Source: a virus
Strand: one strand, 5' to 3'
IMG/VR virus record: IMGVR_UViG_3300013286_000004
Coordinates: 1 to 35,819 of that record
DNA length: 35,819 nt
Shown here: piece by piece, positions 1 through 35,819 of the stretch
How the letters are laid out: each line of letters starts with the position of its first letter
How positions within the stretch are numbered: position 1 is the stretch's first letter
Translations under genes and position numbers: made by a program
Notes under the pieces: generated by a model
What the model was told of the DNA's origin: nothing
Databases searched by the model: none
Seen by the model: the letters and a program-made list of their open reading frames with translations, nothing else

Positions 1-123
1 GCATGGCTAGTTGCACCTGCGGTCTTAGAAAATGCTGCAACCATTTCAAACGCATACACCGTGCTTGCAGAAAGTGTTACGCCAACACCCAATATGCTTT
101 GGGCTGTAGTGACATTAGCGCCA
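1..123. repeat. Left copy of 123-bp terminal direct repeat
   Basis: Bases 1-123 are identical to bases 35697-35819. A tail gene is open across the join and stays in the same frame (see 1-527 and 35351-35819). This is best read as the overlap of a circular contig from a circularly permuted or circular genome. A true short terminal repeat is possible but less likely, because it would lie inside a coding sequence. Confidence 0.95.
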
Positions 124-527
124 ACAAGGTCGGCGTTCAAGCGGTACAACTGCAAGCCATTGGTTAACACGCCCGGTACATTCTGCGTAGGCCACCATGT
201 GGTTCCTGTTGCACGGTAGACGTAGGTAACCGAAGTCTTAGCGGGAAGCAGCGTCACAGCGTTGTTGATACTTGCACCGTTACCCGCCATCGTAAGCGCC
301 GTAATCTGCTGGCTGCTGCTGAACGTGATGGTCATGCCGTCCGCAGGCGAGGCGGGCATCGTGATAGTGCCTGTAGCTAACGTGCCAGCAGGGTTAATCA
401 CCAGCACTTGAATGCCAGCAGCGAACGTGTAGTTGAACCCGTTGGTCGCAGAGACTGGGGAGGTCGTATTGTCTATGTAGCCGTAGGACTGAAGCAGCCC
501 GTTTGTGCCTGAAAGTACAGCGGTCAT
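1..527 (-). CDS. Tail protein, N-terminal part (gene continues across the circular junction)
   Basis: Translation from the ATG at 525-527 runs without a stop to base 1, starting MTAVLSGTNGLLQSYGYIDN. The circle then joins it in frame to 35696-35351, giving 873 nt and a 290-residue protein. It is rich in Thr, Ala, Gly, Ser and Asn with alternating hydrophobic residues, as in beta-structured phage tail fibre or appendage proteins. No enzymatic motif is visible. Its ATG overlaps the stop of the upstream gene (ATGA, 524-527), so it is translated as part of the tail operon. The function is inferred from composition and neighbours. Confidence 0.85.
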   Translation of the reverse strand, partial: MTAVLSGTNGLLQSYGYIDNTTSPVSATNGFNYTFAAGIQVLVINPAGTLATGTITMPASPADGMTITFSSSQQITALTMAGNGASINNAVTLLPAKTSVTYVYRATGTTWWPTQNVPGVLTNGLQLYRLNADLVGANVTTAQSILGVGVTLSASTVYAFEMVAAFSKTAGATSH

Positions 528-1003
528 GCTGCCACCCCTTTAATCACCGAGAAGTTAATCACCGGCGCGTCGGTTGCAGTGCCGCCTGTGGTGTAGAACG
601 TAATGTTGAAGCTGCCAGCCGCCACGGCGGTCACCAGCAAAACATACAAGTTGGTGCCCGATTTCTGATTGACAACGATATTGTCGGTGGCCGCCACCTG
701 AGAATTTGTAACGGTAAACGTGGCCGCCGTGGCTGAACCCGCCGCCGAAAACATGGTGATTGCGCCAGTAGGCTTGTTTAACACTACGGTTGTGGTGCGT
801 GATGTGAGTTGCGTAACCGCGCCGCCTGCGCCAGTGGCGTAACCAGTTGCGCCGGTAGGAGAAATAACCAAAGCGCCTGCATCGGATAACGCAGTACCCG
901 TGGCCGTAGGTAGTGTCAGCGTGTAACTGCTGCCACTGTTAGGCGCAGCGACGGTGAATACACCGGCCCCCGCTGCATTGCCTTGGATTGCGACTGAACT
1001 CAT
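524..1003 (-). CDS. Beta-rich virion protein, paralogue of the 15071-15487 protein
   Basis: This is a 159-residue protein. The ATG at 1001-1003 is preceded by a clear AAGGAG ribosome site, which overlaps the stop of the upstream gene. From about residue 62 it has the pattern GAVTQLT, LNK..G.ITM, F..TN, A.D..VV, then AAGSF.I and PVINFSVIKG. The protein at 15071-15487 has the same order of motifs. Both appear to be a small beta-sandwich module used in capsid decoration or tail appendages. The N-terminal 60 residues, with a GTALSDAGALVIS segment, resemble tail-fibre repeat units. No catalytic residues are seen. Confidence 0.85.
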   Translation of the reverse strand: MSSVAIQGNAAGAGVFTVAAPNSGSSYTLTLPTATGTALSDAGALVISPTGATGYATGAGGAVTQLTSRTTTVVLNKPTGAITMFSAAGSATAATFTVTNSQVAATDNIVVNQKSGTNLYVLLVTAVAAGSFNITFYTTGGTATDAPVINFSVIKGVAA

Positions 1004-1012
1004 GTGTTCTCC

Positions 1013-1687
1013 TTAAACAATAGACCAGACAGAGCCGGTCGGCACGGTCACGGTGATGCCGGTGGCAACGGTTACAGGCCCAAATGTGCCTGCGTTGTTG
1101 CCGCTAGTGATGCTGTAATCCACGGTCACTGTCTGGCCGTTCTCAATGAAGATTTGGTCAGCACCGCCACCAGTAGCACCACCACCCAACGCGCCCCAGG
1201 CTGATGCTCCGTAGCCCTCAAACTTGGATATGGTGGAATTGTAGCGAACCATGCCGGTGACGGCTGTGGGGCGCTGCGCGGTAGAGCCTACGTTCAGCTT
1301 GCTGGCACCGGTGCCCGTCAGCGTCATGCTAGTGGCCGACAGCGTGGTGAATGCGCCGGTGTTAGGCGTGGTGCTGCCGATTGGTGGCGGGGATGCAAAG
1401 CTGCTCAGGTCAGCGGGCACCGTGATGTTGTCCACCGTGTACAGCAGCACATCCGTAGAGTCCTTGACCACAAACTTGTAGCTGACAGTGCTGAGTAGCC
1501 AGATGTTTGCTTGGCCGTAAGAGTCTAGGATGATGGGGTTAGTGTTAACCGTACCAGCCCCAAAGTCCGTGTAAGTGGCAATCGGCGTTGATGTGCCCGC
1601 CTGGTAGGTATAAATCTTCCCGCCAACCAGCGGAGCGCCGTCAGTGCCAAAAATCTGCTGCTTGGGGGATGGGGTAAGTTGTGCCAT
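1013..1687 (-). CDS. Tail fibre/spike-type protein with N-terminal virion-attachment domain
   Basis: This is a 224-residue protein. Residues about 8-90 show QQIF..DGAPLVGGKIYTY, AGTSTP..TYTD, NTNPIILDSYGQANIWL and YKFVVKDS. This arrangement is typical of virion-binding N-terminal domains of phage tail fibres and spikes, and it recalls the head-binding domain of the P22 tailspike. The middle has fibre-repeat features (TGAFTTLSATS, GMVRYNST..KFEGY). The last 30 residues (GPVTVATGITVTVPTGS plus W) closely match the end of the protein at 7507-7737. No hydrolase motif is visible, so it may be an adaptor or short fibre and not an enzyme. Confidence 0.85.
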   Translation of the reverse strand: MAQLTPSPKQQIFGTDGAPLVGGKIYTYQAGTSTPIATYTDFGAGTVNTNPIILDSYGQANIWLLSTVSYKFVVKDSTDVLLYTVDNITVPADLSSFASPPPIGSTTPNTGAFTTLSATSMTLTGTGASKLNVGSTAQRPTAVTGMVRYNSTISKFEGYGASAWGALGGGATGGGADQIFIENGQTVTVDYSITSGNNAGTFGPVTVATGITVTVPTGSVWSIV

Positions 1688-1689
1688 CG

Positions 1690-1911
1690 TTAACCCTTAT
1701 CTTGTTTGTTGTCCAGCTTGTCAAAAATCTTATTTAGCATATCTTTAATTTCTTTTGTATCGTCGCGGTAATCCTGCTTGGCAACGTAAACCAATGGTAG
1801 CCTACTCAGGTCTGACTTCAATTCCTGAACTGCTGACCACAGTTCGCGGGCGAACCATCCAGCAACAGCCAAAGCCGCGCCAAACAAGATGTTGAGTAGT
1901 TGTTGTTCCAT
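1690..1911 (-). CDS. Small membrane protein with cytoplasmic coiled coil
   Basis: This is a 73-residue protein starting MEQQLLNILFGAALAVAG. One transmembrane segment (about residues 5-22) is followed by a charged helical tail ending KIFDKLDNKQDKG. The ATG at 1909-1911 overlaps the TAA stop of the upstream ejection-type gene by one base (TAATG), so I chose it over an upstream in-frame ATG at 1965 that would extend far into that gene. Proteins of this shape in phage tail or lysis regions may be holin- or spanin-like accessory proteins. Nothing in the sequence settles which. Confidence 0.75.
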   Translation of the reverse strand: MEQQLLNILFGAALAVAGWFARELWSAVQELKSDLSRLPLVYVAKQDYRDDTKEIKDMLNKIFDKLDNKQDKG

Positions 1912-3719
1912 TATCGTCCTGCTGCTTGTTGTTGGGCTAGTGCCTCTTGGTTGGCTTGCAGCCACGCATCTAATCCGCTTTGCTGCTGGTTGGCAAGTTG
2001 GTTGGCTGCAAGTGTGCCCGTTTTGATACCTTGGTTAGCGCGTAACTGATTGGCTACAGCAGCCGCACCGGCAGGTCTAGATGTCAATGCAGCAGCCGCC
2101 AAGCGTTGGCCTGGTGCTGAGTACAGCGTAGGGCCAGCAAGCATTCCTGCGGCAATTGCTGGGTAACCAGCAGCGCCTGCGCCGCCCGATGCAATCAGTG
2201 CCGCTAGTGAACGATAAGGTGTGCCAGAGTCCGGCAGCTTGTTACCCAATATTGTTTTTGCTGGTTCAGATAGGTCTTGCATAAGTGCTTGACCTTTTGA
2301 AAATTCTGAATGATCCTTGCTTTTATCCATAGTCCGTACTGCGCTTTGCAATTGCGCTGGAGAAAAAATCCCCGCTTCAGCACCTGATAACGCTGCCGCA
2401 GCTTCAACTCGTTTAAAGTTAGCGTATCCAGTGTCAATTGCTTTTAGTTCTTTTGCAAACTGAGGATTGTTTCTGGTAACTAATTGACGAACTTGATCTT
2501 GCGCTTCTTTCAAGGCGTCACCAATCAATCTTTGATCTGAATCTGTTGATGCCGCAAGGCGACCAATTGTTTCTCTCAAATCACTTTGCACTTGTTTTAG
2601 GGTTTGCCCTGTAACAGCGCCTTGCCCTTGAAATTTATTTAGTACGTTGCCGTCTATCCATTTGTTAAAAAAGTCTTTAGAAGCCTGGTTGATTGCTCCA
2701 TTATCTACCATGTTTCTTAAATTAGAAATTGCAGTTTGAAACGGTGTGTCTTGCAAAACCGTCATTTTGGGAAGCAATGCTCCATATGCATCGTCCAGTT
2801 TTTCCGAAGCAAAACGTATGGCATCACGGCCCTTAAAGTCAGCAGGCAATGTTTCGTTAATTGGTGTTAACGCCCTATTGATTGCTGCACGATTTACATT
2901 TTCTGCGGCTCTTGCTTGCGCTGACTTGATAAAGTCACCAATCACGGGAATGCTAGTCAATCCTTCTTCTGCGCGTTTAAAGCCACCACCTAAAATCTGA
3001 CCAACGGTAGGCGTAATGCCTTCAGCCATCAATGCCCTAACGCCAGGGTCAACCATTGGGCTAACAATTGCTGCGGCAGGACGGGTAAGCATATTGATTG
3101 AATTAGTGCGCTCACCGCCTCGCACCATTGCGTTAGCAACTGCATTTGACCTAGCGCCCATGTTGGCGGCTCTAAGTACAGCACCACCACCGCCTAACAG
3201 CGCAGATACATCGCTAATAGGACGAAATGGGTCTTCCTCCATTGTTTTTTGGAATTCAGCGCCAGAACTGTAAGGTCTAACAAATTCTTGGCCCGCAACG
3301 GTTGCCATTGTTTGCGCCCGCTGCAATGCTGCCGGGTTACCTAACGGGTTGTATGGTGATGTCTCAATAGCCGTCAGACCGCGCTGCACCGGTTCTGGCA
3401 GCGCCTTGTACACACCGCCCGCCACAATGTCGCCAATGCCTTGCGCGGTCTGCAAAGGGTTTGATACGGCATCCACCAAATTGCCAACCGTGTTTTTATA
3501 AAGGCTGGGTAATGCACTTTTTAAAGTTTGCGAAACGTCATAGCGGCCGGTTGGCATTCCTTCAATGGGTGCAGCTTTCCCTCCATCAATAGCCGTCACA
3601 GGCTTACCAAAGTCTTGTTGGGCGCGTTGTTGCACCGCATCAGGCGTTAAATCATCAGGCGCGTTTTGATAAACGTGAGTTGTACCGTCTTCAAAAGTGA
3701 TTGTGATATTGCGTGGCAT
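1911..3719 (-). CDS. Large internal/ejection-type virion protein (gp16-like position)
   Basis: This is a 602-residue protein. An N-terminal segment (ITITFEDGTTHVYQNAPDDLTPDAVQQRA) resembles a short domain often found at the start of phage structural proteins. A long, mostly helical Ala/Gln/Asn-rich body follows, with a hydrophobic Ala/Gly stretch near residues 505-530 (LAALIASGGAGAAGYPAIAA). The C-terminus is Gln-rich. It is the last of three large proteins in the place where P22-like phages carry gp7, gp20 and gp16, which are ejected with the DNA. Its ATG overlaps the upstream stop (TAATG at 3717-3721). The ejection role is inferred from position, size and composition, without a recognised catalytic motif. 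Confidence 0.8.
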   Translation of the reverse strand: MPRNITITFEDGTTHVYQNAPDDLTPDAVQQRAQQDFGKPVTAIDGGKAAPIEGMPTGRYDVSQTLKSALPSLYKNTVGNLVDAVSNPLQTAQGIGDIVAGGVYKALPEPVQRGLTAIETSPYNPLGNPAALQRAQTMATVAGQEFVRPYSSGAEFQKTMEEDPFRPISDVSALLGGGGAVLRAANMGARSNAVANAMVRGGERTNSINMLTRPAAAIVSPMVDPGVRALMAEGITPTVGQILGGGFKRAEEGLTSIPVIGDFIKSAQARAAENVNRAAINRALTPINETLPADFKGRDAIRFASEKLDDAYGALLPKMTVLQDTPFQTAISNLRNMVDNGAINQASKDFFNKWIDGNVLNKFQGQGAVTGQTLKQVQSDLRETIGRLAASTDSDQRLIGDALKEAQDQVRQLVTRNNPQFAKELKAIDTGYANFKRVEAAAALSGAEAGIFSPAQLQSAVRTMDKSKDHSEFSKGQALMQDLSEPAKTILGNKLPDSGTPYRSLAALIASGGAGAAGYPAIAAGMLAGPTLYSAPGQRLAAAALTSRPAGAAAVANQLRANQGIKTGTLAANQLANQQQSGLDAWLQANQEALAQQQAAGR

Positions 3720-5515
3720 TACCAGTTACTCACGGTTGCGGGTTTATTAGCTTCTTTAGCTTTAGCGCCTGGTCGCATTGCAGCTTTGACTTCTGGGCCT
3801 GACGCAAGAGCAGCATTCATTTCTTGTTGAATAACATTCAAAGCAGCGTTGATTTGCCCTTTGGACATTCCACCATTAAGAATTTCGCGTGCGTGTTCTT
3901 TATCAGATACCGTTGGCGCCCCTTTTGGATTGATTGCGCGAGCGTAAGTGTTAACCAATGCGTTCATGGATGCGGCCATTGCTACCACATTTGGATCACC
4001 AGACTTTTTAGCTACAAAATTTCCTGCTTCATTAAGAGTTGGGTAATCTGTCGGGTTTACTTTGGCAACGTAAGATTGCAGAGTTGGAATCATGTTTCTT
4101 GTTTCAACTGCTGCCATGTTGACATTGGCAATCTGCGTTCCCACAGCTTTAGCGCCAGCAGCATTTCCTGCTTGCTCAACTTTATTGCCTGCCACGGTAG
4201 CAGCAGCTTGTGCAGCAGTTTGACCACCGACCATTGACAATTCACTAGCGCGTGAAAGTATTTTTGATCTAGCGGCAGCAGCCATCGGCCCCATTCCAAG
4301 CGGAGGAATAGTGCCTGTCTGCATATACGTTTGCGCCATGAAATCAATGGTGTTTGGATCAAAATTACCAGTTTGCATTTCGGCATTAAGTCTTTGTTGG
4401 GCAATATTCACCATATTTTGGTGAGCCGCTAAGTTACCTTGAGAAATTCCAAGGTTGGCTTCTCCAAAATTTTTCCCGGTAAGTGGGTTTCCTTTATCAT
4501 CAATAACAGGCGTAGAAGTTCCATTTTTGGGATTAAATGCTACAAATGTAGTAATTCCTTTATCACCAATGACTTCTTTTATTTGCTCGTCTGGTGTTGC
4601 TGTAAACACAACATTACCATTAGGCCCAACAAGATTTCCATTAACAACGTGCATCACCGGCGGTTTAACAAGTTCCTTAAATTGTTCTTCTAATAATTTA
4701 CGTTGTGCCAACCATCCTTTTGCCTCACCATATTTTCTGTCTCCAGCATTTATTTGAGTCATTAAATTAGCTGATGTTGGCATTGCTGATGGTGCAACTG
4801 GTGCAGCTTGCTGTGCAACCATTGCATTAGCAATAGGTGCCGCTACAGCCGTTGGTGCAAGCGCGTTACCTTGAGGTTGTATCGGTTTTGTTTGCTGACC
4901 AAAAGACGGAATAGGGTTTACTACTACGTTTGCTTTTGCACTTTGGTAATCTTCTGGGCTAACTTCAACACCATTGACTACATATCGTGCGCGACCAGTG
5001 TTATCTTTAGTCACAAACATTTCTGGTGCAGCTTCTGCTTTAGGCACAACAGCAGGCGCAACAACAGGTGCAACAGCAGGCGCTGGCTCACCACCGGATT
5101 GGTCTTTCAAAAATTGCGCTTGCTGTTTATATGTCATCACTTTTTGTGATGCATCAAGCAAATGCCCGCCAACAGCTTGAACTTGTGGATTAGGATGCAT
5201 AAGCATTTGCTGCGCTGCTTCCACAGGGTCTTGAGGCGCTTCTGGATGCTCCGCAGCTTTAGTCATTACGCTAGTAATAAAATCTTGCGCTTGTTTTGCT
5301 TGGTCATATGTTAGCTGTGCTGATGCCGCCCTAGTCTGCGCTTCCTGCATCCGATACGGTGCCATTTGCTGATGTTCTTGCATTTGCATCTGTGCAAGCT
5401 GGTTCTGCGTGTCGGCAGACGTTAGCTGCGCCAACTGGTTATAGCTGGCAATAGGGTCGCGGAACTGAACCTGTAAAGGCTGCCCGCTGAGTGCTATGCG
5501 TGTATCTAAGGGCAT
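3719..5515 (-). CDS. Large Gln/Ala-rich ejection-type virion protein (gp20-like position)
   Basis: This is a 598-residue protein. The N-terminus (IALSGQPLQVQFRDPIASYNQLAQL) is followed by long predicted helices rich in Gln, Ala and Met (QNQLAQMQMQEHQQMAPYRM). A low-complexity Pro/Ala/Val segment lies near residues 145-165 and another Pro/Ala segment at about 215-245. Helices resume in the C-terminal half (FVAKKSGDPNVVAMAASMNALVNTYARAIN..). The start follows a GGAACACC ribosome site, 8 bases after the preceding gene. Size, composition and position between two other ejection-type genes suggest an internal protein delivered into the host with the DNA. Confidence 0.8.
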   Translation of the reverse strand: MPLDTRIALSGQPLQVQFRDPIASYNQLAQLTSADTQNQLAQMQMQEHQQMAPYRMQEAQTRAASAQLTYDQAKQAQDFITSVMTKAAEHPEAPQDPVEAAQQMLMHPNPQVQAVGGHLLDASQKVMTYKQQAQFLKDQSGGEPAPAVAPVVAPAVVPKAEAAPEMFVTKDNTGRARYVVNGVEVSPEDYQSAKANVVVNPIPSFGQQTKPIQPQGNALAPTAVAAPIANAMVAQQAAPVAPSAMPTSANLMTQINAGDRKYGEAKGWLAQRKLLEEQFKELVKPPVMHVVNGNLVGPNGNVVFTATPDEQIKEVIGDKGITTFVAFNPKNGTSTPVIDDKGNPLTGKNFGEANLGISQGNLAAHQNMVNIAQQRLNAEMQTGNFDPNTIDFMAQTYMQTGTIPPLGMGPMAAAARSKILSRASELSMVGGQTAAQAAATVAGNKVEQAGNAAGAKAVGTQIANVNMAAVETRNMIPTLQSYVAKVNPTDYPTLNEAGNFVAKKSGDPNVVAMAASMNALVNTYARAINPKGAPTVSDKEHAREILNGGMSKGQINAALNVIQQEMNAALASGPEVKAAMRPGAKAKEANKPATVSNW

Positions 5516-5523
5516 GGTGTTCC

Positions 5524-6315
5524 TTATCCGTAATAGCTAGGCGCAATTGTTGGTGCGCCGATGTAACCGGATGGCGTTGACCCAAATCCTCCAGCGCCAC
5601 TTTGTCTAATTAAATAACTATTTAATAAATTGTTTTGCTGCTGATTGTTCTGATAACCAAGGTAATTTGACAATCCGCTATTAATGGCGTTGGACGCTCC
5701 CATGTAACCCGATGCTCTAGCATTGGCCGCGCCCATGTAACCTTCGGCGGTAGCGTTAGCGCCTTGCATTCCGTAGTTGCCTATGTTGGATGCATTGATT
5801 TGACCCGCAGCGCCAATAGTGTTAGCAGTCGTTTGGCCCATGCCAGTTAACGATTGCAGAGGGTTTAATGTTGCTGCACGCTCTGTTTGGTAACGATTAA
5901 AAGCATTGGTGTACTCTTGCGAACCCATGTCCTGGCCGTAACGGGTAGCAGCTTTCAATGCACTACCAGAAATCAGTCCACCGCGTGCAGCCGCAGACCG
6001 ATCCAATGCCTTTTGGCCTTCCGACAATCGAAAAGCATATCCTGGGTCAGCTTGAAATTGCTGTTGACTAAACGGGGTGTAGTTGGATGCTTGCACCAAA
6101 GCGGGCAATGCGTTGACACCAGCTTGGTAGAACGGCTGCTGACGCTGGACGTTTTCCTCGTATTGCTTTTGCTGCAAGTCGGCTGCATAGCGAGAAGCGG
6201 AAGATTGCGCTTCGGCGGCTTGTCGTGCAGCGTCGGATTGGCCTTGCGCCGCTTTATTGGCAGAATAACCACTTATAACGGCGCTACCTACAATGGCTGT
6301 TGCTACTGCTGACAT
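5524..6315 (-). CDS. DNA-transfer/ejection-type protein (gp7-like position)
   Basis: This is a 263-residue protein. A short hydrophobic N-terminus (AVATAIVGSAVISGYSA) leads into an Ala/Gln-rich helix with alternating charge (residues about 20-60). A conserved-looking block follows (QPFYQAGVNALPALV, FQADPGYAFRLSEGQKALDRSAAARGGLISG), then Asn/Gly-rich repeats toward the C-terminus. This architecture is common in podovirus and siphovirus DNA-transfer proteins. The start uses an AAGGAAG site that lies inside the end of the upstream cupin-SET gene, with a 13-base overlap. Confidence 0.8.
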   Translation of the reverse strand: MSAVATAIVGSAVISGYSANKAAQGQSDAARQAAEAQSSASRYAADLQQKQYEENVQRQQPFYQAGVNALPALVQASNYTPFSQQQFQADPGYAFRLSEGQKALDRSAAARGGLISGSALKAATRYGQDMGSQEYTNAFNRYQTERAATLNPLQSLTGMGQTTANTIGAAGQINASNIGNYGMQGANATAEGYMGAANARASGYMGASNAINSGLSNYLGYQNNQQQNNLLNSYLIRQSGAGGFGSTPSGYIGAPTIAPSYYG

Positions 6316-7178
6316 ATTGCTTCCTTAAATTCAACGCCAGACAATGCAAGCGCCTGACGGTAATCAATTGTGACCTCGGTTCCCATGCTGCCACCTTTGC
6401 AACCTTCTATGTCAACCAACGCAACCAAATCAATATCACCATTTGCCAGTAAAACCATCTTGGCATTCGGGTGCGCTGAGTGATTTGTGTAACGTCCTGC
6501 TTGAGAACGCTTGCCATTTATTCTAGCAGGGCACACTATTTGACCGGCCTTAACCGGCGCGGTTATAAATAGTCCCTTACCCTCAATTGGTGAGATGGCA
6601 ACCCTTGTTAGTGAACTGTTAACCCAAGCAAAATCTGATTCGTTTTCAGATTGTTGGCGGGCGACTTCATGCGAAATTCCGCAATCAGCAATCAATTTCA
6701 GATAGTCTTCACGGTCAAACAACCGAGAAACGCTTTCTACTGCAAACTTGCTTGCTTGGTCATCGTGCCAATCCCCTGTCTTTTCAACAAATAGCGCCTC
6801 TACAGCATCGGCATTTTTAAGGTCTGTCGAATAGATGTTTTGCCAAACCATATCTTCCATGACGTAGCCAATCTTTCGGCCAGCCTTACCCGTAAAGATG
6901 ACGGGTGCAGACAATATTTGCGTGCTTCCGTCATCGTTGGCAATCATCACCTTACCGCGCAACATTACATTGAGATGCTCAAACCGCTGTTTGTGGCCGA
7001 TTGCCAAAGTACCGGCAGGCATAAACACCTCGCGGATGCAGACACCAGGGCCAAAATGATGCACAACAGAGCACTCTGCTTGCGGCATTTGCATCAAGGT
7101 TTTCTCTGGCTGATCTAACGCAAGCAATTCACGCAACGCCATTGCGCCGATGTTTTCTTGTGCCGCTAAATCACTCAC
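6303..7178 (-). CDS. Cupin-SET domain fusion protein (putative protein lysine methyltransferase)
   Basis: This is a 291-residue protein starting at a GTG that overlaps the upstream stop (GTGA). Residues about 40-118 form a cupin-like beta barrel (IREVFMPAGTLAIGH, EHLNVMLRGKVMI), with H62, E67 and H68 where cupins bind metal or substrate. Residues about 190-275 carry the SET-domain order. SPIEGKGLFI (196-205) matches the N-terminal SET glycine motif, TNHSAHPNA (231-239) matches the NHS..PN pseudoknot motif, and EVTIDY (268-273) matches the conserved E-(L/V)-T-x-D-Y with the catalytic tyrosine. SET proteins usually transfer methyl from S-adenosylmethionine to lysine. The domain calls are from motifs. 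The target, and whether it is packaged, are unknown. It lies between tail and ejection genes. Confidence 0.85.
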   Translation of the reverse strand: MSDLAAQENIGAMALRELLALDQPEKTLMQMPQAECSVVHHFGPGVCIREVFMPAGTLAIGHKQRFEHLNVMLRGKVMIANDDGSTQILSAPVIFTGKAGRKIGYVMEDMVWQNIYSTDLKNADAVEALFVEKTGDWHDDQASKFAVESVSRLFDREDYLKLIADCGISHEVARQQSENESDFAWVNSSLTRVAISPIEGKGLFITAPVKAGQIVCPARINGKRSQAGRYTNHSAHPNAKMVLLANGDIDLVALVDIEGCKGGSMGTEVTIDYRQALALSGVEFKEAICQQ

Positions 7179-7510
7179 GACACTTCCCTCCCGCTGACGC
7201 GCATATTGATGGCGCTGGCCGCGCTGGCAATTGTGGAGATAAACCCGCCAGTTGGCAAGATGTGCCCCACCAACTCTGGAAAGATGTAAGTTTCGCCTGC
7301 CGTCAGCGACTTGGCTTTAACAATTAGGTTGCTGTCGGATGGCGTGTAGGTCTGGGTGACCAGGTTGACGCTGATGGTTGCCGTGGATGCGCTAATGTTG
7401 GTGGCCGTGAACTTGTCAATGATAGTCGTGACATTGCTGGCCGTGTATTGCGTTGTCTGCGTGTCCGCAACAAACTTGGCTGGCACTAGATTTTTGGCGG
7501 TGACGGTCAT
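7175..7510 (-). CDS. Small beta-rich virion protein
   Basis: This is a 111-residue protein. The central pattern IIDKFTATNISASTATISVNLV is followed by SNLIVKAKSLTAGETYIFPELVGHIL and ends with SAASAINMRVSGREVS. It is a beta-sandwich type pattern seen in small tail or decoration proteins. The protein at 9028-9399 has a similar plan (TNVTGTTATITVSI, then a hydrophobic strand and SSAIEMVATYEAIS), so the two may be distant paralogues. Its ATG overlaps the upstream stop and its stop overlaps the GTG of the cupin-SET gene. No exact function is claimed. Confidence 0.82.
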   Translation of the reverse strand: MTVTAKNLVPAKFVADTQTTQYTASNVTTIIDKFTATNISASTATISVNLVTQTYTPSDSNLIVKAKSLTAGETYIFPELVGHILPTGGFISTIASAASAINMRVSGREVS

Positions 7511-7737
7511 ACGACAACCCAGGTTGAGCCAGACTGTACAGTTACCGTGATGCCGGTATTGACCGATACAGGGCCAGCGGACAGGCCATTGTAGCTTGAT
7601 GGGATGGAATAGCTAGTGGCAATTGCCGTGGCGTTGATGGTGATGCCGTTAGAAGATGAATTCACCACATTGGTCAGCGTCCCCGATGTTGGGTTGTAAT
7701 TTTCCGCAAGCTGGGATAAATTCCGTGGGATGCTCAT
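7507..7737 (-). CDS. Short tail protein with a C-terminal module shared with the 1013-1687 fibre
   Basis: This is a 76-residue protein. The ATG at 7735-7737 overlaps the upstream TGA (ATGA), so I preferred it over a start 13 codons upstream. The N-terminus (MSIPRNLSQLAENY) resembles short attachment peptides of tail proteins. The last 25 residues (GPVSVNTGITVTVQSGS plus W, then V's) closely match the end of the 224-residue fibre protein at 1013-1687. The shared end is probably a folding or capping unit of a fibre. Confidence 0.82.
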   Translation of the reverse strand: MSIPRNLSQLAENYNPTSGTLTNVVNSSSNGITINATAIATSYSIPSSYNGLSAGPVSVNTGITVTVQSGSTWVVV

Positions 7738-8090
7738 GGTGTCACCTCTGTCCAGGACAATGTTTCCTCGTCCCAATCATACATTTTGCCGTCTGTAGGC
7801 ATAGGCGTTGGCGGCTGCCATAGGCAAGTGTTTTCGTTCAACGTCCAGCTATTGTACGGCTTTGGCGGTATAAACGCATCCCTTTGGGCATCGTAGGTGT
7901 AACCGATGCCAGCGTAGTTTTTGCGGAATGGCGTGCCACCAAATTGATGAACCCCGCCGCGAGTGTTGTAACTAGTTTTCCGATACACATCCCCTGTACG
8001 GGCGATTAGTTCATTTTCATCATCCTCGTCTCGGCCCACCGTGACAAAGATGACAATGTTATTTTTATCAAGTTTGGCAAAATGGCTCAT
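7734..8090 (-). CDS. Phage tail-associated protein of a widespread small family
   Basis: This is a 118-residue protein. MSHFAKLDKNNIVIFVTVGR is followed by TSYNTRGGVHQF, FRKNYAGIGYTYD, DAFIPPKP, SWTLNENTCLWQPP and YDWDEETLSW. This series of aromatic and Pro motifs recurs in a family of small virion proteins in unrelated tailed phages, including phages of aquatic bacteria. Its structural role is not known to me in detail. ATGA overlaps link it on both sides to other tail genes. Confidence 0.85.
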   Translation of the reverse strand: MSHFAKLDKNNIVIFVTVGRDEDDENELIARTGDVYRKTSYNTRGGVHQFGGTPFRKNYAGIGYTYDAQRDAFIPPKPYNSWTLNENTCLWQPPTPMPTDGKMYDWDEETLSWTEVTP

Positions 8091-9028
8091 GTAAATGTCA
8101 CCGTTTCACTTGTTGTAGATGTAGCTGTTACCTTGTAAATTTTGTAGCCAGTTACAGTTGTAGGAGTTTGAGTGACACCACCAGAAAATGTTGCTGTATA
8201 TGTATCAGGTATTTTGATAATTACTACGCCAGAACCCCCAGCAGCGCCAGACCTGTCGCGGTCTCCACCACCTCCCCCGCCTGTATTTGCCGTTCCTGCT
8301 ACTGCTGCACTGCCACGGCCACCAGCACCGCCACCACCAGCACCGCCAGAACCTGGTGTTACATTTCCAGTCCCGCCGCCGCCACCAGCATAAGTAACAC
8401 TGGTTCCTGTTATGGATGAAGCTGTGCCAGCACCGCCAGTACCGCCTGTTCCAGAACCGCCTGTGCCGCCTACGGCGTTTGCGCCGCCACCACCGCCAGA
8501 ATCAAAAGAACCTGATGCCCCTGCACCTCCATTATTTCCTTGTCCTGAAGTTCCAGCGCCACCTGCTGATGGATTTGCGCTATTTCCCCCGCCACCGCCA
8601 GAACCGCCTGCTTTTCCTTGACCATAAGAAGCTGTAGTTGCTCCAAAAGAGCCGCCACCACCGCCACCTGTAGATGTTATTGATGAAAAAACAGACGCGC
8701 TGGCGCTTGTTCCAGAATTATCCCCCGAACCTGTATAAGTTCCTCCAGCGCCACCAGCGCCAACAGTTACTGTATATGCAATAGATAAACCAACTGTAAA
8801 ACTAGACGCGGTTCTATATCCACCAGCACCACCACCACCGCCTTGCCAGCCGCCGCCGCCACCACCACCAGCAACAACTAAATACTCAGCCAAAAAACTT
8901 CCCGCTACAGGCCACGCGCCTGCTTGTTTCCCCTGCATTTGCTCTGTTTGCGTCCATATACCAGACGCCGCAGAACTGCTGGTAGTAGCAGCCGTAGCAG
9001 ACCGAATGGAACCCTTAAAACGGTTCAT
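8087..9028 (-). CDS. Glycine-rich tail fibre/adhesin protein
   Basis: This is a 313-residue protein. The N-terminal 45 residues (FKGSIRSATAATTSSS, TQTEQMQGKQAGAWP) probably dock to the tail. Residues about 50-265 are dominated by runs of glycine alternating with Ala, Ser and Thr (VAGGGGGGGWQGGGGGAGGY and similar), with strand-like segments AEYLVVAGG and GVVIIKIPDTYTATF flanking it. The layout matches the glycine-rich domain of phage adhesins, where polyglycine helices pack into a receptor-binding tip. The proline-rich reading frames on the opposite strand are an effect of these GGN codons. Its ATG overlaps the upstream TAA. Confidence 0.85.
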   Translation of the reverse strand: MNRFKGSIRSATAATTSSSAASGIWTQTEQMQGKQAGAWPVAGSFLAEYLVVAGGGGGGGWQGGGGGAGGYRTASSFTVGLSIAYTVTVGAGGAGGTYTGSGDNSGTSASASVFSSITSTGGGGGGSFGATTASYGQGKAGGSGGGGGNSANPSAGGAGTSGQGNNGGAGASGSFDSGGGGGANAVGGTGGSGTGGTGGAGTASSITGTSVTYAGGGGGTGNVTPGSGGAGGGGAGGRGSAAVAGTANTGGGGGGDRDRSGAAGGSGVVIIKIPDTYTATFSGGVTQTPTTVTGYKIYKVTATSTTSETVTFT

Positions 9029-9399
9029 TAGCTGATAGCCTCATAGGTGGCGACCATCTCAATGGCGCTTGATGTGCCTGCGGTCACCACAATGGATTGC
9101 GCTTCGCCGACATAGATAGACGTGCTTTTGTCTACCACCATCAAGGATGAATTCCCAGGAACGCTAATCTGGTACGCAAGCCGGTACGCCGTGCCACCGC
9201 CGCCTGTTGCGCTGTTGATGGACACCGTGATAGTCGCGGTAGTTCCTGTGACGTTGGTTGCCATGATTGTGCCGACCTTGTTGACCGTGCCGGTGGCAGG
9301 CGTAAGCCCCGTCCAAGTGGTAGCCGATGTGCCAGTTGGAATTAGATACGCCGTGTTGCCATAAATGGCCGTGACGTTGACGATATTCGGGTTTGCCAT
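9028..9399 (-). CDS. Small beta-rich virion protein
   Basis: This is a 123-residue protein rich in Thr, Ala and Val (NIVNVTAIYGNTAYLIPTGT, IMATNVTGTTATITVSI, RLAYQISVPGNSSLMVVDKS, SIVVTAGTSSAIEMVATYEA). The pattern fits a single beta-sandwich domain of a tail or appendage protein and resembles the 7175-7510 protein. It sits between the large fibre and the glycine-rich adhesin, so it may be part of the same appendage. The TAATG overlap with the next gene implies coupled translation. Confidence 0.82.
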   Translation of the reverse strand: MANPNIVNVTAIYGNTAYLIPTGTSATTWTGLTPATGTVNKVGTIMATNVTGTTATITVSINSATGGGGTAYRLAYQISVPGNSSLMVVDKSTSIYVGEAQSIVVTAGTSSAIEMVATYEAIS

Positions 9400-9408
9400 G
9401 TTCTATCC

Positions 9409-12174
9409 TCAGAATCCAAAAATCATCGCCATTGCAATGCTCTTGCCGGTTGTAACGCCTGTCACCGACGTGGTGATGACCAAAGCCTCAACAATGTCGC
9501 CAACAGAGCAAGCCACGCCCAGCGTGAAATCTGTCCCACTGGTGGCCGTGTAGTCCGATGTAGCCAACAGCACGCCGTTGACGTAAACCTGCAAATAGCC
9601 CACCGCGTAGGTGACGGTAAACACTGTTTGGCTGGCTGTAGCGGTAAACGATGTGCGAGTGTAGGCGCTTGCGCCTCCGCTACCGCTGGCGTTGATGGTG
9701 ACCACGCCTGTGCCGCCAACAGGCGAGATGGTGACGTTAGTGCCCGCCACAATCTGTGACACGCCGCCAGTGGCCGCAGCCCAGGATGCTGTAGTGCCGT
9801 TGGATGTCAAAACGTAGGTACTAGCACCAATACCCAATCGAGTGGCGCTGTTTGTGCCGTTTCCAAGAATTAGGTCGCCAGTCGTTGTGATAGGCGATAA
9901 GGCATTAAATCCAGCCGATGCCGTAGTCTGACCAGTGCCGCCGTTGATGATGGCAACAGTGCCCGTTACGTTGGCGGCAGTGCCCGTGGTGTTTTGATTA
10001 AACGTCGGCCAGGTAAACGTGCCGGTGCTGAAATTGCCGCTGATAGGTGTGCCAAGCGTTGGGGTGACAAACACCGGCGAAGTCGCCAAAGCAATTACCG
10101 AACCGCTGCCGCTAGTGGTGTACGAAGTGCCCCAAGCGGTGCCCGTGGAATTGGGAATTCCTGCGCCTGGATACACCATTGGCGAAGAATTGTTGATGGT
10201 GATGGCCGCAGAACCATTGTAAGTTGTGCCCGCGCTAAACGATATGCCAGTGCCCGATGTCAGCGCGTTGGCAACAGAGCCAGCAGAACCCGTGGTGTTT
10301 TGGTTCAGCGTAGGCACATCAACGGCTTGTATCGTGTTCATCACAACGTTTGTGCCATTGCCCCGCAAGTACGATCCGCTAGTGACCGCGCCAGCAAAAG
10401 CGTTCATTGCCAATTGCGCGGTAGTCTGGCCCGAGCCGCCATTGGCAATAGCCACCGTGCCGGTCACATTGGCTGCATTGCCTGAGATATTGCCGCTGAC
10501 CGCGCTGCCCGAGATGGCAATTGACGTGTTGGTGACGCTGGTGACTTGGCCTTGCGCGTTGGTGACAAACACGGGAACTGCGTTGGCCGAACCGTAAGTG
10601 CCTGCTGTGCCAATGTTGGTAATAGAAAACTGGTTGGTGGATAGGGTTAACCCTGTTCCAGCGGTGTAAGTTTGCACAGCAGCAAATTGCGTAAAAACCA
10701 GCGCGGTCGTGCCCACCGTGATAGGTAGCGCAGTTTGTTGCACCCAAGACGTATTAGCATTGACCGTACCGGCCAACACCAGCATCAAATCACCTTGGTC
10801 AATCTCGTTGGTGCCTGATCCGCTGGTGTCGTAATCTGTAGCACGGGTCAGAATGTAAGGTAGAAGTACAGTACCAGCTTGCGTAAGCGTATATATGCCA
10901 TTGTTTGCGCCTGTTGCTTCATTCTTAATCAGAATGCGTTTGCCTACATCGGTTGACAAAAGAACGTAGCTGTCAACAGTCAACGTGCCGTTGCTGCTAG
11001 CCGTCAGGGTTGCGCCTACGCCGCTTGATCCATTGTTGTAAGTATTAGCGGGTGACAGCGCTGCGGTAGTAGCGTAGTTACAAGCCGCGTGGAAGTTGAT
11101 GCCAGTAGCAATGCTGTCGGCATAAGACTTGTTGACAATATCCGTGCTGGCGCTTGGCGCAGTTGAGATAGTTCCGGTGGTCAACGTGATTGATGTAATG
11201 TCGGTGTTTGCGCCACTAGCCGCTGCGCCCAGACTTGTGCGGGCCGCGCTTGCCATAGTTGCGTTTGTGCCACCGTTAGCCACAGCCACTACGCCAGTGA
11301 CGTTGGCCGCTGTGCCGGTAGTGTTTTGGTTAAGCGTAGGCACATCAGCGGCCACAATGGCAGCCAGGGTGGCATTTGTGCCGTCAGAGCGTAGGTAGCG
11401 TCCCGATGTTTGCGTGCCGGTTAGGGCGGTAATGGCTGCTGCGGCTGTCGTTTGACCTGTGCCGCCGTTAACAATCGGTAAGGCGGTGCCTGAGTAGCTG
11501 ATTGCCAGCGTTCCGCTGGTGGTGATGGGGCTACCGGCAACCGATAAGAAAGCTGGGACAGTGGCCGCAACGCTGGTAACCGTGCCGGTTGCAGAACTTG
11601 AGTTAATCGTTTGATTAGGCCAAGTTCCGGTGATGGTGACGTTGGTTCCGGCCACCAAGGCAGGCGTTGCTGTGCCAGTGCCACCAGATGCCACTGCAAG
11701 CGTGCCGCCCAAGGTCACGGCACCCGTGGTAGCCGTGGCGGGTGTAAAGCCCGTAGAGCCGCCGCTAAATGAATTAACGCCCGACGTGGATAGGACAACA
11801 TATTTGACGTTGCCCGAGTTATCCACAACCTGCCAGGCGCTACCGTGGGTGTATGTCAGCTTTTCGCCTACCAGCAGGGTAACCGTGCTGATTAGGTACG
11901 GCGTAGACGTATCCAGCAATTTCACGGTCACCACTTGAGACACCGTATCGGTGTTTAAGATGGTCACCATGTCAATGTCGCGGATGGTTGACGCGGCAGG
12001 CGCGGAGCAGATAATGACCGCTGTAGTGCCGTTGGAATTGGTGAGTTTTGTGCCGCCCAAATAGGTTGTGGCGGTCTGGTCAGAATAGGACACGACAGCC
12101 TGCAAAGGCGCGGTGGCTTGTGCCCCGCCCAAATACAGCGCAAGTGACCGATTTACGGTGTCGAGTCTAATCAT
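9409..12174 (-). CDS. Large repetitive tail fibre protein
   Basis: This is a 921-residue protein. The N-terminal ~130 residues (MIRLDTVNRSLALYLGGA.., then a beta domain ending GSAWQVVDNSGNVKY) probably attach it to the virion. The rest contains repeated fibre units with the core NGGTGQTTA or NGG(T/S)G, often preceded by ANVTGTVAI, with GNGTN...LGIG further on. Repeats are seen near residues 235, 300, 580 and 755. A non-repeat block lies near residues 350-490 (NKSYADSIATGINFHAACNYATT..). The C-terminal ~90 residues (TSFTATASQTVFTVTYAVGYLQVYVNGVLL) form a likely receptor-side or capping domain. The repeat unit is shared with the upstream 173-residue protein. Confidence 0.88.
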   Translation of the reverse strand: MIRLDTVNRSLALYLGGAQATAPLQAVVSYSDQTATTYLGGTKLTNSNGTTAVIICSAPAASTIRDIDMVTILNTDTVSQVVTVKLLDTSTPYLISTVTLLVGEKLTYTHGSAWQVVDNSGNVKYVVLSTSGVNSFSGGSTGFTPATATTGAVTLGGTLAVASGGTGTATPALVAGTNVTITGTWPNQTINSSSATGTVTSVAATVPAFLSVAGSPITTSGTLAISYSGTALPIVNGGTGQTTAAAAITALTGTQTSGRYLRSDGTNATLAAIVAADVPTLNQNTTGTAANVTGVVAVANGGTNATMASAARTSLGAAASGANTDITSITLTTGTISTAPSASTDIVNKSYADSIATGINFHAACNYATTAALSPANTYNNGSSGVGATLTASSNGTLTVDSYVLLSTDVGKRILIKNEATGANNGIYTLTQAGTVLLPYILTRATDYDTSGSGTNEIDQGDLMLVLAGTVNANTSWVQQTALPITVGTTALVFTQFAAVQTYTAGTGLTLSTNQFSITNIGTAGTYGSANAVPVFVTNAQGQVTSVTNTSIAISGSAVSGNISGNAANVTGTVAIANGGSGQTTAQLAMNAFAGAVTSGSYLRGNGTNVVMNTIQAVDVPTLNQNTTGSAGSVANALTSGTGISFSAGTTYNGSAAITINNSSPMVYPGAGIPNSTGTAWGTSYTTSGSGSVIALATSPVFVTPTLGTPISGNFSTGTFTWPTFNQNTTGTAANVTGTVAIINGGTGQTTASAGFNALSPITTTGDLILGNGTNSATRLGIGASTYVLTSNGTTASWAAATGGVSQIVAGTNVTISPVGGTGVVTINASGSGGASAYTRTSFTATASQTVFTVTYAVGYLQVYVNGVLLATSDYTATSGTDFTLGVACSVGDIVEALVITTSVTGVTTGKSIAMAMIFGF

Positions 12175-12177
12175 AAT

Positions 12178-12699
12178 TTACCCATGTGCTGCCGCAAAGG
12201 CATAAATGGCTGGCCCGCCTGTGCCGCTGCCCGCCGCCCATGTCGCCGTAGTTCCGTCAGATGTCAGGACAAGACCTGCCGAACCAATGCCCAGCCGGGT
12301 CGCGCTGTTAGCGCCATTGCCAACAATTAAATCGCCGGTGGTTGTGATGGGCGATAAAGCATTGAATGCGGCCGTGGCTGTGGTGGCACCTGTACCGCCG
12401 CTAGGAATGCCTAAAGTGCCGCCAAGGGTAATAGTGCCACTTGACGTTATTGGGCCCCCTGTGGCCGTTAAACCAGTGGAACCGCCCGATACGTTGACCG
12501 ACGTGACTGAACCCAGGCTTTGCGAGGCAGGTGGAACAAGCTGCAAGTCATCCAAAGAAGTCTGGTTGTTGCCGCCGCCTGTCAGTGCAAACAAGTTTAA
12601 AAAAAACCGATACCACTCACGCGACATCAATCCCGTGCGTTGGTCAATAAAATCAACCCTTGAACTAGGGATGCTGGTTATGTTGAGTTGATTAGGCAT
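12178..12699 (-). CDS. Tail fibre-type protein with virion-attachment N-terminus
   Basis: This is a 173-residue protein. Residues 1-45 (MPNQLNITSIPSSRVDFIDQ, LMSREWYRFFLNLFALTGGG) form a compact attachment segment. Residues about 65-160 carry the fibre repeat GGTG(A/Q)TTA..AFNALSPITTTGDLI.GNG.NSATRLGIG, nearly identical to a unit at about residues 755-800 of the large fibre downstream. It starts inside the last codons of the gp10-like gene. It may be an adaptor on which the longer fibre assembles, but this is inferred only from the shared repeat and position. Confidence 0.83.
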   Translation of the reverse strand: MPNQLNITSIPSSRVDFIDQRTGLMSREWYRFFLNLFALTGGGNNQTSLDDLQLVPPASQSLGSVTSVNVSGGSTGLTATGGPITSSGTITLGGTLGIPSGGTGATTATAAFNALSPITTTGDLIVGNGANSATRLGIGSAGLVLTSDGTTATWAAGSGTGGPAIYAFAAAHG

Positions 12700-14134
12700 T
12701 TGTCGGACTCAAAATCAATTCAGCGCCCATAATGGCAACTTTGACAGGATCGGTGCCAGACACTTCGTAAACCCTGTCGCGCAGCTTAAGCGTCATGCCC
12801 AGCCGCCGCCAAAAAACGCGCTGGTAATACGCGCCAATTTTACCCATTGGCGACCAGTGTTCGTTACTCCAAGTGTGGCCGCCGTCATCCGACCAGCGCA
12901 GCATAGCCTGCGGGTCGGAGCCTTGTCCGTCATTCAATCCAACGCCTGACTCACAATTGAGTTGCAATGTGTGGTGCGCGGTGCGTTTAAGATTGTTTTG
13001 CCCGCTAGGCAACGCACGCCAAGAGCGCAACCATTTCTGAGTGTCGCCGTTGTCTGAATAGACATCTAAACTCATTTTGTAGATGTTGCCATTCTCAAAA
13101 TCGCCGACAACGGTATTACCAAGGAAATTGCATTGGCAGTTGCTGCGGTGGCGGGTGAATGCGCCTTTAAGCCACCCAGCACGCTCATGCCAGGCTTGCG
13201 TGGAGACATCGTAAACCCAAGTGGCATTGCCCGTAGGAAATGTCAGCACATAGAAAGCGTGACCTTCTTGCTGGTAGGTGTACGCAATAGCGTCAGAAAT
13301 GTCGCTGTATTGAGCAATTGCGTACTCAATAGCATGGGTGGATACCCGTTGGCCGGTGTAGCCGTTGGCGCGGTAGACAATTCCCTGACCGCGTGCATCC
13401 GTGCCCAGCCAGAACAAGCCGTTGTCCAGTTTGGCAATTGAGAATGCCGCAACGCAACCAATCTCGTTGAAAGCGCCTTGGATGCGGGTCAGAGGAAAAT
13501 CAGCTAATCCAGCGTCGTACCAGACTTCTACTGAGTCAGTTCCAAACAACCAGGCTTCGCGGTGGTCAACAATAATTCCGACCAGCCCGTCGGGTGAACC
13601 CTCGGCGCTGGCAAAATCTAGCGGGTTAACCGATAGGCCATCCAATAAAGCTGTCACCCATACGCGCTGGGAATCTGGCTCGTTGAATACAAAATAGCCG
13701 TCTAGGTATCCAACCGTCACCGCGCCTGGAAAATCAGGGTCGGTGATTTGCTGGAATACGTTGGTGACCTCGTTGTAAATGTAGCTGTCGGGGTTGCAAG
13801 CAAAAAATAGCTGCGTCCCGTTGTCCGCAATGGACACCGGCCCCGTGCCTGACACTGTGCCCAATAAGACCGGATCGCCGGTCAGGGTGGACATTTTGTA
13901 AACGCTGTTTCCCGACACAACGTAGAAATCGCTGCCGTTGGTTTGGTGCGCCCACAAACCGCGAATTGGGCCTGTGCCCACAGACTGTAGATATTCCAAT
14001 CCAGGGGCGCGGTTGAGGAAAGCGGCAGTCTGCCCGTTGTCCGGTGTCATCTCCGGAAACAGGTTGACCATCCGATTGTCCGCAGCGTTGATACTGCGGG
14101 CGACGTAGGACGCGCCGAGTATCGGTGTTTGCAT
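12692..14134 (-). CDS. P22 gp10-like packaged DNA stabilisation / tail hub protein
   Basis: This is a 480-residue protein. The N-terminus (LGASYVARSINAADNRMVNLFPE) and the following WAHQTNGSDFYVVSGNSVYK, DGYFVFNEPDSQRVWVT, VDHREAWLFGTDSVEVWYDAG and GCVAAFSIAKLDNGLFWLG segments form repeated beta-propeller-like blades. They are typical of the P22 gp10 family, which plugs the portal vertex and bridges to the tail (P22 gp10 is about 472 residues). It follows directly after the gp4-like gene with a one-base overlap, the same order as in P22. Confidence 0.88.
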   Translation of the reverse strand: MQTPILGASYVARSINAADNRMVNLFPEMTPDNGQTAAFLNRAPGLEYLQSVGTGPIRGLWAHQTNGSDFYVVSGNSVYKMSTLTGDPVLLGTVSGTGPVSIADNGTQLFFACNPDSYIYNEVTNVFQQITDPDFPGAVTVGYLDGYFVFNEPDSQRVWVTALLDGLSVNPLDFASAEGSPDGLVGIIVDHREAWLFGTDSVEVWYDAGLADFPLTRIQGAFNEIGCVAAFSIAKLDNGLFWLGTDARGQGIVYRANGYTGQRVSTHAIEYAIAQYSDISDAIAYTYQQEGHAFYVLTFPTGNATWVYDVSTQAWHERAGWLKGAFTRHRSNCQCNFLGNTVVGDFENGNIYKMSLDVYSDNGDTQKWLRSWRALPSGQNNLKRTAHHTLQLNCESGVGLNDGQGSDPQAMLRWSDDGGHTWSNEHWSPMGKIGAYYQRVFWRRLGMTLKLRDRVYEVSGTDPVKVAIMGAELILSPTNA

Positions 14135-14850
14135 TAGTAGTTTCCTGCGTAGATGTTAAACCGCTGGCGGTTTGCCACAATTGCGTAGGGCATCGACATC
14201 ACATCGTCAGGGTTGTTGATGCGCTTGAGATTGCGCTTGCTGGTCATTGCAATGCGTTGCACTTGCGGGCTAGGCTCAACGCCAAACTCAGGGGCAAATT
14301 CCATTGCCAAATTGTAGGTAAACGCACGCAGATAGCCTGGTGGAAACAAAATGTCGGTGGTAAGCGTAGCTGGCCGGTCAAGTTCCTGCACGCTGATAAA
14401 GTGCCATTCCAAATCCCGCGTGGGTTTTGGATAAATGGTCAGCGTAATGTCAGGAAAGCCCATATTCACCCAGCAAACCTGTGGGTAAGTAGACGTTACG
14501 GTCTTAACGGCAATCCCGTCGTATTGTTGCTGGTTGATGAACTTAATGCCAAAACTAACATTTGTGCCAGGGTCGCGGTAATAGGTAGCGTCATCCATTT
14601 GAATGGGACGCAAACCAACAAAATCGCCCGTAGGGCCAAGATCACGGGAAATGTACCCAGCAGGCCAAGTAAACACTTGGTCTTGAGTGACAAAAGTGGA
14701 AAGTCGTTCAGTGTTCCATGAATCAATCATCTGATTCAGCGCCATCAGCGCGTCTTGAGACACCGACGCGGATGGAGTCTCGCCTTCAGCAAGAACGCCA
14801 AGCAACCGCAATGAACGATTGATTTGGTCGCCTGCGGTGTAGGTTGCCAT
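14134..14850 (-). CDS. P22 gp4-like head-tail adaptor / DNA stabilisation protein
   Basis: This is a 238-residue protein. The N-terminal helical block (TAGDQINRSLRLLGVLAEGE, MALNQMIDSWNTERL) is followed by VFTWPAGYISRDLGPTGDFVG, ITLTIYPKPTRD and FPPGYLRAFTYNLAMEFAPE. This is the characteristic order of P22 gp4-type adaptor proteins, which bind under the portal ring after packaging. It is longer than P22 gp4 (about 166 residues), because of a beta-rich middle. Its neighbours support the call: coat upstream, gp10-like downstream. Confidence 0.88.
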   Translation of the reverse strand: MATYTAGDQINRSLRLLGVLAEGETPSASVSQDALMALNQMIDSWNTERLSTFVTQDQVFTWPAGYISRDLGPTGDFVGLRPIQMDDATYYRDPGTNVSFGIKFINQQQYDGIAVKTVTSTYPQVCWVNMGFPDITLTIYPKPTRDLEWHFISVQELDRPATLTTDILFPPGYLRAFTYNLAMEFAPEFGVEPSPQVQRIAMTSKRNLKRINNPDDVMSMPYAIVANRQRFNIYAGNY

Positions 14851-14852
14851 AG

Positions 14853-15038
14853 CTAGACCCCTTCTAGTTCAACTTTTCTACGCCGCTTTACTTCCAGGAC
14901 GTTCACGGGAGCCGCCAATTCAAAATTTGGCGTGTCCAAAGTATATCTCACCCAACCGTTTTTCTCGTCGGCAATTGCTTCAAGTTCCATAACCGCCACT
15001 TTAGCGCCGTGGATGGGATGCTTTAAGTATATGACCAT
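14853..15038 (-). CDS. Small conserved-looking protein of the head-tail joining region
   Basis: This is a 61-residue protein starting MVIYLKHPIHGAKVAVMELE, with a basic C-terminus (VLEVKRRRKVELEGV). No transmembrane segment or known motif is seen. It lies 2 bases upstream of the gp4-like gene and just after a hairpin terminator, so its mRNA level may depend on readthrough. It may be a minor head or joining protein, but nothing in its sequence proves that. Confidence 0.7.
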   Translation of the reverse strand: MVIYLKHPIHGAKVAVMELEAIADEKNGWVRYTLDTPNFELAAPVNVLEVKRRRKVELEGV

Positions 15039-15047
15039 AGGTTAGAA

Positions 15048-15066
15048 AGGGGGCTTTTGGCCCCCT
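15048..15066 (-). terminator. Hairpin terminator (or attenuator) after the 15071-15487 gene
   Basis: AGGGGGC (15048-15054) pairs with GCCCCCT (15060-15066) around a 5-base loop. On the minus strand it is followed by TTTCT, a short U tract. It lies just after the stop of the minus-strand gene and before the next start, so it probably lowers but does not abolish transcription into the tail genes. Confidence 0.65.
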
Positions 15067-15070
15067 CCTT

Positions 15071-15487
15071 TTAAACGCCGTGGATGATGGCGAAATTGAT
15101 AATGACAGCTTCAGAATATGAAGTAGCCGCAGTCAAATTTCGCAACGTGATTAACGCAGAACCAGCAGCAAGATAGGAAACGTAAGTGGTGTAAGCACCA
15201 GCCGCGCTACCAGTCGTATTGCTAGATACGCACACAATCATTGTGTCATTTGCCGAAATCAAGTTGTTGGTCAAAATGAAAGATACGGCGGTGGATCCGG
15301 CCAACGCTGCGGCGTTCATGGTGATGCGGCCAGCAGACTTGTTCAGAGTTACCCCTGTGCCTTTGTCTGTCAACTGCGTCACAGCGCCTTGGGCTGCTGC
15401 GCTGTAGCCAATTTCTTGACTAGCGTAGCAAGTAGTAAATTCAGGGTCGCTATACGCAACGCCTACTGCTTGGGTGTTTGATGCCAT
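15071..15487 (-). CDS. Beta-rich capsid decoration-type protein, paralogue of 524-1003
   Basis: This is a 138-residue protein with a strong AAGGAAAC ribosome site before the ATG. The order GAVTQLTDKGTGVTLNKSAG, ITMN, FILTNNLISANDTMIV, AAGSALITLRN and EAVIINFAIIHGV matches the C-terminal two thirds of the protein at 524-1003. Between the coat-decoration gene and the head-tail genes, flanked by two terminator hairpins, it looks like a moderately abundant capsid decoration or head-fibre protein. The role is inferred. Confidence 0.83.
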   Translation of the reverse strand: MASNTQAVGVAYSDPEFTTCYASQEIGYSAAAQGAVTQLTDKGTGVTLNKSAGRITMNAAALAGSTAVSFILTNNLISANDTMIVCVSSNTTGSAAGAYTTYVSYLAAGSALITLRNLTAATSYSEAVIINFAIIHGV

Positions 15488-15498
15488 GATGTTTCCTT

Positions 15499-15521
15499 AA
15501 AAAACAGGGGCCAAAGCCCCC
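15499..15521 (-). terminator. Rho-independent terminator after the decoration-type gene
   Basis: GGGGC (15507-15511) pairs with GCCCC (15516-15520) around a short loop. On the minus strand the stem is followed by TG and six Ts, a proper U tract. It separates the coat/decoration genes from the next gene, whose ribosome site lies just beyond, and probably sets the ratio of coat to downstream products. Confidence 0.75.
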
Positions 15522-15528
15522 GTTAGGT

Positions 15529-15918
15529 TTAGGCAATACGGTAAAAAGTCCAAGCACTGTCGCCCGTTTTGCGGGCACGCCATGCAGCGGAAGTCAAAGT
15601 AGCCGAGGTAACAGTACCCACCAAAGTCCAGCCGGTTCCGACTGCAATGGTAAGAGTGCCAGCACCCGAATTGATGAAATTGACATCAAACGAACTGTTA
15701 TTTTTGGCGCTGGAAACCAGTGCCTCCGTATCAGCCACCGTGGGCAACGTCAGCGAAGCTGTTGCACCGGTGTAAATGATGATGCCGTTAGTCAACTCAG
15801 CAGCGGTCAGAGTAGCAGCCGCCGCCTTGGAAATGGGAGCCGCTTGAACGCCAATATTAACTTCAGTCAGATTGCCGTCACCAATTTGGTAACCGCCTGC
15901 GCCATTAGGAATAGCCAT
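15529..15918 (-). CDS. Capsid decoration-type protein next to coat
   Basis: This is a 129-residue protein starting MAIPNGAGGYQIGDGNLTEV, with an AAAGGAAA site upstream. The middle (ATLTAAELTNGIIIYTG, ASLTLPTVADTEAL, SFDVNFINSGAGTLTIAVG, TGDSAWTFYRIA) is a beta pattern common in small phage decoration or tail appendage proteins. It lies 26 bases after the coat gene and is followed by a strong terminator, so it is probably co-expressed with coat at high level. Confidence 0.83.
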   Translation of the reverse strand: MAIPNGAGGYQIGDGNLTEVNIGVQAAPISKAAAATLTAAELTNGIIIYTGATASLTLPTVADTEALVSSAKNNSSFDVNFINSGAGTLTIAVGTGWTLVGTVTSATLTSAAWRARKTGDSAWTFYRIA

Positions 15919-15944
15919 GATAATTTTCCTTTACAAAAAGTTGA

Positions 15945-17144
15945 TTAGCCCCACAGACGGCAAGCCATCTGAGGACGAATGGTGCTGAAGCCATACAGTA
16001 CGTCAATACGGCAAGGCATACGGTCGTTGTTGATGTCGTACTGACGAACAACGCGCAAGCTGATACCGTTGTGGACGGAACGTGCAGCCATGTCAACGCC
16101 CTGGGGCAGCAACAGGTCAGCGGTAGCAAAAGTGATTGCATCCTTGTGGTAGATTAAGTTTTGTGGATACTGGGTGCTTGCAGTGCCGATAAACACAACG
16201 GCTTTGCTGTTAGCAGGCAAAGTCAGCATGGTCGCCAGTGCGCTAGAAGCCGAGTACATAGGAGCCACGGTCACAGTAGCGGTGGTGGTGCTAGTTGAAG
16301 ATGCCAAAACCACAAACTGGAACAACGAACCAGTAGATTCACGGGTTTGTGGGTTCACAGCGTAGCAATCAGCAATCGTAAACACGTCACCAACTGCAAG
16401 CAGTTCGCCAGAGCCAACGGTCAGGGTCAGGGTAGACGAACCTTCGGAAGTCACAGCAACGCCGGTAGTGTTACCGGTAGCAGCGCGAGTGCCGGTGGTG
16501 TGTTGCTTGATGGACTGAGACATATTGATCTCGTCATAGCCCAACACGCCAGTACCCATCATGCCGTTCTTAAACTGCTTGCTGATAGTGTCGGTGGGGT
16601 TAAACAAGCCCTTCATGCCTTCAACCAGGCCAGCGTTGGCAGCGGGGTTAACCGTTGCGTAGCGGGGCGACATCACAGCAGCAGACTCATTCAGCTTTTG
16701 CTGGGCTTGCAACAGCACCAATGAAGTGGACGGGGTAGTGCCAGGAGTGCCAACCGATTGGCCGATAGTCTTGTAAGCGTTGGCAACGTCAGCATCAATG
16801 CTGGAGGCCAACTGAGAAATACGCGGCTTCAGAACACGCTCTGCGAAATCATCCAATTGCATAGTCAATTCAGCAGAAGTGAAGTTCACGCCGATGTGCT
16901 TTTGGCTGGCAACGGACAGAGTGGTGTACTGCTCGTTATCGTCTTGCACTTGCAGCGCAGCGCCGTCGGTGACCAAAGCGCGGTCAGGCAGGCGAATACG
17001 CAGGGTAGAACCGATCTTCGCACCTTCAACAGCAAAGCTGTCGTCGTACTGGCGGTTTACGTTACGGGTGAGTACCAGGTTGTTCTCAAGGATTTCGAGA
17101 GCCTTCCGAGTAATCATGTCAATCGTTAGGATGCTATTAGACAT
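15945..17144 (-). CDS. Major capsid (coat) protein, P22 gp5-like
   Basis: This is a 399-residue protein (P22 gp5 is 430). It shows NSILTIDMITRKALEILENN, LTRNVNRQYDDSFA..GAKIGSTLRIRLPDR, HIGVNFTSAELTMQLDDFAER and LKPRISQLASSIDADVA, the typical start of P22-type HK97-fold coat proteins. A Thr/Val-rich insertion of about 90 residues (VAVTSEGSSTLTLTVG .. TTATVTVAPMYS) could be an I-domain-like inserted barrel. A good AAGGA site precedes the ATG. It follows scaffold and precedes decoration, the expected order. Confidence 0.92.
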   Translation of the reverse strand: MSNSILTIDMITRKALEILENNLVLTRNVNRQYDDSFAVEGAKIGSTLRIRLPDRALVTDGAALQVQDDNEQYTTLSVASQKHIGVNFTSAELTMQLDDFAERVLKPRISQLASSIDADVANAYKTIGQSVGTPGTTPSTSLVLLQAQQKLNESAAVMSPRYATVNPAANAGLVEGMKGLFNPTDTISKQFKNGMMGTGVLGYDEINMSQSIKQHTTGTRAATGNTTGVAVTSEGSSTLTLTVGSGELLAVGDVFTIADCYAVNPQTRESTGSLFQFVVLASSTSTTTATVTVAPMYSASSALATMLTLPANSKAVVFIGTASTQYPQNLIYHKDAITFATADLLLPQGVDMAARSVHNGISLRVVRQYDINNDRMPCRIDVLYGFSTIRPQMACRLWG

Positions 17145-17167
17145 GGAAAAAAGTCCTTTAAAAAAAA

Positions 17168-17953
17168 TTAGCGGTTAGCCTGCGCCTGCCACTTCTTCAT
17201 CTGTCGTGCCCGTTCGGCTTCAATCCACTGCGAATCCGTCATGGTCTTGATAGACCGTGGATCCGTAGTGTCATAGGCCGGTGATCCAGTGGATCGGGCA
17301 GAGACAGGCGAAATAGGTGCTGGCGCTGACGATGTACGTTTCACGGGCGGGTTTGATGCTAATTTAGCCTCAATCCGTCCAATCTCTTTAGCCTGGCCGA
17401 GTGGCGAAAGTTTGGAAATGCGTTCCGCTTCTTTGGGGTTTGTGCCGAGGTGGTAAGCCAACTCAGGCCCAATATCCGAGGATTGGATTGCTTCTGCCAT
17501 CACGTTAGTAATTGGAAGTTTGGGGTTGTACGCGACCTGTTCAAAGTCTTCGTATTTACTCCGCGCTTCTTCTTCTTTCTCGTGATAGCTTTCAAGAACT
17601 TGCGACTGTTGCTTTGCCGCCTCACGCTGTGCAATCAACTGCTCGGCCTTTTGATAGGCCAGTGCATCGGCGTAAGCCTCTGCACTTTCAAATTGATCGA
17701 CAGACTGAGTCGGCGCTGCTCTTAACGTCTGCGTTTCCGCAGCGCGTTGCGCTTGATCTCGTTCCCACTTCCTTTGCTCTCTTGCAAGGCGTTTGCCGAT
17801 TGCAGCGTCCAATTCTTCCTGTGTGAAAGTTTTAGATTGCTGTTCTTCAGTTACTTCCGGCGCTTTAACTTCGGGTTCAGGTGCAGCCGTTGCCACCTGT
17901 TCCGGCGCGGGGTCAACTACCGCTAGGTTTTCTTCTGACATTTTTGATTCCAT
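17168..17953 (-). CDS. Capsid scaffolding protein
   Basis: This is a 261-residue hydrophilic protein. The N-terminus is acidic and Pro/Ala-rich (ENLAVVDPAPEQVATAAPEP). A long Glu/Gln/Arg/Ala-rich coiled-coil region follows (residues about 40-140, with FTQEELDAAIGKRLAREQRK and a helix around SYHEKEEEARSKYEDF). The C-terminus is basic (WIEAERARQMKKWQAQANR), like the coat-binding end of P22 scaffold. It lies directly upstream of coat. The ATG at 17951-17953 has an AGGGA ribosome site. It is transiently bound inside the procapsid in this family. Confidence 0.85.
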   Translation of the reverse strand: MESKMSEENLAVVDPAPEQVATAAPEPEVKAPEVTEEQQSKTFTQEELDAAIGKRLAREQRKWERDQAQRAAETQTLRAAPTQSVDQFESAEAYADALAYQKAEQLIAQREAAKQQSQVLESYHEKEEEARSKYEDFEQVAYNPKLPITNVMAEAIQSSDIGPELAYHLGTNPKEAERISKLSPLGQAKEIGRIEAKLASNPPVKRTSSAPAPISPVSARSTGSPAYDTTDPRSIKTMTDSQWIEAERARQMKKWQAQANR

Positions 17954-17989
17954 AGAATCCCTGGTGAGCGCACCAGTACGTTTTTTGCA

Positions 17990-18259
17990 TTATTCGTATG
18001 CTACTGTAAATGCTGCCGATGTCCCGGCCAAAACAATGTATAAACCTTTGTTAAAAAACAATCCCGCAGGAATGTTCAGGTATGTGGTGCCAGCCGACAC
18101 GCTAAAGGTGTCGGAAATCTTTGGGTCGCTGGTGCTAGACGCTTGCGAATCATAAATGGTTAATGTGCCGCTGCTAGATGCCGACACAAAGATTCCGTAC
18201 AGTTTACCAGCGCCGACTTTAACTTGCGTGGTAGCTGACAATTGCGTGTAGTTTGCCAT
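17990..18259 (-). CDS. Small beta-rich structural protein
   Basis: This is an 89-residue protein: MANYTQLSATTQVKVGAGKL, then FVSASSSGTLTIYDSQ, FSVSAGTTYLNIPAGLFFNKG and YIVLAGTSAAFTVAYE. This is a single beta-barrel-like domain known from small virion proteins of several tailed phages. It lies between the Dps-like gene and the scaffold gene. Decoration, head completion or tail function are all possible. Confidence 0.8.
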   Translation of the reverse strand: MANYTQLSATTQVKVGAGKLYGIFVSASSSGTLTIYDSQASSTSDPKISDTFSVSAGTTYLNIPAGLFFNKGLYIVLAGTSAAFTVAYE

Positions 18260-18267
18260 GTTATTCC

Positions 18268-18636
18268 TTATGCCAAAAAGCGTAGTTTATACAGGGTACG
18301 CAGATAAATTTCAATGATATTGTCAATCAACTGCTGCAAGGACATATCAGTTCTGTCCACAACTTCATACCGGCATTTCTCAATGTCATCCAATTGACCT
18401 TGCAGAAAATCAATGATATTTGCCGTCTTAGTGGCCGAATGCAGCGTAATTGGCCCCATTAAACCATGCCGCCCTTGGTAGGCTTCGGCAAAATCGTCTG
18501 CCGCGTCAATGATGCGGTCATAAAAGATGTTCAGCGCAACGTGCTTGGAATAGCTGCGCGTATTCAGATGGACGCTGTGCGCCACATCACGGGCGAGGAA
18601 TAGCATTCCTACGAAATCTGCTGCTTTGTACATCAT
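18268..18636 (-). CDS. Dps/ferritin-like small helical protein
   Basis: This is a 122-residue all-helical protein. The first helix has the pattern ARDVAHSVHLNTRSYSKHVALN, then YDRIIDAADDFAEAYQG. The spacing of His, Asp and Glu resembles the ferroxidase region of Dps proteins (H...H, then D and E one helix later). The second half is another helix pair (ANIIDFLQGQLDDIEKCRYEV, LQQLIDNIIEIYLRTLYKL). I believe it matches a phage family of unknown function (DUF5856-like), but this is from memory. It starts in an ATGA overlap with the portal stop. Metal binding is inference. Confidence 0.8.
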   Translation of the reverse strand: MMYKAADFVGMLFLARDVAHSVHLNTRSYSKHVALNIFYDRIIDAADDFAEAYQGRHGLMGPITLHSATKTANIIDFLQGQLDDIEKCRYEVVDRTDMSLQQLIDNIIEIYLRTLYKLRFLA

Positions 18637-20873
18637 TGTGGCATTCCCATCGGTGGCTGTTGCGGTGGCATCTGCGGAGGCGGTTGCATTTCTTGTTGTG
18701 GCATTTGCTGTTGTTCCATGCCCTCTTGCGGCATCTCGGGGCCGGTATCCATGTCGCGCCCAGGCATTTCGGACACCAAATCGCCAGAAGTAATCATTCC
18801 ATGCACGGTGCCAAGCACAATGTCTTGAATCTGCTCTGGCGACATGGATGCTTGCACGGCAGAAATCCGTTGAGTCTCAGCCTGGTATGCCTTGATTTCA
18901 GCCTCAAAGTCTTTGCGGTGCATATCCTGCGCCTCAATTGACTTGCCAGCGTTAATAATCATTTGGTGCATTTGCTCCATTTCGTGGCCCATCGCCTGAA
19001 TCTGCTGCTCGGCGGCCTGTAACTCGGGTGGTTTATCGCCGTCCTGCATTAGCTTGGGGTCAATGGTTTTCGCAAAGCGTTTGGCCATTTCTTGGGCACC
19101 AGGCCAATCCATGTTTTTCACAAACAGGTCGCCGGCCACTTGCCATAATTGCGGGTTGCCTTGCAACAACTGCGCCATAGCTTCCAATGCTTCTTGGCGC
19201 TTGGTGGCGTAGCCTGGGCCGGTGGTCACCACCACGTCGTACTTGCCGACTGACGGGTTATAAATCTTGTCAATGACGTTGCCCTGTTGGTCAACAATCT
19301 TTTTCACCGGCTCTTGCTGAGACGGGTCAATCTTGACCATATCCGTCTCGCCGTCCTCGCCAATGATTCGCGCCACGCGCTGGGTGTCGTAAATCTTGGG
19401 AATCAGGTCAACCAACTGGCGGGTGATGTGCCGCACACCCCGGGCAAGGTTGTCGCCAAAATGGTAAGTGCCAACATCGCCCTCACGCTGACGCGCAAGA
19501 ATCGCTTTACCGCTACGCTCGTTGGATGTCATGCCCAAACTAGCGTTATATTGGCCGGTAGACGATTTAATGTCCTCGGCAGCGCCAGCTTTAGCCTGCA
19601 ACAACCCGCTGGATGCCATTGGCGGCTGGGCACGCTGTGGCAATGGCAAAACGCTACCAGCGCCGTCGGTTACGTCAGGATTTACCTCTAAATACGGCCA
19701 ATTTGTCGTGTTTGCAGTTTTCCACTGCGTCTCGTAGCCCTCAAACTGACCGCCATAGCCAATAAATGGCGCTTTTGGAGCCAAAGCCAGCATTTCTGCC
19801 TCTTGGGACACCCAATAGTTGTACATTCGTTGCGCGTCTTTGGCATTTCGCACAAGACCTGACACATACAGACGGCCATCGACCTCAAATTCGTTGCCGA
19901 CAATGCGAACTACGGGTATGTACTTGCCCGCCCATTCGCGTTCTTCAAGGATTTCGTAGCCGTTAATCTTGCAATACTTAATTTTCTGACGGTCAGACTC
20001 GCGTTGTTTGACCGGCTTGCCAAAATGGTCTTTTAGCAATTTGTCCTCGGGCGAACCATCAAACGCCGTGACGTTTCCAGGGTACAAGTTCAGCGTTGCG
20101 CGGTCATAGTCAACGTAATAATAATCCGCAATGCGGATGGTTTCCTCATTCAGCCATTGCGACAGATTCTGGTCGCCAACGCCAAGCGATTGCAAGGTCG
20201 TGATAGGCGCTGAATCAGGATACATCCGTTCGTAATCTTCTTTTGTAACGTCCTCGGTGATAAAACACCATTTGGCATCGGCGCCGCACGGGTCTTGAAT
20301 TGTCGGATCCATGTAGACGCTGAAACTGTTGCGGATGCGCCCAATCTTGATGTCCTGGTCAAAGGTGTCATCGTCGCAGTATTCGGTCAGGACGCGGATG
20401 TAACCTTCGCCGTAGCTGACTTGATTCTCGCAGGCGGTGTCGTAAGCGACATCGGCATCCGAGATGTACTCAATATGCCTAACCATGCCGTTGAAGATTT
20501 CGGCAACGTCAATGTCTGCGTCGCTGTCGGCAGGAATAACTTTGCCACTTGGGCGGTTTTGGCGTTGGTCATTGGTCACTTGCCGAACGTGCTGCGGCAG
20601 TTTGTTGATGGTCAGGCACGGGCGGGCGTTAATCGTCTGACCTTGCACTGCGCCGCGAGTCGCCAGCACATCGGCAGGCCATTGCCAATGGTTGTCAGGC
20701 GAACCGGCGTAAAACTTCAGGTCGTCAATCTCGTCCTCGCGGGACTCGGACAATGCCCCAATGGCCATATCCAAACGGCTGCGGGCAGTCGCCAAAACAT
20801 CGGATTTGTCGTTCTTTTTGCCACCACCGTTGGCGACATTGCCTACTGCTACCATGCCGGTGTAATCAGCCAT
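18633..20873 (-). CDS. Portal protein, P22 gp1-like
   Basis: This is a 746-residue protein (P22 portal is 725). Recognisable P22-family segments include INARPCLTINKLPQHVRQVTNDQRQNRPSG, VSYGEGYIRVLTEYCDDDTF, FSVYMDPTIQDPCGADAKWCFI, VRNAKDAQRMYNYWVSQEAE and IKSSTGQYNASLGMTSNERSGKAILARQREGDVGTYHF. The C-terminus is Gln/Met/Pro-rich (from about residue 700), where the P22 protein has its barrel. The dodecameric ring forms the packaging channel and binds the terminase and the gp4-like adaptor. The start overlaps the upstream stop (TAATG). Confidence 0.94.
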   Translation of the reverse strand: MADYTGMVAVGNVANGGGKKNDKSDVLATARSRLDMAIGALSESREDEIDDLKFYAGSPDNHWQWPADVLATRGAVQGQTINARPCLTINKLPQHVRQVTNDQRQNRPSGKVIPADSDADIDVAEIFNGMVRHIEYISDADVAYDTACENQVSYGEGYIRVLTEYCDDDTFDQDIKIGRIRNSFSVYMDPTIQDPCGADAKWCFITEDVTKEDYERMYPDSAPITTLQSLGVGDQNLSQWLNEETIRIADYYYVDYDRATLNLYPGNVTAFDGSPEDKLLKDHFGKPVKQRESDRQKIKYCKINGYEILEEREWAGKYIPVVRIVGNEFEVDGRLYVSGLVRNAKDAQRMYNYWVSQEAEMLALAPKAPFIGYGGQFEGYETQWKTANTTNWPYLEVNPDVTDGAGSVLPLPQRAQPPMASSGLLQAKAGAAEDIKSSTGQYNASLGMTSNERSGKAILARQREGDVGTYHFGDNLARGVRHITRQLVDLIPKIYDTQRVARIIGEDGETDMVKIDPSQQEPVKKIVDQQGNVIDKIYNPSVGKYDVVVTTGPGYATKRQEALEAMAQLLQGNPQLWQVAGDLFVKNMDWPGAQEMAKRFAKTIDPKLMQDGDKPPELQAAEQQIQAMGHEMEQMHQMIINAGKSIEAQDMHRKDFEAEIKAYQAETQRISAVQASMSPEQIQDIVLGTVHGMITSGDLVSEMPGRDMDTGPEMPQEGMEQQQMPQQEMQPPPQMPPQQPPMGMPQ

Positions 20874-21028
20874 TATTTCTTACCTTTTTGCATAGGCGCT
20901 GGCTTATTCACTTCGCGCTTAACCGAATATGCAATTGCCACGGCCTGTTTCACCGGCTTACCGGCGGCCACTTCAGCCTTGACATTAGCCCGAAAGGCTT
21001 TAGGAGTAGATGACTTGACTAAAGGCAT
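20873..21028 (-). CDS. Small basic protein before the portal
   Basis: This is a 51-residue protein (MPLVKSSTPKAFRANVKAEV, then VKQAVAIAYSVKREVNKP and a Lys-rich end). Its TAA overlaps the portal ATG by one base, so the two are translationally coupled. Similar short proteins with an AF..NVKAE...GKP.KQA.AIAYS pattern occur beside terminase and portal genes in other phages. No function is known to me. It is high in Lys and Ala and may bind nucleic acid. Confidence 0.75.
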   Translation of the reverse strand: MPLVKSSTPKAFRANVKAEVAAGKPVKQAVAIAYSVKREVNKPAPMQKGKK

Positions 21029-21030
21029 AA

Positions 21031-21165
21031 TTATTTCTTTTTAGCGGGGGCCATTTTCTTCATCTCACGCTTGTCGGCAGATTCTTCGCGTTTGCTACCC
21101 TCTTTGCCGTAGGCTTTTTTTTCTACATCTTTTTTGCTTTGTTCAAACGGTTTTTTCGTAGCCAT
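21031..21165 (-). CDS. Very small Lys/Glu-rich protein
   Basis: This is a 44-residue protein (MATKKPFEQSKKDVEKKAYG, SKREESADKREMKKMAPAKKK). Two tandem ATGs at 21163-21168 could start it. The one at 21165 overlaps the previous stop by one base (TGATG). About 17 of 44 residues are Lys or Arg. It is the middle of three tiny basic genes packed between the DUF6321-like gene and the portal. A role in packaging or in binding DNA or RNA is only a guess. Confidence 0.7.
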   Translation of the reverse strand: MATKKPFEQSKKDVEKKAYGKEGSKREESADKREMKKMAPAKKK

Positions 21166-21320
21166 CATTTGCCTTTCTTTGCCGTTTTGGCAGAATTCTT
21201 AAAGTCTTGGGCGCTAGGCGCTGCCTTTGTGCCCGGCTTGTTCATCTTCTCTTTACTGCCAGCCGCAATGCGTGCCTGCTTGGCATGAATGTTGGCATAA
21301 AGTCCAGGTTTAGTCGCCAT
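21165..21320 (-). CDS. Small basic protein (MATKPGLYANI family)
   Basis: This is a 51-residue protein: MATKPGLYANIHAKQARIAA, then GSKEKMNKPGTKAAPSAQDF and KNSAKTAKKGK. Proteins beginning GLYANI.AK..RIAAGS.EKM..PG recur in many phage genomes near terminase genes. I do not know the function. The stop overlaps the next start. It is Lys/Ala rich with no membrane segment. Confidence 0.75.
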   Translation of the reverse strand: MATKPGLYANIHAKQARIAAGSKEKMNKPGTKAAPSAQDFKNSAKTAKKGK

Positions 21321-21322
21321 GA

Positions 21323-21574
21323 TTAGCACTTCCATCTTTTAAGAGCTGCTTTAGCGCGTTCGCCATCTTTGGCGTTGGCCGCTACAGCACCCATTCTTGC
21401 ACAAAATGAATCTTTGCGGCCTTGGTCTGCCTTGGTTTTAGGATTTGGGGCTGGCGCTTTTAAGTTACTACCAGTTGCCGCGTTGTACTTCTCGCGGCCC
21501 TTGGCCGTTAGGCCAGCACCTTGGGATGTTGGCAGTTTTTCACCACGACCGACACTTAAAGATACTTTTTTCAT
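21323..21574 (-). CDS. DUF6321-like small basic protein
   Basis: This is an 83-residue protein starting at the ATG that overlaps the terL stop (ATGA, 21571-21574). An in-frame ATG four codons upstream is possible. The C-terminal 60 residues carry GLTAKGREKYNAATGSNLKA, then KADQGRKDSFCARMGAVAAN and ALKRWKC, a pattern I recognise as the DUF6321 family of phages. Cys residues occur at the FCARM motif and at the C-terminus. The molecular role is unknown. Confidence 0.82.
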   Translation of the reverse strand: MKKVSLSVGRGEKLPTSQGAGLTAKGREKYNAATGSNLKAPAPNPKTKADQGRKDSFCARMGAVAANAKDGERAKAALKRWKC

Positions 21575-23094
21575 GCCCCCATCCATGAAGTTGAAACGCT
21601 ACTTCCCTGCGAGTTTACGCGGCGGGTTGGTTCAGTATACTCGCGGTGCGCCACGGGAAAAGCAAAAGTCACGGCAATCGCGTCTGCCGCGTCAGGTGAA
21701 GCCAATCCTCTTGCACGCATCTCTTTTTTCCCTTCTAGGAAAATAGTACCCGACGAATTCGGTTTCTTCATAGGCCCGGTCAAGTCAGCTTTAAGCTGCC
21801 TGTCTGTGGGAATACTAGCAGATTTTAACCACGACCGCATATCGTTCCACATTTCGGCACGTTTATTCCCAAACGCAATGGAATGTTTCGCCTTGGAGCC
21901 AAAGTTAACGCCCCGCACCTTATACCGCTGCTCGGTCAGCCTATCCAGTATCCCGTAACCCAATCCACCCTCGTCAATCACCGTCATCACAGGCTTATAT
22001 TCCTCCATCGCCTCAATGACGCGCCCGACAATCGTCATGGTGTCTTCGCCCTGATACCGCTTAATTGCAACAATGTCCCGCCCCTGGCGCACCGCAATCA
22101 CAGTTGCATCAGCACCACCGCGTGCTGGGTCAACCCCCATCACGATGGGCGCGGATGAATCCTTGTAGCGTGGGCGCTTGGCAGCATCATCTACTAGTGT
22201 CCCCGATATAAACTGATCTTCGCCGGCAGACGGGAATTCGCCGTACACCTCAACCTTAGCCTGGGCAGAGTCCTCGCCATACTCGTTGATGATTTGCTCA
22301 TAAACAGCTTTATCGGTGTCCTCCACCGTCCTAGCATCAACGCAGCGCGTGTTCCAGAAATCCCGTTTGGCGTTAAAGCATTCAAAGAAATAACCTTCAT
22401 TGCGCCGAGGATTGCTAAACGCAAACCAATACCTGTCGGGCGTGTTTTCCGTAAAGAATCCCGCGCCCACTTCCCAGATCGGATTAGGAATACCGCTGGA
22501 CTCATCAAAAATAAGCATCATGCCGTCTTGGTTATGTACGCCAGCGTAGGAATCAGGATTCTCCGCAGACCACAGCTTACCCTCGCAGGCCCAGTAGCGC
22601 GTGCCCTTCTTCAAATCACGCTCAACCAGTTCCGTCAACCAATTCGCAGGCACTAGCTTGGTGGCGCTTATCTCCCACCAGTGCGAGTTAATCAGCATGG
22701 CCGCCCACTTCGTCAACTCTGCCCAGGTGACCGAACGCAGCTGGTTCTCAGAGTTTGCGCTAACCACTACGCTTCCGCCAATGCGCGTTGTCAGCATCCA
22801 CAGCACCAGCCAGCTAACCAGCGCCGACTTCCCAATCCCGCGCCCAGATGACACCGCCATCCGCACGGTGTCAAAGTTAATCTGACCCTTTTGCTTCTTG
22901 ATGTGATCCGTGATGTCTCTCAGCACCTCGCGCTGCCACTTGCGCGGGCCGGTGAACCTTTCCAATGGCGTGTTCTTGACACCCCAAGGAAATGCAAACC
23001 TTACAAATGCTTCTAGGTCATTGGCAATTGCCGGTGACCATAGTTCCGTCATCAGCTTCTGCTCTTCCTCGCCTTTGTAAATTGGAAGTTGCAT
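21571..23094 (-). CDS. terL: Terminase large subunit (packaging ATPase-nuclease)
   Basis: This is a 507-residue protein. Walker A is VSSGRGIGKSA (81-91), Walker B is MMLIFDES (192-199). The C-terminal RNase H-like nuclease includes MGVDPARGGADATVIAV (D322), TVIDEGGLGYGILD (D374) and SPDAADAIAVTFAF near residue 475. It drives DNA into the procapsid through the portal and makes the headful cut. The ATG at 23094 has a poor ribosome site. An in-frame ATG at 23052 (MTELWSPAIAND..) is a credible alternative start. The gene-free region and a strong terminator lie directly upstream. Confidence 0.95.
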   Translation of the reverse strand: MQLPIYKGEEEQKLMTELWSPAIANDLEAFVRFAFPWGVKNTPLERFTGPRKWQREVLRDITDHIKKQKGQINFDTVRMAVSSGRGIGKSALVSWLVLWMLTTRIGGSVVVSANSENQLRSVTWAELTKWAAMLINSHWWEISATKLVPANWLTELVERDLKKGTRYWACEGKLWSAENPDSYAGVHNQDGMMLIFDESSGIPNPIWEVGAGFFTENTPDRYWFAFSNPRRNEGYFFECFNAKRDFWNTRCVDARTVEDTDKAVYEQIINEYGEDSAQAKVEVYGEFPSAGEDQFISGTLVDDAAKRPRYKDSSAPIVMGVDPARGGADATVIAVRQGRDIVAIKRYQGEDTMTIVGRVIEAMEEYKPVMTVIDEGGLGYGILDRLTEQRYKVRGVNFGSKAKHSIAFGNKRAEMWNDMRSWLKSASIPTDRQLKADLTGPMKKPNSSGTIFLEGKKEMRARGLASPDAADAIAVTFAFPVAHREYTEPTRRVNSQGSSVSTSWMGA

Positions 23095-23130
23095 TTATCG
23101 TCAAGTGGTTGGAGTGGCGCGGTTATAGCA

Positions 23131-23180
23131 TAAAAAAAATAAAAATTGTGCGAAGGGCCACCGTTACTGTGGCCCTTCGC
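23131..23180 (-). terminator. Strong rho-independent terminator between terS and terL
   Basis: A perfect 12-bp stem, GCGAAGGGCCAC (23150-23161) and GTGGCCCTTCGC (23169-23180), has a 7-base loop. On the minus strand it is followed by ACAATTTTTATTTTTTTT. It should end the transcript coming from the replication genes just before terL, so late genes need a separate promoter, readthrough or antitermination. Confidence 0.88.
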
Positions 23181-23292
23181 CGCCGGCCCTACCCCCCCCA
23201 TCGTAGGATTTCCCGAGGCCACGGCCAGCGCGGCCAGGATGACTTAGTTCGTGCAACAAACAAACTATGTCAACCCTGTGGATAACTCAGAC

Positions 23293-23320
23293 GTTGTTGC
23301 GTCTCCTCTGACGCAGCAAC
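23293..23320. repeat. Inverted repeat in the candidate origin region
   Basis: GTTGTTGCGTC (23293-23303) and GACGCAGCAAC (23310-23320) can form an 11-bp stem with one wobble or mismatch around a 6-base loop. It lies 7 bp from a DnaA-box-like site. There is no U tract, so it is more likely a protein-binding or origin structure than a terminator. Confidence 0.6.
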
Positions 23321-23352
23321 ATCATGCGCGTAACACATTGATTCCATTGGGT

Positions 23353-23381
23353 ATTTTCCACATACAATTTACTTAGTTCAA
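23353..23381 (-). promoter_or_regulatory. Possible leftward promoter in the gene-free region
   Basis: On the minus strand TTGAAC (23381-23376) and GAAAAT (23358-23353) are separated by 17 bases. A second weak pair (TTTACT and TATTAA) lies slightly upstream. Either could serve late genes, but the strong terminator at 23131-23180 stands between them and terL. The call is weak. Confidence 0.25.
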
Positions 23382-23483
23382 CCGCGCTACTTAATACAGT
23401 GTCCATTATGTGAAGTAAAACAGGGTGTTTATGGCCTTGTATGCTTAAACTTTATACAGAATGCCATATTCTGTGGATAACTT

Positions 23484-24086
23484 TCAGCGTTGGTCTGTTG
23501 ATAACTTGGGCGTGATGTCCGTAACGTCCATGCCAATCTGGACGCGGGAGCGTGCAGCCTCGAGCGCGTCTAGCACGCTGATGCGGTCATCACGCACGCT
23601 AACGTCAATCTTGTCGCCGTAAACGCGAGGGTATAGCTTGGCTGCTACCCATTTGCGTGCGTCCACCTGCAGCCGCTTCTGATTCACCCAGGCGCTAATC
23701 TCCACGCCTTGCAGGTGGTCAGGGATAGGCGCGTCCGACAACTCAATGATTTCCTCTGCCAGCCGCGCTGCGCGAATCTTCTTAGCTTTCTCATACGCTT
23801 CCTCCAATTCAGGGTTTGCGTCTAGAACACGCTGCGCTTGAGAGTAGCTGATGCCTATGCCTTTAATGGCCGTTGTCAACGATGCGCCAGCACCAACCTT
23901 GTCAAAAATATCCTTCCAAATCTCTTTGCTGTAGGTCGGCGGGCGGCCAGCGCCTGGCTTTACGCGCGTAGTTAGCGCACAATCTTGTGCGCTTTCGCCG
24001 CCTTCCGCCTTATCAAATGCACTACCGAATGCCACTTTCGCGGTACGTTGTGCTGTTTTTGTTTCCGATTGCCCTGCAAATGACAT
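23484..24086 (-). CDS. terS: Terminase small subunit
   Basis: This is a 200-residue protein from the ATG at 24084-24086, one base after the upstream stop. An in-frame upstream ATG at 24191 would overlap the upstream gene by about 100 bases, so I rejected it. Residues about 50-110 (GAGRPPTYSKEIWKDIFDKV, ASLTTAIKGIGISYSQAQRV, NPELEEAYEKAKKIRAARLAEE) form the helix-turn-helix and coiled segment of small terminases. They are followed by WVNQKRLQVDARKWVAAKLYPRVYGDK, very typical of the family. It recognises the packaging site and recruits the large subunit. The terminase genes are split by 389 bp. Confidence 0.9.
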   Translation of the reverse strand: MSFAGQSETKTAQRTAKVAFGSAFDKAEGGESAQDCALTTRVKPGAGRPPTYSKEIWKDIFDKVGAGASLTTAIKGIGISYSQAQRVLDANPELEEAYEKAKKIRAARLAEEIIELSDAPIPDHLQGVEISAWVNQKRLQVDARKWVAAKLYPRVYGDKIDVSVRDDRISVLDALEAARSRVQIGMDVTDITPKLSTDQR

Positions 24087-24087
24087 T

Positions 24088-24735
24088 TCACCGCTTACCG
24101 CCTTGCGCGTGTATTTCCGCTTTGTCCGTGTCAAAGAGTTTGGTTCCTCGGTATGGTTTGCTGATGTCAATGTCGTTCTCCATGTTTTCAAATCCGCTTG
24201 ATCCTGTAGCCTGCACTGGCACCATTTTGGTTCCAGGCAATGCTGCCTTGATTTCCCGCACCTGCTTAAGCGTCGGCGCGTTCATCACCGTCTCCAACTC
24301 CTCCAGCGTCCAGATTGAGCGTGGGCCTGGCTCTTTTTGAAACTGCTCATACCAAATCCTATCCTTGTCCTGCCTGACAACCACCATCAAGCTGCCATCT
24401 TGCATCCTATGCTCCATGCAATCAATTTTAGGCATCCTTTCTAACCCTACCCCTTCAGCCCACCGCGTCAACGCCTTATAGGCCGCTACAAGCCCCTTGC
24501 TGGCCTTCTCCAACCTTTCCTCATCCCGCGCCTGCACGGCTTCCGCAATCCGTTCCCGCTGCGCTGCAAACTTGCGCCGAAATTCTGCGTCCACCAATTC
24601 AAGCACCCGCCCAATCCCGTAAACCTTTTCATGCTCCAGCTTTGCCAGTTCAATGTCCACCACCAACGCCTGATTCCAAACTTGAAACGAATCTGATGGG
24701 TAAACATCAGTCTCCAACAATTTCTTTAATGCCAT
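24088..24735 (-). CDS. Uncharacterised protein upstream of terS
   Basis: This is a 215-residue protein, mostly helical in the first half (MALKKLLETDVYPSDSFQVW, LEHEKVYGIGRVLELVDAEFRRKF, KASKGLVAAYKALTRWAEGV). A beta segment near residues 108-133 (MEHRMQDGSLMVVVRQDKDRIWYEQ) is followed by WTLEELETVMNAPTLKQVRE. I do not recognise the family. It lies between the repeat array and terS and ends one base before the terS start. A replication- or packaging-related role is possible from position only. Confidence 0.85.
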   Translation of the reverse strand: MALKKLLETDVYPSDSFQVWNQALVVDIELAKLEHEKVYGIGRVLELVDAEFRRKFAAQRERIAEAVQARDEERLEKASKGLVAAYKALTRWAEGVGLERMPKIDCMEHRMQDGSLMVVVRQDKDRIWYEQFQKEPGPRSIWTLEELETVMNAPTLKQVREIKAALPGTKMVPVQATGSSGFENMENDIDISKPYRGTKLFDTDKAEIHAQGGKR

Positions 24736-24749
24736 CCTCTAATCCTTCC

Positions 24750-24975
24750 ATAGCCGACTTCAAACCATAGCCAACTTCCAAAATCGCGAGATAGCCGACT
24801 AGCCGACTTCATATTGCATTAAGCAATATTATGCAAGTCGGCTATCCGACCACCTATTTCTGGCCGACTTCACGATAGCCAGCTTGCCACAATTTTACAA
24901 GTCGGCTATGTTTTTCAAACATTAGTAAATAGCCAACTTGCCATGCTTTGATAGCCAACTTCACAAGTCGGCTAT
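24750..24975. repeat. Array of about eleven short repeats in both orientations (iteron-like)
   Basis: The consensus is ATAGCC(G/A)ACTT(C/G). Forward copies or near copies start at 24750, 24767, 24791, 24799, 24862 (degenerate at its 5' end), 24875 (ATAGCCAGCTTG), 24929 and 24951. Inverted copies AAGTCGGCTAT lie at 24835-24845, 24899-24909 and 24965-24975. The last forward and inverted copies form a hairpin with a 3-base loop. A 7-bp palindrome ATATTGC..GCAATAT (24811-24829) sits in the middle. The array ends at the primase-helicase stop codon. It looks like a set of binding sites for a replication initiator or regulator. The density of sites is seen directly, while the function is inferred. 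Confidence 0.85.
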
Positions 24976-27038
24976 CAGAAAGGTGCCACAAACGGCTCAT
25001 CTTTGTCCTTATCGTGGTAAATAATCCAGCAATATTCCGCTACATCCGTCTTGTGGTAACCCACCAATTCCTTGGCGAACATCGACTTTTTGCCTTTGTA
25101 AAAGTCAGTGTTAATGCTGCTGCTGTCGCCTTTTAGCTTCACGAATTCCTCTTTCCACTCGTTTACGGTCACCGTTTTATGGCGCTCATTCCCCACATTC
25201 GTCATATGCCCATTCTTTTCTATCGCCTTGTGGATGGCGTTCAGCGCCACCTGCTGGTTCTCCTGTAGCTTGCGTGGCTTCTCTTGGTGGCTAACTGCTT
25301 GACTCTGCATCTGCTGCTGAATAGCCTCATCACTGGCTCTAACGGCCAAGCTGATTTGTGCTTCGCTGATGCCTAACTGGCTAACTTGAATCTCCACCTT
25401 CACCATCTCAAAGCCAATCTTCAGCCCGTCTTGGCCATCCTTTTGCTTGCTAATCGTGAGGATGCCGCTGCCAGCTATGGGGCTGGACGGGTTGGGCGTA
25501 GCGTCAATCTTCATCAGTTCCAACTGAGTGTCCACGGCTCCGAGTAAGCTGGAATGCCCCCGCAATCCCTTGGTGGCATCCTTTCCACTGTGGTGCAACA
25601 CCATCATGGCGCAGTTAAGCATCCGCTGAATCCTGCCCGCGTTGTGGATAAAGGCTCCCATGTCCTCGCTATTGTTTTCGTTGCCCCCGCCAAACGCTCT
25701 AGCTAGAGTGTCAATCTGGACTAACTCAAACTGGACACCAATACGCTCCACCAAGTCCTTAATGGATAACACCAGCAGGTCAAAGTCCTCGGCGCTACTC
25801 CTTAGATTTATCGCGGCCCTGATAACGTAGATTTCGGCTCCAGCAGCAGTGGCGTTGTGCATCTTGCAGGCTTTAATGCGTGCGCCGATGCCGCCAAAGC
25901 CTTCGCCGGCAATGTACAAGACAGCACCTGCCGCCTGCACCTCCCGCCCCATCCACGCCCTGCCCGTTGCCACCGCCTCCGCAATGTCCAGCGCGACAAA
26001 TGACTTGTATGAGCCTGGCGGCCCATACAGGGCGCAAAATGCACGTTTGGGCAGGACGTTATCTATCAGCCACTCTACCGGCTCGTCCTCAATGTCATCC
26101 CAGCTTTCAATGTTGAGTAGCTGACGCGGGACTAGGATAGGTGGCTCTTCCTCGGGTAATGCTTGCACTTCCTCAACCGTTTCCCGTGGAACAATCCAAT
26201 CTGGTGTTTGCACCTGGTCTATGGTGGTAATGACGGGCAGCGCCTTGGCTAACTCTGCCAGCCTGGTGCGGTCACCGCCGTTTGCAACCCACTCGTAAGC
26301 ATCGTCCCCGAGTTCCGGTAAGTTGAAGTCGAGTACGCGGATTGCCTTGGCGACTGGCAGCAGCGCCTCCACCACCCGCTTGGCGTACTTCCAACCAGGA
26401 GCATCGCAGTCGGGAACCACTATCACTACCGCGTTGGTGAAGTATTGGGTAATGTCTGCCGGCCAGTGCCCAGCACCAGCGTGCGACGTTGTGGCAATCG
26501 CACCGATGCTGACCAAAGCATCCGCAGCCTTCTCGCCCTCCACCAGGTAGATTGCTCGTCCAGCTTCACGCGCATTGAGTAGTTCCGGTAACCTATAAGG
26601 TACTATCCGCGCCCCTGTCATGCTGCCCTTGCGGTTGCCAGCGGCATCCATCTTGTGCAAGCTGTATGTCTTGCCCTTCTCGGTGTTTGTCTTGAACCGG
26701 CGCTTTACAAATAGGGTCTCGCCTTGCTCGTCCTTGTACTCCCACTCCTGCTCCAGCATTGGCATAGTCATCAATTCACCTTTAATGAGCTGGAGACTGT
26801 ACTCCTGGCGCTGAATGCTTGGCAATAGGTTGCGTTCGCGTACTGCGTCAAACACACTGTGCTGGTCGCAGCCACCGTGGCAATGAAATAATAATTTTCC
26901 ATTGTCTTCCTTGATGGATAAGCTGGGGTTTTTGTCCCCGTTGCCTCTGCCGTGGCCAGCCACAGGGCAACTCGCAAGCCAGTTCCCGTTCACTTGCTTG
27001 GCGTTTCCCAGGGATTTGGCTATTGTTTCAGTGTCCAT
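24975..27038 (-). CDS. Primase-helicase (CHC2-like zinc finger, TOPRIM, RecA-like ATPase)
   Basis: This is a 687-residue protein. A CHC2-like zinc-binding region has C24, H29, C53 and C57 (ASCPVAGHG, LLFHCHGGCD). A TOPRIM domain follows at about 160-240 (IYLVEGEKAADAL with E168; VVIVVPDCDAPG with D210 and D212). A RecA-type ATPase covers about 325-560, with Walker A GPPGSYKS (339-346), Walker B FELVQID (437-443) and the MMVLHHSGKDATKGLRGHSS motif (478-497). The C-terminal ~90 residues look like a winged helix. It primes and unwinds DNA for host polymerase, as no phage polymerase is present. It starts 68 bases after the upstream gene, past a terminator. Confidence 0.92.
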   Translation of the reverse strand: MDTETIAKSLGNAKQVNGNWLASCPVAGHGRGNGDKNPSLSIKEDNGKLLFHCHGGCDQHSVFDAVRERNLLPSIQRQEYSLQLIKGELMTMPMLEQEWEYKDEQGETLFVKRRFKTNTEKGKTYSLHKMDAAGNRKGSMTGARIVPYRLPELLNAREAGRAIYLVEGEKAADALVSIGAIATTSHAGAGHWPADITQYFTNAVVIVVPDCDAPGWKYAKRVVEALLPVAKAIRVLDFNLPELGDDAYEWVANGGDRTRLAELAKALPVITTIDQVQTPDWIVPRETVEEVQALPEEEPPILVPRQLLNIESWDDIEDEPVEWLIDNVLPKRAFCALYGPPGSYKSFVALDIAEAVATGRAWMGREVQAAGAVLYIAGEGFGGIGARIKACKMHNATAAGAEIYVIRAAINLRSSAEDFDLLVLSIKDLVERIGVQFELVQIDTLARAFGGGNENNSEDMGAFIHNAGRIQRMLNCAMMVLHHSGKDATKGLRGHSSLLGAVDTQLELMKIDATPNPSSPIAGSGILTISKQKDGQDGLKIGFEMVKVEIQVSQLGISEAQISLAVRASDEAIQQQMQSQAVSHQEKPRKLQENQQVALNAIHKAIEKNGHMTNVGNERHKTVTVNEWKEEFVKLKGDSSSINTDFYKGKKSMFAKELVGYHKTDVAEYCWIIYHDKDKDEPFVAPF

Positions 27039-27062
27039 GTTTTTGTTCTCAATTTTTAGAGG

Positions 27063-27091
27063 AAAAAAAACCGGTGGGGATCAGCCACCGG
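27063..27091 (-). terminator. Rho-independent terminator between SSB-like and primase-helicase genes
   Basis: CCGGTGG (27071-27077) pairs with CCACCGG (27085-27091) around a 7-base loop, followed on the minus strand by eight Ts. It should reduce transcription from the recombination genes into the primase-helicase gene, giving more SSB-like protein than helicase. Confidence 0.85.
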
Positions 27092-27106
27092 CCACCAGAT
27101 TACTGG

Positions 27107-27685
27107 TTAAAAGAACTCTTCGTCATCCATCACGGGTGCAGGCGCAGGCTTACTAGCCTTGCGTACAGGCGCTGGTGTTGGCTCCGGCTCAAACTCGTCA
27201 GCACCATCCGCGTTCATACCAGCGGGACGCGCAACCCACGACACCAACTTGAAATTCGGAACTCGCGTGTTGCCCTTGCCAACCTTCTCGGCGGTGCTGT
27301 TAACGTACTCAATGATGGGCAGCTTGCCGTAGTTATCATCAACAGCTTTTGCGGCCTCAGAATAGATTTTCTCAAATCCTTTACATGGCCCGTAAGCGTT
27401 GGCGCTCCAATCGACAAGGCCGAGTTCCTTTGAGTACAGGGTCACGACGAATCCGCGCTTATACCCCTCACCAGGTGATTGGCTTTTCGCTCCAAGCACC
27501 TCATCCGGCTGCCAATCGCGTACACCAGCACCAATCATCAGCCAGCCTGTCTGCACGCTATCCAAGTCCATGACCACTTTCTTGAGTTGGATTTCCTCGC
27601 CATCGCGGTTAGTCCAGGCGTTAGCCTGCGGTGCAAAGCGGATGTAGCTGTTACCACTACCGTTGTTGTTTGAAAGATTTAGCAT
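27107..27685 (-). CDS. Putative single-stranded DNA-binding protein
   Basis: This is a 192-residue protein. The N-terminus has NNGSGNSYIRFAPQANAWTN; the beta-rich centre has GWLMIGAGVRDW and RGFVVTLYSKE. The C-terminus is a low-complexity Pro/Ala/Lys linker ending in an acidic tail with aromatic residues (MDDEEFF). Such a tail is the mark of phage SSBs such as T7 gp2.5, where it contacts replication partners. The OB fold cannot be proven by eye. Its place between nuclease and primase-helicase supports the call. An AGGAAAC ribosome site precedes the ATG. Confidence 0.75.
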   Translation of the reverse strand: MLNLSNNNGSGNSYIRFAPQANAWTNRDGEEIQLKKVVMDLDSVQTGWLMIGAGVRDWQPDEVLGAKSQSPGEGYKRGFVVTLYSKELGLVDWSANAYGPCKGFEKIYSEAAKAVDDNYGKLPIIEYVNSTAEKVGKGNTRVPNFKLVSWVARPAGMNADGADEFEPEPTPAPVRKASKPAPAPVMDDEEFF

Positions 27686-27720
27686 TTCAGTTTCCTAAAG
27701 TTACAGGCTTGCGCCTAATG

Positions 27721-28776
27721 TTAGATAGCAGAGAATTCCACCATCTTTGCCAGAGTCAGCCCACTTGAGACCTTCTCTGTCAAATCGTCGAGCAGATGCC
27801 GGTCATTTTTGCTCAATAATTTCTCAGCTTGCGCTGGCGTGATTGGCTCACTTTTGTACAACTTGGCGGTTTCAATTGGCAAGTCGCTGATGTCAATGTC
27901 TGCTTTCCACTTGCGGATGGCACGCTTTGGAACCAAATGCCAGCCTGGTACTGTTGTACCACCCGCCAATCGCATAGTCGCATGGCCACGCAGTTCTTCG
28001 TAGAAACCTTCCACTAAGTCGGCCTGCTCCAACCAGTAAGCAATCTCATCTTCTGTCAGTTCCTTTGTCACCTTAATGGGCACCGCTGCCGCCTTCTCTT
28101 TGAGAGCTGGGCAATACAACTTCGCTGGGCAATACTTGCAGGCGTTAGTGGATGGAGTAGGATAGGTGTCAGGGTTGTATGCCTTCTCAATGGCAGGCAT
28201 TACTACGTCTTGTTCCCATGCCAGCAAGTCTGCCAGCAACATCTCATGCGTGCGGTTAGCGCCCGTTTGCGGCTGCACAATGGTCAGTTTAACGCGCTGA
28301 AAGTCACCCATCAACTTGATTGCACCGAGAGCGTACAGCTTCATCTGTGAACTGTCAGCGTCAACGTAATTACGCCCCGTTTTGAGATCCGCAATCTCCA
28401 AGTAATTGCCCTCGTTGTCCCAGGCCACAACGTCAGCAGTGCCTGCACAGTTTGCTTTCTTAGTGTCAAGGATAGATAGGTGCTCCTCAACCGTCACGTT
28501 ATCGTAGTTCGCTTTCAGTTCCTTGATGGTGTCAAGGTGCAACTGCGCGAACTCAGCGTTCTCCTGCGTGATAGTGATGCCTTCAACGATTGACCCAACA
28601 TGATTGGCCGGCAGGTCACCTGATAACCAGCATATTTCTGCCAAGGCATGAATGGCCGTACCAATTTGCGCGGCTTCACCTGATGGCGAGTCAGGTATTC
28701 CCTCGGACAGTCTTACGCTTGCAGGGCAAGCCAACCAACGTGATGCTGCTGACGGCCTCAGTTTGATACGTTCCAT
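27721..28776 (-). CDS. PD-(D/E)XK nuclease with probable Fe-S cluster (DUF2800/Cas4-like)
   Basis: This is a 351-residue protein. The N-terminus has SAASRWLACPASVRLSEG (C17) and GTAIHALAEICW (H43, E47). The nuclease core has CAGTADVVAWD (D115) and YLEIADLKTG (E127, D130, K132), then the QMKLYAL helix (144-150). Three cysteines in NACKYCPAKLYCPAL (213, 216, 222) with C17 can bind a 4Fe-4S cluster, as in Cas4 and AddB-type nucleases. It probably acts as a 5' or 3' exonuclease in phage recombination or DNA end processing. It belongs to the early leftward operon and overlaps the upstream gene by 19 bases. Confidence 0.88.
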   Translation of the reverse strand: MERIKLRPSAASRWLACPASVRLSEGIPDSPSGEAAQIGTAIHALAEICWLSGDLPANHVGSIVEGITITQENAEFAQLHLDTIKELKANYDNVTVEEHLSILDTKKANCAGTADVVAWDNEGNYLEIADLKTGRNYVDADSSQMKLYALGAIKLMGDFQRVKLTIVQPQTGANRTHEMLLADLLAWEQDVVMPAIEKAYNPDTYPTPSTNACKYCPAKLYCPALKEKAAAVPIKVTKELTEDEIAYWLEQADLVEGFYEELRGHATMRLAGGTTVPGWHLVPKRAIRKWKADIDISDLPIETAKLYKSEPITPAQAEKLLSKNDRHLLDDLTEKVSSGLTLAKMVEFSAI

Positions 28777-28979
28777 TTTTCTCTCTCTCTTTCGTGGTCA
28801 TTTGAAATGATTACATATGCCTGCTTGCGTACTTCGGCGGTGACCGCGTGACCCATGTCATCAGGGTCTAGCAGGCGCTTGAGCAGGACAGTCTTGTCGC
28901 GTGATGATTCGCGCTCCTTCTCTAGCTGAGTGCCCAGCCAGATAATGTGTTCGCGCATGGTTTTGAGTTGGTCAAGCAT
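28758..28979 (-). CDS. Small helical protein between resolvase and nuclease genes
   Basis: This is a 73-residue protein (MLDQLKTMREHIIWLGTQLE, KERESSRDKTVLLKRLLDPD), mostly coiled-coil helix with many charged residues. The ATG at 28977-28979 overlaps the resolvase stop by 8 bases. Longer upstream starts run entirely inside the resolvase gene and are unlikely. The function is unknown. The operon position suggests an accessory to recombination or replication. Confidence 0.75.
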   Translation of the reverse strand: MLDQLKTMREHIIWLGTQLEKERESSRDKTVLLKRLLDPDDMGHAVTAEVRKQAYVIISNDHEREREKWNVSN

Positions 28980-29463
28980 TGCGTGTGATGTACCAGTAAG
29001 CGATAAGGGCAGCGTCTGCGCGGCCATCGTCCTTCGCACGCTTGAACAGGTCTGCGCGTGTCGGGAAGAGTTCCATCGCACGCATACGGCTGGCATCCTT
29101 GCCCGCAGCGCGGCCTACTCCCTTAGTCCAGGTCTGCGGCGTGACATAGGTATATGGACGCTGTAAAGCGGCCACAACGCCCTCTATAATGCCTGCGCTG
29201 CGCCCAAAGTTAAACATGGAAACTGACCCGTTCCCAGGGAGTGCGCCAACCTTTTCGATGACGATGTGCGTTTGCGCGTCTTTTACAAAATGTGTATAAG
29301 TTTCTAAAATACTGCACAATCCAATGGCAGAAATGTGGCTCTTCATGGTCTTGCCTGATGCTATCTTTAGCGTAGGCATATCCACTACACAGTCCAGCAC
29401 TCCATCCTCAAAGATTGCAATGGCTCCGCTAATTCCTGGGTCGATGCCGATGACAAAACTCAT
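28972..29463 (-). CDS. RuvC-like Holliday junction resolvase
   Basis: This is a 163-residue protein. The RNase H fold is shown by FVIGIDPGISGAIAIF (D8), THIVIEKVGALPG (E70) and the C-terminal DDGRADAALIAYW (D146 and D150), which together supply the acidic active-site residues. AAGKDASRMRAMELFP is the usual helix before the last motif. Such enzymes cut branched DNA before packaging. The ATG overlaps the stop of the XRE-type regulator (ATGA). Length is close to RuvC (about 170). Confidence 0.92.
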   Translation of the reverse strand: MSFVIGIDPGISGAIAIFEDGVLDCVVDMPTLKIASGKTMKSHISAIGLCSILETYTHFVKDAQTHIVIEKVGALPGNGSVSMFNFGRSAGIIEGVVAALQRPYTYVTPQTWTKGVGRAAGKDASRMRAMELFPTRADLFKRAKDDGRADAALIAYWYITRNA

Positions 29464-29690
29464 TGCTCACGCTCCTTTTGTAGCTGCGCCAGCCTGGCTT
29501 CCACCAGGGCATCGCAAGCCTCTTGCAGATTGATAACTGCCGAGTAGAGTGGAACGACCTTGCCGGTGCTCCAGCGGCTCACCTGGGCCTTGTCAATGCC
29601 TGCCGCGTAGGCGACATCGGACAAAGTAAACCCTGACCTCTTCGCTTTCTCGCGGATGGCCCTAATGGCAGTTTGTGTGGTCGTTTCCAT
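29460..29690 (-). CDS. XRE-family helix-turn-helix regulator
   Basis: This is a 76-residue protein from the ATG at 29688-29690. A longer start at 29720 adds ten codons, but those contain a perfect AAGGAG, more likely a ribosome site in the leader. The HTH is FTLSDVAYAAGIDKAQVSRWSTGKVVP (residues about 22-48), the Cro/CI type with Q/S-R-W in the recognition helix. It is the first gene of the leftward operon, beside a divergent control region with inverted repeats. It is probably the switch controlling both operons. There is no cleavage domain. Confidence 0.85.
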   Translation of the reverse strand: METTTQTAIRAIREKAKRSGFTLSDVAYAAGIDKAQVSRWSTGKVVPLYSAVINLQEACDALVEARLAQLQKEREQ

Positions 29691-29829
29691 GATTAGATTA
29701 TCATCTCCTTGTTGATGCATTTTACACCAAAATGTCTAGGTGTTTTCCCTAATGCAATTCGCAACTGATGTTTGTGATGTAGCTGTCAACTATCATATGA
29801 TGCGTCTGTCATCAACCACTAGGAACAAC
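29691..29829. promoter_or_regulatory. Divergent control region between leftward and rightward operons
   Basis: About 140 bases separate the regulator from the first rightward gene. It contains the inverted repeat ACACC-N10-GGTGT (29724-29728 and 29739-29743), the perfect palindrome ATCATATGAT (29792-29801), and on the minus strand a perfect TTGACA (29789-29784) with no convincing -10. The palindromes are candidate operators for the adjacent XRE protein. Confidence 0.6.
29772..29801 (+). promoter_or_regulatory. Candidate rightward sigma70-type promoter
   Basis: TTGTGA (29772-29777) and TATGAT (29796-29801) are 18 bases apart, and the start codon of the first plus-strand gene lies at 29830. 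The -10 overlaps the palindrome ATCATATGAT, so a repressor bound there would block it. The call is made from sequence match only. Confidence 0.5.
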
Positions 29830-30132
29830 ATGAAACTTACAGACCGTCAACGCAGCCAGCTACGCGCTGCTGCCGTATTCGGAGGCGACCACGTTGGCAA
29901 GGTTGCCGCCGCCTTACAGTTGGAGAATCCAGAAGCATTTTGGCAGGAGCGCGAGTTGCACCAACGCAATTTTTGGCATGAACCAATGTCCTATGGGTTT
30001 ACATTGCCGCACCGCAGCTTTGTACATAAGTATGTGCCTGGACGCAAATCCGAGTACAGCTTGGAGCAACGTCAGATCATGGCGCAGAACCACCATTTAA
30101 CCATTACCCGCCAGATTGGAGTTGGAGAATGA
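29830..30132 (+). CDS. First gene of the rightward small-protein cassette, unknown function
   Basis: This is a 100-residue protein starting MKLTDRQRSQLRAAAVFGGD, with an AGGAAC ribosome site. Upstream in-frame starts back to 29740 run through the promoter and were rejected. The N-terminal part (QLRAAAVFGGDHVGKVAAALQL) may be a helix-turn-helix-like pair, followed by an aromatic, His-rich part (EAFWQERELHQRNFWHEP). I do not recognise the family. It is rich in Arg, His and Gln and may bind nucleic acid. Confidence 0.75.
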   Translation: MKLTDRQRSQLRAAAVFGGDHVGKVAAALQLENPEAFWQERELHQRNFWHEPMSYGFTLPHRSFVHKYVPGRKSEYSLEQRQIMAQNHHLTITRQIGVGE

Positions 30133-30215
30133 AAAAACTTATTTTTGATGCGTTGCTGTCAATGGCTATCTTTGCCGGCCTGTTTTATGTTCTTAACAAA
30201 TGGTGGTTTGCATGA
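30129..30215 (+). CDS. 28-residue membrane peptide
   Basis: Translated as MKKLIFDALLSMAIFAGLFY plus VLNKWWFA. A Lys-rich start leads into one transmembrane helix. It overlaps the preceding stop and the following start by ATGA, so it fits the cassette's packing exactly, and GGAG lies just before its ATG. It is shorter than gene finders usually report. A single-pass toxin, holin-like or host-takeover peptide are possible roles. Confidence 0.6.
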   Translation: MKKLIFDALLSMAIFAGLFYVLNKWWFA

Positions 30216-30457
30216 ATCCTTTAGAAATTGAAATCAACCGCACTGTGTTTGCGCACCTGCCAGCCGTTGGCGACTTTGGCATCCTGTCACGCGGTGACTT
30301 AGCCACTGTCCTGCACACCGCTTGCACTGAGGCTGCACTTGCCGGCTGGGCGCGTGGCGCCGAGTCTGTTGAAAAACGCTTGGTGGCCGAGTTGGAGATT
30401 CTGCGCGGTGAACTGAAGTCCTTGCAGACCGAGTTGCTGTGGGAGCAAACAAAGTGA
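30212..30457 (+). CDS. Small helical protein, unknown function
   Basis: This is an 81-residue protein (MNPLEIEINRTVFAHLPAVG, then GWARGAESVEKRLVAELEIL and a Glu/Leu/Gln helix). The ATG overlaps the previous stop (ATGA). An upstream in-frame ATG at 30200 lies inside the membrane peptide gene. The C-terminal half is a likely coiled coil. No known family is recognised. Confidence 0.75.
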   Translation: MNPLEIEINRTVFAHLPAVGDFGILSRGDLATVLHTACTEAALAGWARGAESVEKRLVAELEILRGELKSLQTELLWEQTK

Positions 30458-30594
30458 TAAAGCTACTTGCAAACGTCTTTATGTTTATTGGCCTATGGGC
30501 CACCACAATGGCCGGATTCTTTTGGATTAGCTACGCCACCTACAAACCCCATTGCCGCACTGTCGCGGCCCTGTTTACGGAGAACTGCAAATGA
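30454..30594 (+). CDS. 46-residue membrane peptide
   Basis: A GTG start at 30454 follows a GGGAG site 8 bases upstream. The product is MIKLLANVFMFIGLWATTMA, GFFWISYATY, then KPHCRTVAALFTENCK. It has one or two transmembrane stretches in the first 30 residues and two cysteines in the tail. Its stop overlaps the next ATG (ATGA). It is the second of three tiny membrane proteins in the cassette. Confidence 0.6.
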   Translation: MIKLLANVFMFIGLWATTMAGFFWISYATYKPHCRTVAALFTENCK

Positions 30595-30788
30595 TTGAGA
30601 CTATCAAGCAATTACTGGCTACGCCAACCCCGTTAGAGATGGCGGCACGGGAATTGGTGGAGGCCCAGCGTTCCAAGTTGGAGGCTGAGAGCGCCAGGGA
30701 GTACGCCTACCACATGGTGCGCTACAACGACGACCGCATCAACCGGCTGCGGGAAAGGCTGGACGAACTCAAAGGAGAGCAAACATGA
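30591..30788 (+). CDS. Small helical protein, unknown function
   Basis: This is a 65-residue protein (MIETIKQLLATPTPLEMAAR, ELVEAQRSKLEAESAREYAY, then NRLRERLDELKGEQT), nearly all charged amphipathic helix. The ATG overlaps the upstream stop and a GGAG lies 9 bases before it. The pattern AARELVEAQRSKLEAES.REYA resembles small proteins seen in other phages of aquatic proteobacteria. Function is unknown. Confidence 0.75.
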   Translation: MIETIKQLLATPTPLEMAARELVEAQRSKLEAESAREYAYHMVRYNDDRINRLRERLDELKGEQT

Positions 30789-30904
30789 AACCCGATGACG
30801 ATGATGATGAAATGTTAGTCAGTATGTTGTTTACAGCGTTCGCCATACTTGTTGTGGCGTTTGTGGTGGTTGGTGTGGGCATAACCCTATGGAGTTTTTT
30901 ATGA
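30785..30904 (+). CDS. 39-residue membrane peptide with acidic N-terminus
   Basis: MKPDDDDDEM followed by a hydrophobic stretch LVSMLFTAFAILVVAFVVVG and VGITLWSFL. A GGAGAG site lies 7 bases before the ATG. ATGA overlaps bind it to both neighbours. It is a single-pass membrane peptide with five consecutive Asp residues on one side. Confidence 0.6.
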   Translation: MKPDDDDDEMLVSMLFTAFAILVVAFVVVGVGITLWSFL

Positions 30905-31245
30905 AAGATGCTGAAGACGAAGCGTTCGACGAATTGGCAAAGCGGCAGGGTGCGTGGGGCGGTGGGTTTAATGCCAAACGTAAAGCGGCTGCGGATAAGT
31001 TGCAGGAGCCTGTGGCGTGCGTAATGGGAACGTATGGCGGTATGTTTGTAGTTGCGCCGTTAAACCCCGCAGCAATTTTGCCGGTTGGCGTGGCGCTTTA
31101 CACCAGCCCAACAAAGAGCGAATGGGCAGGGCTGACGTTAGATGAGATTGAAGAACTATTCCAAAGCGCGGCGGGCGCAGACGAAGAAACAGATATTCGC
31201 TTTGCCCGCTTAATTGAAGCCAAACTCAAGGATAAGAACACATGA
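30901..31245 (+). CDS. Small phage protein, unknown function
   Basis: This is a 114-residue protein: MKDAEDEAFDELAKRQGAWG, then LQEPVACVMGTYGG, GVALYTSPTKSEWAGLTLDE and IEELFQSAAG, ending with an Arg/Glu/Lys helix. The piece QEPVA...LYTSP..SEW.GLT.(D/E)E(I/L) recurs in small proteins of many phages of proteobacteria, with no assigned role known to me. It is linked by ATGA overlaps to both neighbours. Confidence 0.78.
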   Translation: MKDAEDEAFDELAKRQGAWGGGFNAKRKAAADKLQEPVACVMGTYGGMFVVAPLNPAAILPVGVALYTSPTKSEWAGLTLDEIEELFQSAAGADEETDIRFARLIEAKLKDKNT

Positions 31246-31520
31246 CTAAAGACGAAGCACTAACGCTTGATGCTTTGAAATATGCTGCCAGTAGGGGCGA
31301 CGGGCGCATTGTGCAAGAGATGAAAATTGCCCCATTTACTATCAAAAAAGCCTTGGCACAGCCAGAGCCTGAGATGCTGATTATTGCATATCAGTCTGGT
31401 TATTACGACGGCAAGAAGGCGGCACTGGCCGCACGCGAGTGGAACTTCTGCGAACGCTGCGGTAAGCGCACAAAAGACCTGACCGTCCACACTTGCACGC
31501 CACCACAGGGGGACGCATGA
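31242..31520 (+). CDS. Small protein with a Cys/His zinc-binding end
   Basis: This is a 92-residue protein. The first 60 residues are helical (MTKDEALTLDALKYAASRGD..), with EMLIIAYQSGYYDGKKAALA. The tail has CERCGKRTKDLTVHTC, a C-x2-C...H-x-C zinc-knuckle-like set. The phage family with QSGYYDGKKAA is familiar from many small proteins, with unknown role. ATGA overlaps link it to both neighbours. Confidence 0.78.
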   Translation: MTKDEALTLDALKYAASRGDGRIVQEMKIAPFTIKKALAQPEPEMLIIAYQSGYYDGKKAALAAREWNFCERCGKRTKDLTVHTCTPPQGDA

Positions 31521-31741
31521 TCTGCCCGCAATGCAACGCCTGGACTCGCACGCTTGAGACGCGGCACAAATACGACAATGAAGTCTACCGGCGCTATGAG
31601 TGCGCCAACGGCCACCGATTTTCAACGATGGAAAGTGTGAAACTAAAAGAGGTGAAAAATGCAGATAACAGCGACATTCCAGGACAAAGAGGAGGCCATA
31701 AAGGCAATTTACTCGGATTACGCTTGGCAAGCATTGCATGA
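31517..31741 (+). CDS. NrdR-type zinc-ribbon small protein
   Basis: This is a 74-residue protein: MICPQCNAWTRTLETRHKYD, NEVYRRYECANGHRFSTMES. The CPxC ... ETR ... RR..EC..(G)H.RF.T.E order is the zinc ribbon of NrdR repressors, cut before the ATP-cone domain. C3, C6, C29 and H33 can bind zinc. The last 26 residues overlap the next gene in another frame, so the true end may matter less. It may bind DNA. Confidence 0.75.
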   Translation: MICPQCNAWTRTLETRHKYDNEVYRRYECANGHRFSTMESVKLKEVKNADNSDIPGQRGGHKGNLLGLRLASIA

Positions 31742-31853
31742 AATCAATGAGGTGCTACGCCAAAATAGAAAACACGGTTTGCCTTGTGAGCAAGCCGTGT
31801 TTCAGATACAAGCATCGGTAAACAATGCCCTGGTGATGATTTACCCAGATTAG
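31659..31853 (+). CDS. Small phage protein, last gene of the rightward cassette
   Basis: This is a 64-residue protein (MQITATFQDKEEAIKAIYSD, YAWQALHEINEVLRQNRKHG) with a GAGGTG ribosome site 5 bases before the ATG. The pattern TF.DKEEAI.AI..D.AW.AL.EI...LR...KHG recurs in many phages, function unknown. It overlaps the zinc-ribbon gene by 83 bases. Its TAG stop overlaps the stop of the convergent acidic gene. Confidence 0.78.
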   Translation: MQITATFQDKEEAIKAIYSDYAWQALHEINEVLRQNRKHGLPCEQAVFQIQASVNNALVMIYPD

Positions 31854-32119
31854 GCAGTTTTTTCTTTTTCTTCCTCGTCGTCGTACTCTTCTTCGTCGTC
31901 GCCCCAATCAGCCTCGTCATCTTCAATTAGCAACCACTCGCCGGTTTCCTCATTGAGCCAGTACCATGCGTCATATTCGCAGTCGTACCAGCAATAGCAA
32001 TCATAGTCCTCGTCGTACTCGTACTCTTCGCCTTCTTCAAAATAATCAAAAACCGAATCAAGTTCCTCGTCGTTTTCTATTTCGACAGGGTTGTTGACAA
32101 TGAATGTGAGATGAAACAT
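31850..32119 (-). CDS. Extremely acidic 89-residue protein (DNA-mimic-like)
   Basis: Of 89 residues, 38 are Asp or Glu, only two are Lys and none is Arg. There are nine Tyr and five Trp (EYEYDEDYDCYCWYDCEYD at the centre) and three Cys. The predicted net charge is about -36. A strong AGGAG overlaps the stop of the upstream gene. Acidic proteins of this kind in phages often mimic DNA to block restriction, recombination or CRISPR enzymes, or bind host histone-like proteins. That role is inference. I do not recognise this sequence. It may alternatively be a simple acidic accessory. Confidence 0.85.
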   Translation of the reverse strand: MFHLTFIVNNPVEIENDEELDSVFDYFEEGEEYEYDEDYDCYCWYDCEYDAWYWLNEETGEWLLIEDDEADWGDDEEEYDDEEEKEKTA

Positions 32120-32127
32120 AAAAACTC

Positions 32128-33096
32128 CTAAACGTTGATGATTTGACCGCGAAACTCTACCTGTCCATCAGCCCACTTATGAACCAACTCAGGCCACAAA
32201 ATCCTACCATCCTTGAATGTCAAGACGGCAAACCCAGACCTGTGGTTTAATGGATTCCCTTCGCCATAATCAAATTGCGGGCCGTAGGGTTCGGCAAGTG
32301 TTCCAGTGTCTACCCCATAACGGTTGCCGTTGTAATCAGCAAATGGCGTTACCTTCAAAGAGTGCAGATGGCCAGTGACAATGCTGATGCCAGCATTGAC
32401 TGTATTGTTGTGCGCGGCGTGAATGCCAGATCGGAATCTGTGTTTGATGATGCAGTCTTTGGTAGGCCATACAGACCAAGCAAAATCCCAGGCTGGCAGA
32501 TGGTCTTGCAGCTTGAATCCATACACTTCTTTGTATTGCGGAGCTTGGGATGCCAGCTTGTTTGCAAAACGCGAATCGTGATTGCCCCAAGTAAACAACA
32601 GCTTGCAATTGTGTCGTGCAGCTTTGGCCGTTTCCTCAATCTCGCCAAGATGCGTCTGGACAGCCTTCAGTTCTTCTATTACAGATGGAGTTTTAGACCA
32701 ACCCAGCGGGTCGTGCCTGCTGATAGTGGCCCCGTCAAATGCATCACCGTTGGAAATAACGGCGTGCGGCTTCAGTTCCTTGATTGCCCACAGCAGACCT
32801 TTGTAGGCGGTGGTGTACTCGCCAGGCCAGAAGTGCGCGTCGCTAAAAACGATTATGGTCTGGTCCAGTACGCCGAGTTCAATTTTGTTCAGCGAGGTCT
32901 GAATTGGCTGGAACTGAGAGTATTTCTTTGCCCTATCGTCAAAGCTAATCAAAGGCTGGTTTGTTTCTTTTTCAATTCTTCGCCTACGATTAAGGACAGA
33001 ACGTTCAGAAACGTCTAAGTGCTTTGCTACTAATCCAGCAGAACCATATCGGCTCCAAATATTGATAAATTCTTCTCGGGAAACTTTAGGTTGCAT
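32128..33096 (-). CDS. Metallophosphoesterase with N-terminal HTH-like region
   Basis: This is a 322-residue protein from the ATG at 33094-33096, which has a GTGGAG site; a GTG at 33129 is upstream and rejected. Residues 5-45 look like a helix-turn-helix (SREEFINIWSRYGSAGLVAK, HLDVSERSVLNRRRRIEKET). The phosphoesterase has IIVFSDAHFW (D86, H88), ISNGDAFDG (G117, D118), FTWGNHDSRF (G171-D174) and later GIHAAHNNT and IVTGHLHSLK. These are the metal-binding motifs of calcineurin-like enzymes. The substrate is unknown: nucleotide, RNA or DNA end. It follows the lysis genes. Confidence 0.9.
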   Translation of the reverse strand: MQPKVSREEFINIWSRYGSAGLVAKHLDVSERSVLNRRRRIEKETNQPLISFDDRAKKYSQFQPIQTSLNKIELGVLDQTIIVFSDAHFWPGEYTTAYKGLLWAIKELKPHAVISNGDAFDGATISRHDPLGWSKTPSVIEELKAVQTHLGEIEETAKAARHNCKLLFTWGNHDSRFANKLASQAPQYKEVYGFKLQDHLPAWDFAWSVWPTKDCIIKHRFRSGIHAAHNNTVNAGISIVTGHLHSLKVTPFADYNGNRYGVDTGTLAEPYGPQFDYGEGNPLNHRSGFAVLTFKDGRILWPELVHKWADGQVEFRGQIINV

Positions 33097-33144
33097 GGTG
33101 ACTCCACAAAGTTGCGTGGAATCTATCACATAGCTATTGCAACA

Positions 33145-33561
33145 TTACGCTATTGTTGCGCCAGTTTGGAGTTGGGCAATGGTTAAGCCCCCGGTGTATT
33201 GAAAATGCGGAAACTCTTTGAACGTCTTCCAATCGCCAGCCCACTCTAGGCCGCAAGCCTTACCGATCTCGCCGATTTGTTTCCAGACGGCTTGATCGTC
33301 CCAAATGGCTTTACCGTTGACTAGCGGCACGACATCCAAGGCGCAGCGGTGGTTGTGCCATGACTGCCCCGCCTTGGCTCTGGTAACTATGTTGCCAGGG
33401 GCTGTGCGGCCTTGGGCGTATAGCGCGTTTTGGCTGTCGCTGTCTCGGTAGGTGGAGGTCACCAGCAAGTCAATACCCTTGGCCTTGGCGGCTTCCACAA
33501 ACGCTTGTGCCCGCTGTTTAACGGGCGGTGCTAGGTCATCTAAACTGCGGGAGTTAATCAT
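33145..33561 (-). CDS. Endolysin, M15-type L-alanyl-D-glutamate (VanY-like) peptidase
   Basis: This is a 138-residue protein. The zinc-binding motifs are SWHNHRCALDV (H69, D76) and EFPHFQY (H119). LLVTSTYRDSDSQNALYAQG is the usual strand and helix preceding them. These enzymes cut the peptide bridge of peptidoglycan (T5 endolysin type). The ATG overlaps the stop of the holin gene (ATGA). No signal sequence is seen, so a holin must let it reach the wall. Confidence 0.92.
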   Translation of the reverse strand: MINSRSLDDLAPPVKQRAQAFVEAAKAKGIDLLVTSTYRDSDSQNALYAQGRTAPGNIVTRAKAGQSWHNHRCALDVVPLVNGKAIWDDQAVWKQIGEIGKACGLEWAGDWKTFKEFPHFQYTGGLTIAQLQTGATIA

Positions 33562-33965
33562 TTGGCGGCAACTCCGTTGATTTTCTCAGCGGTGCGCATA
33601 CCAGACAAGCCCAGCATTCCTAACATTAGGGGCATCATGGTTCCCATATCCATTTGAGGGAACTTTACAGGGTGACCATAGAGCGCACTGCCCCACTCAG
33701 CAATAGGGCCAATAACGAATTGCACAGCAAAGCCTGCACCGCAAACCCAACCAATACCGGGTCGCCAGCCAGATACAAAAATGCTGGGGTTTGCTGCCTC
33801 TGCTTTATTGATGTCCAGTTGGCCTGCAATGATGGATAGCTCACCGGACTGTTGCAACTTGAACAGTTCCATTTTTGCAGCCGCAGCTTGCACAGGGTCA
33901 GGCCACAGCCTGTCCATTACCTTCCCACCAATGTCAAGCAGTGCGGATACGGGGTCAAGTGCCAT
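33558..33965 (-). CDS. 3TM-type holin family protein
   Basis: This is a 135-residue protein. The N-terminus is a helical segment (LDIGGKVMDRLWPDPVQAAA, LFKLQQSGELSIIAGQLDINKAEA). Then comes the family mark VSGWRPGIGWVCGAGFAVQF and two further hydrophobic segments (VIGPIAEWG, MMPLMLGMLGLSG). The WRP..GW motif matches the gene-transfer-agent and phage 3TM holins. It lies directly before the endolysin. A GGAG ribosome site sits before its ATG. Confidence 0.85.
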   Translation of the reverse strand: MALDPVSALLDIGGKVMDRLWPDPVQAAAAKMELFKLQQSGELSIIAGQLDINKAEAANPSIFVSGWRPGIGWVCGAGFAVQFVIGPIAEWGSALYGHPVKFPQMDMGTMMPLMLGMLGLSGMRTAEKINGVAAK

Positions 33966-34206
33966 TTGTTTCTCCTACTTTGATTTCGTCCATGTGGCTA
34001 CCGACCTTCAGGCCAGACAACCAACCAATGAGTCCACCTACGATGGTCTGGAACGCGGGGCCGATAATTTCAAAAATCTTGGTGTTGTCTACTTCCTTGA
34101 CAAACAACCCATGCACCAACGCACCGATAAGGACGACAACCACAGAACAAAGCGTGGCGGTCACCATCATGGTGACCATGTAAATGAGCCTGTCTTTCGG
34201 TTCCAT
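33955..34206 (-). CDS. Small membrane protein of the lysis cassette, holin-like
   Basis: This is an 83-residue protein (MEPKDRLIYMVTMMVTATLC, SVVVVLIGALVHGLF, then FEIIGPAFQTIVGGLIGWLSGLKVGS), with two transmembrane segments and a short hydrophilic tail. A GTG at 34209 or the ATG at 34206 may start it. I chose the ATG, which overlaps the upstream stop. It could be a second holin or antiholin. Confidence 0.78.
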   Translation of the reverse strand: MEPKDRLIYMVTMMVTATLCSVVVVLIGALVHGLFVKEVDNTKIFEIIGPAFQTIVGGLIGWLSGLKVGSHMDEIKVGETNGT

Positions 34207-34481
34207 CACTTTGCCCTTTCGTACAACTGCTCAATTTTTGAGCGGATTTTTACGCTGTCGGCAGACCCCATTATTGTCGCCAAGTTAGCGTAAATCAGCG
34301 TTAACTGCTCCTTGGTACACACTGGGCCGGACTCGTCTAGCCAGTCCAAAATTTTGTTTGTGCGTTCCTTGGGGTCATGGCTGGAGTAGGCTATGTTTAC
34401 AAACTCAGATACGCTGCACTCACGCTTGACCGTTGCGCCGTAGACCAGCGACAAGATGAATAGCGGAATGAGCCAGCGCAC
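34206..34481 (-). CDS. Secreted or periplasmic small protein of the lysis cassette
   Basis: This is a 91-residue protein with a GTG start. The N-terminus MRWLIPLFILSLVYGATVKR is a signal-peptide-like hydrophobic segment, and the rest is hydrophilic with two Cys (RECSVSEF and GPVCTKEQL) that may form a disulfide. This shape is seen in spanin-like or lysis accessory proteins of phages, but no lipobox is visible. A disulfide-bonded periplasmic role is inferred. Confidence 0.75.
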   Translation of the reverse strand: MRWLIPLFILSLVYGATVKRECSVSEFVNIAYSSHDPKERTNKILDWLDESGPVCTKEQLTLIYANLATIMGSADSVKIRSKIEQLYERAK

Positions 34482-34483
34482 AT

Positions 34484-34702
34484 TTACAACCCCAGCAGCT
34501 TCTTGGCAAATTCAACAGCAACGCCCGGGCCGAGGAGCACCGCAGCAATTACCACATAGAGCAAATACTCAATCTTGGTCATTCGCTTGTCGCCCTTGGC
34601 AAAGCTGGATTGAATGTTTTCATACCGCGAGGCGCATACCGCCTCATGCACACTCAGGCGCTTGTCGGTATCGGTGGCAAGTTCGTGGGTATCGTCGCTC
34701 AT
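34484..34702 (-). CDS. XhlA-like membrane-anchored protein of the lysis cassette
   Basis: This is a 72-residue protein. The hydrophilic N-terminal helix (ELATDTDKRLSVHEAVCASR, YENIQSSFAKGDKRMTKIE) is followed by a C-terminal transmembrane segment (YLLYVVIAAVLLGPGVAV) and a short basic end. This is the topology of XhlA-type hemolysin/holin accessory proteins. It is three bases after the tail gene stop and begins the lysis cassette. Confidence 0.78.
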   Translation of the reverse strand: MSDDTHELATDTDKRLSVHEAVCASRYENIQSSFAKGDKRMTKIEYLLYVVIAAVLLGPGVAVEFAKKLLGL

Positions 34703-34705
34703 GGT

Positions 34706-35341
34706 TTATTCATACAGAATGTTGACGGAGCCAGCGTCAAAGGTGTCAGTGCCGCTTGATGTGGTAAGCCGTATTGCAGTTAACACCCCGCCAGTAATAG
34801 TTTTTGAACCAGCAGACATAATAATTGAATTGTTTCCATTTTTACTTGTGACTCCAAATGTTGTCCAAGTATTTCCAGATACATTTGTTAATACAATAGT
34901 TCCAGATATAGTATCCGCAACTGCGGTTAAACCATTACTGTAACAAAATGCTGTAGTTATATTTGTAGCAAATAAAGCACTTGGCGTAGAGTTAGTCCCG
35001 CCCGCATTACCTGTGTACCCAGTATTTTCAAAAGTTGGCGTTGCACCATACCCAAGCTGGTAGATAAGACTTGGCGTTGTTGAACTTATTGATATAGCAT
35101 TAAGCATCACGGTGATGCGCTTGACCCATGAAGGTATGCTGGTGAAGTCCACATTGGTTTGCGTGGTCAGGGTGACCGCAGTCCCCGATGTCAAATAGCT
35201 TGCGCCAGCGACGAGTCCAGAGCCAAGCGTCTTGTTCGTCAGCGTCTGCGTGTCAGTCGTACCGACCACAGCACCGGCAGGGTTGCCAACGCCACCAGCA
35301 GGGAATGTGACCCCAGATGTTCCGCTAATTGTGGTTGCCAT
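34706..35341 (-). CDS. Tail fibre/appendage-type protein
   Basis: This is a 211-residue protein. ATTISGTSGVTFPAGGVGNP, then TDTQTLTNKTLGSGL is a common phage fibre start. The rest is a Thr/Ser-rich beta region (WVKRITVMLNAISISSTTPS, YQLGYGATPTFENTGYTGNA, IVLTNVSGNTWTTFG), recalling receptor-binding beta-sandwich domains. An AAGGAT site lies before the ATG. It lies between the junction-spanning tail protein and the lysis genes. Confidence 0.85.
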   Translation of the reverse strand: MATTISGTSGVTFPAGGVGNPAGAVVGTTDTQTLTNKTLGSGLVAGASYLTSGTAVTLTTQTNVDFTSIPSWVKRITVMLNAISISSTTPSLIYQLGYGATPTFENTGYTGNAGGTNSTPSALFATNITTAFCYSNGLTAVADTISGTIVLTNVSGNTWTTFGVTSKNGNNSIIMSAGSKTITGGVLTAIRLTTSSGTDTFDAGSVNILYE

Positions 35342-35350
35342 AGTTATCCT

Positions 35351-35819
35351 TTAGGCCCATGAGCCGACGTTGGTGGCGCTACCAGATGCGCCAATTGGGT
35401 AAATTTTCATGTAGCTATTTGTAGTTGTTGTGTACGCCCCACCCGGAGCGACTGATAACGTGTATTGCGGAATGAACGTACCGCCAGCATTGATGGAAAC
35501 CATGCCAGCGCAAAAAATGCTGTTGTACAAATTAGTACCTCCAACGGTGGTTAGTGTAGTTGCACTTGCAGTTTGAATAAAACCGTTAGAGCCATTCCCC
35601 GAATTAAACTGCACGAAAGATGTTCCGCTAGCGTTGAGCAAAACATCGTATGCAATGCTGTTCAAAGTTGCAGTTCCACCAAATCCAATTTGAAATGCAT
35701 GGCTAGTTGCACCTGCGGTCTTAGAAAATGCTGCAACCATTTCAAACGCATACACCGTGCTTGCAGAAAGTGTTACGCCAACACCCAATATGCTTTGGGC
35801 TGTAGTGACATTAGCGCCA
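35351..35819 (-). CDS. Tail protein, C-terminal part (gene continues at 1-527 across the circular junction)
   Basis: This is the C-terminal portion of the 290-residue protein that begins at 527. The stop TAA is at 35351-35353, and reading is open to the end of the window and in frame with 1-527 when the 123-bp repeat is collapsed. It includes YAFEMVAAFSKTAGATSHAF, QIGFGGTATLNSIAYDVLLN and MKIYPIGASGSATNVGSWA at the end. The beta-rich composition and tail neighbours fit a tail appendage protein that resembles the adjacent 211-residue protein. Confidence 0.85.
   Translation of the reverse strand, partial: GANVTTAQSILGVGVTLSASTVYAFEMVAAFSKTAGATSHAFQIGFGGTATLNSIAYDVLLNASGTSFVQFNSGNGSNGFIQTASATTLTTVGGTNLYNSIFCAGMVSINAGGTFIPQYTLSVAPGGAYTTTTNSYMKIYPIGASGSATNVGSWA
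35697..35819. repeat. Right copy of 123-bp terminal direct repeat
   Basis: Identical to 1-123. Collapsing the two copies gives a circle of 35,696 bp with an intact tail gene across the join. Confidence 0.95.

Follow-up and report, generated by a model that had tools for sequence, protein, structure and literature searches.

Why does a short-tailed freshwater phage carry, within its block of structural genes, a gene that joins a cupin to a SET domain? Most known SET methyltransferases come from eukaryotes, eukaryotic viruses and scattered bacteria. We addressed this question in IMG/VR virus record IMGVR_UViG_3300013286_000004, analyzed as one whole stretch of 35,819 nucleotides (the window). 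Its termini (1-123 and 35697-35819) are identical over 123 bases, so that a complete genome, either circular or terminally redundant, is probable; no second contig was found in the virus record. The cupin-SET ORF is a real gene rather than a chance reading frame: it is a single open frame of 291 codons starting with GTG, and its product is matched over the full length by the phrog_34170 profile (7e-84).

Table 1 Features of the cupin-SET gene and its surroundings, in positions of the window.
Feature	Position	Strand	Remarks
Cupin-SET fusion gene	6303..7178	minus (7178->6303)	291 aa, GTG start, phrog_34170
Cupin domain	6774..7079	minus	residues ~34-135; family of phrog_12032/phrog_24280
Helical linker	6618..6773	minus	residues ~136-187
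Short SET domain	6339..6617	minus	residues ~188-280
GCxGG glycine-rich insertion in SET	6390-6404	minus	residues 259-263
DNA ejection protein gene, downstream	5524..6315	minus	phrog_598, P22 gp7-like; 13-nt overlap with cupin-SET gene
111-aa gene, upstream of cupin-SET gene	7175..7510	minus	4-nt GTGA overlap
Second gene of putative ejection operon	3719..5515	minus	598 aa; P22 gp20-like by position only
Third gene of putative ejection operon	1911..3719	minus	602 aa; P22 gp16-like by position only
Gp10-like stabilization/head-closure protein	12692..14134	minus	Rhodoferax phage P26218 ortholog noted as gp10-like
Large variable fiber genes	8087-12699		

The gene neighborhood agrees with the initial annotation, which had placed the gene between tail and ejection genes without naming a strand (Table 1). 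Judging by the 4-nt and 13-nt overlaps, the 111-aa gene, the cupin-SET gene and the ejection gene are probably translationally coupled. The proteins of the gp7/gp20/gp16 operon form the DNA ejectosome, and the smallest ejection protein is the conserved pore former (PMC8954989); in the window, neither the 598-aa nor the 602-aa ORF found a match in the PHROG search. On the upstream side, the conserved block extends to the gp10-like gene. Among the fiber genes, positions 9409-12174 encode a 921-aa fiber-like protein with repeated IANGGTGQTT-type motifs, pieces of which also occur in adjoining genes, and right after the portal gene a 122-aa protein (18268-18636) matches phrog_858, 'starvation-inducible transcriptional regulator' (3e-23). 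The CQQ/CLG end of the cupin-SET protein was ruled out as a C-terminal sorting signal, as it is a by-product of the overlap with the beginning of the downstream gene.

The fusion of a cupin to a SET domain, first proposed from motifs in the translation, was borne out by AlphaFold2 and Foldseek as well as by profile searches. All of the motifs that had been named are present (SPIEGKGLF 196-204, TNHSAHPNA 231-239 and EVTIDY 268-273, plus H62, E67 and H68 in the cupin half), and the SET residues comprise GxG at 200-202, R219, R224, AGRYTNHS at 227-234 and Tyr273 at the catalytic position. In an AlphaFold2 model built from 34 homologs (mean pLDDT 83, pTM 0.54), a SET fold was predicted; cupin and SET domains are each predicted well and their mutual arrangement is uncertain, with low confidence at residues 262-264 in the region of the GCxGG insertion. 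Searched against the PDB with Foldseek, the model matched cupins (1.7e-5), the MLL1 SET domain (6.6e-5) and vSET (1e-4, TM 0.64 by target length). The window protein fell slightly under the Pfam SET cut-off of 22.4 bits (21.2 bits, 4e-4), which was exceeded by the proteins of phage PH1 (3e-8) and Paraburkholderia ferrariae (1.8e-8), by relatives L105 (2.8e-6) and L018 (6.4e-6), and in six of eight further phage records, with a single SET per genome. A profile of the SET part of the family matched MLL1 at 3.9e-7 across both halves. The SET half represents a genuine SET subfamily, unusual in its architecture. A segment resembling the linker also lies N-terminal of SET in the stand-alone Paraburkholderia protein.

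The same fusion was found in phages P26218 and PH1 and in IMG/VR relatives, of which successive searches gave 14, then 51 and then 466 stretches, the last possibly including some with only the cupin in common. The tyrosine and the Asn-His pair that the initial annotation had singled out are invariant in homologs: G200, G202, N232, H233, N238 and Y273 show no variation among the 50 family members compared first, and each of 88 distinct SET-bearing proteins keeps the Asn-His and Tyr motif and carries GxG, RFxNHSxxPN and ELTxDY in that order. In SET enzymes, conserved residues of this Asn/His/Tyr type contact S-adenosylmethionine (SAM) and the target lysine, and sequence comparison indicates that the residues at these positions in the phage SET are under constraint. 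In two groups, dN/dS was 0.046 and 0.036 for the SET part, near the values for the cupin part (0.028 and 0.042). The cupin-SET gene is functional and under purifying selection.

The motifs of the phage SET are much more closely spaced than those of other SET domains. The distance from GxG to the Asn of NHS is 29 residues in 82 of the 88 proteins (the other six gave a count of 43, probably where the pattern caught an earlier GxG) and likewise in PH1 and P. ferrariae, compared with 62 and 63 residues in two ordinary bacterial SET proteins in the same scan. Between GxG and NHS, MLL1 and EZH2 are longer than the phage SET by ~34 residues and vSET by ~24. The absent segment is SET-I, which helps to form the substrate groove of SET protein-lysine methyltransferases. 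The GCxGG insertion before the Tyr strand is found in 85 of 88 members and is absent in PH1 and P. ferrariae. The signature ARIxGxRTxAGRYxNHS, common to these short forms, identifies them as a single SET subfamily. A search of 84,980 bacterial and archaeal genomes yielded matches at only eight loci; six are related to the short form and lie in prophage-like or metagenome-assembled contigs, and the remaining pair encode SETs of the ordinary type.

The cupin is widely distributed among podophages; its gene mostly sits immediately before the gp7-like gene and as a rule has no SET attached. With tblastn it was found in 58 phage records, and the SET part in eight of them, representing five distinct phages (zth2-2, MW202557/MW202655, MW202744, P26218 and PH1). 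The cupin-only proteins (~140-190 aa) occur in P22-like phages, Autographiviridae and BPP-1, and no SET motif was found on the same strand in 31 IMG/VR cupin-only relatives. Among cupin-only loci with enough sequence, a gp7-like ORF was directly next in 25 of 28, a longer out-of-frame ORF having been picked by the script in the remaining three; at SET-bearing loci the phrog_598 ejection gene was next in most of those compared. A mixed cupin alignment had no conserved stretch; one cupin-only relative was itself predicted to be a cupin (Foldseek 9.8e-7, core pLDDT 93-98). In BPP-1 the ejection gene is not a neighbor of the cupin gene bbp23, and a GNAT acetyltransferase gene, bbp24, lies directly upstream of it (L146:4480-5399). 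A literature search for Bbp23 returned unrelated papers only.

How often have the two domains come together? In the cupin tree, SET-bearing rows fall in separate places, with a main SET-bearing clade of 40 rows (100/99) and PH1 grouping with BA3 and VvAW1 (100/99); a single clade of fused proteins was rejected (p-AU 0.012). In P. ferrariae, cupin and SET are separate adjacent genes with a 4-nt overlap, and its cupin is a long branch with an uncertain place in the tree. The phylogeny places the joining of SET to the cupin in no fewer than two distinct cupin lineages, with separate adjacent genes as a third case; the PH1 fusion could also stem from recombination between phages instead of a new fusion. 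That cupin and SET were repeatedly brought together, by fusion or recombination, argues for a joint function. The P. ferrariae pair (L110:5078-6525) lies between replicative-helicase-like and integrase-like genes (named by eye from translations), apparently within an integrated element, with no capsid genes nearby, and no viral relatives of the stand-alone SET were found.

The computations establish the domain identity, the fixed place of the gene, purifying selection, invariant residues at the catalytic positions, the absence of SET-I and more than one joining of SET to the cupin, and we infer catalysis, docking by the cupin and a phage-protein substrate. We tentatively favor, at somewhat less than an even chance, a SAM-dependent lysine methyltransferase of a phage virion or ejection-module protein. 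The cupin-SET protein would be a two-domain factor of the assembly stage, its cupin half docking to an assembly partner that belongs to the ejection/tail module and its SET half, a compact SAM-dependent enzyme, methylating one or more lysines of such a protein in the infected cell. In other SET enzymes the SET-I segment shapes the peptide groove; with SET-I lost, placing the substrate would fall to the cupin and the assembly partner. We count in favor of this role the GNAT beside the BPP-1 cupin, another protein-modifying fold adjoining the cupin. Conversely, a substrate groove without SET-I could be non-functional, which would speak against a methyltransferase.

As to the substrate, a search for a conserved lysine in the gp7-like ejection protein was negative (the best column reaches 42% in SET-bearing phages), which makes this protein unlikely as the common target. 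The target may be the product of the translationally coupled upstream gene (7175-7510). This 111-aa protein has conserved lysines K6, K12 and K33 in SET-bearing phages; K12 is present at 43/45 SET-bearing versus 3/7 cupin-only loci and K6 at 39/45 versus 1/5, in a comparison of related rows with few, non-independent cupin-only sequences. We treat this protein as a lead to a partner or substrate, not as evidence for one. A wider proposal, which we consider doubtful, is that podophages evolved a dedicated lysine methylation of virion proteins, with a SET-I-less enzyme plugged repeatedly onto a conserved ejection-module cupin and modifying a tail or ejection component that DNA delivery requires. 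A conserved SET family of podophages, tied to an ejection-module protein, would suggest that methylating proteins is one step in assembling the virion or ejecting its DNA. Such a SET-I-less form would also bear on the minimal fold needed for substrate recognition.

The beta-clip fold, to which SET belongs, also has structural uses in phages, and the SET half may instead form a non-catalytic knob, rich in beta structure, on a protein of the tail or of assembly, with SAM binding possibly retained. The absence of SET-I, the position of the gene within the structural block and the PHROG tail annotation of the cupin would all fit such a scaffold. However, a scaffold would not need Asn, His and Tyr together, and these are kept in 88/88 proteins, among them the divergent proteins of PH1 and P. 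ferrariae, which leads us to regard a non-catalytic SET half as unlikely.

We think it more unlikely still that the protein is packaged and then delivered into the host to methylate a protein there, with defense evasion or takeover as possible purposes. SET effectors of intracellular bacteria, which act on eukaryotes, provide a general precedent, and the gene is coupled to the ejection operon. Yet most phages with the cupin are without SET, so that delivery is not the basic role of the cupin. Our literature search for virion proteomics came up empty, as did a word search of the Shewanella phage X14 paper, and the conserved pore former is the smallest ejection protein, not cupin-SET (PMC8954989).

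The PHROG names of phrog_12032/phrog_24280, 'short tail fiber' and 'tail fiber adhesin', would place the cupin in the virion and not among assembly factors, and suggest a receptor-binding short tail fiber with SET as a swapped adhesion tip domain, as might the differing C-terminal lengths among cupin relatives. We judge this improbable. The names are probably based on fold similarity, and a search for an experiment behind them found none; the cupin gene is grouped with the ejection genes and not with the variable fiber genes, and SET and cupin rank with the parts that vary least (dN/dS 0.03-0.05), unlike receptor-binding tips. Least probable of these readings is a metal enzyme in the cupin half, acting in one pathway with the SET domain: within the main family H62 and Q64 are invariant and H68 is found in 47/50, at the spacing of cupin motif 1, but E67, one of the residues that the initial annotation had called metal-binding-like, varies among the 50 members (E/D/K/T/Q/R), and PH1 and the cupin-only relatives keep neither H62 nor Q64, so that a conserved metal site with E67 is not supported and a metal site does not define the family; the His of the second cupin motif is likewise absent from the cupin sequences compared.

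Isolated SET annotations in phages exist, as the initial annotation had stated: the MW202744 protein is already annotated as 'pbcV-1 histone H3-lys 27 methyltransferase structure' and A0A6J5PTS6 as 'SET domain containing protein'. The accompanying statement that no described phage system of the cupin-SET type was known also held among the open-licence papers searched, which yielded no description of the fusion. The closest known proteins are the phrog_34170 members P26218 gp30 and PH1 ANY29560, full-length homologs with both cupin and SET, of which gp30 occupies the same place before the ejection gene; both are annotated as hypothetical, with no SET or methylation role, and the P26218 record cites similarity to a tail fiber protein. 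BA3 gp7, VvAW1 gp4 and BPP-1 Bbp23 (phrog_12032/phrog_24280) have a homologous cupin without SET, and the cupins of these families mostly occupy the corresponding position ahead of the ejection gene. In P22 and T7 this position, next to the gene for the smallest ejection protein and upstream of it, is taken by gp14 and gp13, described as head morphogenesis proteins or probable scaffolds; no sequence relation to the cupin is detectable (hhalign probability under 1%), so that they have only the gene slot in common with it. The podophage cupin, so far named by analogy only, becomes a study target in cultured phages such as P26218 and PH1. Beyond phages, the SET half has the GxG, NHS and ELTxDY motifs and the SET fold in common with PBCV-1 vSET (A612L) and with MLL1 and EZH2, and differs from them in being without SET-I, in its fusion to a cupin and, mostly, in the GCxGG before the Tyr strand.
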